From NCBI RefSeq assembly GCF_002234405.1, contig NZ_NMQT01000033.1:1-64000 (forward strand): a stretch of 64,000 nucleotides of DNA. The letters are read 5' to 3'. The translations under genes and the position numbers were made by a program. A model generated the notes under the pieces. That model did not search any database and had not been told where the DNA came from. It saw only the letters and a program-made list of their open reading frames with translations. Every line of letters starts with the position of its first letter. Within the stretch, counting starts at the first letter, position 1. Positions 1-64,000 of this stretch are shown here, in pieces. This stretch comes from Amycolatopsis thailandensis. Lineage in GTDB: Bacteria > Actinomycetota > Actinomycetes > Mycobacteriales > Pseudonocardiaceae.

Positions 1-14
1 AGGCCTTCACGGAC
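1..14. repeat. Partial copy of the intergenic hairpin family
   Basis: The first bases (AGGCCTTCACGGAC) match the right arm of the hairpins at 20528-20574 and 31155-31205. The other arm would lie upstream of the window, so this is probably the end of another copy located just after the RidA gene's stop codon. Too short to be certain. Confidence 0.45.
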
Positions 15-40
15 ATCACATACGACAGCGGCGGGAACGG

Positions 41-439
41 TCAGGCCGTGGCGGCGGTGACGTCGAGTTCGACGAGCTGCCCGGGGTAGCCGAGCTGCGC
101 GACGCCGAGCAGGGTGCTCGCGGTCGTGAAGGCCTCCCCGATCCCCGACTCGACGAACCGGTCCCACACGGCCGAAAGCACCTCGGCGTCCGGCGTCACC
201 ACGTAGATCACGGTGCGCACGACGTCGGCCGGGGTCGCCTTGGCGAAGGCGAGCGCGGCGGCGGTGTTCGCGACGACCTGGTCGACCTGCGCGAGCACGT
301 CGCCTTCGACGACCTTGCCGTCTTCGGCGAGCGGGCACTGGCCCGCGAGGTGGATGTCCCGTCGTCCTTCGACGATGGTCACGTGGTGGTAGGTGGGCGT
401 GGGGTGCAGACCGGGCGGATGGTGGCGTTGAATGGTCAC
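41..439 (-). CDS. RidA/YjgF family enamine/imine deaminase
   Basis: A protein of about 132 residues with the RidA (YjgF/YER057c) pattern: GQCPLAEDGKVV near the N-terminus and a C-terminal PGQLVELDVTA segment carrying the conserved strand of the trimer's ligand pocket. Family members hydrolyse reactive enamines and imines, such as 2-aminoacrylate, released by PLP enzymes, in the cytosol. The GTG at 439 (VTIQRHHPPG) is chosen; in-frame ATGs at 448 and 454 are alternatives. The gene runs divergently from mtnA. Some members are not deaminases, so the exact substrate is open. Confidence 0.85.
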   Translation of the reverse strand: MTIQRHHPPGLHPTPTYHHVTIVEGRRDIHLAGQCPLAEDGKVVEGDVLAQVDQVVANTAAALAFAKATPADVVRTVIYVVTPDAEVLSAVWDRFVESGIGEAFTTASTLLGVAQLGYPGQLVELDVTAATA

Positions 440-500
440 GATCCGCATCCTCATCGAACCGGCTCCGGCCGGCCAACTGGATTTCCGGGGGAACCTCGCC

Positions 501-1466
501 ATGCGCAGGACGATCGACTGGACCGGCGACGCGGTCACGATCATCGACCAGACCGTGCTACCCGCCGAATACCGCGTGCTCGAACTGCGCACCGTCGGCG
601 ACCTCGTCGGCGCCATCCAGCGGCTCGCGGTCCGCGGGGCACCGGCGCTCGGCGCGGCGGGCGCGCTCGGCGTGGTGCTCGCGACCCGCGCGAAAGGTGA
701 CGTCGAGGCCGAGGCACGGCGTGTCGCCCAGGCGCGGCCGACGGCGGTCAACCTGAGCTGGGGCGTCTCCCGTGCGCTCGCGAGGCTCCCGGAGGGGCCG
801 GAAGCCGTCCTCGCCGAAGCGCTGGCGATCCTCGACGAAGACGAGCGGATCAACCACGAGGCGTCGCGGCTGGCGGCCGAAGTGGTGCTCGCGCACTGCG
901 GGCAGAGGCCGTTGCGGCTGCTCAGCCACTGCAACGCCGGCCACCTCGCGACGGTCGCCTGGGGCAGCGCGCTCGGCGTCGTCTGGCATCTGCAGACCCG
1001 CGGCCTGGTCGAATCCGTGCTGGTCGACGAGACCCGGCCGCTGTTGCAGGGCGCCCGCCTGACCGCGTGGGAACTGGCCGAAGCCGGGGTCCCGTACCGG
1101 ATCCAGCCCGACGGCGCGGCCGCCGCCGCGATGAGCCGCGGCCTGGTCGACTGCGTGCTCGTCGGCGCCGACCGGATCGCCGCCAACACCGACGTCGCCA
1201 ACAAGATCGGCACCTACGGCCTGGCGATCGCGGCGAAGCACCACGGGATCCCGTTCGTGGTCGTCGCCCCTTCGTCCACTGTGGACACAGCGATGCCGGA
1301 CGGCGCCGGGATCGTGATCGAGGAACGCGATCCCGGCGAGGTCCTGAGCTTCGGCGGCATACCGGTCGCACCCGAAGGCGCGGAGGTGTTCAACCCCGCC
1401 TTCGACGTCACGCCGCACGAGCTGATCACCGCGGTGGTCACCGAGCAGGGCGTGCTGCGCCCGTGA
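501..1466 (+). CDS. mtnA: S-methyl-5-thioribose-1-phosphate isomerase
   Basis: Converts methylthioribose-1-phosphate to methylthioribulose-1-phosphate in the methionine salvage pathway. The 321-residue product has the RGAP motif at about 45-48, a Cys at 144 within SHCNAG and an Asp at 224 within GADRI. Their 80-residue spacing equals that of the catalytic Cys160/Asp240 pair of the Bacillus enzyme (family knowledge). ATG 501 is preferred because a GGGG run precedes it and family members begin here; an upstream in-frame ATG at 432 would add 23 residues that overlap the divergent gene. The 3' end overlaps the convergent secreted-protein gene by 29 nt. No other salvage gene is adjacent. Confidence 0.92.
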   Translation: MRRTIDWTGDAVTIIDQTVLPAEYRVLELRTVGDLVGAIQRLAVRGAPALGAAGALGVVLATRAKGDVEAEARRVAQARPTAVNLSWGVSRALARLPEGPEAVLAEALAILDEDERINHEASRLAAEVVLAHCGQRPLRLLSHCNAGHLATVAWGSALGVVWHLQTRGLVESVLVDETRPLLQGARLTAWELAEAGVPYRIQPDGAAAAAMSRGLVDCVLVGADRIAANTDVANKIGTYGLAIAAKHHGIPFVVVAPSSTVDTAMPDGAGIVIEERDPGEVLSFGGIPVAPEGAEVFNPAFDVTPHELITAVVTEQGVLRP

Positions 1467-2346
1467 GCAGCTTGGTGAACAAGGCGTTCGTCTCCACGTC
1501 GTCGTAGTTCAGCGGCAACGTGTCGAAGTAGTAGCGGACCAGCCCGGGTTCGGTGCCCACGATCAGCCCGAAGTCGATCGTCCGCCCTTTCGCCCGCACG
1601 GTTCCGCGGTACTCCTGGAACTTCGTGCGCGGACCGGCCGCCGCCTGATCGGGCACCAGCCGGACGTCGGACATCGCGCCCGACAGCCTGCCGAGATAAG
1701 CGAGGTGGCACACCGGGTCCGTCACCGGCGTGGTCAGCCCCGGCCCGATGAACGCCGGTCCTTTCCTGGGGCAGTCGTCGGCGACGCCGGCGAACAGTTC
1801 ACGGAGCGCGTCCTTTTCGATGGGGCGGAACCATTCCGTCCGATCGTGGTAGCGCCGCCCCTGGGTGACCTCGCCGTCCTTGAGCACCACCCGGTAGACG
1901 GCCGGATAGCGCACCGTCCGGCCGTCGATCACCGCTTCGTTGGCCGCCTCGTAGAAGACGGCGTCCCCGTTCACCACGATCTTCACCGGGGTGAACCGGA
2001 ACGTCGGGAAAGCTCCCAGCAGGGTCCGCAGGTTGTTCTCGATGTTCGCTCTGCCTTCGATCGGCGCGGCGCTGCCCGATTCTGCCAGTGTCCCGTCGGC
2101 GGTGAAAATGCTGCCGTACAGCCGAACCCGGGCTTCCCGCGCTTCGGGAGTGTCCGAGCGCATCGCCCCGAATTCCGTCTGCTTCGTGATGAAGGCGCAG
2201 GCGGACGGCGAAACCGTGCCCTCGACCCGGTCGCCCAGCCGCCCCAGGATCGAGCAGCCTTCGTCCGCCACCGCCGTGCCGTTTCCCGTCATCGTCACTC
2301 CGAGCAGAATCGCCGCCGCACCAAGGGCTCTCTTGATCTTTCGCAC
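1438..2346 (-). CDS. Secreted protein with SnoaL/NTF2-like domain
   Basis: A 302-residue protein starting with a basic stretch (RKIKRA), a hydrophobic core and an Ala-x-Ala-like cleavage site (TAVADEG), so probably Sec-exported. The central part (roughly 65-175) has the SnoaL/NTF2-like fold signature: SIFTADGTL, FPTFRFTPVKIVV, and a strand pair reading YPAVYRVVLKDGEV. The rest is not recognised. The GTG at 2346 is chosen over the ATG at 2367 because AAGGTGA lies a few bases upstream of it. Function unknown; such domains bind small ligands or act as isomerases or hydratases. Confidence 0.7.
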   Translation of the reverse strand: MRKIKRALGAAAILLGVTMTGNGTAVADEGCSILGRLGDRVEGTVSPSACAFITKQTEFGAMRSDTPEAREARVRLYGSIFTADGTLAESGSAAPIEGRANIENNLRTLLGAFPTFRFTPVKIVVNGDAVFYEAANEAVIDGRTVRYPAVYRVVLKDGEVTQGRRYHDRTEWFRPIEKDALRELFAGVADDCPRKGPAFIGPGLTTPVTDPVCHLAYLGRLSGAMSDVRLVPDQAAAGPRTKFQEYRGTVRAKGRTIDFGLIVGTEPGLVRYYFDTLPLNYDDVETNALFTKLLTGAARPAR

Positions 2347-2407
2347 TCGTTCACCTTGACAAGGCATGCCGTGCGAAGTCGATTACCCGCGAGGTAATGA
2401 GGTGCTA

Positions 2408-2567
2408 GGCGCTGTCCCGTAAGTCCGTCCGCGGTCTTCGCGCCCAGGCGGCCTCTGACGGCACGGGCGATCCAGCCGAGTACAACCCGGTACGAGGCTG
2501 AATCGCCCGCACCGCCAGAGACCACCTGGATCACGAAGCCCATCGAACGGACTTACAGGACAGCGCC
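2408..2567. mobile_element. 160-bp MITE with 21-bp terminal inverted repeats and TA duplication
   Basis: The ends (2408-2428 and 2547-2567) are inverted copies of a 21-bp sequence starting GGCGCTGTCC and ending AAGTCCGT, with one mismatch. A TA dinucleotide flanks each side (2406-2407 and 2568-2569), as expected for a target-site duplication. No transposase is encoded, so it is a miniature element mobilised in trans, perhaps by an IS5- or IS630-like transposase; the family is inferred only from the TA target and GGC-type ends. The right end lies exactly in the stop codon of the acetyltransferase gene. Confidence 0.8.
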
Positions 2568-3787
2568 TAGAAGGATTCCAGGCAGGACGGCTCGCGATCG
2601 GTCGCGAAGGCCGCTGTCGCCCGCGAAACCGCGCCGGCCGTCCGCTCCTTGATCCGGCCGGCCGCGGCCAGCGTGCTCGGCCGGGTGCCGCCGAGGAAGA
2701 TCGCGCCGAGGTCGATCACGTCCAGGTCGAGATCCGGGGCGTCCTCCACCCGCGTCACCTCGGCGTTCCCGTCGCCGTCGGTGGTGAGCCGCCAGTTCCC
2801 GGTGTTCCACGGGCAGAAGTCGTCGTGTACGCCGAACACCAGGTCCACCGGCGCGTTGTAGCGGCGGGTGACCAGGGCGCGGTCGACGTCGACGAGCCGC
2901 ACCCACAGCGAGTCGCCACCGGACCGGCTCATCTTGCGGGGATCGGCGAGGATGTGGATGAGCGGTTCGTCGAGGGCGGCGTTCAGCTCGATCGTGCCGA
3001 TCAGGTCGTAGTCGAGCAGGAAGCGGTACAAAGTCGCGTACGCCCGCGGTGTGGTCGCGACGAGTTCGTGCAGCGTCAGCGTTCCGCGCGGCCCTTCCTC
3101 GTCCCAATCGCTCTTCACGCGGTAGATCGCGTAGCCGTCCGACAGCACGGCGAACTTCATCTCCGTCGAGCCCTTGTGCCGGACCTCCCGGTCGTCGAGG
3201 TTGAACTCCCATGCCGACTCGGGCCGGTCGAGCGCGCCGACCCGCAGCGGCGCCTCTTTCTCGTAGATCGCCTTGATCAGCGGGATCGCCTCCGCCCGCG
3301 CGACTTCCCGTACCCGTTCGGTTTCGAGTTCGACACCCGGCCGGAACGCGGCCTTCGACCGGAGCTTGGCGCGGTAGAACTGCGCCCCGAGGCCGTAGCC
3401 GAAGCGGGGGTAGATGACCGATTCGGACGCCCACAGCGCGGCGATCGCTTCACCGCCGTCCTCGTGCAGGCCGTGCAACTGCGCCCGCATGATCCGGGTG
3501 AGCACGCCCCGCCTGCGGTGGCCCGGGGCGACACCGATCGAAGTCACCGCGGCGATCGGCGTCTGCCCGGCACCGGGAACGGTGATCTTGCGGGTGAGCA
3601 GTTCACCCGATCCGATGAGTTCGTCTCCGTCGAAGACACCGTGCGAACGCTCAGGCTCGAACACCAGCCCTTCGCGGTATTGCAGGCCTTCCGCGTTGTC
3701 CGAGAGGAACGCCCTCACGAGCACGGAGGAGAACGCGGGCAGGTCGTCGGTGGTCAGGGTTCGGATGGCCAAGCTGTCATCGCTCAC
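2567..3787 (-). CDS. Eis-type GNAT N-acetyltransferase
   Basis: A 406-residue protein matching mycobacterial Eis in length and layout: an N-terminal GNAT domain with the acetyl-CoA loop VAPGHRRRGVLTRIM, a second GNAT-like domain from about residue 160, and a sterol-carrier-like C-terminal domain. ESVIYPRFGYG carries the Tyr that acts as general acid in Eis. Eis enzymes use the C-terminal carboxylate, on a terminal Phe, as general base; this protein also ends in Phe. Substrates in the family are amines, including aminoglycosides, so a role in drug modification is possible but not shown. The stop codon coincides with the MITE boundary. Confidence 0.88.
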   Translation of the reverse strand: MSDDSLAIRTLTTDDLPAFSSVLVRAFLSDNAEGLQYREGLVFEPERSHGVFDGDELIGSGELLTRKITVPGAGQTPIAAVTSIGVAPGHRRRGVLTRIMRAQLHGLHEDGGEAIAALWASESVIYPRFGYGLGAQFYRAKLRSKAAFRPGVELETERVREVARAEAIPLIKAIYEKEAPLRVGALDRPESAWEFNLDDREVRHKGSTEMKFAVLSDGYAIYRVKSDWDEEGPRGTLTLHELVATTPRAYATLYRFLLDYDLIGTIELNAALDEPLIHILADPRKMSRSGGDSLWVRLVDVDRALVTRRYNAPVDLVFGVHDDFCPWNTGNWRLTTDGDGNAEVTRVEDAPDLDLDVIDLGAIFLGGTRPSTLAAAGRIKERTAGAVSRATAAFATDREPSCLESF

Positions 3788-3840
3788 CCAGCCGTCCTAC
3801 GCCGTTTCACCGACGACCGCCACGCATTAAAGGGCGACGA

Positions 3841-4056
3841 TCAGGGCCGCGGCCCGATCACCGCACCGTTTTCCAGCACCTCGATGGCCATGGCGGGGCA
3901 GGAGTCCGCCGCGTCCAGCACCATCTCGTCCGGGTTCACCTCCCCCTCGACCACCGTCGCCGTCGCGCCTTCGAGTTCGAAGACCTCCGGCATCAACGCG
4001 GCGCACATCCCCGAGCCGATGCACGTGTTGCCATCGACCTCGACTTTCCAGCTCAT
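3841..4056 (-). CDS. 3Fe-4S-type ferredoxin, P450 redox partner
   Basis: A 71-residue ferredoxin with Cys at 12, 18 and 53 (CIGSGMC and CP). A Ser stands where a 4Fe-4S protein would have its second Cys, the pattern of the 3Fe-4S ferredoxins that pass electrons to actinomycete P450s. The ATG at 4056 lies 2 nt after the P450 stop codon, so the two are co-transcribed and probably translationally coupled; longer in-frame starts inside the P450 gene are not needed. Almost certainly the electron donor for the upstream cytochrome. No ferredoxin reductase is adjacent. Confidence 0.92.
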   Translation of the reverse strand: MSWKVEVDGNTCIGSGMCAALMPEVFELEGATATVVEGEVNPDEMVLDAADSCPAMAIEVLENGAVIGPRP

Positions 4057-4058
4057 GC

Positions 4059-5249
4059 TCACCATCCGATCGGCATGGAGCGGGGCCCCCGCACCAGCAT
4101 CTGCGTCTTCCACACGATATCGCCGCCGAGGCGCAATCCGGGAAGATCTCGCAGCAAAGCGCGCAAGGCCTCTTGCAGTTCCAGCCGGGCCAGCGGGGCA
4201 CCGAGGCAGTGGTGCACGCCGTGCCCGAAGCCGAGATGAGGGTTGGCTTCCCGGCCGAATTCGAGGGTTTCCGCCGAGGTGAACTGGAGCGCGTCCCGGT
4301 TGGCGGCACCGATCGCGACCATCACCGGCTCGCCCTCCTTCACCAGCACGTCACCCACTTGGACGTCTTCGGTGGCGTAGCGGGCGAACCCGGCTCCGGC
4401 ACCCAGCGGGACGAAGCGCAGCAACTCCTCGACCGCGGCCGGGATCAGGTCCAGGTCCGCGCGCAGGCGGGCGAGCTGCTCCGGCTGTTCGAGCAGGGCG
4501 TAGACGAAGTTGGGGATCTGGCTGGCGGTGGTCTCGTGCCCGGCGACCAGGATGCCGATGCACATGTCGACCAGTTCCAGCTCGCTCAGCTTGTCGTGGA
4601 CGTCGCGCGCTTCGATCAGCGCGGTCATCAGGTCGTCCTGCGGCTCGGCGCGGTGCTGCTCGACGAGCACGTGCATGTACGCCCGCAGCTCGTCCTGGTT
4701 GGCCATCATCTCTTCGGTGGTCAGCGGGCTGGTCGACAGCGCGGCGTCGCTCCACACGCGGAACTTCGGCCGGTCCTCGACGGGGACACCGAGCAGTTCG
4801 CAGATCACCGCGACCGGGATCGGCAGCGCGTAGTCCTCGACCAGGTCGGCGGGCTGCCCCTTGGCCTTCATGTCCTCGATCAGACCCGCCGCCAGCTCGG
4901 CGACCCGCGGCCGCAGCGTTTCGACGCGGCGCATGGTGAACGCCTTCGCGACCAGCGTGCGCAGCCGGGTGTGATCGGGCGGATCCATGCTCAGGATCCC
5001 GCCGGGCCGCCTGCCCGGCGCCATCCGAGGCTCGTCCTTGTCCACGGCCATGGCGCGGGAGAACCTCCGGTCGCCCAGCACGAGGCGCGCGTCGGCGTAC
5101 CGCACGGCGAGCCAGGCCGGTTCACCGTGCGGGAGCCGGACGCGGAGCATGCCCTTGGTCTCGCGGGCGGTGGCGTAGGCCGCGTCGAGTTCGAGACCCG
5201 TGTCTTGATTGAAGGGATAAGCGACGAATTCGGTGTCGGTGGTGGTCAT
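4059..5249 (-). CDS. Cytochrome P450 (CYP105-like)
   Basis: A 396-residue soluble bacterial P450. Landmarks are the I-helix AGHETTAS near residue 233-240 (oxygen activation), the K-helix EELLR, and the heme-binding loop FGHGVHHCLG with the thiolate ligand at Cys348. It would hydroxylate a small hydrophobic substrate using electrons from the downstream ferredoxin. Overall length and motifs resemble CYP105/CYP107 enzymes of Streptomyces and Amycolatopsis; the substrate cannot be read from the sequence. No biosynthetic cluster surrounds it, and the divergent TetR gene with a palindrome between suggests a xenobiotic- or metabolite-induced unit. Confidence 0.93.
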   Translation of the reverse strand: MTTTDTEFVAYPFNQDTGLELDAAYATARETKGMLRVRLPHGEPAWLAVRYADARLVLGDRRFSRAMAVDKDEPRMAPGRRPGGILSMDPPDHTRLRTLVAKAFTMRRVETLRPRVAELAAGLIEDMKAKGQPADLVEDYALPIPVAVICELLGVPVEDRPKFRVWSDAALSTSPLTTEEMMANQDELRAYMHVLVEQHRAEPQDDLMTALIEARDVHDKLSELELVDMCIGILVAGHETTASQIPNFVYALLEQPEQLARLRADLDLIPAAVEELLRFVPLGAGAGFARYATEDVQVGDVLVKEGEPVMVAIGAANRDALQFTSAETLEFGREANPHLGFGHGVHHCLGAPLARLELQEALRALLRDLPGLRLGGDIVWKTQMLVRGPRSMPIGW

Positions 5250-5277
5250 TTGTCCGGAAACCCCCCGGCTCGGCGGT

Positions 5278-5297
5278 TTGTAAGCAACTGCTTACAA
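5278..5297. promoter_or_regulatory. Palindromic operator, probably for the TetR repressor
   Basis: TTGTAAGCAACTGCTTACAA is a perfect inverted repeat of 9-bp arms around a 2-bp centre. It lies in the 127-bp space between the divergent P450 and TetR genes, 28 bp from the P450 start codon. Its size and symmetry fit a TetR-family operator controlling both transcripts. Binding by the neighbouring regulator is inferred from position. Confidence 0.7.
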
Positions 5298-5376
5298 CGC
5301 TAGCCACGATCACGGTGAGCGTCAATGCGCCTACCGTGCGACGCCCCGCTAGCCTGTGCGGACCCGGGGAGGCTCG

Positions 5377-5943
5377 ATGACGGAAGAACCGCAGGCCCGC
5401 AGGCGCGACGCGGCCGCGACCAAGGCGGCCTTGCTCGACGCGGCGGCCGCGCTGTTCGCCGAACGCGGCTTCGACCGGACGACGGTGCGGGACATCGCGA
5501 AGCTCGCCGGAGCCAACCAGGCACTGCTGTTCCGCTACTTCGGTTCGAAGGACGCGCTCTTCGAGGAGGTCCTGGCGCGCGGCGGACGCGAGCAGATCGC
5601 CACCACCCCACCGGGCGAACTGCTCGGAACGGCGTTGCGCAGCATGCTGGAGTCCGACACCGGCCGTGATCGCACGCTCGACGCCTACCTGCGTTCGACG
5701 GGGCACGACAGCGCGGCGGCCGCGGTCCGGCGGCAGCTCGGCGAGGAGTACGCGAAGGTGCTCGCCACGCTGACCGACGCCGACGACGCGGACCTGCGGG
5801 CCGACCTCATCCTCGCCTGGTTGCTCGGGATCGGCCTGGTCCGCGAGATCACCGGCAAGGAACCGCTGGCCAGCGCGGATCCCGAAGACGTCTGCCGTCT
5901 CGTGCTCGGCGCGGCGCGGACGCTGCTGGAGCGCAGCGGGTAA
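5377..5943 (+). CDS. TetR family transcriptional regulator
   Basis: A 188-residue repressor with an N-terminal HTH of TetR type (roughly residues 15-60: ALFAERGFDRTTVRDIAKLAG followed in the same helix pair by NQALLFRYFGSKDALF) and a divergent C-terminal ligand-binding domain. The ATG at 5377 has a GGGGAGG ribosome-binding site 4 nt upstream, so it is preferred to the GTG at 5356. It is divergent from the P450/ferredoxin pair and separated from it by a 20-bp palindrome, so it probably represses that pair and itself. The inducer is unknown. Confidence 0.9.
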   Translation: MTEEPQARRRDAAATKAALLDAAAALFAERGFDRTTVRDIAKLAGANQALLFRYFGSKDALFEEVLARGGREQIATTPPGELLGTALRSMLESDTGRDRTLDAYLRSTGHDSAAAAVRRQLGEEYAKVLATLTDADDADLRADLILAWLLGIGLVREITGKEPLASADPEDVCRLVLGAARTLLERSG

Positions 5944-5983
5944 TCGCGTCGCCGTCTCCGGCCCGCTGTTCTACGGTCGGTGC

Positions 5984-6898
5984 GTGATCTCGTTCCCGCC
6001 CGCCGGCACCGAAGCCGAGTTCGACGCGCTGACCAGGCAAGACCTGCTTCCGGCGGTGACGTCGCTAATTGGGTCGCTCGGTCTCGGCGAGGTCGTCCCG
6101 TTCACCGAGGGCTCGCTGCCGGTGTACGCCGTCGGTGACGATCTGGTGCTCAAGCTGTTCCCGCCGGTGCATCTCGACGAACTCCCCACCGAGCGGACGA
6201 TGCTCGAGGTCCTGCACGGGAAGCTGCCGATCCCGACCCCCGCCGTGCACGGCGTCGGCGAACGGGACGGCTGGGGCTACGTGCTCATGGAGCGCCTGCG
6301 CGGCGAAACGCTGAAGGACGCCTGGCCGAAACTGTCCGCAGAGGACCGGAACCGGCTCGCTCCCGAGCTCGGCGAGGCACTGGCCGCCCTGCACTCGCTG
6401 CGAAACCCGCGTCTCGACGTCCTCGATCCGCCGGACTGGGCCACCTTCGTCGCCGAACAGCGCGCGAACGTCGTCGAGCATCACCGGCGGACCGGGCTCG
6501 ACGAAAGCTGGATCGCGCGGATCCCGGCGTTCCTCGACTCCGTCGACCTGGGCAGCCCGCCCGTCGTCCCGCTGCACACCGAGTTCATGCGCGACCACCT
6601 CATGGTCACCCACGACGGTGAACGGCCGCGGCTGACCGGGCTCTTCGACTTCGAACCGGCGATGCGGGGCGCGGCCGAATACGACTTCGTCGCCGTCGGC
6701 CTGTTCGTTTCCGGCGGGGACAAGGACTTCCTGCGGCGCCTGCTCGCCGGGTACGGCTCCGAACCGGACGAGGAGTTCTCCCGGCGCTGTCTGGCGTACG
6801 CGTTTTTGCACGTCTACAGCAATTTCACGTGGTACCTCAAGGTTCTTCCGGCGCCGGAGGAAGCTACGCCGGACGCCCTCGCGCGCGCCTGGTGGTGA
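5984..6898 (+). CDS. Aminoglycoside-phosphotransferase-fold kinase
   Basis: A 304-residue protein of the APH/choline-kinase superfamily. The catalytic loop appears as PLHTEFMRDHLMV (His then Asp then an expected Asn position occupied by His/Leu) and the metal-binding Asp as LFDFEPAM. A GEVVPF-GSLPVYAVG nucleotide-loop region and VLKLF (the ATP-anchoring Lys) lie in the N-lobe. The start is GTG 5984. The catalytic loop is unusual in reading HTEF instead of HGD, so activity or substrate may differ from resistance kinases. The gene follows TetR by 40 nt on the same strand but has no obvious link to it. Confidence 0.75.
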   Translation: MISFPPAGTEAEFDALTRQDLLPAVTSLIGSLGLGEVVPFTEGSLPVYAVGDDLVLKLFPPVHLDELPTERTMLEVLHGKLPIPTPAVHGVGERDGWGYVLMERLRGETLKDAWPKLSAEDRNRLAPELGEALAALHSLRNPRLDVLDPPDWATFVAEQRANVVEHHRRTGLDESWIARIPAFLDSVDLGSPPVVPLHTEFMRDHLMVTHDGERPRLTGLFDFEPAMRGAAEYDFVAVGLFVSGGDKDFLRRLLAGYGSEPDEEFSRRCLAYAFLHVYSNFTWYLKVLPAPEEATPDALARAWW

Positions 6899-6930
6899 AC
6901 TGCCCCTTGTTGCTCCCGTGGGTGGCCAGC

Positions 6931-6983
6931 GGGGTGAAGGGGACTTTCCCTTCATCTCACGCGCGGAAAGTCCCCTTCACCCC
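6931..6983. terminator. Long hairpin, probable bidirectional terminator
   Basis: Two 19-nt perfectly complementary arms (6931-6949 and 6965-6983; the left arm begins GGGGTGAAGGGG) enclose a 15-nt loop, 32 bp after the phosphotransferase stop codon. It belongs to the GTGAAGG/CCTTCAC hairpin family found at gene ends elsewhere in the window. There is no U-tract, as is usual for high-GC actinomycetes. Confidence 0.6.
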
Positions 6984-7021
6984 AGGTCTCGCGGTCGTTG
7001 CGGACGGGTGGAGCCCCGGAG

Positions 7022-7074
7022 GTTGTGAAAGCCACTTTCGCAACCTTCAACGTTGCGAAAGTGGCTTTCACAAC
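7022..7074. repeat. Perfect 23-bp hairpin of the GAAAGTGGCTTTC family
   Basis: Arms 7022-7044 and 7052-7074 are exactly complementary around a 7-nt loop. The stem contains GAAAGTGGCTTTC, shared with the hairpin at 45528-45580. It may add to transcription termination between the convergent genes. Confidence 0.7.
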
Positions 7075-7108
7075 ACCAGGCGCGCCGGACAGCGTGGACG
7101 GCACGTGT

Positions 7109-7221
7109 GCTCAGACGGACGACACGCGTGGCCAGATGGACGACACGCGGTCGGACTCACCTGTCTCCGAGTGTCGTCCGTCCAATCACGCGTGTCGTCC
7201 GTCTGATCACGGGTGTCGTCC
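7109..7221. repeat. Dyad array of 21-nt-phased units
   Basis: GTGTCGTCC occurs at 7171, 7192 and 7213, exactly 21 nt apart; its complement GGACGACAC occurs at 7117 and 7138, again 21 nt apart. The two halves face each other. Related units recur at 31315-31383. Twenty-one base pairs is two helical turns, which would place every unit on the same face of DNA. Confidence 0.65.
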
Positions 7222-7277
7222 CATCGGTCACGCGAAACCGCTCGACCGCAGGTACCTGGGACACGCCGCATCGCCAT

Positions 7278-10058
7278 TCACGAGGGCGGCAGCGCGCGCC
7301 GCAGCAACTCCGCCAGATGCACGGCCCGCCGCCCGTCGAGCTGCTCGATCTGCGTCCGGCAGCTGAAGCCGTCCGCGACCACTTCGGTGCCGTCGGCCGC
7401 GGCGCGGATCGCGGGCAGCATGCGGTCTTCGGCGCAGGCGACGGAGACGTCGTAGTGCCCGCGTTCGAAGCCGAAGTTTCCCGCCAATCCACAGCAACCG
7501 GAATCCATTGTGGAATTGTGGACACCCGCGGCGCGCATCGCGGCCTCGTCGGCGTCGAAGCCGAGCACGGCGTGCTGGTGACAGTGCACCTGACTCAGCG
7601 TTTCGACGTCCAGCGACCGGAATTCCAGCGGCGAGTCCTCGACGAGTTCGGCGAAGGTGCGGGTGCGCTCGGCGAGTAGTTCGGCCACCGGGTCACCGGG
7701 CAGGAGGGCCGCCAGGTCACCGCGGAACAGCGCCGTGCAACTCGGCTCCAGCCCGGCCACCTGATATCCCGCCCGCAAGTACGGTTCGAGGACGGAAAGC
7801 GTGCGGCGCAACACGTTCTTCGCCACATCCAGCTGTCCGGTGGACACCCAGGTGAGGCCGCAGCACACGCCTCGATCGGGCAGGACGACGTCGTAGCCCG
7901 CCGCGGTGAGCACCTCGGCCGCGGCGTCGAGGACGTCCGGGGTGAGGTAGTTGTTGAACGAATCCGGCCACAGCACCACCCGTCGCGGGCCGGTCGCCCA
8001 GCGTTTGAGATCCGCGCGGCGCCGCGTGAACGGCGCCGGAGCGAACGTCGGCAGGTCCCGTTCCGGCGCGATCCCGCCGAACTTCTTCAGCAGACCGGAG
8101 AACCGGCGCGACATGGTGTTCGCCGGCCGCGGCGCGAGCGAGGCCGCGCGCAGCCACACCGGGAGCCAGCCCATCGAGTAGTGCGACGCCGGGCGCAGCC
8201 GCCCCTTGTGGTGCTGGTGCAGGAATTCCGCCTTGTAGGTCGCCATGTCGACGTCGACCGGGCAGTCGGACAGGCAGCCTTTGCACGACAGGCAGAGATC
8301 CAGCGCTTCGGCGACCTCTTCCGAACGCCAGCCGTCGGTGATCAGTTCGCCGTTCACCATCTCGGCGAGCAGATGAGCGCGACCCCGCGTCGAATGCTTC
8401 TCCTCGCGCGTGGCGCGGTAGCTCGGGCACATCACGCCCGCGCCGGTGGTGTTGCGGCATTTCCCGACCCCGACGCAGCGCCGCATCGCCTGTCCGAAGC
8501 TCCCCTGATCCTCCGGGTACGCGAGCGCGGTGACGTCTTCGAGCTCGATCGGCGCGCGGCGCACCCGGAGATCGGCGTCGACCGGCCGCGGATTCACCAG
8601 GATGCCGGGGTTCATCTTGCCCGCCGGATCGAAGATCCCCTTGAATCGCGCGAAAAGCGCGATCATCTCGGGACTGTACATCCGGGAGAGCAGTTCCGAG
8701 CGGGCCTGGCCGTCGCCGTGTTCTCCGGACAGCGAGCCGCCGTGCGCGGCGACCAGGTCGGCCGCCTCTTCGAGGAACGAACGGAACCCGGCGATCCCTT
8801 GCGGGGTAAGCAGATCGAAGTCCAGCCGCAGATGCAGGCAGCCTTCGCCGTAATGGCCGTACACCACGCTTTTGCGGCCGTGCTCGCGCATGAGCTGCTT
8901 GAACTCCCGCAGGTAGGCGCCCAAACGCGCGGGCGGGACGGCCGCGTCCTCCCAGCCTGGCCAGGCTTCCTCTCCCCCGGCCAGCCGGGTCGCGAGGCCG
9001 GCGCCTTCCTCCCGGATCCGCCACAGCCGCTTCTGCGCGGCCGCGTCGTCGAGCAGCGCGGATCCGGTCAGCGCGCCGCGCAGGCCGTCGATCAGGCCGC
9101 GCGCCCGGTCAGGATCTTCCATCTCGACGAACAGCCAGGCACCGCCCGGCGGGAGCCCCTCGGCGCGGCCCGGCTCCAGCAGCGCGACGAGGTGCGCGTC
9201 GACCCCCTCGACGGTCAGCGGCGACCACGGCAGGATCGCCGGGACGGCGTCGGCCGCGGCGATGTCGGACTCGAACCCGAGCACCGCGAGCACCTTGCGT
9301 TTCGGCACCTCGGCCAGCGAAACCGTCGCCCCCAGCACGGTGACGCAGGTGCCCTCGCTACCGACCAGGGCCTTGGCGACGTCGAAACCGTTCTCCGGCA
9401 ACAGGTGTTCCAGCCCGTACCCGGACACGCGCCTGCCGAAGGAGGACAGTTCGGTGCGCAGCAACGCCAGGTTGTCCCGCACGAGCGCGCGGAGTTCGGA
9501 GAAGACGCGCCCTTCGGTGCCGGGCCTGGCCGCCCGTGCGTCCACTTCGGACGGTGAGGCGGGGCCGACGGTCAGCCGGGTGCCGTCGTAGAGCAGCACG
9601 TCCAGCTCGCGGACGACGTCGACGGTGCGGCCGTAGGCGACCGAATGCGATCCGCAGGCGTTGTTGCCGATCATCCCGCCGATCGTGCAGCGCGAATGCG
9701 TCGACGGATCAGGCCCGAACCGGAGCCCGTGCGGCGCGGCGAGCGCCTGGAGGTGGTCGAGGACGGTTCCGGGCTCGACCCTGGCCGTCCGCGCTTCGGG
9801 ATCGAGGCCGAGGACGCCGCCGAGATGCCGTGACGTGTCGATCACGACGCCGGGGCCGCACGAGTTGCCCGCGACGCTGGTGCCGCCGCCGCGGGCGATC
9901 ACCGGCAGCCCGGCCTCGCGGCAGGCGGCGACGGCCGCGATGACCTCGTCGACGCTCCGCGGCAGCACCACGCCCTTCGGCACGTGCCGGTAGTTGGAGG
10001 CATCGGTCGTGTACAGCGCCAGTGTCGCGGCGTCCGCCAGGATCTCCACGGAGTCCAT
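7278..10058 (-). CDS. D-lactate/D-2-hydroxyacid dehydrogenase-like FAD and Fe-S protein
   Basis: A 926-residue three-part oxidoreductase. Residues about 30-200 are an FAD-binding domain (IARGGGTSVAGNSCG and GGMIGNNACGSHS), about 230-500 the FAD-oxidase C-terminal domain. Two 4Fe-4S motifs follow (Cys cluster near 527-547 and CLSCKGCLSDCP near 584-595), then a cysteine-rich domain with CCG motifs near 731 and 854. This is the YdiJ/Dld-type architecture that oxidises a D-2-hydroxyacid such as D-lactate or D-2-hydroxyglutarate and passes electrons to the membrane. The specific substrate cannot be read. The ATG at 10058 is retained; it is divergent from the sensor kinase gene, 87 bp away. Confidence 0.88.
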   Translation of the reverse strand: MDSVEILADAATLALYTTDASNYRHVPKGVVLPRSVDEVIAAVAACREAGLPVIARGGGTSVAGNSCGPGVVIDTSRHLGGVLGLDPEARTARVEPGTVLDHLQALAAPHGLRFGPDPSTHSRCTIGGMIGNNACGSHSVAYGRTVDVVRELDVLLYDGTRLTVGPASPSEVDARAARPGTEGRVFSELRALVRDNLALLRTELSSFGRRVSGYGLEHLLPENGFDVAKALVGSEGTCVTVLGATVSLAEVPKRKVLAVLGFESDIAAADAVPAILPWSPLTVEGVDAHLVALLEPGRAEGLPPGGAWLFVEMEDPDRARGLIDGLRGALTGSALLDDAAAQKRLWRIREEGAGLATRLAGGEEAWPGWEDAAVPPARLGAYLREFKQLMREHGRKSVVYGHYGEGCLHLRLDFDLLTPQGIAGFRSFLEEAADLVAAHGGSLSGEHGDGQARSELLSRMYSPEMIALFARFKGIFDPAGKMNPGILVNPRPVDADLRVRRAPIELEDVTALAYPEDQGSFGQAMRRCVGVGKCRNTTGAGVMCPSYRATREEKHSTRGRAHLLAEMVNGELITDGWRSEEVAEALDLCLSCKGCLSDCPVDVDMATYKAEFLHQHHKGRLRPASHYSMGWLPVWLRAASLAPRPANTMSRRFSGLLKKFGGIAPERDLPTFAPAPFTRRRADLKRWATGPRRVVLWPDSFNNYLTPDVLDAAAEVLTAAGYDVVLPDRGVCCGLTWVSTGQLDVAKNVLRRTLSVLEPYLRAGYQVAGLEPSCTALFRGDLAALLPGDPVAELLAERTRTFAELVEDSPLEFRSLDVETLSQVHCHQHAVLGFDADEAAMRAAGVHNSTMDSGCCGLAGNFGFERGHYDVSVACAEDRMLPAIRAAADGTEVVADGFSCRTQIEQLDGRRAVHLAELLRRALPPS

Positions 10059-10145
10059 TCAAGACAACCGGGGGCCCGGACGCACAGCCGGACCCTCTCC
10101 AGCCGGGTATGTCCGAAAGCCGCTCCGGTATGCGATCGTGAGCGC

Positions 10146-11318
10146 GTGACGCCGAGACGGCACGTCGCCGAAGACCTCGCCGCCGAGCACAACGCGGTGC
10201 TCGGCGGGCTTCTTCGCGAGCGCGAAGAGCTGCTCGCGACCCTCGACAGGGTGGCGGCGCTCAACGGCACGGCGCGGCTGATCCGCGAGTCGATCGGCAC
10301 GCATTCCGGCTTCGTCGCCGAGCTGACCGCGCCCGAACAGGCGGTGATCCGCTGGCTGTCGGGCCTGCGCACGGACGCGCTGCAGGACCTCGCCGTGCCG
10401 GTCGGCCAGGGCATCGGCGGCCGGGTGCTCGCGCTGGGCAGGCCGGTCCGGGTCAACGACTACGTCAGCTCGCCGAGCATCACCCACCAGTTCGACGCAC
10501 AGGTCCGCGGCGAGGGGCTCGCCGCGATGATCGCCGTCCCGATCTTCAACGGGACCAAGACCGTCGCCGTCGCGTACGCCGCCATGCGCGAGCCCCGCGA
10601 CTTCGGCGACGACGCGGTCCAGTCCCTCGAAGACATCGCCGGTGAGGCGGCCCGGGCGCTGAAGCTGGCATCAGTCGCCGAGTCCGACCGTGAGACGGCC
10701 CTGTCCGCCGAACGGCTCCGGATGCAGAGCGCGCTGCACGATTCGGTCGGCGCGCTGCTGTTCTCCATCGGCGTCCAGGTCCGGAACCTGCACGAGGACA
10801 TCAGCGACAACCCGGCGCTCGAATCACGGTTGCGGCGGCTCGAGGGCGACGTTTCGGCGGCGTCGCGAGCGCTGCGCGAGTCGCTGCTCGCGCTGTCGGA
10901 GTCGAGTCCGGAACGCGCGCTGCCGGTGGAACTGGCCGAGCACTGCCGCTCGTTCCAGGCCCGCTGCGGTGTTCCGGCGCGGTTCGTCCAGCTCGCGCCG
11001 GTGCCGCGACTGGACGCCGAACGGACCGGCCTGCTCGTGGCCGCCGTCCGGGAGGGCCTGCTCAACGTCGAGAAACACGCCGGCGCGCTGTCCGTCGTGG
11101 TCAGCCTGCTGCCCAGCGACGACGGCGTGCAGGTGGTCGTCGCCGACGACGGGACCGGTCATCGCGCCGAAGAAGCCGACGAACCCGGCACCGGGATGGG
11201 GCTGCGCGCGCTGGCCGAACGCGCCGCGCGGCTGGGCGGCCGGGTCAGCCTGGTCCGCGACGAGGACGACGGCTGCACGCTGCGCGCTTGGGTGCCGGAA
11301 CCGTGCCGCCGCCGGTGA
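10146..11318 (+). CDS. Cytosolic sensor histidine kinase (GAF, HisKA_3)
   Basis: A 390-residue kinase without membrane segments. A GAF domain occupies about residues 55-180, the dimerisation/phosphoacceptor helix carries His198 in ALHDSVG, and a C-terminal HATPase domain shows the N box (NVEKHAG), DDGTG and GMGLRALAERA. This is the NarL-type HPK7 class. The GTG at 10146 is taken as the start because coding similarity begins there; the open frame extends upstream into the promoter region shared with the divergent dehydrogenase. It overlaps the response regulator by 4 nt, so the pair is coupled. The GAF ligand is unknown. Confidence 0.88.
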   Translation: MTPRRHVAEDLAAEHNAVLGGLLREREELLATLDRVAALNGTARLIRESIGTHSGFVAELTAPEQAVIRWLSGLRTDALQDLAVPVGQGIGGRVLALGRPVRVNDYVSSPSITHQFDAQVRGEGLAAMIAVPIFNGTKTVAVAYAAMREPRDFGDDAVQSLEDIAGEAARALKLASVAESDRETALSAERLRMQSALHDSVGALLFSIGVQVRNLHEDISDNPALESRLRRLEGDVSAASRALRESLLALSESSPERALPVELAEHCRSFQARCGVPARFVQLAPVPRLDAERTGLLVAAVREGLLNVEKHAGALSVVVSLLPSDDGVQVVVADDGTGHRAEEADEPGTGMGLRALAERAARLGGRVSLVRDEDDGCTLRAWVPEPCRRR

Positions 11319-11929
11319 CCGTGCTCGTCGTGGACGACCATCCGGTGGTCCGCGACGGGGTGAGCCTGCTGCTGCGCCACGACCCGGCGATGACCGTGGT
11401 CGGCTCGGCCGAGACCGGCCGGTCCGCGATCCGGCGGGCGGGTGAGCTGGAACCGGCGTTGATCCTGCTGGACCTGCGGCTGCCGGACATGCTCGCGCCC
11501 GAGGTCGTCGCCGAACTCCGCCGGGTGCACCCGGCCGGGCGGATCGTGGTGTTCACCGCGCACGGCGACCATCAGGGAGTACGGGCCGCGCTGGACTCCG
11601 GGGCGCACGGCTGCCTGCTCAAGGACGTCGCCGGGACGGATCTGGTGGCGGCGTTGCGGCAGGTGCTCAAGGGTGAGCGTGTCGTCGACCCGCGCATCTT
11701 CCCCGACGACGGTCAGCGGTCCGACGCGCTGGCCCGCAGTGGCCTGACGCGGCGCGAGTACGAGGTTTTACGACTCGCGGCGCAGGGGCAGACGAATCCG
11801 GAGATCGCGGAGTCGACCGGGCTGGCGCGGAACACGGTGAAGACCTACTTGCAGTCCGCGCTGCACAAGCTCGGCGCGCGGAACCGGGTCGAAGCCATCG
11901 GCAAAGCCTCCGAAGCCGGCCTCCTCTAG
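11315..11929 (+). CDS. NarL/FixJ family response regulator
   Basis: A 204-residue regulator with a receiver domain (acidic pair Asp7-Asp8, phosphoacceptor Asp53 in LLDLRLP, Lys near 105) and a C-terminal LuxR-type HTH (LTRREYEVLRLAAQG to about residue 200). The GTG at 11315 overlaps the kinase stop codon as GTGA, a translational-coupling arrangement, and gives the canonical N-terminus VTVLVVDDHP; upstream in-frame starts would add non-conserved residues. It is the cognate partner of the preceding kinase; targets are unknown. Confidence 0.92.
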   Translation: MTVLVVDDHPVVRDGVSLLLRHDPAMTVVGSAETGRSAIRRAGELEPALILLDLRLPDMLAPEVVAELRRVHPAGRIVVFTAHGDHQGVRAALDSGAHGCLLKDVAGTDLVAALRQVLKGERVVDPRIFPDDGQRSDALARSGLTRREYEVLRLAAQGQTNPEIAESTGLARNTVKTYLQSALHKLGARNRVEAIGKASEAGLL

Positions 11930-11941
11930 CCCCACCCTCCC

Positions 11942-11963
11942 GCGTTTCGTCCTCTGAATGCGG
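11942..11963 (+). repeat. 22-nt repeat at a gene 3' end (copy 1)
   Basis: This copy reads GCGTTTCGTCCTCTGAATGC and two more G, 12 nt after the response regulator stop codon. It is repeated with one mismatch, in inverted orientation, at 13153-13174, and each arm of the hairpin at 20782-20845 is related to it. Confidence 0.65.
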
Positions 11964-12280
11964 TAATTCGGCGGCGAACTACTGATCCACGTCGCCGCGC
12001 AGGTCGTCGAACAGCTCCACGCATTCCTGGTGGATCGTTTGTCGCAGCGCAAAGAGATCGTCGGGTTCCGGAGTTCGATCATTTTCCGGCGTCTGCGCAA
12101 GACCGAGCTGGAACCGCTTCCGCGCCGAATACCAGGGGACAGCCCTTAAGTGGGTACCCGGGAATACGCGACTCGCCACCCCTAAGTCCGCCCGAAATCC
12201 ACGACTTCGCACCGGAGAAGACGGAAACTGTCGGGGTTGTGGGTTTCACTGTCAACAGCGGAACAGAAAGGAGGCACGCC
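11964..12280. other. Intergenic region with a doubtful minus-strand ORF
   Basis: About 315 bp. A minus-strand frame (stop at 11979) has GC-rich third positions over its last 30 codons (LFALRQTIHQECVELFDDLRG) but poor codon usage upstream and no convincing start, so it could be a small gene or a decayed fragment. The promoter of the small plus-strand gene at 12281 must lie here. Confidence 0.4.
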
Positions 12281-12550
12281 ATGGACGTTCGGACAGAGCT
12301 GAACCATCGTGAGCGGGCCACCCTGAGAGCCGTGGCCGAGGGCCACGCCGAGATCAGCTGCAGCTGCGAGCCGGACCTGTTCGTCGACGGCCTCGCCTGC
12401 TGCGACCAGCACACCGCGCATCGCCTCGCCCACCTGGGCCTGGTGGCGCCCGCCAGGGGCGGCCGATGGGGCGAGCGCGTTCCCGCCCTGCTCACCGAGG
12501 CCGGGTCGATGGCGCTGGGCGGCCTCGCGAGCCCTGGGGTGGCCGCTTAA
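12281..12550 (+). CDS. Small cysteine-containing protein of unknown function
   Basis: An 89-residue protein not recognised as a known family. The ATG at 12281 is supported by an AGGAGG ribosome-binding site 6-7 nt upstream. It has a Cys-x-Cys at about 27-29 and a Cys-Cys pair at about 40-41 (ISCSCEPDLF, LACCDQHTAH) followed by His, a layout that could bind a metal. It looks like a short winged-helix- or RNA-binding-sized protein, with an N-terminal helix rich in charged residues. It precedes the GNAT gene on the same strand by 41 nt, so they may be co-transcribed. Confidence 0.7.
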   Translation: MDVRTELNHRERATLRAVAEGHAEISCSCEPDLFVDGLACCDQHTAHRLAHLGLVAPARGGRWGERVPALLTEAGSMALGGLASPGVAA

Positions 12551-12591
12551 ACGAGTTGCCCGGGCGCTCTCCGAGGGGCCACGCTTCACGG

Positions 12592-13170
12592 ATGCGTGTC
12601 TTTCTGGAGACCGAGCGGCTCCTGCTGCGGCAGTTCACCGGCGCCGACGTCGACGACCTGTTCGCGCTCTACGACAACCCCGAGGTCATGCGATATCTCA
12701 ACGGGGGCGAACCCGCCGATCGGGCGGAGATCGAAAACCGTGACCTTCCCGCCTTTCTCGATTACTACGAGCGTTTCCCCGGTTACGGGTTCTGGGCGGC
12801 GATCGAGAAATCCGGCGGAGTATTTCTGGGGTGGTTCCATTTCCGTCCGTTGCGTGGTCATCGCACGGACGATCCCGAACTGGGGTACCGGCTGAACCGG
12901 TCGTCCTGGGGCAAGGGGTATGCGACCGAAGGATCACTCGCGCTGCTGGAGAAGGGGTTCACCGAATTCGGGGCGACGCGGATCTGGGCGGCGACCATGG
13001 CGGTGAACCTGGGCTCCCGGCGGGTGATGGAGAAGATCGGGATGCGGCACGTCCGGACCTTCCACGAGCACTTCGACGACCCGATCCCCGGCACCGAGGA
13101 GGGCGAGGTCGAGTACGCCATCACCCTGGACGAGTGGCGTGCCCGCCCCCGCCCGCATTCAGAGGACTAA
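12592..13170 (+). CDS. RimJ/RimL-like GNAT acetyltransferase
   Basis: A 192-residue acetyltransferase of the RimJ/RimL type: ETERLLLRQFTGADVDDL at the start, ELGYRLNRSSWGKGYATEG as the acetyl-CoA-binding region, and NLGSRRVMEKIGM near the end. Such enzymes acetylate N-termini of proteins or small amines; the substrate is not predictable. The ATG at 12592 matches the family N-terminus. The last codons and the TAA stop lie inside a 22-nt repeat copy, and the end overlaps the convergent yigZ-like gene by 4 nt. Confidence 0.85.
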   Translation: MRVFLETERLLLRQFTGADVDDLFALYDNPEVMRYLNGGEPADRAEIENRDLPAFLDYYERFPGYGFWAAIEKSGGVFLGWFHFRPLRGHRTDDPELGYRLNRSSWGKGYATEGSLALLEKGFTEFGATRIWAATMAVNLGSRRVMEKIGMRHVRTFHEHFDDPIPGTEEGEVEYAITLDEWRARPRPHSED

Positions 13171-13174
13171 ACGC
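13153..13174 (-). repeat. 22-nt repeat at a gene 3' end (copy 2)
   Basis: Inverted copy of the repeat at 11942-11963, one mismatch in 22. It contains the stop codons of both convergent genes: TAA of the GNAT gene at 13168-13170 and TAG of the yigZ-like gene at 13167-13169. Confidence 0.65.
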
Positions 13175-13802
13175 ACGGGGTGGGGAGCCAGGTTTCGCCG
13201 ATGTCCTCGGTGAGAGCCTCCCCGCCGGTCAGGTCCGCCAGCCAGGCGTGGAAGGCGTCCCCCTGATCCGGCGCGAGACCGACGTCGAAGTGCGCGACGT
13301 CCTCGAACCGCGTCGCGTGCAGCAGGTACGGCGACGAGCGGATGTCGTTCTCCAGCCGTCCGGCCCGGTCGTAGTCGACGACGACCTCCACCAGCCGCAG
13401 CCGCCGGTACTCCCGCACCCCGATGGCGTCGACGGCTTCCGAGACGGCCTGCCCGTACGCGCGGATGAGGCCGCCGGCGCCGAGCAGCACCCCGCCGAAG
13501 TACCGGGTCACCACCGCGACGGTGTCGGTCAGCTCGCGGCGGCGGAGCACCTCCAGCATCGGCGTGCCCGCCGTGCCCGCGGGCTCACCGTCGTCACTGG
13601 ACCGTTGAGTGCGCCCATCGGCGCCCAGCACGAACGCGTGACAGTGGTGCCGGGCCGCCGGATCGGCCTTCTTCCGGGCGGCGATCACCTCCCTGGCGGC
13701 CCGTTCCGAGGCGACCGGGGCGAGGGCACAGAGGAAGCGCGAGCGCCGTATTTCGATCTCGTTGACGCCCGAGCCCGCCACGGTGAGATAACGATCCGCC
13801 AT
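13167..13802 (-). CDS. YigZ/IMPACT family protein
   Basis: A 211-residue protein of the UPF0029/IMPACT family. The N-terminal domain shows RSRFLCALAPV, the HHCHAFVLG motif, SSDDGEPAGTAG and VVTRYFGGVLLGAGGL, which define this family; the C-terminal part is the ferredoxin-like domain. Relatives include E. coli YigZ and the eukaryotic translation regulator IMPACT. The biochemical role is not settled in bacteria; an RNA- or ribosome-linked role is only an inference. The ATG at 13802 is at the family N-terminus. Confidence 0.9.
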   Translation of the reverse strand: MADRYLTVAGSGVNEIEIRRSRFLCALAPVASERAAREVIAARKKADPAARHHCHAFVLGADGRTQRSSDDGEPAGTAGTPMLEVLRRRELTDTVAVVTRYFGGVLLGAGGLIRAYGQAVSEAVDAIGVREYRRLRLVEVVVDYDRAGRLENDIRSSPYLLHATRFEDVAHFDVGLAPDQGDAFHAWLADLTGGEALTEDIGETWLPTPCV

Positions 13803-14352
13803 CGGCCCAGCCTCTCAAACCGGGCGGACCACTCTGCCGTTCGGGCGATCCGATGGTCACCTCGGGTCACCGCGAGACCGGTGAAACCCACTCCACTGCG
13901 CGATCCGGGTCACACTTCCGGGTGACGTGAGCGATCGTTTACGCTGGTCAGCACGCCGATGCCCCACTCAGTGGACATGTCATTCCAGCCAGTGGGCAGA
14001 TGATGTTTGAAGTCAACGCCCGCGTGGCATTTCCCACCCCGACCAAGCGACGTATGTCTATAACAGCGATTTCACACTATCGTCATAAGACCGGCGAACC
14101 CGGGAGTAACACGTGTACCCGTCGGCCGCCCACCACAGTGGCCAGACGACACCCACGTGCACAGCAGTACCGATAAGCGCATCGGCCGCCCAGTGCAGTG
14201 CGGCTCTACGAAGCCTGCCCCCGTTTCGCGGGCGGGATCGTTCCCTCTCGACTGACCATCGCGGTCCCGGACCACTTCGTTAACTGGTTCCCTGGTGAAC
14301 CACCCGAACGGAGTGGTACCGGTCGCGCCGACGCCTTGGGAGGCGGCCAGCC
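13803..14352. promoter_or_regulatory. Long leader/promoter region of gltBD
   Basis: 550 bp with no credible gene. The segment around 14030-14090 is the most AT-rich and probably holds the promoter. Two similar short segments, CGGCCGCCCAC and CGGCCGCCCAG (about 14124 and 14181), each precede CAGTG. A GCGGGC hairpin lies near 14217-14236. A GGGAGG ribosome-binding site precedes the GTG start of gltB. No known riboswitch class was recognised. Confidence 0.5.
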
Positions 14353-17300
14353 GTGACCCACCATGCCAGCAACAAGGGCAGCAAGGCCCCCGAAGGCCTG
14401 TATGACCCGGAGTTCGAGCACGACGCCTGCGGTGTCGCGTTCGTCGCCGATCTCTCCGGAAAACGCGATCACGGCATCGTCGCCAAAGCGCTGATCGCGC
14501 TGCGGAACCTGGAACATCGCGGAGCCCGCGGCGCCGACCCGGAGACCGGTGACGGCGCCGGGATCCTCATCCAGGTCCCCGACGAGTTCTATCGCGAGGT
14601 CGTCGACTTCGACCTCCCCGAGCCGGGCGCCTACGCCGTCGGCACGGCTTTCCTTCCGCAGGACGAAATCCAGCGCGGCCGGGCGATGACGACCATCGAG
14701 CGCGTCGCCGCCGAAGAGGACATGCGCGTGCTCGGCTGGCGCGACCTTCCCGTCCACACGGAACACGTCGGGACGGGCGCGGCCGAGACCATGCCGCATT
14801 TCAGCCAGCTGTTCCTGGCCGGGCGGCAGGAAACACTGTCGGGCCTCGCCCTGGAACGCGCCGCGTTCGTGGTGCGCAAACGCGCCGAGCACGAACTGGC
14901 CGAGGACGACGTCTACTTCCCGAGCCTGTCCTCGCGGACCATCGTCTACAAAGGAATGCTCACCGAGCCGCAGGTCGAGAAGTTCTTCGCCGACCTCACC
15001 GACGAGCGCGTCACCAGTGCCATCGGCCTGGTGCACTCCCGCTTCTCCACCAACACCTTCCCGTCGTGGCCGCTGGCGCACCCGTACCGGTACGTCGCCC
15101 ACAACGGTGAGATCAACACCCTGCGCGGCAACCGGAACTGGATGGACGCGCGGGAAGCGCTGCTCGAATCCGACCTGATCCCCGGCGACCTCAAGCGGAT
15201 CTACCCGATCATCACCCGCGGCGCGAGCGACTCGGCGTCCTTCGACGAGGTACTGGAACTGCTGCACCTCGGCGGCCGGTCGCTGCCGCACGCGGTGCTG
15301 ATGATGATCCCGGAGGCCTGGGAGAACCATCAGGAGATGGACCCCGCGCGCCGCGCGTTCTACGAGTTCCACTCGACGCTGATGGAACCGTGGGACGGCC
15401 CCGCGCTGGTCTCCTTCACCGACGGCACCCAGATCGGCGCGGTGCTCGACCGCAACGGCCTGCGCCCGGCCCGGTACTGGGTCACCGAGGACGGCCTCGT
15501 CGTGCTCGCCAGCGAGGTCGGCGTGCTGGAGCTGGAGCAGTCCACGATCGTCCGCAAAGGACGATTGGAGCCGGGCCGCATGTTCCTCGTCGACACCGCC
15601 GCCGGGCGGATCGTCGAGGACGAGGAGATCAAGAACGAGCTCGCCACCGCGCACCCGTACGACGAATGGGTCGAGGACGGGCTTCTCCCGCTCGAAGGGC
15701 TTCCCGCGCGGGAGCGCGAGATCCCGCCGCACGCCGCGCTCGTGCGCCGCCAGCAGGCTTTCGGCTACACCGAAGAGGAACTCGACGTCCTGCTCGAACC
15801 GATGGCCCGCACCGGCGCGGAGCCGATCGGCTCGATGGGCAACGACTCCCCCATCGCGTCGCTGTCCAGCCGCCCGCGGCTGCTCTTCGACTACTTCATC
15901 CAGCTCTTCGCCCAGGTGACCAACCCGCCGTTGGACGCGATCCGCGAAGAACTGGTCACCTCGCTCGGCACCCAGCTCGGCGCCGAGCCGAACCTGCTCG
16001 TCTCCGACGCGAAGTCGTGCCGCCGCATCGTGCTGCCGTTCCCCGTGCTGGACAACGACGAGCTCGCGAAGCTGGTGCACGTCAACGACGACGGCGACCT
16101 TCCCGAGTTCCAGGCAGTCACGGTGCAGGGCACCTACGACGTCCACGGTGGCGGCGAGGCGCTCGTGCGGCGGCTCGACGAGATCCGCGCCGAGGTGTCC
16201 GCGGCCATCGCCGAGGGCGCCCGGCTGATCGTGCTGTCCGACCGCGGGATCGACGAAGACCACGCGGCCATCCCGTCGCTGCTGCTCACCGGCGCCGTCC
16301 ATCACCACCTGGTCCGGGAGAAGACCCGCACGCAGGCCGGCCTCATCGTCGAGGCGGGCGACGCGCGCGAGGTGCACCACATCGCGCTGCTGATCGGCTA
16401 CGGCGTCGCGGCGGTGAACCCGTACCTGGCGATGGCGACCGTCGAGGAGATGGCCGATCAAGGCCTGATCCCCGGCTCCACCGCCAAGCAGGCCACCGCG
16501 AACCTGATCAAGGCGCTCGGCAAGGGCGTCCGCAAGACGATGTCGAAGATGGGTGTGTCCACAGTGGCCTCCTACACCGGCGCGCAGATCTTCGAGGCGG
16601 TCGGGCTCGGCGACGAGATCATCCAGGACTGCTTCACCGGCACCACTTCCCGGCTCGGCGGCGTCGGCTTCGACACCATCGCGCTGGAGGTCGCCGAGCG
16701 GCACCGCCGGGCGTTCCCGCGTGACGGGTTCCGCGCCAACCACCGCGAGCTGGAGACCGGCGCGGACTATCAGTGGCGCCGCGAGGGCGAACCGCATCTG
16801 TTCAACCCTCAGACGGTGTTCAAGCTCCAGCACTCCACTCGTGCCGGGAAGTACGAGGTCTTCAAGGAGTACACGAAGTCCGTCGACGATCAGGCGCAGA
16901 AGCTGTACACGCTGCGCGGGCTGTTCGACTTCAAGATCGGCAAGCGGCCGGCCGTGCCGATCGAAGAGGTCGAGCCGGTCTCCGAGATCGTCAAGCGATT
17001 CGCCACCGGCGCCATCTCCTACGGCTCGATCTCGTCGGAGATGCACGAAACCCTGGCCATCGCGATGAACCGGCTCGGCGGCAAGTCGAACACCGGTGAG
17101 GGCGGCGAGGATCCGGACCGGCTCTACGACCCGGAGCGCCGTAGCGCGGTCAAGCAGGTCGCGAGCGGCCGGTTCGGCGTCACCAGCGAGTATCTCGTCA
17201 ACGCCGACGACATCCAGATCAAGATGGCGCAGGGCGCGAAGCCCGGCGAGGGCGGCCAGCTGCCCGGCGCGAAGGTGTACCCGTGGATCGCCAAGACGCG

Positions 17301-18894
17301 GCACTCCACGCCGGGGGTCGGGCTCATCTCCCCGCCGCCGCACCACGACATCTACTCGATCGAGGACCTGGCGCAGCTGATCCACGACCTCAAGAACGCC
17401 AACCCGGCCGCACGTATCCACGTGAAGCTCGTGTCCGAGGTCGGCGTCGGCACGGTCGCGGCCGGCGTTTCCAAGGCGCACGCGGACGTCGTGCTCATCT
17501 CCGGGCACGACGGCGGTACGGGCGCTTCCCCGCTTTCGTCCATCAAGCACGCGGGCGGCCCGTGGGAACTCGGGCTCGCCGAGACGCAGCAGACGCTGCT
17601 GGCCAACCGCCTGCGCGACCGGATCGTCGTGCAGACCGACGGCCAGCTCAAGACCGGCCGCGACGTCGTCATCGCCGCGCTGCTGGGTGCCGAGGAGTTC
17701 GGTTTCGCGACCGCGCCCCTGGTGGTGTCCGGCTGCATCATGATGCGCGTGTGTCACCTCGACACCTGCCCGGTCGGCGTCGCGACGCAGAACCCCAAGC
17801 TGCGCGAGAAGTTCAGCGGCAAGGCCGAGTACGTGGTGAACTTCTTCGAGTTCATCGCGCAGGAGGTCCGGGAGTACCTGGCGGAGCTGGGTTTCCGGTC
17901 CATCGCCGAGGCCGTCGGCCACGCGGAGATGCTCGACAAGCGCAAGGCGATCGACCACTGGAAGGCCGCCGGTCTCGACCTGACGCCGATCTTCCACGTG
18001 CCCGACACCGCGCCCGCCGGTCTGCGTCACCAGCAGACGGTGCAGGACCACGGGCTGGAGAAGGCGCTCGACAACACGCTGATCCAGCTCGCCGAGGGCG
18101 CGCTGTCGTCCGGGGACAAGGTGCGGCTGGAGCTTCCGGTCCGCAACGTGAACCGGACCGTCGGCACCATGCTCGGTCACGAGCTCACCAAGCGGTGGGG
18201 TGGCGAAGGCCTGCCGGACAACACGATCGACGTCACCTTCACCGGGACCGCCGGTCAGTCGTTCGGCGCGTTCGTGCCCAAGGGCATCACCTTGCGGCTG
18301 TTCGGTGACGGCAACGACTACGTCGGCAAGGGCCTGTCCGGTGGGCGGCTCATCGTGCGGCCGCCCGAGGTGGCGCGGTACGACGCCGAAGAGCACATCA
18401 TCGCGGGCAACGTGATCGGCTACGGCGCGACCAGCGGCGAGATCTTCATCCGCGGCAAGGTCGGCGAGCGGTTCTGCGTGCGCAACTCGGGCGCGCTGGC
18501 CGTCGTCGAAGGCGTCGGCGACCACGGTTGCGAGTACATGACCGGCGGTCGTGTGGTCGTGCTCGGGAGCATCGGCCGCAACTTCGCGGCCGGGATGTCG
18601 GGCGGCGTCGCGTACGTGCTGGATCTGCCCGCGCACCGCACGAACCCGGAGATGGTCGACATCGACCCGCTGGATTCGTCCGATGTGGACTTCCTGCGCG
18701 AGGCGCTCGAAAAGCATTACGACGAAACGGAGTCCGCGGTGGCGCGCACGCTGCTCGCCGACTGGGACGCCGCCGTCGACCGGTTCGGCAAGGTCATGCC
18801 GAAGGACTACAAGCGGGTGCTCGCCGCTCAGGCCGAGGCCGAGCGTGACGGGCGTGACGTGAACGAGGCGATCATGGAGGCCGCACATGGCTGA
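14353..18894 (+). CDS. gltB: Glutamate synthase (NADPH) large subunit
   Basis: The 1513-residue alpha subunit of GOGAT, which turns glutamine and 2-oxoglutarate into two glutamates. The class II glutaminase nucleophile is Cys26 (HDACGVAF), so 25 residues form a propeptide that is removed. The FMN/synthase domain is followed by a 3Fe-4S cluster motif with Cys1128, Cys1134 and Cys1139 (C-x5-C-x4-C), and the C-terminal GXGXG beta-helix domain carries repeats such as [15 protein letters not shown]-like turns. Length is normal for the family. The start is GTG 14353. It overlaps gltD by 8 nt, so the subunits are made together. Confidence 0.97.
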
Positions 18895-20338
18895 CCCCAA
18901 GGGCTTTCTGACCACCACTCGCGAGACGCCGAAGAGCCGTCCCGTCGACCTGCGCCTGATGGACTGGCGCGAGGTGTACGAGGACTTCGCGACGACGAAG
19001 CTGCAAAAGCAGGCCGGGCGCTGCATGGACTGCGGTATCCCGTTCTGCCACCAGGGCTGCCCGCTCGGGAACCTCATCCCCGAGTGGAACACGCTGACCT
19101 GGCGCGACGATTGGCGTGAAGCGGCCGAACGGCTGCACGCGACCAACAATTTCCCGGAGTTCACCGGGACCCTCTGCCCGGCGCCGTGCGAGACGGCGTG
19201 TGTGCTCGGGATCAACGACGATCCCGTCACCATCAAGCGGGTCGAGATCTCGATCATCGACCGGGCCTTCGAAGAAGGCTGGGTCACGCCGCAGGAGCCG
19301 GTCGCGAAGACCGGCAAGAAGGTGGCGGTGGTCGGATCCGGGCCGTCGGGACTCGCCGCGGCGCAGCAGCTCACGCGCGCGGGCCACAGTGTCGTGGTCT
19401 TCGAGCGGGCCGACAAGATCGGCGGGCTGCTGCGCTACGGCATCCCCGAGTTCAAGATGGAGAAGCACCGGCTCGACCGCCGCCTCGACCAGATGCGGGC
19501 CGAAGGCACGGAGTTCCGGACCTCGGTGAACGTCGGCGTCGACCTCACCGTCGAGGAACTGAAGTCGTCCTACGACGCCGTGGTCCTCGCCGGCGGCGCG
19601 ACCGCGTGGCGCGACCTGCCGATCGACGGCCGTGAGCACGCCGGTATCCACCAGGCGATGGAGTTCCTGCCGCACGCCAACCGGGTCGCGTCCGGTGACC
19701 TGGACGTCACGCCGATCAGCGCCGAGGGCCTCGACGTCGTCGTCATCGGCGGCGGCGACACCGGCGCGGACTGCGTCGGGACCTCGCACCGCCAGGGCGC
19801 GAAGTCGGTCACGCAGCTGGAGATCATGCCGAAGCCGCCGCTCGCGCGCTCCGACGCGCACCCGTGGCCGACGTACCCGATGATCTACCGCGTCTCGTCC
19901 GCGCACGAGGAGGGTGGCGAGCGGCTGTACTCGGTCAACACCCAGGAGTTCGCCGCCGACGCCAATGGCCGGGTGCGGGCGCTGAAGCTGGTCGAGGTGC
20001 GCAACGAGGGCGGCAAGTTCGTCCCGGTGCCCGGAACGGAACGCGAACTGCCCGCGCAGCTGGTGCTGCTCGCGATGGGCTTCGTCGGCCCGGAGCGGGA
20101 AGGCCTGCTGGAGGCGCTCGACGTCGAGCTGGACCAGCGCGGCAACGTCGCCCGCGACAAGTCGTTCAAGACCAGCGTCGACAACGTGTTCGTGGCGGGC
20201 GACATGGGCCGAGGCCAGTCGCTCATCGTGTGGGCGATCGCCGAAGGCCGCTCCGCCGCGGCCGGGGTGGACGCGTTCCTCACCGGACGGGACGTGCTGC
20301 CCGCTCCGATCGCTCCGACCGACCGGCCGCTCACCTAG
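18887..20338 (+). CDS. gltD: Glutamate synthase small subunit
   Basis: The 483-residue beta subunit, which oxidises NADPH at FAD and passes electrons through two 4Fe-4S clusters to the large subunit. N-terminal cysteines are in [16 protein letters not shown] and [13 protein letters not shown]. An FAD-binding [13 protein letters not shown] motif and an NADPH-binding GGGDTGADC motif follow. The ATG overlaps the end of gltB by 8 nt (ATGGCTGA). The transcript probably ends at the hairpin at 20356. Confidence 0.97.
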
Positions 20339-20355
20339 GCTCTCCTGCCGGTTTA

Positions 20356-20410
20356 GTACGTGAAGGCCCCCTTCATTGCGTCTAGCGCAGTGAAGGGGGC
20401 CTTCACGTAC
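20356..20410. terminator. Hairpin terminator after gltD
   Basis: 20-nt perfectly complementary arms (20356-20375, 20391-20410) beginning GTACGTGAAGG; the loop holds a further TGCG/CGCA pair. It starts 17 bp after the gltD stop codon. Confidence 0.65.
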
Positions 20411-20527
20411 TTCGGGCAAGGTCGCTGAAGGCCGAGTTTCCTCGGCGGAGCCGAGGGAAGGGGGCCTTCACGCGCGGCTTTCGTGGCTACTGATGCGTGT
20501 GGGGCGGAAGTGGCGATCATGCAGGTA

Positions 20528-20574
20528 GTGAAGGCCTCCTTCCTTACCTTCAAGGTAGGGAAGGAGGCCTTCAC
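20528..20574. repeat. 47-nt hairpin, GTGAAGGCCTCCTT family
   Basis: Arms of 23 nt (20528-20550 and 20552-20574) with one mismatch, almost no loop. Nearly identical to the hairpin at 31155-31205, which shows it is a dispersed repeat and not just a local terminator. Confidence 0.7.
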
Positions 20575-20781
20575 GGACCGGACCTGTCAACAACGGCAGC
20601 AGCCAGAGGCCAGTAGATACCTGACCCCTTGGCCCTGACACGAATCGCCACTTACGGCTACCTCGGCCGGCTCGATCCCGGCAGCTCGCCCTGGCACACA
20701 GCGTGAAGGGTCGAGTTTCCTCGGCGGACGTGGCGACCGCCGATTCCGGATCCGCGGCCACCCCGGCCGACTCGGTCCTGG

Positions 20782-20845
20782 CGCATTTAGTCCTCTGCTT
20801 GCGCTGGTTCGACGACGAACTATCGCAAGTAGAGGACCGAATGCG
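20782..20845. repeat. 64-nt hairpin of the GTCCTCT repeat family
   Basis: Arms 20782-20803 and 20824-20845 pair with few mismatches; the 20-nt spacer itself folds through GTTCG/CGAAC. The arms contain TTTAGTCCTCT, which links it to the 22-nt repeats at 11942 and 13153. Confidence 0.65.
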
Positions 20846-21027
20846 TTCCGTAGTCGTCGCATTGGTCCTTTCGAGTGAAAGAACCGCCGGAAGTGCATAC
20901 TTGAGGGTGATCACAGCGGGGTTTCGGTATCGGTTGTATCAAGGAGTAAGTCCCCGCCCGGCGGTGGGGACCGGCAAGACCTGCCGGGGCCGCCGGACCG
21001 GGGTTCCCAAGGAGGGGGTTCCTTGTC

Positions 21028-22437
21028 ATGCCCGTTGATCTGAGTATTCCCTTGGAATGGAAGACGGCGACCGGCGACGCCGCGAAGATGCTCGACGAAC
21101 TTCAGCCGAACATCCTCAAACCGCATGCTCGCGACCATTTCACCGCGCTTTTCCTCCGTTTCTCGGAGGAGAAGACCGCGAAAAAGTTCCTCGCGTCGCT
21201 CGTCCCGCTGATGAAGTCGGCGAAGACCCACCTGACCGAGGTCGAGCGCTTCAAGACGGAGGGCGTGAAGGGGTCGCCCTACGTCGGCGCGGGGTTGACC
21301 GTGGCGGGCTACCGTTTCCTGAAAGTCGAGGCGCCACAAGACGAAGCCTTCCGTCGCGGCATGCGCACCCAGGACACCCGCGACAAGCTGAACGACCCGC
21401 CTCGCTCCACCTTCGACAGTGGGTATCACGACGAGATCCACGCCGTCGTCATCGTCGCCGACGCGGCCGACGCACCGATGACCGCGCGCCGGAACGCGGT
21501 TCTCGCGTTGATTCCGTCGACGATTTCCGTCGTCGCCGAGGAAACCGGACTCGGCCGGGTGAATTCCCACGGCGAGGGGATCGAACATTTCGGCTACGTC
21601 GACGGCCGGAGTCAGCCGCTCTTCCTGGTCGAAGACATCCACGCGGAAAAGACGGGAACGGACGGCGTCAGCGTCTGGGATCCGAGCGCGCCCTTGAACC
21701 AGGTGCTCGTCCCCGACCGCGCCGCCCCTGAACCGGGGGCGCATTTCGGCAGTTACTTCGTTTTCCGCAAATTGGAACAGAACGTGCGGCGATTCAAGCA
21801 GGCGGAAGAAGCGCTCGCCGACCAATTGGGTCTCGTCGGTGAAGACCGCGAGCGCGCGGGCGCGATGATCGTCGGCCGATTCGAGGACGGCACACCGCTG
21901 ACCGCGCAACGGCAAGAGGGCGCGGAAAGCCCGGTACCGAACAACTTCGACTACGGAAGTGACATCTCCGGCACCAAATGCCCGTTCCAGGCCCACATCC
22001 GGAAGACGAACCCGCGCGGCAGCGGCGGGGCGGAGCCGCCTCCGCGGGAACGTCTGCACCTGATGGCGCGGCGGGGCGTGCCCTACGGCGAGCGGGCCGA
22101 CGACCCGAACGCCGATCTGCCGCCGTCGGCCCGGCCGAGCGGCGGGGTCGGGCTGCTGTTCATGGCGTTCAATTCGGCGCTGGGCAACCAGTTCGAGTTC
22201 ACGCAGGAGACCTGGGCGAACAACCCGGGGTTCCCGATCCCCGCGGTCGGGGTCAAGCCGCCGGGTCTCGATCCGGTCATCGGACAGGGCCCGCGTCCGG
22301 AATCCGTCTACACCAAGGACTGGGCGGGAAGCCGGACGGTGACGGCGGATCCGTTCCCGCAGGCGGTGACGCTGAAGGGCGGCGACTACTTCTTCATGCC
22401 GTCACTCGCGTTCCTGCGCGCACTCGGCAAGGGCTGA
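21028..22437 (+). CDS. DyP-type heme peroxidase (DyP2-like)
   Basis: A 469-residue dye-decolorising peroxidase. The GXXDG motif is GYVDG near residue 190 (distal Asp), and the proximal heme His is in AHIRKTNPRG near 322, followed by the conserved late Arg/Phe segment LLFMAFNSALGNQF. Size and sequence layout fit the large C/D-type enzymes, such as DyP2 of Amycolatopsis, which also oxidises Mn(II) and lignin models (family knowledge). No signal peptide or Tat motif is visible, and no encapsulin gene is adjacent. The ATG has an AGGAGGGG ribosome-binding site at a somewhat long spacing. It stands alone as a transcription unit. Confidence 0.92.
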   Translation: MPVDLSIPLEWKTATGDAAKMLDELQPNILKPHARDHFTALFLRFSEEKTAKKFLASLVPLMKSAKTHLTEVERFKTEGVKGSPYVGAGLTVAGYRFLKVEAPQDEAFRRGMRTQDTRDKLNDPPRSTFDSGYHDEIHAVVIVADAADAPMTARRNAVLALIPSTISVVAEETGLGRVNSHGEGIEHFGYVDGRSQPLFLVEDIHAEKTGTDGVSVWDPSAPLNQVLVPDRAAPEPGAHFGSYFVFRKLEQNVRRFKQAEEALADQLGLVGEDRERAGAMIVGRFEDGTPLTAQRQEGAESPVPNNFDYGSDISGTKCPFQAHIRKTNPRGSGGAEPPPRERLHLMARRGVPYGERADDPNADLPPSARPSGGVGLLFMAFNSALGNQFEFTQETWANNPGFPIPAVGVKPPGLDPVIGQGPRPESVYTKDWAGSRTVTADPFPQAVTLKGGDYFFMPSLAFLRALGKG

Positions 22438-22584
22438 TTCTTCACGCACTGTGGCCGGTTCCGGTGACCGAATGGCGGACTATCCGCTAAACGTCACCGG
22501 AACGGGCGCAAAGCGGATATCAGTCCGGAGTCAGCGGCGATAGTTTTCGAATCGGGCCGGCCCTGGGCGTGCCGGCCATCGGGT

Positions 22585-22617
22585 GGGCGCCGGTCACACT
22601 GGGGGTGGCCGGCGCCC
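22585..22617. terminator. GC-rich hairpin between peroxidase and DeoR genes
   Basis: Thirteen-nt arms (GGGCGCCGGTCAC and GTGGCCGGCGCCC, one wobble) around a 7-nt loop, in the 284-bp space before the DeoR gene. Likely a terminator for the peroxidase transcript. Confidence 0.5.
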
Positions 22618-22721
22618 GCTTGCCCGCGTCCCAAACCCGCCGCTTCTCTCCGACCGCATCGCGACGCGTAGTACTTTGTCCGGTGCGGTAAGCGACATCG
22701 CGCTTCGGGGAGGGAGCTCGG

Positions 22722-23507
22722 ATGAACCGGCATGAACGGCTGACGGCTTTATTGGACATGGTGGGAGAGCGGGAAAAAGTCGACGTCGAGGTTTCGGCAG
22801 GTGAACTCGGCGTCTCCCCCGCGACCATCCGGCGGGATCTCGATCACCTGGCGGGGCGCAATCTGGTGGTCCGCACCCGCGGCGGCGCCGTCGCGAGCAA
22901 CGTCGCCTACGACCTGCCGTTGCGGCACAAGGCGGCGCGCAACGCGCCGGAACAGCAGCGGATTTCCGCCGCCGCCGCGAAAATGGTCGACCCGGGCATG
23001 GTGGTCGGGCTCAACGGCGGCACCGCGAGCACCGAGGTGGGCCGCGCGCTCGCGACCAGGCCGGACATGGGCGAGTCGAGCGGCGGGCCGTTGCTCACCG
23101 TGGTGACGAACGCGCTCAACATCGCCCACGAACTCGCCGTGCGGCCCAACATCAAGATCGTGGTGACCGGCGGGGTCGCGCGGCAGCAGTCGTTCGACCT
23201 GTCCGGACCGCTGTCGCAGCTGTTCCTCGACCAGATCTCGCTGGACCTGGTGTTCCTCGGGGTGGACGCGTTCGACCCGGTGCACGGCGCTCAGGCGCAC
23301 CACGAGGGCGACGCGAGCACGAACCGGCTGATGGCCGCCCGCGCCCGTCAGGTCGTCGTGCTCGCCGACAGCGGGAAACTCGGCGGTCACGCCTTCGCGA
23401 AGATCTGCGCGACCGCCGACGTCGACGTCCTCGTCACCGACGGCCGCGCGGATCCCCAGCGAGTGCACGCCTTCGAAGAGGAAGGCGTGCGGGTGGTCAA
23501 GGCTTGA
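22722..23507 (+). CDS. DeoR/GlpR family transcriptional regulator
   Basis: A 261-residue repressor with an N-terminal DeoR HTH (residues about 5-58, ending in VSPATIRRDLDHLAGRN and VVRTRGGAV) and a C-terminal sugar-phosphate sensor domain (GLNGGTAS, VVTNALNIA, FLGVDAFD, VVVLADSGKLG). Such regulators respond to phosphorylated sugars. A GGGAGGGAG ribosome-binding site precedes ATG 22722. It overlaps the convergent ROK kinase gene by 11 nt; a shared role in amino-sugar or sugar catabolism is plausible but there is no transporter or other sugar enzyme here. Confidence 0.92.
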   Translation: MNRHERLTALLDMVGEREKVDVEVSAGELGVSPATIRRDLDHLAGRNLVVRTRGGAVASNVAYDLPLRHKAARNAPEQQRISAAAAKMVDPGMVVGLNGGTASTEVGRALATRPDMGESSGGPLLTVVTNALNIAHELAVRPNIKIVVTGGVARQQSFDLSGPLSQLFLDQISLDLVFLGVDAFDPVHGAQAHHEGDASTNRLMAARARQVVVLADSGKLGGHAFAKICATADVDVLVTDGRADPQRVHAFEEEGVRVVKA

Positions 23508-24402
23508 GGCGATCCAGCGCCAAGAGGGCCGCACCGAGCCTGCCCGCCTCGTCGCCGAGCTGCGCGATCCGCAGCTCCGGCATCCGCTGGAACTGGAGGT
23601 TCGCGCTCAGCCAGGCCCGCACCGGTTCGAGCACGTAGTCGCCCGCGGTGAACAGGCCGCCGCCGAGGACGATGACCTCCGGCGCGAGCAGGGTGACCAG
23701 GGTCTTGATGCCGTGCCCGAGCCCTTCGAGCGCGTCGTTGACCACGGAGATCGCGGCCTCGTCGCCGTGCCGGGCGGCGTCGACCACCTGCTCGGCGCCC
23801 TCGGCCGGACGTCCGGTGTGCTCGCTGTAGCGGCGGGCGATGGCCGACGCCGAGGAGATCGCCTCGAGACAGCCCGTGGCGCCACAGCCGCACGGCAGCC
23901 GGTGCCCGACGTCGATATGCCCGATTTCGCCGCCTTGCCCGCCCGCCGCGTACAACTTCCCGTCGAGCTGGAGCGCGGCCGCGATCCCGGTGCCGACCGG
24001 GATGAAGGCGGCGTCGGTGCAGCCCTTGCCCGCGCCGACGCGGAACTCGGCGAGCCCGCCCGCGCGCACGTCGTGCCCGAACGCGAACGGCAGTCCCAGC
24101 CTGCTGTCGAGCATTTCGCCGAACGGGACGTTCCGGAAGTCGAGGTTCGCCGAGAAGCGGGCCACGCGCTCGACGTCGTCGACGATGCCCGGGATGACCA
24201 CGCCGACGGCGTCCGGCGTCCCGGTGCCCGCCTGCTTGCCCAAGGTCTCCACGATCCGCGCGACCTGGTCCGCGAGCGCCTCGCCGTCCGCTCCGCGCGC
24301 CGTCGGCTCGCGCAAGCTGGCCAGGTCTTTCAGGTCCGCGTCGTACAAGGCCGCCTTGATGGACGTTCCGCCGACATCGAGTGCCGCCACCGCAGGTGTC
24401 AT
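23497..24402 (-). CDS. ROK family sugar kinase
   Basis: A 301-residue kinase with the N-terminal phosphate loop ALDVGGTSIKAAL, the zinc-binding ROK signature CGCGATGCLEA, GEIGHIDVG, and the adenosine motif VIVLGGGLF. The family covers glucokinases and N-acetyl-sugar kinases; the sequence resembles actinobacterial glucokinase-type proteins, without proof of substrate. The ATG at 24402 matches the family N-terminus; the open frame upstream is in the cobalamin riboswitch region of the opposite strand and is non-coding. It is convergent with the DeoR gene. Confidence 0.9.
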   Translation of the reverse strand: MTPAVAALDVGGTSIKAALYDADLKDLASLREPTARGADGEALADQVARIVETLGKQAGTGTPDAVGVVIPGIVDDVERVARFSANLDFRNVPFGEMLDSRLGLPFAFGHDVRAGGLAEFRVGAGKGCTDAAFIPVGTGIAAALQLDGKLYAAGGQGGEIGHIDVGHRLPCGCGATGCLEAISSASAIARRYSEHTGRPAEGAEQVVDAARHGDEAAISVVNDALEGLGHGIKTLVTLLAPEVIVLGGGLFTAGDYVLEPVRAWLSANLQFQRMPELRIAQLGDEAGRLGAALLALDRLKP

Positions 24403-24458
24403 AGCTGGATTGTCACATTGACCGGACGCTTTGCGGAGACCTACGCTCGACCGGCCAG

Positions 24459-24552
24459 ACGACGGCACCCGGAACGCGGTGAGATTCCGCGCGGTCGCGC
24501 CACTGTGACCTCGAACCAGCCGGTTCGGGGAAGCCAGACCCGGAGCCGTCGT
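24459..24552 (+). ncRNA. Cobalamin riboswitch upstream of cbtBA
   Basis: An adenosylcobalamin-type aptamer. P1 is formed by ACGACGGC (24459-24466) and GCCGTCGT (24545-24552). Between them are the conserved CACCCGGAACGCGGTGAGATT segment (split here for length), GCCACTGTGACC, and the B12-box-like GAAGCCAGACC. The position 46 bp before cbtB fits translational control of cobalt uptake when cobalamin is plentiful. The B12 box reads AGCCAGAC instead of AGCCAGGAGAC, a slightly degenerate copy. Confidence 0.88.
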
Positions 24553-24597
24553 GTCACCCCTGAAGAGGCCGCGCTAGCCCGAGGAGGTCCCACCGCC

Positions 24598-24804
24598 ATG
24601 TCCGAAGCGGTAGCCGCAGTACCCGTTCCCGTCCGGATCCCCGTCCGCGAGATCCTGCCCTGGGCGGTGCTCGTCATCCTCCTCTCGCTGATCACGCTGT
24701 ACTTCATCAGCGCGGAGCAGGGCGCGGTGTCGGTGTTCGCGAATTCGTACGTCCACGAGTTCGTCCACGACGGCCGGCACCTGCTGGCCTTCCCCTGCCA
24801 CTAG
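24598..24804 (+). CDS. cbtB: Cobalt transporter subunit CbtB
   Basis: A 68-residue single-spanning membrane protein: one transmembrane helix (about residues 21-40, ILPWAVLVILLSLITLYF) and a C-terminal His-rich tail, HEFVHDGRHLLAFPCH, the expected CbtB metal-binding motif. A GAGGAGG ribosome-binding site is at 24581-24587. With CbtA it forms a predicted B12-regulated cobalt uptake system; control by the upstream riboswitch supports this. Confidence 0.9.
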   Translation: MSEAVAAVPVPVRIPVREILPWAVLVILLSLITLYFISAEQGAVSVFANSYVHEFVHDGRHLLAFPCH

Positions 24805-24818
24805 GCGGCACCGGCCCC

Positions 24819-25580
24819 ATGATGAGGACCTTGCTGGTCCGCGGCATGCTCGCGGGCCTGATCGCCGGTGTCTTGGCGACCCTTTTCGCGTACTTCCTCG
24901 GTGAGCCTTCGGTCGAGACCGCCATCGGTCTCGAAGGCGGCGCCGCGCATTCGCACAGTGCCCCGGGTGCGCACGAACACGCTCCCGCCCCGGCCGAACC
25001 GGAGGAGGAAGAGCTCGTCACGCGCGGTGTGCAGAGCACCGTCGGTCTGCTGACCGGCGTCGGTCTGTACGGCGTCGCCGTCGGCGGGCTGTTCTCGCTC
25101 GCGTTCGCCTTCGTCTACGGGCGGCTCGGCACCCTGCGGCCGCGGGTGACCGCGGCGCTGCTCGCCGGTGGCGCCTTCGTGGTCGTGTTCCTCGTGCCTT
25201 TCTTGAAGTACCCGGCGAATCCCCCGGCCGTCGGCCAGGCGGGCACGATCGGGAGCCGGACTTCGCTGTACTTCGGCTTCGTCGCGCTTTCGCTGCTGAT
25301 CGGCCTGCTCGCGGCGGCGTTCGGCCGGAAGCTGGCCGACAAGCTCGGCGCCTGGCGCGGCGGCCTCATCGCCGCGGGCGGGTACATCGTGCTGATCGGG
25401 GTGGCGGCCGCGCTGCTGCCGTCGATCGACGAGGTTCCCGACGGGTTCCCCGGTTCCACGCTGTGGACCTTCCGGCTGGCGTCGGTCGGTACGCAGGTGG
25501 TGCTCTGGACCGCGCTCGGCCTGACCTTCGGGGCGTTGGCCGAGAAGGCGTTGAAGACCAAGGAAGCCGTTCGGGCTTAA
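24819..25580 (+). CDS. cbtA: Cobalt transporter subunit CbtA
   Basis: A 253-residue membrane protein with five to six predicted transmembrane helices and a His-rich loop between the first two (HSHSAPGAHEHA, about residues 44-55), typical of CbtA. It is 14 nt downstream of cbtB under the same riboswitch. Cobalt transport is assigned from family knowledge and context. The 3' end overlaps the convergent cobQ by 4 nt. Confidence 0.9.
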   Translation: MMRTLLVRGMLAGLIAGVLATLFAYFLGEPSVETAIGLEGGAAHSHSAPGAHEHAPAPAEPEEEELVTRGVQSTVGLLTGVGLYGVAVGGLFSLAFAFVYGRLGTLRPRVTAALLAGGAFVVVFLVPFLKYPANPPAVGQAGTIGSRTSLYFGFVALSLLIGLLAAAFGRKLADKLGAWRGGLIAAGGYIVLIGVAAALLPSIDEVPDGFPGSTLWTFRLASVGTQVVLWTALGLTFGALAEKALKTKEAVRA

Positions 25581-27034
25581 GCCCCGGGCGGTACGAACGG
25601 CAGGCCTCCGTCGGCACCGTTTTCGATCAAGCGCCAGAGAGCGACGGTGTCGACGTGCTCCTCGACGGCGTCGGCGAGCCGGTCCAGCATGCTCTCCCGG
25701 AGCGTGCCGAACCCGGGCGCGCCCTCGGCCGGTGACCAGTCCGCGACCTCGCCCAGCCAGGCGCGGCGGAAGCCGTCGTTCTCGAAGGCGCCGTGCCACA
25801 TCGTGCCCCACACCGCGCCCCGCCGGTATCCGTCCAAAAAGGACTCGGCGGGGCCGGTGGCGGTCACGGTGCCGTGGTGGATTTCGTATGCCTCCACCGA
25901 CTGGCCGCGCCATTCGCCCGAGGGCCGGGCCAGCACCTTGTCCGCGCCGAACGTGACCCGCGTCGGCAGCAGGCCGAGGCCGGGGACCGTGCCCGCGCCC
26001 GATTCGACGTCGTCCTCGATCTCGGCGGCGAGCATCTGATAGCCGCCGCAGATCCCGAGTACCGGACGGCCCGCCTCGGCCCGCGACCGCACGGCGTCCG
26101 CCAGACCGCGGGCGCGCAACCACGCCAGGTCGTCCACGGTCGCGCGGGAACCGGGCAGGATCACCACGTCGGCGGAGCGGACCGTGTCCGGGTCGGCCGT
26201 CAGCGCGACCGAGACACCGGGCTCGGCCGCGAGCGCGTCGACGTCGGTCGCGTTGGAGGCGCGGGGAAACCGCACCACCGCGACCCGCAGGGAGCCGCCG
26301 GACGCGCCCCAGCCCGCGGCGGCCAGCGCGTCCTCCGAGTCGATCCACACCTGGTCGAGCCAGGGCAGCACGCCGAAGACATCGCGGCCGGTGAGCTTCT
26401 CCAGCGTCTCCAGTCCCGGCCGCAGCAGGCCCACGTCACCGCGGAACTTGTTGACCAACCAGCCGGAAACCAGCGCCTGATCCTCCTTGGACAGCAGCGC
26501 GAGCGTGCCGAACATCGCGGCCATGACCCCGCCGCGATCGATGTCGCCGACGACGACCACGGGCAGGCCGAAGCGCCGCGCCAGCCCCATGTTGACGTAG
26601 TCGCCCGCACGCAGGTTGATCTCGGCCGGGCTGCCCGCGCCCTCGCACAGCACGACGTCGAAGCGCGTCCTCAGTGCGGCGAAGGTGTCGAAAGCGATCT
26701 CGGCGAGCCCGGCCCGGCCGGTCGCGTACTCCCCCGCCTCCAGCGTGCCGAACGGTTTCCCGAGCGCGACGACGTGGCTGCGGCGGTCGCTCCCGGGTTT
26801 CAGCAGCACCGGGTTCATCGCGGCTTCGGGTTCGACCCGGGCGGCCCGCGCCTGGAGCCATTGCGCGCGGCCGATCTCGGCGCCGTCCGCGCACACCATC
26901 GAGTTGTTCGACATGTTCTGCGACTTGAACGGCGCGACCCGCACGCCCCGGCGCGCGAGCCAGCGGCACAACGCGGCGGTGACCAGGCTCTTGCCCGCGT
27001 CCGACGTCGTCCCCGCGACGAGCAGGCCGCTCAC
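25577..27034 (-). CDS. cobQ: Cobyric acid synthase
   Basis: A 485-residue amidotransferase that uses glutamine and ATP to amidate side chains b, d, e and g of adenosylcobyrinic acid a,c-diamide. The N-terminal P-loop is GTTSDAGKS (8-16), with SQNMSNNS downstream; the class I glutaminase domain has its nucleophile in LGICGGYQML near residue 328 and a His/Glu pair near YEIHHG. The GTG at 27034 overlaps the cobD stop codon as GTGA, so cobD-cobQ is coupled. Much longer frames upstream belong to the wrong strand register over cobD. Confidence 0.95.
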   Translation of the reverse strand: MSGLLVAGTTSDAGKSLVTAALCRWLARRGVRVAPFKSQNMSNNSMVCADGAEIGRAQWLQARAARVEPEAAMNPVLLKPGSDRRSHVVALGKPFGTLEAGEYATGRAGLAEIAFDTFAALRTRFDVVLCEGAGSPAEINLRAGDYVNMGLARRFGLPVVVVGDIDRGGVMAAMFGTLALLSKEDQALVSGWLVNKFRGDVGLLRPGLETLEKLTGRDVFGVLPWLDQVWIDSEDALAAAGWGASGGSLRVAVVRFPRASNATDVDALAAEPGVSVALTADPDTVRSADVVILPGSRATVDDLAWLRARGLADAVRSRAEAGRPVLGICGGYQMLAAEIEDDVESGAGTVPGLGLLPTRVTFGADKVLARPSGEWRGQSVEAYEIHHGTVTATGPAESFLDGYRRGAVWGTMWHGAFENDGFRRAWLGEVADWSPAEGAPGFGTLRESMLDRLADAVEEHVDTVALWRLIENGADGGLPFVPPGA

Positions 27035-27963
27035 CGGGTGACCGCGACCGCGACGGCGAGCGCGGCGAGACCGACCACGCGCGACAGCCGGACGGCGCGG
27101 CGCACGTCCACCGGTTCCGGTTCGCGGCCCTCGCCGAGGACACCGCGGCTTTCGGTGCGGCCGCCATAGCTGTTCGTCCCGCCCAGCCGGACCCCGAGCG
27201 CGCCCGCGAAGGCGGCCTCGACCTGGCCGGCGTTGGGGCTCGGATGATGTTTCCCGTCGCGGCGCCAGACACGGAACGCGGATCCGGCGAACCCGCCCGC
27301 GAGCGGGGCGGCCGCCACGGTCAGCGCCGCGCCGACGCGGGAGGGCACCAGGTTCGCCAGGTCGTCGGTCCTGGCCGACGCCCAGCCGAAGTTGGCGTAT
27401 TTCGGCGAGCGGTAGCCGACCATCGCGTCGAGGGTGTTGAGCGCGCGGTAGCCCAGCAGACCGGGGATCCCGGCGACCGCTCCCCACAGCAACGGCGCGA
27501 CGACGGCGTCCGAAGTGTTCTCCGCGATGGACTCCGTGGTGGCGCGCGCGAGTTGTCCGGTGTCGAGATCGGTGGCGTCGCGAGCGCACAGATGCGACAG
27601 CCGCCGTCGCGCGGCGGGCAGGTCGCCCTCGTCGAGCAGCCGGGCCATGTGCGCGCCCTCGGCCGCGAGCCCCCGGCCGCCCAGAACCACCCAGGTGGAC
27701 GCCGCGGTGAGCGCGAACCGCGCGAAAGGACGCTTTCGGGTCACGAGCTGGGCCACGACACCCAATCCGGTGACGGTGCCCGCGCAGACGGCGGTGTACG
27801 CCGCGCCCCGTACCTTCGAATCGACCCAAACCCGCTGCTCAAGGGCTTGCGCGGCGCGGCCGAAGCCCGCGACGGGATGCCTTCGCCGTGGATCTCCGAA
27901 CACGGCGTCGGCGACGTAGCCGGTAACGAGTCCGGCTGCGGTGGCGGCTTGTCGGAGTGGCAC
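27031..27963 (-). CDS. cobD: Adenosylcobinamide-phosphate synthase CobD/CbiB
   Basis: A 310-residue multi-spanning membrane protein that attaches aminopropanol (phosphate) to cobyric acid. Family segments visible are YVADAVFGDPRRRHPVAGFG, ENTSDAVVAPLLWG, GYRALNTLDAMVGY and PNAGQVEAAFAGALGVRLGG. The GTG at 27963 (VPLRQAATAAG) is chosen by family alignment; the ATG at 28017 would overlap the divergent cobU start. It heads the cobD-cobQ operon and is 36 bp from cobU. Confidence 0.93.
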   Translation of the reverse strand: MPLRQAATAAGLVTGYVADAVFGDPRRRHPVAGFGRAAQALEQRVWVDSKVRGAAYTAVCAGTVTGLGVVAQLVTRKRPFARFALTAASTWVVLGGRGLAAEGAHMARLLDEGDLPAARRRLSHLCARDATDLDTGQLARATTESIAENTSDAVVAPLLWGAVAGIPGLLGYRALNTLDAMVGYRSPKYANFGWASARTDDLANLVPSRVGAALTVAAAPLAGGFAGSAFRVWRRDGKHHPSPNAGQVEAAFAGALGVRLGGTNSYGGRTESRGVLGEGREPEPVDVRRAVRLSRVVGLAALAVAVAVTR

Positions 27964-27999
27964 GTGGCGAACCGTAGCGCGTGCACGAGAATGCGGGGT

Positions 28000-28605
28000 A
28001 TGACCAAGCTGACGCATCGCCTCGCGGGGGTTCTCGAGTCCCTCGCGAGGGCACTTCGCCGCTACTCGCGCGACGACGGCAAGGTGCTGATACTGGGCGG
28101 CGTCCGCTCTGGGAAGTCACACCACGCCGAGGGCCTCGCGTCCCGCCACCCGCACCTGACCTACGTCGCGCCCGGACTGCCGCCGAGCGCCGACGATCCC
28201 GAATGGGCCGCCCGGGTGGCCGCGCACCGCGCGCGACGGCCCGCCAACTGGAAGACGATCGAGACCACCGATCTGGCCACGGTGCTGCGCACGGCGACGC
28301 ATCCGCTGCTCATCGACTGCCTCGGCACCTGGATCAGCCGGGTGCTCGACGAGGTCGGCGCCTGGGAGCAGCGCAAGGGCTGGGAACGGCGGCTCGACGA
28401 CCGGCTGGAGGACTTCCTGGCGGCGTGGGCGCAGGCCGACGTGCCGGTGATCGCGGTCAGCAACGAGGTCGGCAGCGGTGTGGTGCCCGCGACGGTGTCC
28501 GGGCGCGTGTTCCGTGATGTGCTGGGCGCGTTGAACAACCGGGTGTCCGCCGTGTCCGACCGGACCGTGCTGGTCGTCGCCGGACGGATGCTGGACCTGC
28601 CTTAG
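28000..28605 (+). CDS. cobU: Adenosylcobinamide kinase/guanylyltransferase
   Basis: A 201-residue bifunctional enzyme that phosphorylates adenosylcobinamide and adds GMP to make AdoCbi-GDP. The P-loop is GGVRSGKS at 33-40, and VSNEVGSGVVP is the second family motif. About 28 residues precede the usual CobU N-terminus, as in several actinobacteria. ATG 28000 is chosen; ATG 27991 is also possible. It is followed 11 nt later by cobT. Confidence 0.93.
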   Translation: MTKLTHRLAGVLESLARALRRYSRDDGKVLILGGVRSGKSHHAEGLASRHPHLTYVAPGLPPSADDPEWAARVAAHRARRPANWKTIETTDLATVLRTATHPLLIDCLGTWISRVLDEVGAWEQRKGWERRLDDRLEDFLAAWAQADVPVIAVSNEVGSGVVPATVSGRVFRDVLGALNNRVSAVSDRTVLVVAGRMLDLP

Positions 28606-28616
28606 GGAGCCTGACG

Positions 28617-29636
28617 ATGTCTTTCGCCATCCCCACCCCGGACGCCGCCGCCGAAGCCACCGCACGCGCCAGGCTCGACGGCCTGGTCAAGCCGCTGGGT
28701 TCGCTCGGCAGGCTCGAAGACCTGGCGGCCTGGCTCAGCGCGGCCCACGGCACCGTCCCGCCGCGGCCGCTCGACGACGTCCGCGTGGTCGTGTTCGCCG
28801 GTGACCACGGGGTTTCCGGGATGTCGGCGTATCCGCGCGAGGTCACCGCGGCGATGGTCCGGGTGTTCCTGGCGGGGAAGAGCGGCGTCGGCGTGCTGGC
28901 CGCGCTGTCCGGGGCGAAGGTGCGGGCGCTGGACATCGCCGTGGACTGGGACGGCGCGGACGTGCCCGCCGAGGTCACCGCGCACAAGGTCCGGCGGGGT
29001 TCCGGTTCGATCGACGTCGAGGACGCGCTCGACGAGGGCGAGGCGCGGACGGCGTTCGAGCACGGGCTGGCGATCGCGGACGAGGAGATCGACGGCGGCG
29101 CGGACCTGCTCATCCCCGGTGACATGGGGATCGGCAACACGACGATCTGCGCGGCCGTGGTCGCTTCGGTGCTCGGCCTGGCGGCGGAAGAGGTCGTCGG
29201 CACGGGCACCGGGATCGACGAAGACGGGCGAGCGCGGAAGGTCGCGGTCGTCGAGGCGGCGCTGACCAGGGCCGGTGCGGTGAAGGACCCCTTCGCGGTG
29301 TTGACCGCTCTCGGCAGCGCCTGTCTCGCCGCGACGGCGGGTTTTCTCGTGCAGGCCGCCGTTCGCGGGGTGCCGGTGCTGCTCGACGGCGTGTTCTCCG
29401 GGGCCGCCGCGCTCATCGCGCGCGAGATCGCGCCGGGCGCCGAGCAGTGGTGGCTGGCCGGACACCGGTCGACAGAGCCTTCGCAGGCGTACGCGTTGAA
29501 GGCGCTCGGGCTGGAGCCGATCCTCGACCTCGGGCTGCGGCTCGGCGAGGGCAGCGGCGCCGTACAAGCGGTGCCGACGCTGCGGGCGGCGCGGGCGATC
29601 CTCGCGGACATGGGCCTGCTGGCGGATCTGGCTTGA
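28617..29636 (+). CDS. cobT: Nicotinate-nucleotide:dimethylbenzimidazole phosphoribosyltransferase
   Basis: A 339-residue enzyme making alpha-ribazole phosphate, the lower-ligand nucleotide. The signature KPLGSLGRLEDLA is at 25-37; VFAGDHGV, GDMGIGNTT and the C-terminal catalytic Glu region LDLGLRLGEGSGA are present. It lies between cobU and cobS and overlaps cobS by 4 nt, so these three lower-ligand assembly enzymes form one coupled operon. Confidence 0.95.
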   Translation: MSFAIPTPDAAAEATARARLDGLVKPLGSLGRLEDLAAWLSAAHGTVPPRPLDDVRVVVFAGDHGVSGMSAYPREVTAAMVRVFLAGKSGVGVLAALSGAKVRALDIAVDWDGADVPAEVTAHKVRRGSGSIDVEDALDEGEARTAFEHGLAIADEEIDGGADLLIPGDMGIGNTTICAAVVASVLGLAAEEVVGTGTGIDEDGRARKVAVVEAALTRAGAVKDPFAVLTALGSACLAATAGFLVQAAVRGVPVLLDGVFSGAAALIAREIAPGAEQWWLAGHRSTEPSQAYALKALGLEPILDLGLRLGEGSGAVQAVPTLRAARAILADMGLLADLA

Positions 29637-30379
29637 TCGCCGACGCGCTGAAAATGGCCGTCGGGACCCTGACCACGGTCCGGGTCCCGGCGCCGAAGCT
29701 GATCGACCGGCGGGTGGCGGGCGCCGCGATGGTGCTCGCTCCGCCGGCCGTCGTCCCGCTCGCCGCCGTCGCCGCGGTGATCGTCTTCCTTGGCGAGCTG
29801 ATCGGTTTGCCCGCTTTCGCGTCGGCGGCGCTCGCGGTGGGCGCGGTGGCGCTGGGCAGCCGCGGGCTCCATCTGGACGGGCTCGCCGACACGGCCGACG
29901 GACTCGGCGCCTCCTACGACCGCGAACGGGCGCTGGAAGTCATGCGGCGCGGGGATTCCGGGCCGACCGGGGTCGCGACCCTCGTGCTGGTGCTGCTCGT
30001 CCAGGTCGGCGCGCTGGCCGGGGCGATCTCGGCGGGCCACGGGGTCGCGGCGGCCGCGCTCGCGGTCTTCGCCGGACGCGGTGTGCTCTCGCTGTGCTGC
30101 GCGCGCGGTGTCCCCTCGGCCCGCCCGGACGGGCTGGGCGCGACCGTCGCCGGCTCGGTGCCGGTGTGGACGGCCGCGGTGGTGTTCGCCGTCCTCGCGG
30201 GCGCGGCGGCGCTCGTTCTTCCGTGGTGGCACGGGCTTGTCGCGGTGGCGCTGGGGTATCTGGCCGCGTCGGCGCTGCTGGCGCGGTGCGTCCAGCGGTT
30301 GGGCGGGATCACCGGGGACGTGCTCGGTGGCTGCGTCGAGGTGGCCGTCGCGGGCGTTCTGCTGGGCTTGTCCTTCTGA
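29633..30379 (+). CDS. cobS: Adenosylcobinamide-GDP ribazoletransferase (cobalamin synthase)
   Basis: A membrane enzyme of about 248 residues that joins AdoCbi-GDP to alpha-ribazole. The motif SRGLHLDGLADTADGLGAS is diagnostic (metal-binding acidic residues), followed by EVMRRGDSGPTG and several hydrophobic helices. The TTG at 29633 gives a 4-nt TTGA overlap with the cobT stop codon; ATG 29654 is the alternative and would lose seven residues. Also named cobV in aerobic-pathway genomes. Confidence 0.92.
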   Translation: MIADALKMAVGTLTTVRVPAPKLIDRRVAGAAMVLAPPAVVPLAAVAAVIVFLGELIGLPAFASAALAVGAVALGSRGLHLDGLADTADGLGASYDRERALEVMRRGDSGPTGVATLVLVLLVQVGALAGAISAGHGVAAAALAVFAGRGVLSLCCARGVPSARPDGLGATVAGSVPVWTAAVVFAVLAGAAALVLPWWHGLVAVALGYLAASALLARCVQRLGGITGDVLGGCVEVAVAGVLLGLSF

Positions 30380-30395
30380 GCCGGCGAGGTCGCGA

Positions 30396-30420
30396 TGCCC
30401 CCAATGTGGCATTGGGGGCA
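30396..30420. terminator. Bidirectional terminator after cobUTS
   Basis: Perfect 11-nt arms (TGCCCCCAATG and CATTGGGGGCA) around TGG, between the convergent ends of cobS and the membrane protein gene. Confidence 0.75.
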
Positions 30421-30433
30421 CTTACGCGCGGGG

Positions 30434-31075
30434 TCAGGAGGGTTCCGGGGCGGCGTCGGCCGTGAGCTTCTCGTCGATCTCCGGGATCCAGAAGCACAGT
30501 TCGAGGGTCTTCATCCCGGCCCAGAGACTGAGCTTCCGGGCCTGCGCGACCAAGGTGAGCGACGCGGACAGGAGCAGCACCGCGAGCACCGCCGCGACGA
30601 ACGGATGTTTCCCGGCGAAGATCTCGACGATCGCCGCGACCGCGCCCAGCAGCAACGGCGGCGCGCAGTTGCGCACCATGAGCCCGGACGCGCGCAGCCT
30701 CGTGACGTCGACCGCGACCTCCTTGTCGTGCAGTTGCAGCGCGCACAGCAGGAGATGCGTGTTCTCCTTCAGGAACGCACGGTCCTTCGCCGCAGGCGAG
30801 CGCTGGAGGAACAGCTCGACGGGATTCCGGTCGCGCCGGCGCGGCACGATCCGCTCCAGCGCCTCGCCGAGCGGATAGGCCAGATAGCCCAGCAGGAAAC
30901 TCAGCACCACGATGACGACGACCAGCATCACGGTCGGCACGCCACCGATGCTCGCGGCGGTCAGGATGTGGAGCTTCGCCCCGAGGTAGCCGAAGAACGC
31001 GACGTACAGCGCGCCCGGGATGGTGTAGGCGAAGAGATCGAAGACGCCGATCACGAAGTTCACCGGCTCATCCAA
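30434..31075 (-). CDS. Predicted membrane protein of unknown function
   Basis: A 213-residue protein with four predicted membrane helices: two at residues about 10-35 and 42-68, a charged cytoplasmic stretch of about 75 residues (RRRDRNPVELFLQRS onward), then two near 130-150 and 155-180. No family is recognised. It lies between cobS and cobC blocks, convergent with cobS. A role in cobalamin metabolism is not implied by anything in the sequence. Confidence 0.65.
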   Translation of the reverse strand: MDEPVNFVIGVFDLFAYTIPGALYVAFFGYLGAKLHILTAASIGGVPTVMLVVVIVVLSFLLGYLAYPLGEALERIVPRRRDRNPVELFLQRSPAAKDRAFLKENTHLLLCALQLHDKEVAVDVTRLRASGLMVRNCAPPLLLGAVAAIVEIFAGKHPFVAAVLAVLLLSASLTLVAQARKLSLWAGMKTLELCFWIPEIDEKLTADAAPEPS

Positions 31076-31154
31076 CCACCTCGGGGTGTGGTCGTGAGTG
31101 ACGATTCGGGTTGGTGGGCCGCGAGGTTGAAGGTGTCAGGTCGGGTCGCGAAGT

Positions 31155-31205
31155 CCGTGAAGGCCTCCTTCCCTACTTTCAGGGTAGGGAAGGAGGCCTT
31201 CACGG
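31155..31205. repeat. 51-nt hairpin, GTGAAGGCCTCCTT family
   Basis: Arms beginning CCGTGAAGGCCTCCTTCC pair across a short centre. Almost the same sequence as 20528-20574. It lies in the 294-bp space between the membrane protein gene and the end of cobC, which otherwise contains the 21-nt-phased repeat and no gene. Confidence 0.7.
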
Positions 31206-31314
31206 CTCGGTGCTGGGAATGCCCCTCCGCCGGGCATACCCCTCGGTGGGAGAGCGTCGCGGCCCGGCCCACTGACCAGCCTTACCACTCACGACCTGTA
31301 CCGGGCCGGAAGGC

Positions 31315-31383
31315 GTGACTCGCGTGATCAGAGACGTGACTCGCGTGATTGAGCGGCGAACTCGCGTGATCAGACGGACGACA
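31315..31383. repeat. Three 21-nt-phased repeat units at the cobC 3' end
   Basis: ACTCGCGTGAT occurs at 31318, 31339 and 31360, exactly 21 nt apart. The last unit runs into CAGACGGACGAC, the complement of GTCGTCCGTCTG seen in the array at 7109-7221. The third unit overlaps the cobC stop codon. Confidence 0.65.
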
Positions 31384-32386
31384 ACACCTCGGCGAGGGCG
31401 GCCAGGAACCGGTCCACCGTCTCCCGGTCCCGCACGGCGATCCGCAGGTAGCGCGAGTCCAAGCCCGGGAAGGTGTCCCCGCGCCGGACCGCGAAACCGT
31501 GCTCCCGCAACCGTTCCCGAACCGCGTCGGCACCGGGAAGGCGCGCGAGCACGAAAGGACCGCGCGGCTCCCCCGGCACCTCGACGCCCAGCGCGGTCAG
31601 GCCCGAGACCAGGTACTCCCGGTCTGATTCCGCCGACACCGCGAGCTTCTCGGCTTCTTCCAGCGCCGCCGGACGGCAGCACGCCACCACGGCGACGGCG
31701 GCGAGTGAGGACACAGACCAGGGCGGCTGGACCGCGCGCAGACTGTCCACAACGGACTTCTCCGCCAGGACGTATCCGGCGCGCAGCCCGGCGATCCCCC
31801 AGGTTTTCGTCAGGCTCCGGAGGACGGCGAAACCTGGTTGTCCCGCAACGCTTTCGGTCTCGCCGGGAACGGCGTCGAGGAAGGCTTCGTCGACGACGAC
31901 CAGTCGGCCGGGACGGCGCAAAGCGAGCAGGTCCGCGGCCGGATGCAGCACCGAAGTCGGGTTCGTGGGGTTCCCGACGTAGACCAGGTCGGCCTCTTCG
32001 GGAACGGATCCGAGGCGGAAGCCGTCGTCATCGGAAAGCAGCACCCGGTGCACGGGATGGCCTGCCGCGCGAAGGGCGGCTTCGGGTTCGGTGAACTGCG
32101 GATGCACGACCACCGCGTGCGCAGGTCGCAACGCCGTGGCCAGCAGCGTGAAGGCCTCGGCCGCGCCCGAAGTCACCAGCACCTGGGACTCCGGCAACCC
32201 GTGCCGCCGGGCCACCGCGGTCATCGCGGCGGTGACGTCCGGATACGCGGCCAGGTCGTCCAGGGCCGCCGCCAGTTCGGCGCGCAGCCAGGCGGGCGGC
32301 GCGGGGAGCCGGACGTTGACCGCCAGATCGACGAGCCCTTCGCCGACCTCGCGGTCTCCGTGGTGCCAGAGGTCGTAGTCAGCCAT
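31370..32386 (-). CDS. cobC: CobC-type PLP-dependent aminotransferase/decarboxylase
   Basis: A 338-residue fold-type I PLP enzyme of the Rv2231c/CobC family, related to histidinol-phosphate aminotransferase and threonine-phosphate decarboxylase CobD/CobC. The PLP Lys is in RSLTKTWGIAGLRAGY near 195; GNPTNPTSVL and VVDEAFLD bind the cofactor. It probably supplies aminopropanol phosphate for the nucleotide loop. The ATG at 32386 overlaps the cobB end by 8 nt (ATGGCTGA), so it is the last gene of the chlID-cobO-cobB-cobC operon. Confidence 0.87.
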   Translation of the reverse strand: MADYDLWHHGDREVGEGLVDLAVNVRLPAPPAWLRAELAAALDDLAAYPDVTAAMTAVARRHGLPESQVLVTSGAAEAFTLLATALRPAHAVVVHPQFTEPEAALRAAGHPVHRVLLSDDDGFRLGSVPEEADLVYVGNPTNPTSVLHPAADLLALRRPGRLVVVDEAFLDAVPGETESVAGQPGFAVLRSLTKTWGIAGLRAGYVLAEKSVVDSLRAVQPPWSVSSLAAVAVVACCRPAALEEAEKLAVSAESDREYLVSGLTALGVEVPGEPRGPFVLARLPGADAVRERLREHGFAVRRGDTFPGLDSRYLRIAVRDRETVDRFLAALAEVLSSV

Positions 32387-33713
32387 GGGCGTGGACAGCG
32401 GCGGCGAACCGCTCCGCGAGTTCGGGGTAGCCCGCCCAGTGGACGTGCAGGTACGACGCGTGCAGCGACGCCGACGCGAAACCGTCGGGGGTGCGGTCCC
32501 AGCCCCAGGCGGGTGTCGGACCACTGCCGGGTTCGACGATCGTGCGGTGGAACTCGTGGCCCGTGACGCGCTGTCCGGCGACGGTCAGCACGGTGTCCGC
32601 GGGCGAGAAAGCCTTGCGGTAGCCGAGTTTCCCGCGTTTGGTCATGGTGGCCGAAGCGTCGAGGACACCGGTCATCGGCATCCCGTCGATGTCCTGGCAC
32701 AGGTACAGCAGCCCGGCGCATTCGGCCACGACGGGCATTCCGTCGCCGACAGCGCGAGCCACCGCGGTCCGCAACGGGACGTTCGCCGACAGCTCTTCGG
32801 CGTGCACCTCGGGGAAGCCGCCGCCGAAGTACAGCCCGGCGCAGCCCTCCGGAAGTTCCTTGTCCTGCAACGGATCCACCTCGACGACGTCGACACCGGC
32901 GGCGGCGAGCAGTTCGTCGGCCTCGGTGTAGCGGAAGGTGAACGCCGGACCGGCCGCGACGGCGACGACCGAACGCCGTCCGTCATGCGCGAGCGAAGGC
33001 CGCCAAGGCTCGCCTGAAAGCCGGGGCGCCGAGCGCGCGACCTGGACGACGGCGCCGAGGTCGACGCCTTCGCTGATCCATCCGGCCAGTTCCGGCAGCA
33101 GCCGCTCCGACTCGCTCGCCCGTTCCGCCGCCGGGACCAGACCGAGGTGACGGCTGGGCGCGTGGATCTCTTCGTTGCGGTACAACGTTCCCAGCAGCGG
33201 GACGCCGGTCGCCTCCAGCGCGGTGACGATCTCGTCCGCGTGCCGCTGCGAGCCCAGCTTGTTCAGGATGACCCCGGCGAGCCGGACGCGGGTGTCGTAC
33301 TGCGCGAACCCGAGCACGGTCGCCGCGACACTGCGCGACGCAGCCGAGGCGTCCACCACCAGCACGACCGGGGCGTCCAGCAGTCGCGCGACATGCGCCG
33401 TCGACGCGTAGCCCTCGGTGCCCAGCGCCCCGTCGAACAGGCCCATCACGCCTTCGATGATCGCGATGTCGGCCCCGGCGGAACCGTGCCGCAGCAACGG
33501 GATCAGCTGATCCTCGCCTTGCAGGAACGGGTCGAGGTTGCGGGCGGGCCGCCCGGTGGCCAGCGCGTGGTAGCTCGGGTCGATGAAGTCGGGCCCGACC
33601 TTGTGCCCGGACACCTTCAGCCCTCGCGCGCGCAACGCCGCCATGAGACCCGCGGCGATCGTGGTCTTGCCGTGCCCGGACCCGGGCGCGGCGACGACCA
33701 CGCGATTCACCAT
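32379..33713 (-). CDS. cobB: Hydrogenobyrinic acid a,c-diamide synthase
   Basis: A 444-residue ATP- and glutamine-dependent amidotransferase (CobB/CbiA). The P-loop is GSGHGKTT at 11-18; GPDFIDPSYH and EGVMGLFDG are family motifs; the glutaminase nucleophile is in VAECAGLLYL near residue 332, with the His in the C-terminal HASYLHVHW. In the aerobic pathway it amidates hydrogenobyrinic acid before cobalt insertion. ATG 33713 overlaps cobO by 7 nt. Confidence 0.94.
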   Translation of the reverse strand: MVNRVVVAAPGSGHGKTTIAAGLMAALRARGLKVSGHKVGPDFIDPSYHALATGRPARNLDPFLQGEDQLIPLLRHGSAGADIAIIEGVMGLFDGALGTEGYASTAHVARLLDAPVVLVVDASAASRSVAATVLGFAQYDTRVRLAGVILNKLGSQRHADEIVTALEATGVPLLGTLYRNEEIHAPSRHLGLVPAAERASESERLLPELAGWISEGVDLGAVVQVARSAPRLSGEPWRPSLAHDGRRSVVAVAAGPAFTFRYTEADELLAAAGVDVVEVDPLQDKELPEGCAGLYFGGGFPEVHAEELSANVPLRTAVARAVGDGMPVVAECAGLLYLCQDIDGMPMTGVLDASATMTKRGKLGYRKAFSPADTVLTVAGQRVTGHEFHRTIVEPGSGPTPAWGWDRTPDGFASASLHASYLHVHWAGYPELAERFAAAVHAHG

Positions 33714-34321
33714 TCGATGCCTCGCTGGCCCTTTTGCCCGGCGTCCATCGGATGCTTCACCTTGGTCATCTCGGTGACCAGGTCCGCCGCCTCGATCAGC
33801 TCCGGCGGCGCGTACCGGCCGGTGATCACGACATGCTGGTGGCCGGGACGCGAAGTCAGCGTCGAGACGACGTCGTCGACTTCGAGCCAGCCCCATTTGA
33901 GCAGGTAGCTGAACTCGTCGAGGACGTAGAAGTCGTGGGTCTCGGCGGCGAGACGGCGTTTGATCTCGGCCCAGCCCTCGCGGGCGTTGGCGGCGTGGTC
34001 CTCGTCGGACCCGGACTTGCGCGCCCAGCTCCAGCCCTCGCCCATCTTGTGCCACTCGACAGCGCCGCCCTGACCGGTGTCTTCGTGCAGCTTGCCGAGC
34101 GCGCGGAACGCGGCTTCCTCGCCGACACGCCATTTCGCCGACTTGACGAACTGGAACACGCCGATCGACCAGCCCTGGTTCCACGCGCGCAACGCCATCC
34201 CGAACGCGGCCGTGGACTTCCCCTTCATCTCGCCGGTGTGCACGGCGAGCAAGGGACGGTTGCGGCGCTGGCGGGTGGTGAGCCCGTCGTTCGGCACCGT
34301 TTCCGGTTTGCCCTGGGGCAT
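33707..34321 (-). CDS. cobO: Cob(I)yrinic acid a,c-diamide adenosyltransferase
   Basis: A 204-residue CobO/BtuR-type corrinoid adenosyltransferase. The P-loop GEMKGKSTAAFG is at 30-41; FQFVKSAKWRVGEE, WARKSGSD and YVLDEFSYLLKWGW are family segments. It adds the 5'-deoxyadenosyl group to reduced cobalt. Its ATG shares a base with the chelatase stop codon (TAATG). Confidence 0.95.
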   Translation of the reverse strand: MPQGKPETVPNDGLTTRQRRNRPLLAVHTGEMKGKSTAAFGMALRAWNQGWSIGVFQFVKSAKWRVGEEAAFRALGKLHEDTGQGGAVEWHKMGEGWSWARKSGSDEDHAANAREGWAEIKRRLAAETHDFYVLDEFSYLLKWGWLEVDDVVSTLTSRPGHQHVVITGRYAPPELIEAADLVTEMTKVKHPMDAGQKGQRGIEW

Positions 34322-36291
34322 TACGCGGCCTTTCCGGAGATGCGGCTACGGACGGCGCCCGCGAGCGTGTCGGCGGCCACCTCGGTGACCGGAACGTGTT
34401 CCGCGCCCAGGTGTTCCGCCAGTTCCGCGGCGAGCCCGAGGCGCATCTTCCCACTCTCGCAGTCCATCACGACCGAAGTCACGTTCCCGGCCAGCAATCC
34501 GGCCGCCTGCTGTGCCCGCTGGACGGCGTCCGCACCGCTGGTCGCGCGGCCGTCGGTGACGACGACGAGCAGTGGACGCCGCAACGGATCACGGACGGCC
34601 TCGATCCGCAGAACCCGTGCCGCCTCAAGGAGTCCCTCGGCCAGCGGGGTCCGGCCGCCGGTAGCGAGACCGTCCAAACGGGACGCCGCGGCGTCCACGC
34701 TGATCGTCGGCGGAAGCGCGAGTTCGGCACCGGAGGCCCGGAAAGTCACCAGGCCCACCTTGTCGCGGCGTTGATAGGCGTCGAGCAGCAGTGAAAGCAC
34801 GGCGGTCTTGACCTCGCGCATCCGCTGGCGCGCGCCCATCGAGCCGGACGCGTCGACGCAGAACAGCACCAGGTTGCCCTCGCGCCCTTCCCGCCGGGCG
34901 AACCGCAGGTCCTGGGACCGCACCACGAGCCCGGCGCCGCTGCGGCCGCGAGACCGCTGGTGCGGCGCGGCCGCGCGCACGGTCGCGAGCAGATGCGGAT
35001 GCCCGTCCTTGGTCCCGGCGGGCTGGACGCCGATGGTCCGCCCGTTGTCGGTGATCGCCCTCGACCGCCGTCCGGCGGCGCCCTCACCGGTGCCCTTCAC
35101 CTCGAAACGCCTGGCACGAAAGGCTTCCCCGGCACCGACCGGCTTCTGGTCACCGCCGCTCCGTCCGCCTCCCGACGGCTCTTCGCCACCTTCCGACGAA
35201 GACGGCGGCGGTCCCGAAGCCTCGCCGCCCTCCGGCGGGGTACCGGAACCGGGACCGTCGTCATCGGGGCCGGGGTCCTCGGGTTGCGCGTCCTGGAGCG
35301 CCTGCTCCAGCTGTTCCTCGGAGATTCCGGGCGCGTCGAAGGGATTGCGGCGACGGCGGTGCGGCAGCGCGAGCCGGGCCGCGACCCGGACGTCCTCGGT
35401 GGTCACCTCGGTCCGCCCGGCCCAGGCGGCGTGCGCGACGGCGGTCCGCGCGGTCACGATGTCCGCACGCATGCCGTCGACCTCGAACGACGCGCACACC
35501 TCGGCGATCTGCCGCAGCGCGTCGTCCGGCAGCTTGACCGACGGCAGAAGTCGTTGCGCCGCCTCGATGTCGGCCGCCAGTTCGGCGTCGGCCGCCGCGT
35601 ACTGGCCGGCGAAACCGTCGGGGTCCGCTTCGTAGGCGAGCCTCCGCCGGACGACCTCGACGCGCAGTTCGGGATCCCGGCTCGACGCGACCTCGACGGT
35701 GAGCCCGAAGCGGTCCAGCAGCTGCGGCCGCAGTTCGCCTTCCTCCGGATTCATCGTGCCGATCAGGACGAACCGGGCGGCGTGCGACACCGAGACACCC
35801 TCGCGCTCGACGGTCGCGCGGCCCATGGCGGCGGCGTCGAGCAGCGTGTCGACCAGGTGATCGTGCAGGAGGTTGACCTCGTCCACGTACAGCAGCCCGC
35901 GATGCGCGGCCGCGAGCAGGCCGGGCTGGAAGTCGGTGACGCCGTCGGCGAGCGCGCGTTCCAGGTTCAGCGAACCGATCACGCGGTCTTCCGCCGCGCC
36001 GACCGGCAGTTCCACCAGCCGCGCGGGACGGCGATGCGCGGCCGAACCCTCGGCGTGCGGACCGTCCGGGCAGGCCGGGTCGGGTTCGACGGGATCGCAG
36101 GAGAACCGGCAAGCGTCCACGACGTCGACGCCGGGCAGCAAACCGGCCAGCGCGCGCACCATCGTGGACTTCGCCGTGCCCTTCTCCCCGCGCACGAGCA
36201 CCCCGCCGACGGCGGGCGAGATGGAGGACAGCACCAGCGCCAGGCGCAGATCCGGCATCCCCACAACGGCGGTGAACGGGTACGGCTTCAC
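34321..36291 (-). CDS. ChlI-ChlD fusion, putative cobaltochelatase subunit
   Basis: A 656-residue protein combining an AAA+ ATPase (ChlI/BchI type; Walker A GEKGTAKST at 35-43, LYVDEVNLL as Walker B, GTMNPEEGELRPQLLDRFG sensor region) with a C-terminal VWA domain (MIDAS DASGS near 479), joined by a Pro/Gly/Glu-rich linker of about 100 residues. Actinobacteria lacking CobS/CobT chelatase subunits carry this fusion near cob genes, where it probably serves as the ATPase partner of CobN. The GTG at 36291 has AGGAGA 4 nt upstream. It heads the operon with cobO, cobB and cobC. Confidence 0.9.
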   Translation of the reverse strand: MKPYPFTAVVGMPDLRLALVLSSISPAVGGVLVRGEKGTAKSTMVRALAGLLPGVDVVDACRFSCDPVEPDPACPDGPHAEGSAAHRRPARLVELPVGAAEDRVIGSLNLERALADGVTDFQPGLLAAAHRGLLYVDEVNLLHDHLVDTLLDAAAMGRATVEREGVSVSHAARFVLIGTMNPEEGELRPQLLDRFGLTVEVASSRDPELRVEVVRRRLAYEADPDGFAGQYAAADAELAADIEAAQRLLPSVKLPDDALRQIAEVCASFEVDGMRADIVTARTAVAHAAWAGRTEVTTEDVRVAARLALPHRRRRNPFDAPGISEEQLEQALQDAQPEDPGPDDDGPGSGTPPEGGEASGPPPSSSEGGEEPSGGGRSGGDQKPVGAGEAFRARRFEVKGTGEGAAGRRSRAITDNGRTIGVQPAGTKDGHPHLLATVRAAAPHQRSRGRSGAGLVVRSQDLRFARREGREGNLVLFCVDASGSMGARQRMREVKTAVLSLLLDAYQRRDKVGLVTFRASGAELALPPTISVDAAASRLDGLATGGRTPLAEGLLEAARVLRIEAVRDPLRRPLLVVVTDGRATSGADAVQRAQQAAGLLAGNVTSVVMDCESGKMRLGLAAELAEHLGAEHVPVTEVAADTLAGAVRSRISGKAA

Positions 36292-36351
36292 AGCTCTCCT
36301 CGTCGTCGACGACCTCCGGCCGATCATCGCACAGGAAATCCGTCGTCTAGC

Positions 36352-37497
36352 GTGACGAACGTGCGCGAAAAATCACCCCTGACGGTCGTCGGTATCGGGG
36401 CCGACGGCTGGCCCGGCCTGTCCGCGCAGGCCAGGGAAGCAGTGCTCCGCGCGGACGTCGTCGTCGGCGCGCCGCGCCAGCTCGCGTACCTGCCGGCCGG
36501 GGTGAAATCCGAACCGTGGCCAAGCCCGCTCCTGCCCGCCCTCGACGACTTCCTCGCGGGCCGAACCGGCGTCTGTGTGCTGGCCAGCGGCGATCCACTC
36601 CTGTCCGGCATCGGCACGACGCTGATCCAGCGCGGCTACGACGTCGAGGTCCTGCCCGCGCTCTCCTCGGTGACGCTCGCCCGCGCGAGGCTCGGCTGGT
36701 CGGCGGAGGAGACCGAGGTGGTGACGGTCGTCGGCCGCGCGATCGGCCGGGTGAGCCGGGCACTGGCGCCCGGCCGGAAGATCCTCGTCCTCGGCGCGAA
36801 CGCCGAAGACCTGCTTGACCTGCTCAAAGCCCGCCGGTACGAGAAGAGCCGCGTCACCGCGCTGTCCGACCTCGGCGGCCCCGACGAGCGGATCGGCCCC
36901 GGTTCGCTGACCGTGTTCGCCATCGAGGCCGACGGCCCCGCACTGCCGCTGACCGGGCTGCCGGACGACGCTTTCGAGCACGACGGCCAGCTCACCAAAC
37001 GCGACCTGCGCGCGTCCGCGCTGGCCAGGCTCGCGCCGTCGCCCGGTGAGCTGCTGTGGGACGTCGGCGCGGGCGCGGGCAGCGTCGGGATCGAGTGGTC
37101 CCGCGTGCATCCGCTGAACCGGGCGATCGCGATCGAGCGGTCGCCGGAGCGAGCCGCCAGGATCACCCGGAACGCGCACACGCTCGGCGTCCCGGAGCTC
37201 GACGTCGTGATCGGCGCGGCCCCGGACGCACTCGAAGGGCTGAGCAGGCCGCACGCGATCTTCGTCGGCGGCGGGCTGACCGTGCCCGGGGTCTTGGACG
37301 CCTGCCTGGCGACCGGCGCGCGGATCGTCGCGCACGGCGTGACCCTCGAAGCCGAACAGGCCCTGGCCCGCGCGTACACCGAACACGGCGGGGAGCTGAT
37401 CCGCGTCGGCGTCGAGCAGGCGGCGCCGCTGGGCGGATTCACCGGCTGGACCCCGGCGCGAGCCGTGACACAGTGGAATCTTCGGAGCAAACCGTGA
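36352..37497 (+). CDS. cobL: Precorrin-6Y C5,15-methyltransferase (decarboxylating)
   Basis: A 381-residue two-domain enzyme. The N-terminal half (CbiE type: VVGIGADGWPGLS, LASGDPLLSGIG) methylates C5; the C-terminal half (CbiT type: LWDVGAGAGSVGIEWSR) methylates C15 and decarboxylates the C12 acetate. GTG 36352 is chosen, GTG 36361 is possible; the upstream open frame is antisense to the chelatase gene. It starts an operon of four overlapping genes and is 60 bp from the divergent chelatase gene. Confidence 0.93.
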   Translation: MTNVREKSPLTVVGIGADGWPGLSAQAREAVLRADVVVGAPRQLAYLPAGVKSEPWPSPLLPALDDFLAGRTGVCVLASGDPLLSGIGTTLIQRGYDVEVLPALSSVTLARARLGWSAEETEVVTVVGRAIGRVSRALAPGRKILVLGANAEDLLDLLKARRYEKSRVTALSDLGGPDERIGPGSLTVFAIEADGPALPLTGLPDDAFEHDGQLTKRDLRASALARLAPSPGELLWDVGAGAGSVGIEWSRVHPLNRAIAIERSPERAARITRNAHTLGVPELDVVIGAAPDALEGLSRPHAIFVGGGLTVPGVLDACLATGARIVAHGVTLEAEQALARAYTEHGGELIRVGVEQAAPLGGFTGWTPARAVTQWNLRSKP

Positions 37498-38255
37498 CCG
37501 TCCACTTCATCGGCGCCGGTCCCGGCGCCGCCGACCTCATCACCGTGCGGGGCCGTGACTTGCTGGGCCGCTGCGGAACCTGCCTGTACCCCGGCAGCAT
37601 GACGCCGACAGCGCTCCTGGAGTACTGCCCTCCGGAGGCGGTGCTCGTCGACACCGCGAACCTCGACCTCCCCGCGATCGTCGAGCGGATGGTCGAAGCC
37701 CACAGAGGCGGCCACGAGATCGCGCGGCTGTGTTCGGGGGATCCGTCGATCTACAGCGCTGTCGCCGAACAGATGCGCCGCCTCGACGCGGCCGGTGTCC
37801 CCTACGACGTCACCCCCGGCGTCCCCGCGTTCGCCGCCGCGGCCGCGTTGCTCAACCGCGAGCTGACCGTGCCCGAGGTCGGCCAGAGCCTGGTCATCAC
37901 CCGCGCCCAGGCCCGCTCCACGGCCATGCCGCCGGGTGAGACGCTGGCGAACTTCGCGCGGACCGGCACCACGCTCGCGCTGCATCTGGCGATCAACCGC
38001 ATCGAGCAGGTGGTCGACGAACTGCGGCCGTTCTACTCCGAAGACTGCCCGGCGGCGGTGGTCGCGCTGGCGAGTCAGCCGGGTGAGCAGGTGTTGCGCG
38101 GCACGCTCGGCACCATCGCCGCGCAGTCCCGTGCGGCCGGGATCAGCCGCGCCGCGATGATCTTCGTCGGAGAAGTCCTTGCGGCCGAAGGATTTCCCGA
38201 TAGCTTTCTCTATTCGGCCACCAGGGATCGCGCGAACCAACCGGAGTCACTGTGA
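37494..38255 (+). CDS. cobM: Precorrin-4 C11-methyltransferase
   Basis: A 253-residue SAM-dependent methyltransferase: VHFIGAGPGAADLITVRG at the start, LCSGDPSIYSAVAEQM, VTPGVPAFAAAAALL and the QSLVITRAQARSTAMPPGE region that is typical of CobM/CbiF. GTG 37494 overlaps the cobL stop codon as GTGA and has GGAG 7 nt upstream; it overlaps the next gene by 4 nt as well. Confidence 0.95.
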   Translation: MTVHFIGAGPGAADLITVRGRDLLGRCGTCLYPGSMTPTALLEYCPPEAVLVDTANLDLPAIVERMVEAHRGGHEIARLCSGDPSIYSAVAEQMRRLDAAGVPYDVTPGVPAFAAAAALLNRELTVPEVGQSLVITRAQARSTAMPPGETLANFARTGTTLALHLAINRIEQVVDELRPFYSEDCPAAVVALASQPGEQVLRGTLGTIAAQSRAAGISRAAMIFVGEVLAAEGFPDSFLYSATRDRANQPESL

Positions 38256-39247
38256 AGAGTCTGCGCTGGGGCCTGCTGGCCGCCGGGACCATCGCCGCCG
38301 AGTTCGCGGCGGGCGTCGAGGAGAGCAAGCACGGTGTCCTCGAAGCCGTCGCCGCCCGTTCCGGTGACCGGGCGGCCGAGTTCGCGAGCCGCTTCGAAAT
38401 CCCTAAATGCTATGGCTCCTACGAGGATCTGCTCGCCGATCCGGACGTCGACGCGGTCTACATCTCGACGCCGCATCCGCTGCACGGCGAGTGGGCGATC
38501 CGGGCGGCCGAAGCAGGCAAGCACATCCTGTGTGAAAAACCGCTGACCGTGTCGGTCAGTGAGGCCGAAAAGGTCATCGAAGCGGCGCGGGTCAACGACG
38601 TCTTCCTCATGGAGGCGTTCATGTACCGGCTGCATCCGCAGATCCGGCGGCTGGCGGAGCTGATCTCGTGCGGCGCCATCGGCGAGGTCCGCGCGGTGGA
38701 CGTCGCCTTCAGCTACAACTTCGCCGTGCCCCGGCTCACCGATCCGGCGCTGGGCGGCGGCGGGATCTTCGACGTCGGCTGTTACTGCACGTCGCTCGCG
38801 CGGCTGGTCTCGCAGGCGGCGACCGGACAGCACGTCGTCGAGCCGGAGGAGGTGCTCGGGATGGCGCGGCTCGACGCGAACGGCGTCGACGAGTTCGCGT
38901 CCGGGCTGCTGCGGCTGCCGGGCGGGATCATCGCGCAGGTGTCCTGCGGGTTTCAGCTGACGCAGGACGACCACATCCGCGTCTACGGCTCGCAAGGGCA
39001 GCTGTACGTGCCGAAACCGGCGTGGATCCACGAGATGCGCAAGCCGAAGACCTCGCAGATCGTCCTCACGCCGGAGGGTGGCGAGCCCGAGGTGATCGAG
39101 GTCGAAGCGACTCAAGGCCTCTTTGCTCGCGAGGCCGACCACGTCGCCACGCACCTCGCCGACCGGCAGGCACCCGAACTCACCTGGGCCGAAACGCTCG
39201 CCAACCTGCGCACGCTGGAACGGTGGCGCGCGGCCGTGGCGCGATGA
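38252..39247 (+). CDS. Gfo/Idh/MocA family NAD(P)-dependent oxidoreductase inside the cob operon
   Basis: A 331-residue oxidoreductase with an N-terminal nucleotide-binding domain (LRWGLLAAGTIAAEFA), the EKPLT motif with the family's catalytic Lys near residue 96, and a C-terminal alpha/beta domain (GGGGIFDVGCYCTSL). Resembles trans-1,2-dihydrobenzene-1,2-diol dehydrogenase-like members. It overlaps cobM (GTGA) and cobK (ATGA) by 4 nt each, so it is translated as part of the corrin operon. Known cobalamin pathways do not need an enzyme of this family, so its role here is unknown. Confidence 0.9.
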   Translation: MKSLRWGLLAAGTIAAEFAAGVEESKHGVLEAVAARSGDRAAEFASRFEIPKCYGSYEDLLADPDVDAVYISTPHPLHGEWAIRAAEAGKHILCEKPLTVSVSEAEKVIEAARVNDVFLMEAFMYRLHPQIRRLAELISCGAIGEVRAVDVAFSYNFAVPRLTDPALGGGGIFDVGCYCTSLARLVSQAATGQHVVEPEEVLGMARLDANGVDEFASGLLRLPGGIIAQVSCGFQLTQDDHIRVYGSQGQLYVPKPAWIHEMRKPKTSQIVLTPEGGEPEVIEVEATQGLFAREADHVATHLADRQAPELTWAETLANLRTLERWRAAVAR

Positions 39248-39987
39248 AGTTGCTGATCCTGGGCGGCACCGGCGAAGCACGGGAACTGGCCAAAGCGCTG
39301 GTCAAGCAAGGCGAGCACGTCGTGTCTTCGCTGGCGGGCCGCGTCGCGCGACCGAAATTGCCGGACGGCGAAACCCGTGTCGGCGGCTTCGGCGGCCCGG
39401 AAGGTCTCGCGCGCTGGCTGACCGAGAACGACGTCGACGCGGTGATCGACGCCACCCACCCTTTCGCCGAGCGCATCGGCGCCAACGCGGCCGAAGCCTC
39501 ACTCGCGACGGAAACGCCGCTGCTCAGGCTCGCCAGGCCGGGCTGGACCGAACAGCCCGGCGACACCTGGCACTGGGCCGACGACCTCGACCACGCCGCG
39601 CGACTGCTGCCGGCTTTGGGCGAGCGAGTGTTCCTCACCAGCGGACGTCAGGGGCTCGCCGCTTTCGCCGGCCTCGGCCTGTGGTTCCTGATCCGGTGCG
39701 TCGACCCGCCCGAGGCACCGCTCCCCCGGCGGCACGAAGTCCTGCTCGACCGAGGGCCGTACACGGTGGAGAGGGAACGCGCGCTGATGGAACGGCACGG
39801 CGTCCAGGTGCTCGTGACCAAGGACAGCGGCGGCGCGATGACCGCCGCGAAGCTCACCGCGGCTCGCGGGCTCGGTCTCCCGGTGGTCGTCGTCCGGCGT
39901 CCGCGACGTCCCGAAATAGCCAGCGTGACGTCGGTTCGGGACGCCCTAACCTGGATCGGGGTCGCGACGAAGGGCAGCCCTGCGTAA
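39244..39987 (+). CDS. cobK: Precorrin-6A reductase
   Basis: A 247-residue NADPH-dependent reductase of precorrin-6A. Family segments: LLILGGTGEARELAKAL at the start, VIDATHPFAERIGANA, LTSGRQGLAAF and LVTKDSGGAMTAAKLTAA. ATG 39244 overlaps the preceding oxidoreductase as ATGA. It ends the cobL-cobM-oxidoreductase-cobK operon. Confidence 0.95.
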   Translation: MKLLILGGTGEARELAKALVKQGEHVVSSLAGRVARPKLPDGETRVGGFGGPEGLARWLTENDVDAVIDATHPFAERIGANAAEASLATETPLLRLARPGWTEQPGDTWHWADDLDHAARLLPALGERVFLTSGRQGLAAFAGLGLWFLIRCVDPPEAPLPRRHEVLLDRGPYTVERERALMERHGVQVLVTKDSGGAMTAAKLTAARGLGLPVVVVRRPRRPEIASVTSVRDALTWIGVATKGSPA

Positions 39988-40020
39988 GCCGTTCGGACCA
40001 GACCCGTTAGCGTTGCGCCG

Positions 40021-43000
40021 ATGCGTTTGATCGCTGTCACGCTGGGGTTGCTCTCCGCCTTGTGCGCATTGGCTTTCCCCTTCCTGCCGGTGGTGCAGGA
40101 CACAGCGGAGGTCGTCTGGCCAACGGGCGGCGACACCCGCTCCGTCAACGCGCCCTTGACCGGGTACTGGGCCCAGGACCTCCGTGTCGACCTGCCGTGC
40201 ACGACCGTCCGGTCGCTCGACGCGCGTTCGCAGGGCCAGGCACTGCTGTTCTCCACCGTGCCCGACGGCCGCACCGACCCGCGCGCGGGCAAGGGTGTCG
40301 GGCTGCAGCTGCGCATCGACAACGGCGTGCTGCTCGCGTCCAGTCAGGGACAGCAGATCGTGCAGCAGCCGTTGCCCGAAAACAAATGCGACATCAAGCT
40401 TTCGGCCGACGCGAACCAGATGACGCTGACCGTCGCCGAGACCGTGGTGTTCCACGCCGAGGGTGACGTCCGGCCTCGGCTGGTCGGGATCTACTCGTCG
40501 ATCAACGCGGGCAAGGACCCGATCGCCGGCCTACACGTCTCCGTCGTCCCGGACACCCGCTACCAGACGTCACCGACGGTGCTGAAGTGGATCGTCGGCG
40601 TGCTCGCGGCGCTCGGCTTCATCGGCTGCCTGATCGCGGTGTGGCGGATGGACTCCGGGTCCGCCCGCCGCGCGCCGCGCTGGGCGCCGGTCGGCTGGTG
40701 GCGGCTGACCGCCCGCGACGCGACGGTGATCATCGCGCTCGGCGCGTGGGTCTTCATCGGCCCGGTCACCTCCGACGACGGCTACATCCTCACGATGTCG
40801 AGAGTGGCCGAAGAGACCGGCTACCTCACGAACTATCACCGGTGGTTCGGCGTCGCCGAGGCCCCGTTCGGCTGGTTCTACCACGTGTATCAGCTGATGG
40901 CGCACGTCAGCACGGTGCCGCCGTGGATCCGGCTCCCGTCGTTCCTGCTCGGCGTGCTGAGCTGGCTGCTGATCAGCCGCGAGGTCATGCCCCGGCTAGG
41001 CACCCAGGTCCGGATGAGCCGCGCGGCCGGCTGGGCCGCCGCCGCGGTGTTCCTGGTCTGGTGGATGCCGTTCAACAACGGTGTCCGGCCGGAACCGGTC
41101 GCCGCGCTGGGCTCGCTGCTGGCGATCTGCGCCGTCGAACGCGCGCTGGTGACCCGCCGTCTGCTGCCGCTGTGCCTCGGGCTGACCGCCGCCGGGTTCA
41201 CCCTGGCCGCGACGCCGACCGGGCTGATCGCGGTCGCCCCGTTCCTGGTCGCCGCGCGCCCGCTGTTCAAGCTGGTCCGCCAGCGCGCCGAGAACGGCTG
41301 GCTGCCGGTGCTCGCGCCGGTGCTGGCCGCCGGGCTGCTGGTGCTCGTCGTGGTGTTCGCCGACCAGACCTTCGCCACCGTGCAGGAGGCGACCCGGATC
41401 CGCACCCTGGTCGGCCCGAACCTGTCGTGGTTCCAGGAACTCGCGCGCTACCAGTTGCTCTTCGAAAGCCTGCCGGACGGGTCGGTGCCACGCCGGTTCC
41501 CCGTGCTGCTGGTGCTGCTGTGCACCGGGACCTGTCTGGTGGTGCTGCTGCGCCGCGGCCGGATCCCCGGCGCCGCGCTCGGCCCCAGCCGTCGCCTGAT
41601 CGGCACGGTCGCGCTGTTCTTCCTGCTGCTGGCGCTGACCCCGACCAAGTGGACGCACCACTTCGGCGCGTTCGCCGCGGTGGGCGCGGCCATGGCGGCG
41701 CTGACCGCGCTGGCGACGAGTTCGACGGTGCTGCGGTCGAGACGGAACCGGGCGGCGTTCCTCGCCGGGCTGCTCGTGGTCGGCGCGCTGGCCGCGACCG
41801 GGCCCAACTCGTTCTGGTTCGTCTCGAAACTCGGCGTGCAGTGGACCGCGGTGGCGCCGTCGATCGGCGGGATCCCGCTGTCGACGATCCTGCTGATCGC
41901 GGCCGCGATCTCCGGGATCTACGCGTTCGTGGAGAACGTCCGCGCGCACCGGCCCGGTCAGCAGGCGGGACCGCAAGAGGGCCGGAGCCGGTCACTGCGG
42001 CTCGGGTCCCTCTCGCTGGTGGTCGTCTGCGGTCTGATGGCGACGGGCGAGTTCGTCAGCATGGCGTGGGCGATCCACAACCAGCAGGGGTCTTACAGCC
42101 TCGGCGCCGCGAACTTCGGGCATCTGTTCGGCAAGAGCTGCAACCTCTCCGACCACGTGATGGTGGAACGCGACGCCGCGACCAGCATCCTTCGGGCCCA
42201 GCCCGAACAGCGGACGGTGCCGGTCAAAAAGGAGGAGCCGCCCGCCGGGCAGACTCCGCCGCCGTTGCCCGATCCCGAGCAGGACAACGGCCGCGTGCAG
42301 ACCGGGTTCCACACCCGCGCGATCGACGACAAGGACCCGCTCGCGGAACCTCCGCACGGCTTCAAGCCCGACGAGGTGCCGATGTGGAGCAGCTTCCTCG
42401 ACCCCGAAACGCGGGCCGGACGGCTGCGCAGCGACTGGTACGCCCTCGCCGAAAAGCCCGCCGACGGCCAGATCGTGGTCGCCACCGCGGGCGCGGCACG
42501 GCGGCCGACGTCGGTCAGCCTCGACTACGGCGTGAACACCCCCGAAGGCGTGAAGGTCGTCCGCAGCCAGTTCGTGCTGCCGCCGGGTGCCGGGACCAAC
42601 GGCTGGAACGACACCCGGATCAACCTGCGCGACCTCCCGGCCGAGACGACGTCCGTGCGGATCAACATCGTCGACAACGACCTCACCGAGGACGGCTGGA
42701 TCGCCGCGTCCGCGCCGCGCGTACCGACGTTCACCACGCTGACCGAGAAGATCGCGGGCAAACCGGTGTACGTCGACTGGCCCGCGTCGTTCGTCTACCC
42801 GTGCGTCGAGCCGGTGACCTCGCACGACGGCATCTCGAAGATGCCCGAGTACCGGATCACCGCGGGCGCCGTCGCCGACGAGGCGAACTGGGCGTCCAGC
42901 ACCAACGGCGGCCCGATCGGCTGGCTCGAAGAGGTCGCCGCCGAACCCGAGGTGCCCAGCTACCTGATCGGCCAGCCCAGCCAGTCCTGGGGCCAGCTGC

Positions 43001-43125
43001 TGCAGGTCGAACCGTTCACCGAGGGCATCGCGCCGACGATCATCCACGGCGAGAAGGTCGTGCCCGGCTGGTGGTCGCCGGGTCCCGGACCGCGGCAGCC
43101 GAACGGCAAGGACCCGACCCGCTAG
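40021..43125 (+). CDS. Arabinofuranosyltransferase of the EmbA/B/C type (GT53)
   Basis: A 1034-residue membrane glycosyltransferase that builds the arabinan of arabinogalactan from decaprenylphosphoryl arabinose. After an N-terminal signal-anchor helix comes an extracytoplasmic domain of about 170 residues, then a multi-helix core in which the catalytic DDX motif is SDDGY (Asp252-Asp253) and VRPEPVAALGS follows, and finally a large C-terminal carbohydrate-binding region (about 700-1034). Only one emb-type gene is present, 33 nt after cobK but probably separately transcribed. Targets of ethambutol belong to this family. Confidence 0.93.
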   Translation: MRLIAVTLGLLSALCALAFPFLPVVQDTAEVVWPTGGDTRSVNAPLTGYWAQDLRVDLPCTTVRSLDARSQGQALLFSTVPDGRTDPRAGKGVGLQLRIDNGVLLASSQGQQIVQQPLPENKCDIKLSADANQMTLTVAETVVFHAEGDVRPRLVGIYSSINAGKDPIAGLHVSVVPDTRYQTSPTVLKWIVGVLAALGFIGCLIAVWRMDSGSARRAPRWAPVGWWRLTARDATVIIALGAWVFIGPVTSDDGYILTMSRVAEETGYLTNYHRWFGVAEAPFGWFYHVYQLMAHVSTVPPWIRLPSFLLGVLSWLLISREVMPRLGTQVRMSRAAGWAAAAVFLVWWMPFNNGVRPEPVAALGSLLAICAVERALVTRRLLPLCLGLTAAGFTLAATPTGLIAVAPFLVAARPLFKLVRQRAENGWLPVLAPVLAAGLLVLVVVFADQTFATVQEATRIRTLVGPNLSWFQELARYQLLFESLPDGSVPRRFPVLLVLLCTGTCLVVLLRRGRIPGAALGPSRRLIGTVALFFLLLALTPTKWTHHFGAFAAVGAAMAALTALATSSTVLRSRRNRAAFLAGLLVVGALAATGPNSFWFVSKLGVQWTAVAPSIGGIPLSTILLIAAAISGIYAFVENVRAHRPGQQAGPQEGRSRSLRLGSLSLVVVCGLMATGEFVSMAWAIHNQQGSYSLGAANFGHLFGKSCNLSDHVMVERDAATSILRAQPEQRTVPVKKEEPPAGQTPPPLPDPEQDNGRVQTGFHTRAIDDKDPLAEPPHGFKPDEVPMWSSFLDPETRAGRLRSDWYALAEKPADGQIVVATAGAARRPTSVSLDYGVNTPEGVKVVRSQFVLPPGAGTNGWNDTRINLRDLPAETTSVRINIVDNDLTEDGWIAASAPRVPTFTTLTEKIAGKPVYVDWPASFVYPCVEPVTSHDGISKMPEYRITAGAVADEANWASSTNGGPIGWLEEVAAEPEVPSYLIGQPSQSWGQLLQVEPFTEGIAPTIIHGEKVVPGWWSPGPGPRQPNGKDPTR

Positions 43126-43181
43126 GGGCTGAAGGGGCCCTTCACCGCATGAGACGCGGTGAAGGGCCGCTTCGCTGCGTC
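43126..43181. terminator. Hairpin terminator between emb and helD genes
   Basis: Arms GAAGGGGCCCTTCACCGC and GCGGTGAAGGGCCGCTTC face each other across a 6-7 nt loop, with one mismatch region; an outer GGGGCTGAAGG/CCTTCAGCCCC pair extends into the end of the helD gene (43199-43209). It belongs to the GTGAAGG/CCTTCAC hairpin family. Confidence 0.6.
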
Positions 43182-45368
43182 TTATGCGGGGAAAGCGTCC
43201 TTCAGCCCCGTCAAAGCGGGCGGCAAGGCGCCCTCGTGGAGGACGCCGAGCCGCTGCGTAGCGCGCGTAAGCGCCACGTAGAGCTCAGCCGCACCGCGTG
43301 GGCCATCGGCCAGGATCCGTTCCGGGTCCACGACGAGGACGGCGTCGAACTCGAGCCCCTTCGTCTCCGAGGCGGGCACGGTGCCCGGCACCCCCGGCGG
43401 CCCGATCACGACGCTGGTGCCTTCACGCCCGGCCTCGTCCTTGACGAACTCCTCGATGGCGCCGGCCAGGGAGTCCGCGGAGACCTGCCGCGCCCACGGC
43501 CGGACACCGTTGGACCGCACCGATTCCGGCGCCCGGACGTCCGGCGCGAACTCGGCCAGCACCGACGCGGCGACGGCCATGATCTCCGACGGCGTGCGGT
43601 AGTTCACCGTCAGCGACCGGTACACCCACCGGCCAGGCACGTACGGCTCCAGCATCGCGCCCCACGTCCGCGCCCCGGCCTCGGACCGGCGCTGCGCCAG
43701 ATCCCCGACGACGGTGAACGACCGGTTGGGACAACGCCGCATCAGCACCCGCCAGTCCATTTCGGACAGTTCCTGCGCCTCGTCGACCACGACGTGCCGG
43801 TACGTCCAGTCCCGGTCCGCCGAGGCACGCTCGACGAGGCTGCGCGTGTCGTGCTCGACGAAGCGGTCGGCGAGTTCGTCGGCGAAGAGGAGGTTCTCCG
43901 CCGACAGCATGACGTCCTCGTCCATCTCCTCGCGGTCGAGCTTCATCGTGTCGAGCACACCTTCCGCGTACTCGGCCTCGGCCTTCTTCTCCCGCGCGAG
44001 GGCCTTCTCCGCCGCCTGGTCCGCCGTCTTGTCACGGCCGAGCAGATCGACGAGTTCGTCGAGCAGCGGCGTGTCCGACACCGTCCAGGCTTCCCCGTCC
44101 GCGCGCAGCAACGCCTGATCGGCACCGGCCGCGCGAAGCCGTTCCGAGGACGAGAACAGCGACCCCAGCAGGCTTTCGGGCGTCAGGATCGGCCAGAGCT
44201 CGGCGAGCGCGGTGGTGAACGTCTCGCTCTCGGCCAGTTCCTTCAGCAAGTCCTTCCGCAGCCGCTCCCATTCGTCACGGTCGTCCCGGCTGAGCCAGCC
44301 GCGGCCGATCCGCGCGATCGCCCGCTCGGTCAGGACGTAGGTGACGATGTCGGTGAACGTCACCCTCGCTTCGTTGTGCGGCAAGCCACTCTTGCGCGCC
44401 TCGTCCCTGGCCCATTCCGCGGTCTCGGCGTCGATCCGGACCGTGACGTCGGCCAGCTCGATCAGCACCGGCTCCTCCGGCAGCCGCTGACGGTCGGCGA
44501 CGGCGGCCTTGAGGACGTCCAGCATCTTCAGCGACCCCTTGAGCCTCGTCGCCTCCGGACCGTCCTCGGCGGTGACCTGCTTGCCGGGCACGAAATCACC
44601 GGTGGTCATGAACACCACGTCGGTCTCGCCCAGCGATGGCAGGACCCGCCCGATGTGGTGCAGGAACGCCGGATTCGGCCCGACCACGAGCACACCGTGG
44701 CGTTCCATCCGCTCGCGCTGCGTGTAGAGCAGGTACGCGACGCGGTGCAGCGCCACCACGGTCTTGCCGGTGCCCGGCCCGCCCTCGATCACCAGCACCC
44801 CGGGGTGCTCGTGCCGGATGATCTCGTCCTGTTCGGCCTGGATCGTCGCGACGATGTCGCGCATCCCCTCGCCACGCGGCGCGTTGACGGCCGCGAGCAG
44901 CGCCGCGTCACCCTCCGCGTCGCCGCCGGGACGGCCGAACACCTCGTCGGTGAACCCGAGCAGCTCACGCCCGTGCGTGTGGAACTGACGGCGACGGCGC
45001 ATCTTCTCCGGCGTCGCGGCGGTCGCGGTGTAGAACGGGCGCGCCGCCGGGGCACGCCAGTCGAGCAACACCGGTTCGTAGTCGTTCTCCTCGTCGAAGA
45101 GACCGATGCGGCCGATGTGGGAGGTCTCCCCCGCGAGGCTGTCAAGCCTGCCGAAGCACAGGCCGTTGTCCACGACGTCCAGCCGCCGCGACTCCCTGCC
45201 CAGCGCGCGCACCTCGACGTCGCGTTCCATGGCCGTGCCGCCGGTCCCGCCCAGCGCGGCCTGGAACTCCCCCTTCACCCGCACGCGTTCGGCGTCCAGG
45301 CGCGCGTAGAGCCCGGCGACGTAGTCGCGTTCGGACCGGAGCTCTTCTTCATGACCCTGAGTTGACAC
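43182..45368 (-). CDS. HelD-type RNA polymerase-recycling helicase-like ATPase
   Basis: A 728-residue SF1 (UvrD/Rep-like) ATPase of the HelD family. An N-terminal charged helical region (about 1-80) fits the coiled coil that enters the RNA polymerase secondary channel; Walker A is GGPGTGKT near 196-203, VVVDEAQELSEMDW is the Walker B region, and ELYVALTRATQRLGVL is motif VI. HelD removes RNA polymerase from DNA, and the actinobacterial class (HelR) protects it from rifamycins. The GTG at 45368 has GGGAG 5 nt upstream. A RAE-like palindrome lies 54 bp upstream of the start. Confidence 0.9.
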   Translation of the reverse strand: MSTQGHEEELRSERDYVAGLYARLDAERVRVKGEFQAALGGTGGTAMERDVEVRALGRESRRLDVVDNGLCFGRLDSLAGETSHIGRIGLFDEENDYEPVLLDWRAPAARPFYTATAATPEKMRRRRQFHTHGRELLGFTDEVFGRPGGDAEGDAALLAAVNAPRGEGMRDIVATIQAEQDEIIRHEHPGVLVIEGGPGTGKTVVALHRVAYLLYTQRERMERHGVLVVGPNPAFLHHIGRVLPSLGETDVVFMTTGDFVPGKQVTAEDGPEATRLKGSLKMLDVLKAAVADRQRLPEEPVLIELADVTVRIDAETAEWARDEARKSGLPHNEARVTFTDIVTYVLTERAIARIGRGWLSRDDRDEWERLRKDLLKELAESETFTTALAELWPILTPESLLGSLFSSSERLRAAGADQALLRADGEAWTVSDTPLLDELVDLLGRDKTADQAAEKALAREKKAEAEYAEGVLDTMKLDREEMDEDVMLSAENLLFADELADRFVEHDTRSLVERASADRDWTYRHVVVDEAQELSEMDWRVLMRRCPNRSFTVVGDLAQRRSEAGARTWGAMLEPYVPGRWVYRSLTVNYRTPSEIMAVAASVLAEFAPDVRAPESVRSNGVRPWARQVSADSLAGAIEEFVKDEAGREGTSVVIGPPGVPGTVPASETKGLEFDAVLVVDPERILADGPRGAAELYVALTRATQRLGVLHEGALPPALTGLKDAFPA

Positions 45369-45421
45369 AGACTCCCATTTCGCCAGGTTTCGGCTACGGC
45401 GAGTGAGTCTGAAGCATGACC

Positions 45422-45442
45422 GGGGTCTTGTGGCAAGTCCCC
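45422..45442. promoter_or_regulatory. Rifamycin-associated-element-like palindrome
   Basis: The core CTTGTGGCAAG is flanked by GGGGT on one side and TCCCC on the other: an imperfect 21-bp inverted repeat. From memory, the published rifamycin-associated element is a GGGG-CTTGCGGCAAG-type palindrome found before rifampin-inactivating and HelR/HelD genes in actinomycetes; the core differs by one base. Its place upstream of a HelD gene supports the assignment. Confidence 0.75.
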
Positions 45443-45527
45443 CCATGCGCTATATGTTTATTACGGAGGGAGTTACTCCGTTCATGTCTCGGCCGCTCGG
45501 GTCCGGTCTCGCGCGAGCTCCGCCAAC

Positions 45528-45580
45528 GTTGCGAAAGCCACTTTCACAACGTTGAACGCTGCGAAAGTGGCTTTCGCAAC
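45528..45580. repeat. Hairpin of the GAAAGTGGCTTTC family
   Basis: Outer arms of 18 nt (45528-45545 and 45563-45580) are exactly complementary; the intervening 17 nt hold a smaller CAACGTTG-type palindrome. The stem shares GCGAAAGTGGCTTTC with the hairpin at 7022-7074. It is 20 bp after the STAND gene's stop codon and probably terminates it. Confidence 0.65.
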
Positions 45581-45599
45581 TCGCCACCTGGGCCGCTCG

Positions 45600-48500
45600 T
45601 CACTCCCCGCACGGCGGCGCGTATTCGAGCCCCGGAAAGTACTTCTCCCACTCTTCCCTGGTGATCCTCGGCGTCGCCAGCCGGCAGATCTCCTCGCCCA
45701 CTCGTGCGGTGTCCGTCTGCCACAGCTGGACACCGCTGCTCCCGATCGCGAGCGTATGCCCGTCGTCCCGGTACGCCAGCGAGTTGACCGTCGCGGCGAA
45801 GCCGGTGAGCTGCGCCGATTCGACCGGATTCCGCGGATCGGCCAGATCCCAGACGCGCACCGTCCGGAACGCCGAAGCCGCCAGTTCCTTCCCGGACGGG
45901 CCGAACACGAGCGGCCCGACGCCTTCGGGATGGCCGCCGAGTTTCGCCAGCCGCACGGCGTGCGCGCGATCGGTGATGTCCCACAGGTAGACGTTCCGAT
46001 CGCTGCTGCCCGCCGCGACCGTGCGGCCGTCGGGGCTGAGCGCCATCTTGAACAACGTGCCGCTGTCGGGCCACAGGGTCGACACCAGCCCCGGTCGCTT
46101 GGGGTCGGCGACGTCCCACAGCGTCACGGCGGACGAGTCGGGGCCTTGACCGGACACGAGCGTCCGCCCGTCGGGGGTGAACGCGAGCGACCAGACCGTG
46201 CCGTCACCGACCGGCAGCACTCGAGGCTCGGCGAAGCGCGTCGGATCGCCAACGTCCCAGAGCTGGATCGGCCCGTCGTCGTGGCCGGAGGCGAAGGTCT
46301 TCCCGTCCGGGCTGAACGCGAGCGAGTAGGTCGGCAAGACCGTGGTCGACGCCGTCAGGTTCGGGGCGGCCGGATCGCCGATGTCCCAGCGCTGGAGCAC
46401 GAACTTCCCGCCGACACCGGCACCGTCGTGCGCCGCCAGCGCGAGGCTGCGGCGGTCCGGGCTCAGCGCCACGGCGGTGACGGTGGCCGGGCCGGGGAGT
46501 TTCGCGAGCTGTCTCGGGGCGCGGAGGTCGTCCATCGCCCAGAGCCGCACGTCGTCCCCGGAGGTGACGAGGATCCGGCCCTGCTCGGTGAACAGGCCCA
46601 CGTTCCAGCCCGCGCTCGAAGCCAGCGCCAGTTCGCCGACGTCCTGCAGCCGGACGGTCCGGTCGGCGCTGGTGGACACGATCGTCTTGCCGTCCGGCGA
46701 GAACGCCGCCCACCAGATCGCGTTCGTGTGCCCGGACAGCGGCGGCAGTTCCTTCGCCGGTCCCGTGACGTCCCAGAGGCGGACGGACTGGTCGTCGCCC
46801 GCGGTCACCACGAGCCTCCCGCTCGGGCTGAACCCCGCCGCCCAGACGACGGCCGGGGTGGTCAACGTCGTCAGCGGGCGCGGCACCGCCGGATCCGCGA
46901 CGTCCCACAGTTTCGCCGTGCGGTCCCAGCTCGTGGTGAGCAGCCGTTTGCCGTCCGGGCTCCACGACGGGGTGAGCTGGAGGTCCTGGTGTCCGGAAAG
47001 GACGGAGCGCCGCCGCGGCGCGGACGGCGTGGTGACGTCCCAGAGTTCCGCCGTCCAGTTCGTGTTCGTGACCGCGAGCAGTTTGCCGTCGGGGCTGAAG
47101 ACCGCGCGTTCGAGCCGCTCGGCCGGGATCCCGCCGAGCGGTTTCGGCGCGCCGAGGTCGGCGACGTCGGTGAGCCGGACGGTGCGGTCGACGGAACCGG
47201 TGACCAGAACGCGGCCGTCGGGGCTGAAATCGGTGGAGAGCAAGGTGTCCTGATGACCGGTGACGTCGGCCTTCCGCACCGGGCGCCGCGGCTCGGTCAG
47301 ATCCCAGAGCCGGACCCGGTGATCCCGGGTGACGGTCGCCAAAGCGTGTCCGTCGCGGCTGAACGCGAGCGGCCCGCGAACCTCCCCCGAACCGGGCAAC
47401 GTCGACAGGAGCGCCGGACGCCGCGAATCGGCGATGGACCACACCCGCGTCGACCGGTAGGAGTCGGAGGTGATCATGAGCTGCCCGCTCAGCACCACGG
47501 TGACGTCTCCGGGGTCGAAGGTCATCCGGGTGGCGAACGGCGCCGCCATGGACGCGAGCAGGCCGTCGTGGGTCTCCTGGATCGGCGCGAGCCGGTACGC
47601 GGCGAGGCTGAGCTGCGTCGACAGCGCCGGGTTCGACTCCCGCAACGTCTTCGCGTCGACCACGGCCTTGCGCGCGAGCGCCACGTTCCGCTGATCGGTC
47701 GCGGTGTTCTCGGCATCGACGGCGTACACGATGGCCACCGCCGCCAGCACCAGCAGCACGTGAAGGAGCGCGACAAGTCTTCGCAGCCTCTTGGTCCGTT
47801 TGCGGACGACGGTGGTCTCCTCGGCTTCGGCGTCGAGCCCTGCCTCCAGGAACTCCCGCTCGCGCGTGCTCAGCGCGTCCGGCTCCCTGGCCGCCCATTC
47901 GGCCGCGAGACCCAGCCGCGTGCCGCGATAGAGGCTGCCCTTGTCGCGATCGAGCGATTCCCACAGATCGGTCGCCTCGGCCAGCTGCCGATGCAGGCGG
48001 TGCCCTTCGCGGTCCTCCGCGAGCCAGTCGCGCAGCCTCGGCCAGCTGCGGATCAAGGCCTCGTGCGCGATCTCGACGCCGTCGCGGTCGAGGACGAGCA
48101 GACGCGCGTCGGCGAGGCGTTCGAGGACCTCCCTGGTCGCCGGATCGTCGTCGAGCTCGCGCCGGTTGAGACGGCGCTTCGTGTCTTCAGTGCCTTCGCC
48201 GGGCGCGGTCATCCGCAGGAAGATCTGCCGGACGACGCTCCGCCTGTCCGGCTCCAGATCCGTGTAAACGGCCTCCGCCGTCTGGGCGATCGCGTTGAGG
48301 ATCCCGCCCGCCGCTTCGTACGCCGCGCTGGTCAGCGTGATCCCCTGACGCCGCCGCCAGGTCTCCAGCAACGCGTGCGAGACGAGCGGGAGCATCGCGG
48401 GCTGGCCGGTGGCGTCGGCGACGAGCGTCGTGACCAGCGCGGCCTCGACCCGGCAGCCCGCGCGGACGGCGGGTTCGACGATCGCGGTCCGGAGTTCGTC

Positions 48501-49271
48501 GGCGGTCATGGGGCCGACCATCACCTGCGCGTCGGTCAGGGCCTCGACGAGCCCAGCGTGACGGCAGAGGTGACCGTAGAAGTCCGCGCGGACGCCGAGG
48601 ACGACCCGGGTCCCGTGCTCGTCGCCGGCGAGCGCCAGCAGCGCGTCGACGAACTTCTCCCGTTCGGCCTGGTCGCCGCAAAGCGTGTAGACCTCCTCGA
48701 ACTGGTCGACGATCAGCAGCCGTCCCTCGGCGTCGAGGTCTTCTTCGAGCGGGTGCGCGCCAGGCGTGCGGAGAACGACAGGACGTTCGCTCACCGCCGC
48801 CAGCCCGGCCCGCAGGACGGACGACTTTCCCGAACCGGACGCGCCGAAGACACCGACGAGCCGTCGTTCCGAGAGCTTGCCGGTCAGCTCGGCGACCAGG
48901 CGCTCGCGGCCGAAGAACCGGGCGGCGTCGGCGGTCTGGAACGCGGCCAGCCCCAGGTACGGGAGTTCAGCGGCAACACAGTCGTCAGGGACCTCGGACG
49001 CCGCCGCGAGCCCGGCGGCGACCGCGCGCCAGCGTTCCTCCCAGGCCGCGACGTCGCCGCCGCACGCGGTGACGTACGCGGTCGTGACCGCCAGCCCTGG
49101 CAGTTTCCGGCCGCCCGCCGCTTCGGACAGCGCGGCGGCCGAGTAACCGGCGCGGGTCGAAAGCTCGCGGTACGTCGGCCCTCCGGCTTGCTCACGAAGC
49201 AGGCGAAGATCCGCCGCGAACTCCACGACGACGTCTTCGCCCGGTCCCAGCGGACGCTCACGTCTCGGCAC
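45600..49271 (-). CDS. STAND NTPase with N-terminal HTH, membrane helix and WD40 repeats
   Basis: A 1223-residue signalling protein. Residues about 15-85 are an XRE-like HTH module, about 105-460 an nSTAND1-type P-loop NTPase (Walker A FGASGSGKSS at 142-151, Walker B LLIVDQFEE at 185-193), about 494-514 one strong hydrophobic helix, and about 570-1223 some 14 WD40 repeats ending in blades of the RLWDV type, enough for two seven-bladed propellers. ATG 49271 fits the HTH start. It is divergent from a LuxR-type gene, 94 bp away. Such proteins are ligand- or partner-triggered switches; the trigger is unknown. Confidence 0.88.
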   Translation of the reverse strand: MPRRERPLGPGEDVVVEFAADLRLLREQAGGPTYRELSTRAGYSAAALSEAAGGRKLPGLAVTTAYVTACGGDVAAWEERWRAVAAGLAAASEVPDDCVAAELPYLGLAAFQTADAARFFGRERLVAELTGKLSERRLVGVFGASGSGKSSVLRAGLAAVSERPVVLRTPGAHPLEEDLDAEGRLLIVDQFEEVYTLCGDQAEREKFVDALLALAGDEHGTRVVLGVRADFYGHLCRHAGLVEALTDAQVMVGPMTADELRTAIVEPAVRAGCRVEAALVTTLVADATGQPAMLPLVSHALLETWRRRQGITLTSAAYEAAGGILNAIAQTAEAVYTDLEPDRRSVVRQIFLRMTAPGEGTEDTKRRLNRRELDDDPATREVLERLADARLLVLDRDGVEIAHEALIRSWPRLRDWLAEDREGHRLHRQLAEATDLWESLDRDKGSLYRGTRLGLAAEWAAREPDALSTREREFLEAGLDAEAEETTVVRKRTKRLRRLVALLHVLLVLAAVAIVYAVDAENTATDQRNVALARKAVVDAKTLRESNPALSTQLSLAAYRLAPIQETHDGLLASMAAPFATRMTFDPGDVTVVLSGQLMITSDSYRSTRVWSIADSRRPALLSTLPGSGEVRGPLAFSRDGHALATVTRDHRVRLWDLTEPRRPVRKADVTGHQDTLLSTDFSPDGRVLVTGSVDRTVRLTDVADLGAPKPLGGIPAERLERAVFSPDGKLLAVTNTNWTAELWDVTTPSAPRRRSVLSGHQDLQLTPSWSPDGKRLLTTSWDRTAKLWDVADPAVPRPLTTLTTPAVVWAAGFSPSGRLVVTAGDDQSVRLWDVTGPAKELPPLSGHTNAIWWAAFSPDGKTIVSTSADRTVRLQDVGELALASSAGWNVGLFTEQGRILVTSGDDVRLWAMDDLRAPRQLAKLPGPATVTAVALSPDRRSLALAAHDGAGVGGKFVLQRWDIGDPAAPNLTASTTVLPTYSLAFSPDGKTFASGHDDGPIQLWDVGDPTRFAEPRVLPVGDGTVWSLAFTPDGRTLVSGQGPDSSAVTLWDVADPKRPGLVSTLWPDSGTLFKMALSPDGRTVAAGSSDRNVYLWDITDRAHAVRLAKLGGHPEGVGPLVFGPSGKELAASAFRTVRVWDLADPRNPVESAQLTGFAATVNSLAYRDDGHTLAIGSSGVQLWQTDTARVGEEICRLATPRITREEWEKYFPGLEYAPPCGE

Positions 49272-49365
49272 CAGGCCCCCCTGATTCGTCGAGCGTTATC
49301 GAATGGACATTGTTCACCGAAAACGGCCCGACACTGTACAAAAGTTCTGCGCTACAACCGAACGC

Positions 49366-49995
49366 GTGCCGATTCGAACCCCAGTGGTGAGCGTGGTCTT
49401 CGCCGGTGTCCCCGAGCCGCCCGTGTCCCCTGAGCTGGAGGTGTTCGCCCATACCCCCGACGAACGCGAAGCGGTCTGGTTCGCCACCGCGCTGCGCCCG
49501 GACGTCCTGGTCCTGTCCGTTCACCCGCCCGCGCTCGACGGGCTCGCCATAACGCGCGAAGTGTCTTCCCGCGTACCGGGAACCGCCGTACTCGTGCTGA
49601 CTCCGCCCGGCGACGGCGAATTCGTGGTCGCCGCGATGCTCGCGGGCGCCCGCGGGGTCCTGTCGCGGAGCGCCGGTCCCGACGACCTGATCCGGTTCAT
49701 CCGCGGGGTCGCGGCGGGCGCGGTCGTGTTCGGCGAACGCGCCGCCGACCGGCTTTACGGCCTGCTGGCCGCTTCCCAGCCGGTCCGGGTGTTCCCCCGG
49801 CTGACCTCACGCGAGCACGAGGTGCTCGACCTCCTGGCCGGCGGGCTGGTGATCGCCCAGGTGGCACGGCAGCTGGGACTCGCGCCCAAAACCGTGCGCA
49901 ACGTCGTGTCGTCGATCCACGCCAAGGCCGGCACGGACGACCGCGAGGTGCTGCTCGGCCAGGCCCGGAACGCCGGGCTGGGCCGTCATTCGTAG
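49366..49995 (+). CDS. LuxR/NarL-type regulator with degenerate receiver
   Basis: A 209-residue protein with a response-regulator fold in its first 120 residues and a LuxR-type HTH at about 145-205 (LTSREHEVLDLLAGG, LAPKTVRNVVSSIHAK). The receiver lacks the acidic pair after strand 1 (VVSVVFAGVPE) and has Ser51 where the phosphoacceptor Asp is expected (VLVLSVHPP), so it cannot be a normal His-Asp acceptor. GTG 49366 is the likely start. It overlaps the convergent cobIJ gene by 10 nt and is divergent from the STAND gene. Confidence 0.85.
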   Translation: MPIRTPVVSVVFAGVPEPPVSPELEVFAHTPDEREAVWFATALRPDVLVLSVHPPALDGLAITREVSSRVPGTAVLVLTPPGDGEFVVAAMLAGARGVLSRSAGPDDLIRFIRGVAAGAVVFGERAADRLYGLLAASQPVRVFPRLTSREHEVLDLLAGGLVIAQVARQLGLAPKTVRNVVSSIHAKAGTDDREVLLGQARNAGLGRHS

Positions 49996-51491
49996 CTGCG
50001 CGGCGTCCAGACGACTCCGTTCTCGGCGCGGGTCTTCGACGAACCCACGATCAGCAGGCACCGCATGTCCACTTCCGCGGGATCCAGGGTGCCGAGGGTG
50101 ACGACGCGGATGTCCTCCTCCGGCCCGCCGACGTCCCTGGCGACGACCACCGGTGTCTCCGGGGCGCGGTGCCGGAGCAGGACGTCACGGGCCTGCGCGA
50201 GCTGCGTGGTCCTCGTGCGGGACGCCGGGTTGTACAGCGCGAGCACGAGATCCGCCGCGCCCGCCGCGTCGAGCCGTCGTTCGATGATCTCCCACGGCTT
50301 GAGCCGGTCGGACAGTGAAAGCACGCAGTAGTCGTGGCCCAGCGGCGCCCCGACCCGGGACGCGGCCGCTTGCGCGGCTGTCACGCCCGGCACGATCCGC
50401 ACCCGCGTACCCGCGCCGTGCCCGGCCGCGACCTGCTCCAGCACGGCCGACGCCATCGCGAACACCCCGGGATCACCCGAGGAGACCACCGCGACCTTGG
50501 CGCCGTTCGCGGCCAGCTCCAGCGCTTCGACGGCGCGTTCGGCCTCGACCCGGTTGCCCGACGCGTGCCGCTGCTGGCCCGCGCGCTGCGGAACCCGCGC
50601 GACGTAGGGGCCGTAGCCGACAATGTGCTCCGCCGCGGCCAGTTCCTCTGCCGCTTCAGGGGTCAGCCAGCCGGGGCCCGCCGGGCCGAGGCCGACGACC
50701 ACGACTTCGCCGCCGGTGTGCGTTTCCGGCTTCCGGGGGACTTCGGGTTCGTCGGCGAGCCGGGACGCGTACGCCGGGCTGGGCAGCAGCGCCAGCGAGA
50801 AGTACGGGACCGAGTCCGGGTCGACGTCGGCGAGTGGCTCGACGCGCTGCGCCTGCCAGGTCGCCCGTTCGATGTAGAAGGCGTCGTCCAGTTTCCCGGC
50901 CTCGGCCAGCGCCTCGCGGACGTTGCCGAACGTGCGGCCGAGTTTGAGCACCGCCGCGGCCTGCGTGTCGGCGAGGCGCCGCGCGAGTTCCGGCGCGGGC
51001 AGGGTGCCGGGCAGGATGGTGAGGACCTCGTCGCGCTGCACCAGCGGGCGGCCGAGCACCGACGACGCGGCGCTGACCGACGTCACGCCGGGCACCACGG
51101 TCGCCTCGTAGCGGTCCGCGAGCCGTTCGTGCATGTACATGTAGGAGCCGTAGAAGAACGGGTCGCCTTCGCAGAGCACCACCACGTCGCGTCCGGCGTC
51201 GAGGTGCTCTGCGAGCCGTTTCGCGCTCAGCTCGTAGAAGTCGGCGATGGCGCCTTCATAGCCGCCGGGGTGATCGGTGGTCTCGGTGGTGACCGGGTAG
51301 ACCAGCTTCTCCTCGACCTGGCCGTCCCGCAGGTACGGTTCGGCGACCGAACGCGCGATGCTCCGGCCGTGCCGCGCGCTGTGGTAGGCGACGACGTCGG
51401 CCTCGGCGATCAGCCGCGCGGCCTTGACCGTCATCAGTTCCGGGTCACCCGGCCCGAGCCCGACACCCCAGAGTTTCCCGAGCCCGCTCAT
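49986..51491 (-). CDS. cobIJ: CobI-CobJ fusion: precorrin-2 C20- and precorrin-3B C17-methyltransferase
   Basis: A 501-residue fusion of two SAM methyltransferases. Residues 1 to about 235 are CobI (LWGVGLGPGDPELMTVKAARL, LCEGDPFFYGSYMYMHERL), and about 265-500 are CobJ (VVVGLGPAGPGWLTPEAA, VSSGDPGVFAMAS, LALYNPASRTRTTQLAQA). Mycobacteria carry the same fusion. ATG 51491 overlaps cobH as ATGA. It completes the coupled cobG-cobH-cobIJ operon. Confidence 0.95.
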   Translation of the reverse strand: MSGLGKLWGVGLGPGDPELMTVKAARLIAEADVVAYHSARHGRSIARSVAEPYLRDGQVEEKLVYPVTTETTDHPGGYEGAIADFYELSAKRLAEHLDAGRDVVVLCEGDPFFYGSYMYMHERLADRYEATVVPGVTSVSAASSVLGRPLVQRDEVLTILPGTLPAPELARRLADTQAAAVLKLGRTFGNVREALAEAGKLDDAFYIERATWQAQRVEPLADVDPDSVPYFSLALLPSPAYASRLADEPEVPRKPETHTGGEVVVVGLGPAGPGWLTPEAAEELAAAEHIVGYGPYVARVPQRAGQQRHASGNRVEAERAVEALELAANGAKVAVVSSGDPGVFAMASAVLEQVAAGHGAGTRVRIVPGVTAAQAAASRVGAPLGHDYCVLSLSDRLKPWEIIERRLDAAGAADLVLALYNPASRTRTTQLAQARDVLLRHRAPETPVVVARDVGGPEEDIRVVTLGTLDPAEVDMRCLLIVGSSKTRAENGVVWTPRSYE

Positions 51492-52111
51492 TCGACCTCA
51501 CTCGCCATCGCGTTGATCGCGGCGACGGCCATCGCGCTGCCGCCGCGTCGTCCGTGCACCACCAGATAGGGCGCGGGTGCCCGCTCGACGAGCTCCACTT
51601 TGGACTCGGCGGCGCCGACGAAACCCACCGGGACACCGATGATCGCCGCCGGGGCGCCGACCCCCTCGTCGAGCAGTTCCAGCAGGCGGAACAACGCGGT
51701 GGGCGCGTTGCCGATCGCCACCACGGAACCGGGCAGCTTGTCGCGCCAGAGTTCCAGCGCGGCCGCGGACCGGGTGGTGCCCATCCGCTCGGCCAGCCCC
51801 GGCACCTTCGGGTCGGACAGCGTGCACAGCACCTCGTTGGCGGAAGGCAAACGTTTGCGGGTCACGCCGGAGGCGATCATGTTGGCGTCGCAGAGGATCG
51901 GCGCGCCCGCTTCGAGCGCCGCGCGGCCGGATTCCACGACGTCCAGGCTGTAGCGGATGTCGTCGACCAGGTCGACCATCCCGCAAGCGTGGATCATCCG
52001 CACGGCCAGCACCGCGACGTCCTCGGGGAGGATCGCGAGATCCGCCTCCTCGCGGATGGTGGCGAACGAATGCCGGTAGATCTCGGCCCCGTCCCGGATG
52101 TAGTCGATCAC
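51488..52111 (-). CDS. cobH: Precorrin-8X methylmutase
   Basis: A 207-residue enzyme that moves the C11 methyl group to C12, giving hydrogenobyrinic acid. It starts VIDYIRDGAEIYRHSF, has the catalytic His at 41 in RMIHACGM (His43 in characterised CobH), and GNAPTALFRLLEL and GVPVGFVGAAESK near the end. The GTG at 52111 overlaps the cobG stop codon as GTGA. A longer frame from 52249 runs through cobG and is not used. Confidence 0.95.
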   Translation of the reverse strand: MIDYIRDGAEIYRHSFATIREEADLAILPEDVAVLAVRMIHACGMVDLVDDIRYSLDVVESGRAALEAGAPILCDANMIASGVTRKRLPSANEVLCTLSDPKVPGLAERMGTTRSAAALELWRDKLPGSVVAIGNAPTALFRLLELLDEGVGAPAAIIGVPVGFVGAAESKVELVERAPAPYLVVHGRRGGSAMAVAAINAMASEVE

Positions 52112-53205
52112 TGCTGTCCCTTCGATTCGGCGCTGTCCTTCTCCGCCAACGTCCTCGCCAGCTCGCCGACCGGGACGAACGCCCCGTCGACCAGATAGCC
52201 GTCCTCCGTCGCGAGGACGTCGACGTGCTCGTGCGCGGGTTTTCCACATCGCCGTTCACAACCGGCGAAATGGGCCCTCGGGGCCTTGCCGACCCGCGAC
52301 GCGTCGGCCCGGACGTCGGCCAGCGACTTCGCGCAGCCCGGGCGTCCGATGCAGGCGCTGATCCCGAGCGACGGCTCGTCCGGATCGGTGATCAGGCCCG
52401 TGTCCGCTTCCAGCGGGCCGAGGACCAGGATCGACCGCCACGGGGTGACCACGGCGTCCCCGGCGCGCGCGATCGCACGCGCCTGAGCCGAGGTCAGGCG
52501 ACCGAAGACCGGGGCGACCGCGACCGCGTCACCGATCGGCCCGATCGGCAGGCCAGGCTTCGTCGCGAAGATCTCCGGCCGGGTTCGTTCCCCTGGGACG
52601 TCGCCGAGCAGCGGTTCCGTGTCGGGAAGTTCGCTGACCCGCCAAGCCGCTCCCCTGGCCCCAAGGAACGCGCGCGCGATCGAAATCAGCGCGTCGACGG
52701 CGTGTTCCGGGCCGACGCGCAGGCCGGTGTCTTCGCCGGCGAGCAGCACCGCGCCGTCGCGCCAGCAGACGTCGGCGCCTTCTCCCGCGACGTCACCTTG
52801 ACCGCCGTCGAGCGCGAAGAGGAAGCGTCCCGGGAGTTCGGCCAGCTCGGGGTCTGCGCACAGGGCCTTGTCGAGCGCGGCGGCGAGTTCCTGGGCGACG
52901 TCACTCAGCGGCGAGGCGAGGATGTTGCGGACGCGTTCGTGCGACGGCGAAGGCAGGAGCCCTGCCGCGGAGAGCCTGGTCGCGAGACCGGGACGGGTGA
53001 CGCCTCGGAGCTGGACGTTGCCGCGCGAAGTGAGATGGAGAGCGCCGTCGCCGAGGTCGTCGGCGGCGTCCGCGAGAGCCCTGAACCTGTCCGCGGTGAT
53101 GGCGCCACCGGGCAGCCGGACCCGGGCGAGGGGACCGTCCGCCGCGTCGTGGGTGGCGAAAACACCGGGGCACGCATCGGCTCGGACACGTGCGCTCGCG
53201 GACAT
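52108..53205 (-). CDS. cobG: Precorrin-3B synthase
   Basis: A 365-residue oxygen-dependent monooxygenase of the sulfite/nitrite-reductase fold. The 4Fe-4S Cys are in CIGRPGC near 285 and CERRC near 314; LHLTSRGNVQLRGV is the N-terminal family motif. Its presence marks the aerobic corrin pathway. The ATG at 53205 (MSASARVRADACPG) is chosen since the upstream frame to 53286 would run through the palindrome at 53248. Confidence 0.92.
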   Translation of the reverse strand: MSASARVRADACPGVFATHDAADGPLARVRLPGGAITADRFRALADAADDLGDGALHLTSRGNVQLRGVTRPGLATRLSAAGLLPSPSHERVRNILASPLSDVAQELAAALDKALCADPELAELPGRFLFALDGGQGDVAGEGADVCWRDGAVLLAGEDTGLRVGPEHAVDALISIARAFLGARGAAWRVSELPDTEPLLGDVPGERTRPEIFATKPGLPIGPIGDAVAVAPVFGRLTSAQARAIARAGDAVVTPWRSILVLGPLEADTGLITDPDEPSLGISACIGRPGCAKSLADVRADASRVGKAPRAHFAGCERRCGKPAHEHVDVLATEDGYLVDGAFVPVGELARTLAEKDSAESKGQQ

Positions 53206-53247
53206 GCGCTCACTGTAGATGGCCGATTTCGAGGAGAGTAATGGTCG

Positions 53248-53279
53248 GATCGAATGTAGTAGGTGTGCTACATTCGATC
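53248..53279. promoter_or_regulatory. Palindromic operator upstream of the ABC exporter
   Basis: GATCGAATGTAG and CTACATTCGATC are perfect 12-bp arms separated by 8 bp. It lies between divergent cobG and the ABC transporter genes, 25 bp from the ATPase start codon. The inner ATGTAG-N8-CTACAT resembles operators of GntR/YtrA or other dimeric repressors; which protein binds is unknown. Confidence 0.6.
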
Positions 53280-53303
53280 GCAGCACTGAGATGGGGGTGA
53301 CCT

Positions 53304-54212
53304 ATGAGAGATCCACACGACGTGATGATCTCCGTCCAAGATCTCCGGATGCGGTACGGGACGAACGACGTCCTCCACGGAGTGGACTTCACCGCGCACC
53401 GCGGCGAGGTGATCTGCCTGCTGGGGCCGAACGGGGCGGGCAAGACCACGACGATCGAGATCCTCGAAGGCTTCCGGATGCGATCGGAGGGCGAGGTCAG
53501 CGTGCTGGGCATCGACCCGGCGCACGCGGACGAGGATTGGAGGGCGCGGCTGGGGGTCGTCCTCCAGTCCTGGCGCGACCACGCGAAGTGGCGGGTCCGG
53601 GAACTGCTGGAGCACCTGGGTGGCTACTACGCGCCGTACTCCACCGACCGCATCAAGCGGCCGTGGGATCCGGACGAACTGATCGCCGCGGTCGGGCTGA
53701 CCGCGCACGCGGACAAGCGGGTCCGGATGCTGTCGGGCGGACAGCGGCGCCGTCTCGACGTCGCGATCGGCATCGTCGGCCGCCCGGAGCTGCTGTTCCT
53801 CGACGAGCCGACAGCCGGCCTGGACCCGGAGGCGCGGCGCGAGTTCCACGAACTCGTGCACCGGCTCACCGATGACGACGACACGACGATCCTGCTCACC
53901 ACGCACGACCTCGACGAGGCCGAGAAGCTGGCCGACCGGATCCTGATCCTGAACCACGGCCGGATCGTGGCCGACGGTTCGGCCGACGCGCTGAGCAGGC
54001 AGATCGCCGGAGAGGCCGAGGTGCGCTGGACGCTGGACGGCCAGCGGTTCGTCCACTCGACGACGGAATCGACGAAGTACGTGCACGAACTGTTCAAGCA
54101 GCACGGGGACGCCGTCGGCGACCTGGAGGTCCGGCGGGCGTCGCTCGAAGACACCTACATGACCCTGGTGCGCCAAGCGGAATCCCCGCTCGTGGAGGTG
54201 GGTGCGCGATGA
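53304..54212 (+). CDS. ABC exporter ATP-binding protein
   Basis: A 302-residue ABC-2-type ATPase of the DrrA/antibiotic-export class: Walker A GPNGAGKT at about 42-49, signature LSGGQRRRLD near 143, Walker B LLFLDEPTAGLD, and a His switch LLTTHD. The C-terminal region of about 60 residues is typical for drug or multidrug exporters. GGGGGTGA precedes the ATG. It overlaps the permease gene as ATGA, so the two form one transporter. Substrate unknown. Confidence 0.92.
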   Translation: MRDPHDVMISVQDLRMRYGTNDVLHGVDFTAHRGEVICLLGPNGAGKTTTIEILEGFRMRSEGEVSVLGIDPAHADEDWRARLGVVLQSWRDHAKWRVRELLEHLGGYYAPYSTDRIKRPWDPDELIAAVGLTAHADKRVRMLSGGQRRRLDVAIGIVGRPELLFLDEPTAGLDPEARREFHELVHRLTDDDDTTILLTTHDLDEAEKLADRILILNHGRIVADGSADALSRQIAGEAEVRWTLDGQRFVHSTTESTKYVHELFKQHGDAVGDLEVRRASLEDTYMTLVRQAESPLVEVGAR

Positions 54213-55060
54213 ACCCGGTTCAGCACAGTGTCCGGATGGGCGTCACACGAGGCTGGCTCGAAGCGCGCCAGATGATGACCAACCGCGAAGACCTGTTCAA
54301 CACCTTCCTTTTCCCGGCGATCTTCGTCGTCGTCATGTTCTTCATGCGCGACGCGAAACTGCCGGGCACGGAGTTCTCGCTCGGCGCCGCGACCGTGCCG
54401 AGTGTGCTGGGCGCGTCGATCGTGTTCAGCGGCATGCTCGGGATGGCGGGGGTGCTCGCCGTCGAGCGCGAGGACGGCACGCTCCTGCGCGCCAAGGCGA
54501 CCCCGAACGGCATGGTCGGCTACCTCGTCGGCAAGGTCGTCACGGTGTCGCTGAGCACGGTCATCGGGATGCTGCTGGTGCTGATCCCGAGCCTCATCCT
54601 GTTCGACGGCATCGCCCCGGGCGGACTGACGTCCTGGCTGGGCCTGCTGTGGGTGCTGGTGCTCGGCCTGCTCGCCACCATGCCGCTCGGCGCGATCTTC
54701 GGCTCGCTGACCACCAACGCGCGCAGCATCGGCCTGATCATGCTGCCGACACTGGGCATCGGCGCGATCTCCGGGATCTTCTACCCGATCACCGCGCTGC
54801 CGGAATGGCTGCAAGGCGTCGGCCAGGTGTTCCCGATGTACTGGCTCGGTCTCGGCATGCGGTCGGCGCTGCTGCCGGACTCGACGGTGATGATCGAGAT
54901 CGGGCAGTCCTGGCGGCCTTGGGAGACCCTCGGAGTGCTGGCCGTCTGGGCCGTGATCGGATTGGTGCTGGCCCCGGTGGTCCTGCGGCGCATGGCGCGC
55001 CGCGAATCCGGGTCCTCGGTGGCGGCACGACGGGAAAAGGCGATGCAGCGAATTGGCTAG
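54209..55060 (+). CDS. ABC-2 type exporter permease
   Basis: A 283-residue permease with six predicted transmembrane helices: the first near 33-46, others around 65-85, 105-130, 140-165, 170-195 and 245-265. The LPEWLQGVGQVFPMYW segment before the last loop is the ABC-2 hallmark. Partner of the preceding ATPase (4-nt overlap). It is followed 3 nt later by a small XRE regulator. Confidence 0.9.
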   Translation: MNPVQHSVRMGVTRGWLEARQMMTNREDLFNTFLFPAIFVVVMFFMRDAKLPGTEFSLGAATVPSVLGASIVFSGMLGMAGVLAVEREDGTLLRAKATPNGMVGYLVGKVVTVSLSTVIGMLLVLIPSLILFDGIAPGGLTSWLGLLWVLVLGLLATMPLGAIFGSLTTNARSIGLIMLPTLGIGAISGIFYPITALPEWLQGVGQVFPMYWLGLGMRSALLPDSTVMIEIGQSWRPWETLGVLAVWAVIGLVLAPVVLRRMARRESGSSVAARREKAMQRIG

Positions 55061-55063
55061 CTC

Positions 55064-55309
55064 ATGAGCGAGGTCGTTTACAACCGGATCGCGATGCTGC
55101 GGGCGGAACGGGGCATCTCCCGCCGCGAGCTCGCCGATGCGCTGGGCGTGCATTACCAGACCATCGGCTATCTCGAACGCGGCGAGTACAGCCCGAGCCT
55201 TTACCTCGCGCTGCGGATCGCGGAATTCTTCGAGGTGGCGGTGGAGATCATCTTCTCCACCGCCCCTTTCCCGCGGATCGGCGATTCCTCGTCGGAGCGG
55301 TCGGCCTGA
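55064..55309 (+). CDS. Small XRE-family transcriptional regulator
   Basis: An 81-residue HTH protein: RIAMLRAERGISRRELADAL, HYQTIGYLERGEYSPSLYLALRIAEFF form the Cro/C1-type fold over about residues 8-62. Similar YozG-like regulators are often encoded next to a membrane protein. It is 3 nt after the ABC permease gene and so is in the same operon; it might bind the 53248-53279 palindrome as autoregulator, although that is not shown. Confidence 0.88.
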   Translation: MSEVVYNRIAMLRAERGISRRELADALGVHYQTIGYLERGEYSPSLYLALRIAEFFEVAVEIIFSTAPFPRIGDSSSERSA

Positions 55310-55385
55310 ACCATCGATCGGGGGAAAGGCTCCTCGCGCGCGGGCTGGCATACTGCCGTTGTCGGACCGTCACGTGGGGGGCGCC

Positions 55386-56135
55386 ATGGGCAACGACACG
55401 ACCAAACCCGGACGCCGGGGGCGAATCGCCAAGGCTCCCGAGGGTGACGAACCCGCGGCGGTCTTCGCCCGGCGCCTGTGGGAGCTCAAGCAGGCCGCGG
55501 GGAATCCGTCCTACGACGCCATGCGCCAGGATCACGGCGCGCTCGTCTCGAAATCGGTGCTGTCGGCGGCCGCCCGTGGCGCGCAACTTCCTTCCTGGGA
55601 CACGACCTGGGAGTTCGTCCGGTCGCTGGCGGTCGGCGTGCTCGGCCAGGACGAACAACGGGTCCGGGCGCAGTGGCGGCTGTGGTGGGACCAGGCTTCC
55701 GCCGCGATCCAGGTCCACGCCGAGCCGGTGGAACCCCCTCCGGCGCCGCCGTGGATCAGGCGGCACCGGTGGTGGGCACTGGGCGCGGGCGTCGCGATCG
55801 GGGCGACGCTGGTCGTCGTAATGTGGCCGGCCCCGGAAAGACCGGTGCCCGCCACGATCGCCGAGCCGTGCGCGGCGACGTGGTTGTGCCTCTACCGCAA
55901 CATCGGTTTCGACGACATGAACTTCCGGACCCAGCGGCAGAACACGTGTTGGCGCCTTGCCGATTACCATCTGCAGGACGCGGTCTTTTCGTATGACAAC
56001 AATCTTCCCATCACCGGTCATTTCTACGACTCGGCGAAAACCGCCATCGGGAACATTCGCGCCGGCGACAGCAGCCAGGACAGTTCGGCGTTGCCCGGCG
56101 CGTACTGGTTCTGCACCGGCTCCGCCAGGCCGTGA
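55386..56135 (+). CDS. HTH-TM protein with peptidase-inhibitor-I36-like tail
   Basis: A 249-residue chimera. Residues about 22-90 look like the XRE-type module found at the N-terminus of actinobacterial signalling proteins (ARRLWELKQAAGNPSYDAM, LVSKSVLSAAARGAQLPSW); about 126-148 form a single membrane helix (WWALGAGVAIGATLVVVMWP); the rest, with Cys near the start, middle and end and CLYRNIGFDDMNF, resembles the secreted peptidase inhibitor I36 family. The ATG 55386 is used. The tail would be outside the cell. Function unknown. Confidence 0.72.
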   Translation: MGNDTTKPGRRGRIAKAPEGDEPAAVFARRLWELKQAAGNPSYDAMRQDHGALVSKSVLSAAARGAQLPSWDTTWEFVRSLAVGVLGQDEQRVRAQWRLWWDQASAAIQVHAEPVEPPPAPPWIRRHRWWALGAGVAIGATLVVVMWPAPERPVPATIAEPCAATWLCLYRNIGFDDMNFRTQRQNTCWRLADYHLQDAVFSYDNNLPITGHFYDSAKTAIGNIRAGDSSQDSSALPGAYWFCTGSARP

Positions 56136-56290
56136 TTTGACCGGACGGCGCCGCGAGCCAAAACGCTGAACTGCGCGAACACCCGAATTTGGCCGTAATT
56201 CGACGCCAAGGCCGAACCGCTCTTCCCCCGTCACCGGAACGCTTCCTACCGTTGCCCCGGACAGAACTTCCGGAAACGAGGGGATGACTC

Positions 56291-57358
56291 ATGACGATTT
56301 TCCGGGGAAGAAGACCTCGGGTGCGGCGAATAGCGTTCCTTGTCATCGGCGCCTTGTCGCTGACCGTGCTCGCGGCTCCGGCGAACGCGAGCACGGTCAC
56401 CCAAGTCAGGTTCACGCCACAGCCCGTGCTCGCGCCGAAGGTACCCGCGACGAAGCCGGGTGAGCCGGTGAAGATCGACCAAGAGGTCAAGGCTCTGGGC
56501 AGCGTCGCCCTGGAGATGTCGGCGACGCAGACGGCGTATGTCAGGTCGGTCATGCGCGCGAATTCGGCCACCTATCGCTCGCTGTTCGACAACGAGGTGC
56601 GGTGCACCTGGCCGGGCGGTGAACAGAGTTACGTGACGGGACAGAACGTCCTGCAGCAGGGCGCGTCACTGGAGCCGGAGAAGGAGGACGTCCAGCTCAC
56701 CACCCGCTTCCTGGTCCACCCCGGCGTCGCCACGAAGGTCACCTGCACCGCGTACGTCCGCGCGGCCACGATGCGGGACACCCTCGACGCCCGGTTCCAG
56801 CTGCACGAAGGTTTCCTCGAGTTCGCGGCCACCTCCGTCGCCAACACCGCGGACGGCCTGCCCGCCCAGCGCGCCACCCCCCGCGGCCTCGTGCGGGTCG
56901 GGCCGGATCCCCAGGTCGTGGCGCGCGAGCCCGCGCTGCCGTACTTCACCCTCGCGCCGGGCTTCACGAAACTCAGCGTCTTCGCCGACACCGAATACAA
57001 GACGTGTTACCCGGTAAAGGACAAGGACTGCACCAAACCACCGTCGTCGACGGCCACGTTCACGCTGTTCGTCAACCAATGGAACGGCGACCGGCTCTGC
57101 CAGAGCAGCAACGCCACCACGACGACCCGCCGGATGTCCTATTCCGTGCACCACCACTACGTGGCGCTGCACCTGCCCGACTTCAAGGTCCGAACCGACT
57201 GCGAACAACGGTTCAACGCCTACGTCCTGGTGAAGTGGCAGGACGGCATGGACGGCGGGGTGCAGGGCACCGCGATCGGCCTGACCGACTCGCGAGGGTC
57301 GGCCACGACGCACAACGCGGGCATGAGCCATGTCTTCGTCGTCCCGCTCAAGAGCTGA
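56291..57358 (+). CDS. Secreted protein of unknown function
   Basis: A 355-residue exported protein. A signal peptide is evident (RRPRVRRIAFLVIGALSLTV then an Ala-x-Ala site before STVTQV). The mature part has no recognised domain; it contains four to five Cys at well-spread positions (RCTWPGG, KVTCTAY, TCYPVKDKDC, RLCQSS, RTDCEQR) that could form disulfides, and many beta-strand-like segments. GAGGGG precedes the ATG. It is followed by a second small secreted protein with a gap of 35 nt, so both may be co-expressed. Confidence 0.75.
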   Translation: MTIFRGRRPRVRRIAFLVIGALSLTVLAAPANASTVTQVRFTPQPVLAPKVPATKPGEPVKIDQEVKALGSVALEMSATQTAYVRSVMRANSATYRSLFDNEVRCTWPGGEQSYVTGQNVLQQGASLEPEKEDVQLTTRFLVHPGVATKVTCTAYVRAATMRDTLDARFQLHEGFLEFAATSVANTADGLPAQRATPRGLVRVGPDPQVVAREPALPYFTLAPGFTKLSVFADTEYKTCYPVKDKDCTKPPSSTATFTLFVNQWNGDRLCQSSNATTTTRRMSYSVHHHYVALHLPDFKVRTDCEQRFNAYVLVKWQDGMDGGVQGTAIGLTDSRGSATTHNAGMSHVFVVPLKS

Positions 57359-57393
57359 CAGCACAACGATCACCCGAACAGAGGAGATTGCTC

Positions 57394-57792
57394 ATGACGT
57401 TCGAAGCGAAACCGCGCCGATTCGCCGCGGCGGTGCTACTCGCGACGGCGGGTCTGCTGGTCACCAGCGGTCCGGGAGCCACCGCCGCACCGGGAGCCAC
57501 CGCGACGCCGGAAGGCACCGCCCTTCTCGCGCCCGCGAAGTGCGCCGATTACGGCTGGGTGAGGGTCATCGCCCAGTCGTTGAGCATGCGTTCCGGGCCG
57601 GGCCTGAATTATCCCCCCGTGGGTCCGGCGCTTCAGCGAGGACACCGGTTGTCCTGTTTCCCGGTGGAGGCCCACGGCTCCAGATACGACCTGTGCGGGT
57701 ACTCCGGCGCCAACGGCTGGATCCCCATCGACCGCGATGGCAACAGCCGGCGTGACGCCTACGTCCCCAGCACGTGCGTCGTGGACGACTAG
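57394..57792 (+). CDS. Small secreted SH3b-like protein
   Basis: A 132-residue protein with a signal peptide (FAAAVLLATAGLLVT, cleavage near ATAAPG) and a C-terminal bacterial SH3-like region: WVRVIAQSLSMRSGPGLNYPPVG, with paired Cys. SH3b domains in secreted actinobacterial proteins bind cell-wall peptides. GAGGAGA lies 7 nt before the ATG. The strong 38-nt palindrome at 57824-57865 follows. Confidence 0.78.
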   Translation: MTFEAKPRRFAAAVLLATAGLLVTSGPGATAAPGATATPEGTALLAPAKCADYGWVRVIAQSLSMRSGPGLNYPPVGPALQRGHRLSCFPVEAHGSRYDLCGYSGANGWIPIDRDGNSRRDAYVPSTCVVDD

Positions 57793-57823
57793 CCGGTTCA
57801 CCCGCCACCGTGAAAAAAGGGGG

Positions 57824-57865
57824 TCGGCAATCCCGCATTCAGCCGACTGAATGCGGGATTGCCGA
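57824..57865. terminator. Strong hairpin terminator, 19-bp arms
   Basis: Perfect arms TCGGCAATCCCGCATTCAG (57824-57842) and CTGAATGCGGGATTGCCGA (57847-57865) with a 4-nt loop, after the SH3b gene. It also precedes the SOS promoter of the next gene, insulating it. Its GCATTCA/TGAATGC core resembles the other repeat family's end. Confidence 0.75.
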
Positions 57866-57911
57866 ATCACACGAAAGTGGGAAAAGCGCGAGTTAGTGGT
57901 GACGCAAAATT

Positions 57912-57943
57912 ACGAACACGTGTTCGAAATGTGGGTGTATTAT
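57912..57943 (+). promoter_or_regulatory. SOS box and promoter of the HNH gene
   Basis: ACGAACACGTGTTCGA at 57912-57927 matches the actinobacterial LexA box (TCGAAC-N4-GTTCGA) at 11 of 12 defined positions and is palindromic over its middle 14 bases. TATTAT at 57938-57943 is a good -10 element; the SOS box covers the -35 region. Transcription would begin close to 57950, at the GTG start codon. Confidence 0.75.
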
Positions 57944-57949
57944 GGAGGG

Positions 57950-59203
57950 GTGTCCGAGACCTTCCTTCCTGAACTGCCGCAGGAGTTGTGGCGTGCCTGC
58001 GAGCTGGAGCTTGCCCATGGCGTGAAGCAGTTTCTGCAGGTGATGCGGGTGGCGTCGGCCGCGATGGGGCGGTTTCTGGCGGAGATCGAGTCTCGGGGCC
58101 CGAAAGACTTGTATGGGTATGGGTCGACGGCGGCGTGGTTCGCCGATGTGGCGGGGTTGTCGCGGGGTGAGGCGCAGGCGGTGGTGAAGCGGGCGATCGC
58201 GTTGAACCCGACCCGGGCCCTGGACGGCGGTGAGGTCCCGGCTGTCGCGCCCACCACGGCCGCGGTGGCGGCCGAGGGGCTGATCGGTGAGCACCGGATC
58301 GACCAGATCCTGGACATCCTGAAGAGACTCCCGGCCGATACGTCGGCCGAGGATCGGGAGTACGCGGAGAAAGTCCTGGCCGAGCTGGCCCGGGACGCGG
58401 GGCCCCGGCAGGTTGCGAAGGCCGAAGAGGACATCCTCGGCTGGCTGGATCCCGACGGGAACGAACCCAAAGACCCCGAGCCGAAGCAGCCGCGCCGGGA
58501 AGTGACCTTGGAACGCCGTCGGGATGGGTTCTGGAAACTCACCGGCCTTCTCGATGACGAGCTGGGAGCTCGCACCGCAGCTGCGCTGGAGGCGTATGCG
58601 AAGCCTCGCCCGGTGGACGAGTTCGGCCAAGCCGACCTGCGGATGAAATGCGAACGCCAGGGCGACGCCTGGGCCGAGCTTCTCGATCTGGCGATCGCCT
58701 GCCCGGACCAGCCCGGTACCAGCGGGTACCGGACCTTGGTGCACGTGACCATCGGTCTGGAAGAGCTCAAGACCGGGATCGGGAAAGCCTGCCTCGACTT
58801 CGTCGGCACCATGACCGCACGCGACGCGCGCATGGCCGCCTGCGACTGCCTCATGCTCCCCGTGGTCATGAACGCCGCTGGTGAACCCCTCGACGTAGGG
58901 CGACTACGACGGTTCGTCACCCCAGGCCAGAGACGCGCACTCAACATCCGCGATCGAGGCTGCGCGTTCCCCGGCTGTCACCGAAAACCCAAGAACTGCC
59001 ACGCCCACCACATTCACCACTGGGCAGACGGCGGACCCACCGACCTCCGGAACCTCGTGCTCCTCTGCGGCTTCCACCACCGCCTGATCCACCACGGCGA
59101 CTGGCAAGTCCGCATGGCCGCCGACGGGCTACCAGAGTTCATCCCACCCCAGTACTTGGATCCGCTACGAAGAATCCGGCGCAACACCCTCCACCGCGCC
59201 TGA
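57950..59203 (+). CDS. 13E12/DUF222 family HNH endonuclease-like protein
   Basis: A 417-residue protein of the 13E12 repeat family: a DUF222 helical region (about 1-310) and a C-terminal HNH nuclease motif (CAFPGCHRKPKNCHAHHIHHW then NLVLLCGFHHRLIHHG; split Cys and His clusters bind zinc). In mycobacteria several of these genes are LexA-regulated and are induced by DNA damage. GTG 57950 is chosen because a -10 box ends 6 nt upstream, implying a leaderless transcript; ATG 57929 and GTG 57896 are alternatives but lie inside the promoter. They often move between genomes. Confidence 0.85.
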   Translation: MSETFLPELPQELWRACELELAHGVKQFLQVMRVASAAMGRFLAEIESRGPKDLYGYGSTAAWFADVAGLSRGEAQAVVKRAIALNPTRALDGGEVPAVAPTTAAVAAEGLIGEHRIDQILDILKRLPADTSAEDREYAEKVLAELARDAGPRQVAKAEEDILGWLDPDGNEPKDPEPKQPRREVTLERRRDGFWKLTGLLDDELGARTAAALEAYAKPRPVDEFGQADLRMKCERQGDAWAELLDLAIACPDQPGTSGYRTLVHVTIGLEELKTGIGKACLDFVGTMTARDARMAACDCLMLPVVMNAAGEPLDVGRLRRFVTPGQRRALNIRDRGCAFPGCHRKPKNCHAHHIHHWADGGPTDLRNLVLLCGFHHRLIHHGDWQVRMAADGLPEFIPPQYLDPLRRIRRNTLHRA

Positions 59204-59216
59204 ACCTCTGCATCAC

Positions 59217-59256
59217 CCGAGGAGCCCGCCAGCCACACCGGCGACGGGCCCCTCGG
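59217..59256. terminator. Imperfect hairpin after the HNH gene
   Basis: CCGAGGAGCCCGCC pairs with GGCGACGGGCCCCTCGG with internal mismatches, just before the convergent small gene's end. Confidence 0.45.
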
Positions 59257-59267
59257 CATGCCCGCAG

Positions 59268-59702
59268 CTAGATGAGCCGGTTGTACGAACCTCGGAAGTC
59301 GAAGAAGGTCAAGCCTTCGTATCGCGTGTGGGCCCGGATCTCGCCCGCTGTCCACGCATGGTCGCTGTAGTCGTCCACCACGACACCTCCATGCTCGAGC
59401 AGAGTCAGGACCAGCCGCCGCAGCTGCTCCGTTCCATCGACCCGGCCGGACACTTCGATCTCTATCGCCCAGGCCGGACGGTGACCGATCGCGGGGATCA
59501 GGCGCTCGTCGGCTTCCTGTTCCCAGCCCCGATAGAGACTGCCGTCCTCGGTCTCCAGCCAGCAGTACAGCACGTCCTCCACCAGCCAGGGCGCGTTCTG
59601 ACCTGGCGAAAGCGCATTAAGCACGGCGAAGGTGTCGACCTGGTCCAAGCGGGGGAACACGAACACCGATCGCATACCCGCGAGACTGTCAGAGCCCGCC
59701 AC
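59268..59702 (-). CDS. Conserved small protein of unknown function
   Basis: A 144-residue acidic protein; if the internal ATG at 59675 is used it has 135 residues. It contains FVFPRLDQVDTFAVLNAL, EDVLYCWLETEDGSLYRGW and HRPAWAIEIEVSGRVDG, with alternating beta strands and helices and no signal peptide. No family is recognised. It is divergent from the cobN riboswitch region and convergent with the HNH gene. Confidence 0.65.
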   Translation of the reverse strand: MAGSDSLAGMRSVFVFPRLDQVDTFAVLNALSPGQNAPWLVEDVLYCWLETEDGSLYRGWEQEADERLIPAIGHRPAWAIEIEVSGRVDGTEQLRRLVLTLLEHGGVVVDDYSDHAWTAGEIRAHTRYEGLTFFDFRGSYNRLI

Positions 59703-59791
59703 TCACGACCACCCCGACCAGCGCAAACCCGCCTGCCGGGCACATCACCTTGACTCCCGCCGGACCGCACCGGAGAGTGAGCGGGAACCCA

Positions 59792-59892
59792 CGCGACGGC
59801 AGAGGGAGGAACCCGGTGAGAGTCCGGGGCGGTCCCGCCACTGTCACCCCTCGTAGCCAAGCGAGGGGAAGCCAGGAACTCCGGCCGTCGCG
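59792..59892 (+). ncRNA. Cobalamin riboswitch upstream of cobN
   Basis: A well-conserved aptamer. P1 is CGCGACGGC (59792-59800) paired with GCCGTCGCG (59884-59892). Inside are GGGAGGAACCCGGTGAGAGT, CCGGGGCGGTCCCGCCACTG, and the B12 box AAGCCAGGAACTCC. A small hairpin, CGGGG/CCCCG, follows just before the start codon and may mask the ribosome-binding site. It would shut off the chelatase when cobalamin is abundant. Confidence 0.93.
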
Positions 59893-59934
59893 ACCGCACG
59901 ACCCGGGGCGCGGACACCCCGAGTGAGGACTGCC

Positions 59935-62900
59935 GTGATCCTGCTTCTGTCCACTTCGGACACCGACCTGCTCAGCGCTCGTGCCAGCGAGGCCGACTAT
60001 CGGCTGGCCAACCCCGCTCGGCTCGATCTTGCCGAGCTGCCCACCCTGCTCGACGGCGCCCGGATCGTCGTCGTCCGGATCCTCGGATCCGAGCGGAGCT
60101 GGCAGGAGGGGCTCGACACGGTCCGCGCGAGCGGCGCGCACGTGGTGGTCCTCGGCGGCGAGCAGACGCCGGACGCGCAGCTCATGAAGCTGTCCACGGT
60201 CCCGGCGGGCACGGCGGCGGAGGCGCACGCGTATCTCGCGCAGGGCGGCCCGGCCAACCTCACCCAGCTGCACCGGTTCCTGAGCGACACGCTCCTGCTC
60301 ACGGGTGACGGCTTCGAGCCGCCCGCCGTGCAACCGCTGTGGGGCGTCCTCGAACGCGAGCCGAAAGCCACGAACGGCCCGGTCATCGCGATCCTCTACT
60401 ACCGCGCGCATCACCTGTCCGGCAACACCGAGTTCGTCCACGCCCTCTCCGACGCCATCGAGGACGCCGGGGGCCGCGCGCTCCCGATCCACTGCGCGTC
60501 CCTGCGCACCCGCGAGCCGGAGATGATGGCCGAGCTGGCCAAGGCCGACGCGCTCCTGGTCACCGTGCTGGCCGCCGGCGGCACCCGGCCGTCCGAGGTC
60601 GGCGCGGGCGGGGACGACGAGGCATGGGACGTCGCCGAGATGGCCGCGCTCGACATTCCGATCCTCCAGGCGCTGTGCCTCACCAGCGACCGCGAGACCT
60701 GGTCCGCCAACGACGACGGCCTCTCCCCGCTCGACGCGGGCAACCAGATGGCCGTCCCCGAGTTCGACGGCCGCCTCATCACCGTCCCGTTCTCGTTCAA
60801 GGAGATCGACGACGACGGCCTCCCCAAGTACGTTCCGGACACCGAACGCGCCTCACGGGTCGCCAAGATCGCGCTCGCCCACGCCCGGCTGCGGCACACG
60901 CCGCCTCAGGAGCGCCGCATCGCGCTGATGCTGTCCGCGTACCCGACGAAGCATTCCCGCGTCGGCAACGCGGTCGGCCTCGACACGCCCGCGTCCGCGA
61001 TCGAGCTGCTGCGCCGCATGCGTGACCGCGGCTACGACCTCGGCGAAGACCCGTTCCCCGGCGTCGAGCCCACGGGCACCGACCAGCCGGACGGCGACGC
61101 GCTGATCCACGCGCTCATCGCCGCGGGCGGCCAAGATCCGGAGTGGCTCACCGAGGAACAGCTCTCCGGCAACCCGATCCGTGTCCCCGCCGACAAGTAC
61201 CGCGCGTGGTTCGCCGAACTGCCCGCCGAACTTCGCGAGGGCATGGAAGAACACTGGGGCCCCGCGCCCGGCGAGCTGTACGTCGACAACGGCGACATCG
61301 TGCTCGCATCCTTGCAGTCCGGCAACGTGATCCTGATGATCCAGCCGCCGCGCGGGTTCGGCGAGAACCCGGTGGCGATCTACCACAACCCGGACCTCCC
61401 GCCGAGCCATCACTACCTCGCCGCGTACCGCTGGCTGGAGGAGGAGTTCGGCGCGCACGCCGTCGTCCACCTCGGCAAACACGGTTCACTGGAATGGCTT
61501 CCCGGCAAGACCGCTGGTCTTTCGGATTCCTGCGCGCCGGACGCCGTCCTCGGCAACCTGCCGCTGATCTACCCGTTCCTGATCAACGACCCGGGCGAGG
61601 GCGCGCAGGCGAAACGGCGCGCGCACGCCACGATCGTCGACCACCTGATCCCGCCGATGGCCCGCGCCGAGAGCTACGGCGACATGGCCCGCCTGGAACA
61701 GCTGCTCGACGAGCACGCCAACATCGCCGCGATGGACCCGGCGAAGCTGCCCGCGGTCCGCGCGCAGATCTGGACGCTGATCCAGGCCGCGAAACTCGAC
61801 CACGACCTCGGTGTCGAGGAACGCCCGCACGACGCGGAGTTCGACGACTTCCTGCTGCACATCGACGGCTGGCTGTGCGAGGTCAAGGACGCGCAGATCC
61901 GCGACGGCCTGCACATCCTCGGCGCGGCGCCGGAAGGCGAGGCGCGGATCAACCTCGTGCTCGCGATGCTGCGCGCCCAGCAGATGTGGGGCGGCAAGCA
62001 GGGTGCCGTGCCCGGTCTGCGTTCCGCGTTGGGCCTCAAGGAAAACAGTGACACCCCACTGTCCGAAGTGGACTCCATCGAGCAGACGGCCCGATCGCTC
62101 GTCGAGGCGATGGAGGCCCGCGACTGGTCCCCCGCCGCGGTCGCCGAGGTCGTCGCCGAAGTGCCGGAACACCAGGAAGTCGCGCGCGTACTGACCTTCG
62201 CCGCCACCGAGATCGTGCCGCGGCTGGCGGGCACCGGCGCCGAGATCGACGCGGTCCTGCACGCCCTCGACGGCGGCTACATCCCGGCGGGCCCCAGCGG
62301 TTCTCCCCTGCGCGGCCTGATCAACGTGCTGCCGACCGGCCGCAACTTCTACACCGTCGATCCGAAGGCCATCCCGAGCCGCCTCGCCTGGGAGACCGGG
62401 CAGGCCCTCGCGGACTCGCTTCTCCGTCGCTACAAGGAGGACACCGGCGACTGGCCGCGTTCGGTCGGCCTCTCGGTCTGGGGCACGTCGGCCATGCGCA
62501 CGTCGGGTGACGACGCCGCGGAGGTCCTGGCCCTGCTGGGCGTCCAGCCGGTCTGGGACGAGGCGTCGCGGCGCGTCACCGGGATCGAGGCCATCCCGCT
62601 CGCCGAACTCGGCCGCCCGCGCGTCGACGTCACCGTGCGGATCAGCGGCTTCTTCCGCGACGCTTTCCCGCACGTGATCACGCTGCTGGACGACGCCGTG
62701 CGCCTCGTCGCGAACCTGGACGAACCGGACGAGCAGAACTTCGTCCGTGCCCACACCCGCGCGGATCTGGCCGCGCACGGCGACGAACGCCGTGCCACCA
62801 CGAGGATCTTTGGCTCCAAGCCCGGCGCGTACGGGGCGGGTCTGCTGCCGTTGATGGATTCCGGGAACTGGCGTGACGACAAGGATCTCGCCGAGGTCTA

Positions 62901-63516
62901 CGCGGTCTGGGGCGGGTTCGCCTACGGCCGCGACCTCGACGGCAGGCCGGCGCGCGAGGACATGGAGAACTCGTACAAGCGGATCGTGGTCGCGGCGAAG
63001 AACACCGACACCCGAGAGCACGACATCGCCGACTCCGACGACTACTTCCAGTACCACGGCGGGATGATCGCGACCGTCCGCGCGCTGACCGGCACCGCGC
63101 CGGCGTCCTACGTCGGCGACAGCACCACGCCGGACGCGGTCCGCACCCGCACCCTCGGCGAGGAGACCGCCCGTGTCTTCCGGGCCCGCGTGGTCAATCC
63201 GCGCTGGCTTTCGGCGATGCGCAAGCACGGCTACAAGGGCGCCTTCGAACTGGCGGCGACGGTCGACTACCTCTTCGGTTTCGACGCCACGGCCGGGGTG
63301 GTCGGCGACTGGATGTACGAGAAGCTCACCGAGTCCTACGTGCTCGACGAGGTCAACCAGGAGTTCCTGCGCCAGGCCAACCCGTGGGCGTTGCGCGGCA
63401 TCATCGAGCGGCTGAACGAGGCGGCCGATCGGGGGCTCTGGGCGGAGCCGGACGCCGACCTTTTGGCTCAGCTGCGCGAGGTCTACTTATCGCTTGAGGG
63501 GGACCTCGAATCCTGA
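59935..63516 (+). CDS. cobN: Cobaltochelatase subunit CobN
   Basis: The 1193-residue large subunit that inserts cobalt into hydrogenobyrinic acid a,c-diamide in the aerobic pathway. The family segments YPTKHSRVGNAVGLDTPAS, HNPDLPPSHHYLAAYRWL, HLGKHGSLEWLPGKTAGLS and NVLPTGRNFYTVDPKAIPS are seen. GTG 59935 is preferred to GTG 59923: GTGAGGA lies 9 nt upstream of it. Its ATPase partner is probably the ChlI-ChlD fusion at 34321-36291 since no cobS/cobT-type chelatase genes are here. Directly regulated by the riboswitch. Confidence 0.96.
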   Translation: MILLLSTSDTDLLSARASEADYRLANPARLDLAELPTLLDGARIVVVRILGSERSWQEGLDTVRASGAHVVVLGGEQTPDAQLMKLSTVPAGTAAEAHAYLAQGGPANLTQLHRFLSDTLLLTGDGFEPPAVQPLWGVLEREPKATNGPVIAILYYRAHHLSGNTEFVHALSDAIEDAGGRALPIHCASLRTREPEMMAELAKADALLVTVLAAGGTRPSEVGAGGDDEAWDVAEMAALDIPILQALCLTSDRETWSANDDGLSPLDAGNQMAVPEFDGRLITVPFSFKEIDDDGLPKYVPDTERASRVAKIALAHARLRHTPPQERRIALMLSAYPTKHSRVGNAVGLDTPASAIELLRRMRDRGYDLGEDPFPGVEPTGTDQPDGDALIHALIAAGGQDPEWLTEEQLSGNPIRVPADKYRAWFAELPAELREGMEEHWGPAPGELYVDNGDIVLASLQSGNVILMIQPPRGFGENPVAIYHNPDLPPSHHYLAAYRWLEEEFGAHAVVHLGKHGSLEWLPGKTAGLSDSCAPDAVLGNLPLIYPFLINDPGEGAQAKRRAHATIVDHLIPPMARAESYGDMARLEQLLDEHANIAAMDPAKLPAVRAQIWTLIQAAKLDHDLGVEERPHDAEFDDFLLHIDGWLCEVKDAQIRDGLHILGAAPEGEARINLVLAMLRAQQMWGGKQGAVPGLRSALGLKENSDTPLSEVDSIEQTARSLVEAMEARDWSPAAVAEVVAEVPEHQEVARVLTFAATEIVPRLAGTGAEIDAVLHALDGGYIPAGPSGSPLRGLINVLPTGRNFYTVDPKAIPSRLAWETGQALADSLLRRYKEDTGDWPRSVGLSVWGTSAMRTSGDDAAEVLALLGVQPVWDEASRRVTGIEAIPLAELGRPRVDVTVRISGFFRDAFPHVITLLDDAVRLVANLDEPDEQNFVRAHTRADLAAHGDERRATTRIFGSKPGAYGAGLLPLMDSGNWRDDKDLAEVYAVWGGFAYGRDLDGRPAREDMENSYKRIVVAAKNTDTREHDIADSDDYFQYHGGMIATVRALTGTAPASYVGDSTTPDAVRTRTLGEETARVFRARVVNPRWLSAMRKHGYKGAFELAATVDYLFGFDATAGVVGDWMYEKLTESYVLDEVNQEFLRQANPWALRGIIERLNEAADRGLWAEPDADLLAQLREVYLSLEGDLES

Positions 63517-63623
63517 CGTCACCCCTTGGAGCGAGGGCATGGCACTCCCGGCGGTACCACTGTCGTATGCGCAGAACTTAGCGTGACAAGGGCGGTGGGA
63601 TGACAACGATCGGGAGGACAGCG

Positions 63624-63716
63624 ATGATCAAGCGTCTGTTGAAGGTCGTGCTTCGCCACGGTTGCTGCTCGGCGTGCACCGGTCAGGGCTGCGGCTGCTG
63701 CGACGCCTGCAAGTAG
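63624..63716 (+). CDS. 30-residue Cys-rich microprotein
   Basis: An ORF shorter than usual gene-calling limits. It starts MIKRLLKVVLRHGCC and ends GCGCCDACK: a basic hydrophobic N-terminal helix of 12 residues, then seven Cys (positions 14, 15, 18, 23, 25, 26 and 29) among 17 residues. A perfect GGGAGG ribosome-binding site lies 6 nt before the ATG, so it is probably translated. It is 108 nt after cobN and partly faces the RibD-like gene. The Cys pattern suggests metal binding like a miniature metallothionein; disulfide-rich peptide or toxin is an alternative. No family is recognised. Confidence 0.7.
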   Translation: MIKRLLKVVLRHGCCSACTGQGCGCCDACK

Positions 63717-63717
63717 G

Positions 63718-64000
63718 TCAGGGGCGGACACCCGCTATGTGGGTGTTCGCGCGGCGGACGTCGGCGGCGAGGGCCCCTACCTCGATCACCCGGCGTCCGG
63801 CCGCCTCCAGTGTCTCGGCGCCGACGCAGTCGACGAACACCGACGGCTCGCGCCAGGCGAAAACGACACGCGGGATGCCGGCGTCGAGGATGAGCTGGGT
63901 GCAGCTTCGCGGATGTGACGTCCGCGAGCTGCACGGCTCCAGCGACGTGTACATCGTCGCCTCCGCCAGCCTCGGGTCTCCGGGTTCGAGTTTGGCGAGC
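63718..64000 (-). CDS. RibD-like pyrimidine deaminase domain protein, N-terminus beyond the window
   Basis: The last 94 residues of a protein that starts beyond 64000. TSLEPCSSRTSHPRSCTQLIL contains the PCxxR...C zinc-binding deaminase motif of the CMP/dCMP deaminase superfamily, as in the deaminase half of RibD; RVVFAWREPSVFVDCVG and GAETLEAAGRRV follow, which fits riboflavin biosynthesis-type deaminases. The protein ends shortly after this, so no reductase domain follows; it may be a stand-alone deaminase. The stop codon is at 63718-63720. Confidence 0.75.
   Translation of the reverse strand, partial: LAKLEPGDPRLAEATMYTSLEPCSSRTSHPRSCTQLILDAGIPRVVFAWREPSVFVDCVGAETLEAAGRRVIEVGALAADVRRANTHIAGVRP

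Follow-up and report, generated by a model that had tools for sequence, protein, structure and literature searches.

The question raised by this locus is whether the palindrome lying just upstream of a HelD-type gene in the 64,000-nucleotide stretch of Amycolatopsis thailandensis DNA analysed here (the window) is a genuine rifamycin-associated element (RAE) or merely resembles one. The genus Amycolatopsis includes rifamycin producers. According to the original prediction, the palindrome is RAE-like with one altered core base, carries GGGG and CCCC flanks, precedes a HelD gene of the actinobacterial HelR class and might mark a silent, rifamycin-responsive resistance locus. Cumulatively, our results argue, with a probability of roughly 0.85, for a bona fide RAE which sits in its usual promoter module and would drive a HelR-type HelD of class II.

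Read directly on the plus strand, positions 45420-45444 are CC-GGGG-T-CTTGTGGCAAG-T-CCCCCC, with GGGG at 45422-45425, the core at 45427-45437 and the C-run at 45439-45444. Read on the minus strand, towards the HelD gene, the element and its surroundings are ATATAGCGCATGGGG-GGACTTGCCACAAGACCC-CGGTCATGCTTCAGACT. The RAE itself is a 19-bp palindrome at 45423..45441 (minus strand; GGGACTTGCCACAAGACCC in gene sense), numbered 1-19 in gene sense such that the window coordinate equals 45442 minus the position, and it is a zero-mismatch site of the extended pattern described below. Against GGGGCTTGCGGCAAGSCCC, the canonical RAE used as reference, the site has 3 mismatches; the expected number of matches of this quality (up to 3 mismatches) in the window is 0.07, and at least one turned up in 6 of 100 shuffles. 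The degenerate form GGGnCTTGCsGCAAGnCCC is matched at 18 of 19 positions. As anticipated, a single core base is changed, G to A at position 11, which gives the gene-sense core CTTGCCACAAG, so that positions 9 and 11 no longer form a symmetric pair; the half-sites and flanks are intact.

The HelD gene that follows is encoded on the minus strand. The mechanically called open reading frame (43182-45446) starts too early, because its first codon lies upstream of the RAE and similarity to HelD begins only at residue 27-32; the GTG at 45368, preceded by a Shine-Dalgarno-like GGGAG (45372..45376, minus strand) recognised by eye just before it, is the likely start of helR (43182..45368, minus strand, 728 aa, assigned by NCBIfam and by alignment to HelD), at a distance of 54 bp from the RAE. 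The 728-aa protein scored 1366 bits with the HelD_MYCSM model (cut-off 1051) and 1352 bits with HelR_2 (cut-off 1100), two models which do not separate on this protein, and the latter score supports its assignment to the actinobacterial HelR class. It can be aligned across its length with M. smegmatis HelD (PDB 6yxu) and others, and has the ATP-binding P-loop GGPGTGKT, conserved with 6yxu. The tip of the primary-channel loop reads MDEDVML versus MDDEDHLL in M. smegmatis, being one residue shorter, and the Glu-Asp pair (Glu484-Asp485 in M. smegmatis) is kept with one gap placement only. Upstream of helR lies a gene (45600-49271, minus strand) for a large protein that appears by eye from the translation to be WD40-repeat-like; a distant HelD paralog on contig C113 (L017:1-510) also adjoins an ORF which looks WD40-like.

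The 11-bp core by itself is not rarer than chance. In the window, 7 matches with up to one mismatch were found versus 9.09 expected, and in the whole genome the exact degenerate core occurred 14 + 13 = 27 times versus 49 + 37 = 86 for a reversed-pattern control; CTTGTGGCAAG exactly as written is present in 3 places. The original prediction had held that occurrence of the core at many unrelated places would speak against it, and this is what the genome scan returned for the bare 11-bp core and not for the full module, since the extended motif TANNGCG-N6-GGGNCTTGNNNCAAGNCC occurs without mismatch at exactly five positions of the 9.35-Mb assembly, one of them being the window site. When up to 3 mismatches were allowed, 10 + 12 matches stood against 10 + 8 in the control, a near equality because of which only exact matches to the extended motif are meaningful. 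The significance of the site therefore comes from its flanks and context. Exact CTTGC(G/C)GCAAG occurs at six places, four of which carry the wider module with zero mismatches and two of which are without it. Among the near matches is a module-like site on contig C113 (62882-62912, minus strand) with 3 mismatches and an intact TATAGCG, a class whose counts lie near control. A different palindrome, TTGCGAAAGTGGCTTTCGCAA, is found in the window at 45529-45579 and genome-wide at 125 + 128 places (up to 2 mismatches; reversed control 0), often as opposite-strand pairs at a distance of 30 bp, in the manner of REP doublets.

The extent of the module was defined by aligning 48 helR sites, the window included, without gaps, which revealed conservation from about -31 to +45. 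A weight matrix derived from the flanks of these sites, with the RAE left out, was run on 66 further loci, namely six from the same genome and one site each from 30 family genomes and 30 class genomes, taken from pools in which 297 of 390 and 127 of 296 genomes, respectively, had a pattern match; three sites near a locus end were dropped. Keeping in mind that the search pattern fixed GGG plus the core, that helR sites, partly of the same family, served to train the matrix, and that the set is partly redundant (L104 repeats L082, and 19 of the 30 class loci bear one family label, f19), 61 of the 63 scored sites had values above 0, the lowest being 0.5 (L138), and the two module-less cores of the own genome scored -42 and -62. 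The sites span nine family labels (f1, f5, f12, f19, f33, f35, f38, f41 and f46), and a subset of 32 of them, made up of 28 class loci plus the remaining four sites of the own genome, displayed the same conserved columns.

Within the block, a TATAGCG box (45448..45454, minus strand, positions -12..-6) has TA at -12,-11 in all 61 sites, a CC lies at 45465..45466 (minus strand, positions -24,-23; 58/61), and the hexamer CAGACT (45406..45411, minus strand, positions 31-36), which resembles a -10 element of a putative gene-ward promoter P2, conforms to CAnnnT in 55/61; all three features are absent from both module-less controls (0/2). The putative -35 of P2, TTGCCA (45436-45431), falls within the RAE and leaves a spacer of 19 bp. 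On the plus strand, TATGTT (45453..45458, positions -11..-16) forms a presumptive second -10-like hexamer, which mirrors CAGACT exactly across the centre of the RAE, with a putative -35 of TTGTGG at 45428-45433 and again a 19-bp spacer. A consensus scan of 45340-45540 that allowed spacers of 16-18 only, shorter than the 19 proposed here, returned no sigma-70-type promoter.

The 61 sites are followed by 10 helR genes, 19 genes for HelD of 36-40% identity, 14 rox, 10 rgt, 6 rph and 2 arr. Most of these calls were made by tblastn with own-genome proteins, and NCBIfam was used for four own-genome proteins, the two arr, the rph other than L158 (five of six) and, among the 19 distant HelD, three proteins whose first match was the HelR model. 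For the 50 sites whose gene strand was given by tblastn, the orientation of the module read from the flanks alone matched the direction of the gene every time (50 of 50). By their scores, the 61 sampled sites form a single rigid block of about 75 bp, and the roughly one hundred copies suggest that the RAE switch is larger and more symmetric than its usual 19-base description. In the full-text literature searched we recognised no account of a larger module; the primary RAE papers lie beyond that coverage, and hence we do not claim it as unreported.

In this genome, the five zero-mismatch modules precede the present HelR, two Rgt-like glycosyltransferases and two Rox-like proteins. Rgt was the best NCBIfam match of both glycosyltransferases, at 370 and 669 bits, under the cut-off of 800. 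One of the Rox proteins (contig C60) reached 881 bits, above its cut-off of 800, and the other monooxygenase (C388) scored 349 bits with the rifampin monooxygenase model, under cut-off, and 356 with a related subfamily. There are five HelD proteins, of which one only has the zero-mismatch module before its gene, and a scan of the assembly found none on the contigs of the other four. A second HelR_2-class protein, 66% identical, is encoded at C39:33149-35314 (locus L014) and passes that model with 1230 bits. The genome has a single match to rpoB, and the RNA polymerase looks drug-sensitive, the rifampicin-pocket region having the sequence of the sensitive type. Together with the four further RAE modules, the RAE-HelR gene makes the locus a routine, well-supported addition.

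The association between RAE and helR was next assessed in 80 named relatives, the best 80 of 550. Among these best 80, an RAE with at least 17 of 19 positions was present in 47 (between 350 bp before and 130 bp after the start of the match), and a strict RAE in 53 when the fetched 2 kb upstream were considered; in the remaining 27 of the best 80 the strict RAE was absent from this fetched DNA, and for this reason the RAE-helR link is not universal. Gene order in some loci indicates how the link may arise. Five named loci (L029, L035, L051, L080, L084) have the order RAE-rgt-helR and two (L037, L042) RAE-rox-helR, while others retain only the start of rgt between RAE and helR (L032, 74% over 27 residues; L034, 73% over 41). 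Rgt-like openings were also found between RAE and helR in L036 and L043 and before rph in L152 and L158, and a rox-like opening between RAE and helR in L073. In a shuffle test, from whose test set L034 was left out, 0 of 300 shuffles reached the score for L032, L036, L043, L152 and L158 (against rgt) or for L073 (against rox). The L073 case is the weaker one because the peptide is a short nucleotide-binding motif; its match to rox60 residues 1-12 is translated RAE and is no evidence, since the rox60 ORF used starts inside the RAE, and what counts are residues 34-50 and the shuffle test of the 12-residue peptide. L067 was not supported as an rgt remnant (222 of 300 shuffles reached its score against rgt53, and the other three proteins gave no signal either). 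MRVL-like openings after GGGAG in L032, L036 and L043, considered as a conserved leader peptide, turned out to be rgt-gene remnants. As rgt or rox remnants persist between the RAE and helR or rph, the promoter would have been inherited by the next gene, and some helR and rph genes apparently gained it by deletion of the intervening rgt or rox. The window locus itself holds no rgt or rox remnant.

The altered base could be a sign of decay. However, the CTTGCCACAAG core within the module is common to 18 of 80 congeneric genomes, the own genome included, with one copy each, which argues against it. We aligned 16 clade loci (six from the window plus ortholog set and ten from a genus scan, near-duplicates included and gaps counted as differences) and found 0 of 363 invariant columns at -399..-37, where the DNA is unalignable, versus 5/12 at -36..-25, 23/24 at -24..-1, 18/19 in the RAE and 11/17 at 20..36. 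The leader from P2 to the GTG (45369-45405, positions 37..73) has 33 of 37 columns invariant versus 47 of the 67 first coding columns. The unusual base is a variant fixed in this clade and lies within a conserved block, and the locus is to be regarded as real and selected. In gene sense the change converts the common TTGCGG to TTGCCA, which is nearer the sigma-70 -35 and would make a better one; a higher basal level is our guess.

These results bear on three other readings of the palindrome. That it stands by chance before an unrelated helicase would suit the ordinary frequency of the bare core, but this has a negligible probability given the extended module, the orthologous conservation and the HelR assignment, and we rejected it on context, that is, the five zero-mismatch modules, the shared congeneric variant and the invariant block. 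It is also improbable that the palindrome is a relic and helR constitutive: the three mismatches to the consensus, the loss of one symmetric pair and the new TTGCCA, nearer the sigma-70 consensus, are what such decay might leave, yet the variant is intact across the congeners, the block is preserved whereas the DNA upstream of it is not, and the same core recurs in an unrelated-looking relative, the Pseudonocardia MAG L073. A leader that works as RNA, as an attenuator or ligand-sensing structure and not as promoter DNA, is unlikely and quite far from our expectation. Inverted repeats can be recognised in the leader by eye, clade columns 37-73 are more invariant than the first coding columns, and in a pairing test on 91 non-redundant sites and nine position sets, with uncorrected p values, the outer palindrome arms (-5..4 x 16..25) paired better within than between loci (p = 0.0024) and two further sets gave p of about 0.02; the other six had p > 0.1. 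RNAalifold, run with no shuffle baseline, yielded -28.6 kcal/mol with RIBOSUM scoring, by other pairs, but -4.1 kcal/mol with the RAE hairpin alone at default. Rfam returned only a chance-level microRNA match elsewhere for the window stretch and none at the gathering threshold in 8 loci, and the fact that no family shows indels between about -33 and +40, together with strong base conservation, fits recognition of DNA better than a structured RNA.

A more open matter is how the promoter DNA is built. The mirrored -10-like hexamers on opposite strands are hinting at a symmetric promoter pair, in which the palindrome would supply a TTGCSG -35 to each strand with -10-like hexamers 19 bp either side, polymerase would bind gene-ward or backward but never both, and a rifamycin-responsive protein or drug-arrested polymerase would tip the balance gene-ward; we consider this arrangement possible, if doubtful. 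Over 109 sites (61 + 48, redundancy kept), TTG occurs at position 6 in sense in 100% and at 14 in antisense in 99%, and antisense TANNNT at -11 (97%) and sense [TC]ANNNT at 31 (94%) are exact mirrors about position 10, with rigid spacing across about 75 bp in the nine family labels. E. coli has bidirectional promoters at which polymerases compete (PMC12825309), and the way in which the RAE mediates rifamycin induction is called unknown in two 2026 papers (PMC12802891, PMC13001253). On the other hand, PMC10719064 reports two sense promoters in M. smegmatis, with the P1 start about 20 bp upstream of the RAE. The left box has two readings, an antisense -10 and a -10 belonging to a sense promoter that lies upstream of the RAE, sense [TC]ANNNT being present at -17 in 87% of the 109 sites. 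The gene-ward hexamer is always CANNNT and never TANNNT, 19-bp spacers are long, known bidirectional promoters have the -10 in common and not the -35, and one conserved AT-rich box could hit the mirror position by chance (a rough guess of 5-10%). In TATAGC itself the sense -10 reading is weak, as every register there lacks the usual final T, although a register starting at -17 is possible. The M. smegmatis promoters, as given in PMC10719064, support P2 as drawn and favour the sense reading of the left box. More speculative still is the proposal that the RAE is the centre of a mirror module of about 75 bp with one palindromic -35 for two divergent promoters, that rifamycin is sensed by a shift in polymerase orientation, possibly without a dedicated sensor protein, and that the cassette is passed between resistance genes upon deletion of the upstream gene. 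A rigid and symmetric block at the 61 sampled sites narrows what could bind there.

Returning to the RAE-driven HelR gene as the preferred reading, sub-inhibitory rifamycin would be sensed through the RAE module, either by a rifamycin-responsive palindrome-binding protein or by RNA polymerase itself, and helR would then be transcribed leftward from P2 (CAGACT, with its -35 inside the RAE; promoter positions are drawn from sequence only). By analogy with published relatives, HelR may bind rifamycin-stalled RNA polymerase and take it off the DNA, and its primary-channel loop may displace the drug. It would act alongside the Rgt-like and Rox-like inactivation genes that follow the other four RAE modules. 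Induction of the window helR by rifamycin, and protection by its product, are both extrapolated from those relatives: the RAE is required for helD induction in M. abscessus, HelR releases rifampicin, and in M. smegmatis the RAE lies about 20 bp downstream of the first of the two starts, over the -35 of the second (all as reviewed in PMC10719064).

The closest known systems are the helR genes of S. venezuelae (SVEN_6029) and M. abscessus (MAB_3189c), which share with the window the 19-bp palindrome with GGG/CCC flanks, a class II HelD downstream, an RAE over the putative gene-ward -35 and the presence of one RAE among several helD paralogs. S. venezuelae has five helD genes, one with an RAE and induced, as reported in PMC8655204, and one RAE among five paralogs is also the arrangement of the window genome. 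The window differs from both in the G to A change in the core, at RAE position 11, fixed in one Amycolatopsis clade, and the published RAE has 19 bp versus a conserved block of about 75 bp here. RAE-controlled rgt, rox, rph and arr have the same module, spacing and gene orientation in the examined sites, but their products inactivate the drug, whereas the predicted HelR protects the target. The dual-promoter rifampicin alarm of B. subtilis helD (PMC12802891) is alike in its close promoters, its control by rifampicin and a possible antisense promoter; there, however, the promoters converge, with starts 39 bp apart and no palindrome, and shortening the distance abolished regulation, whereas a hypothetical RAE pair would be divergent and overlap at the -35. 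Finally, the bidirectional promoters of E. coli (PMC12825309) likewise consist of pseudo-symmetric DNA engaging RNA polymerase both ways, but they share a -10, whereas in the RAE module the shared part would be a palindromic -35.
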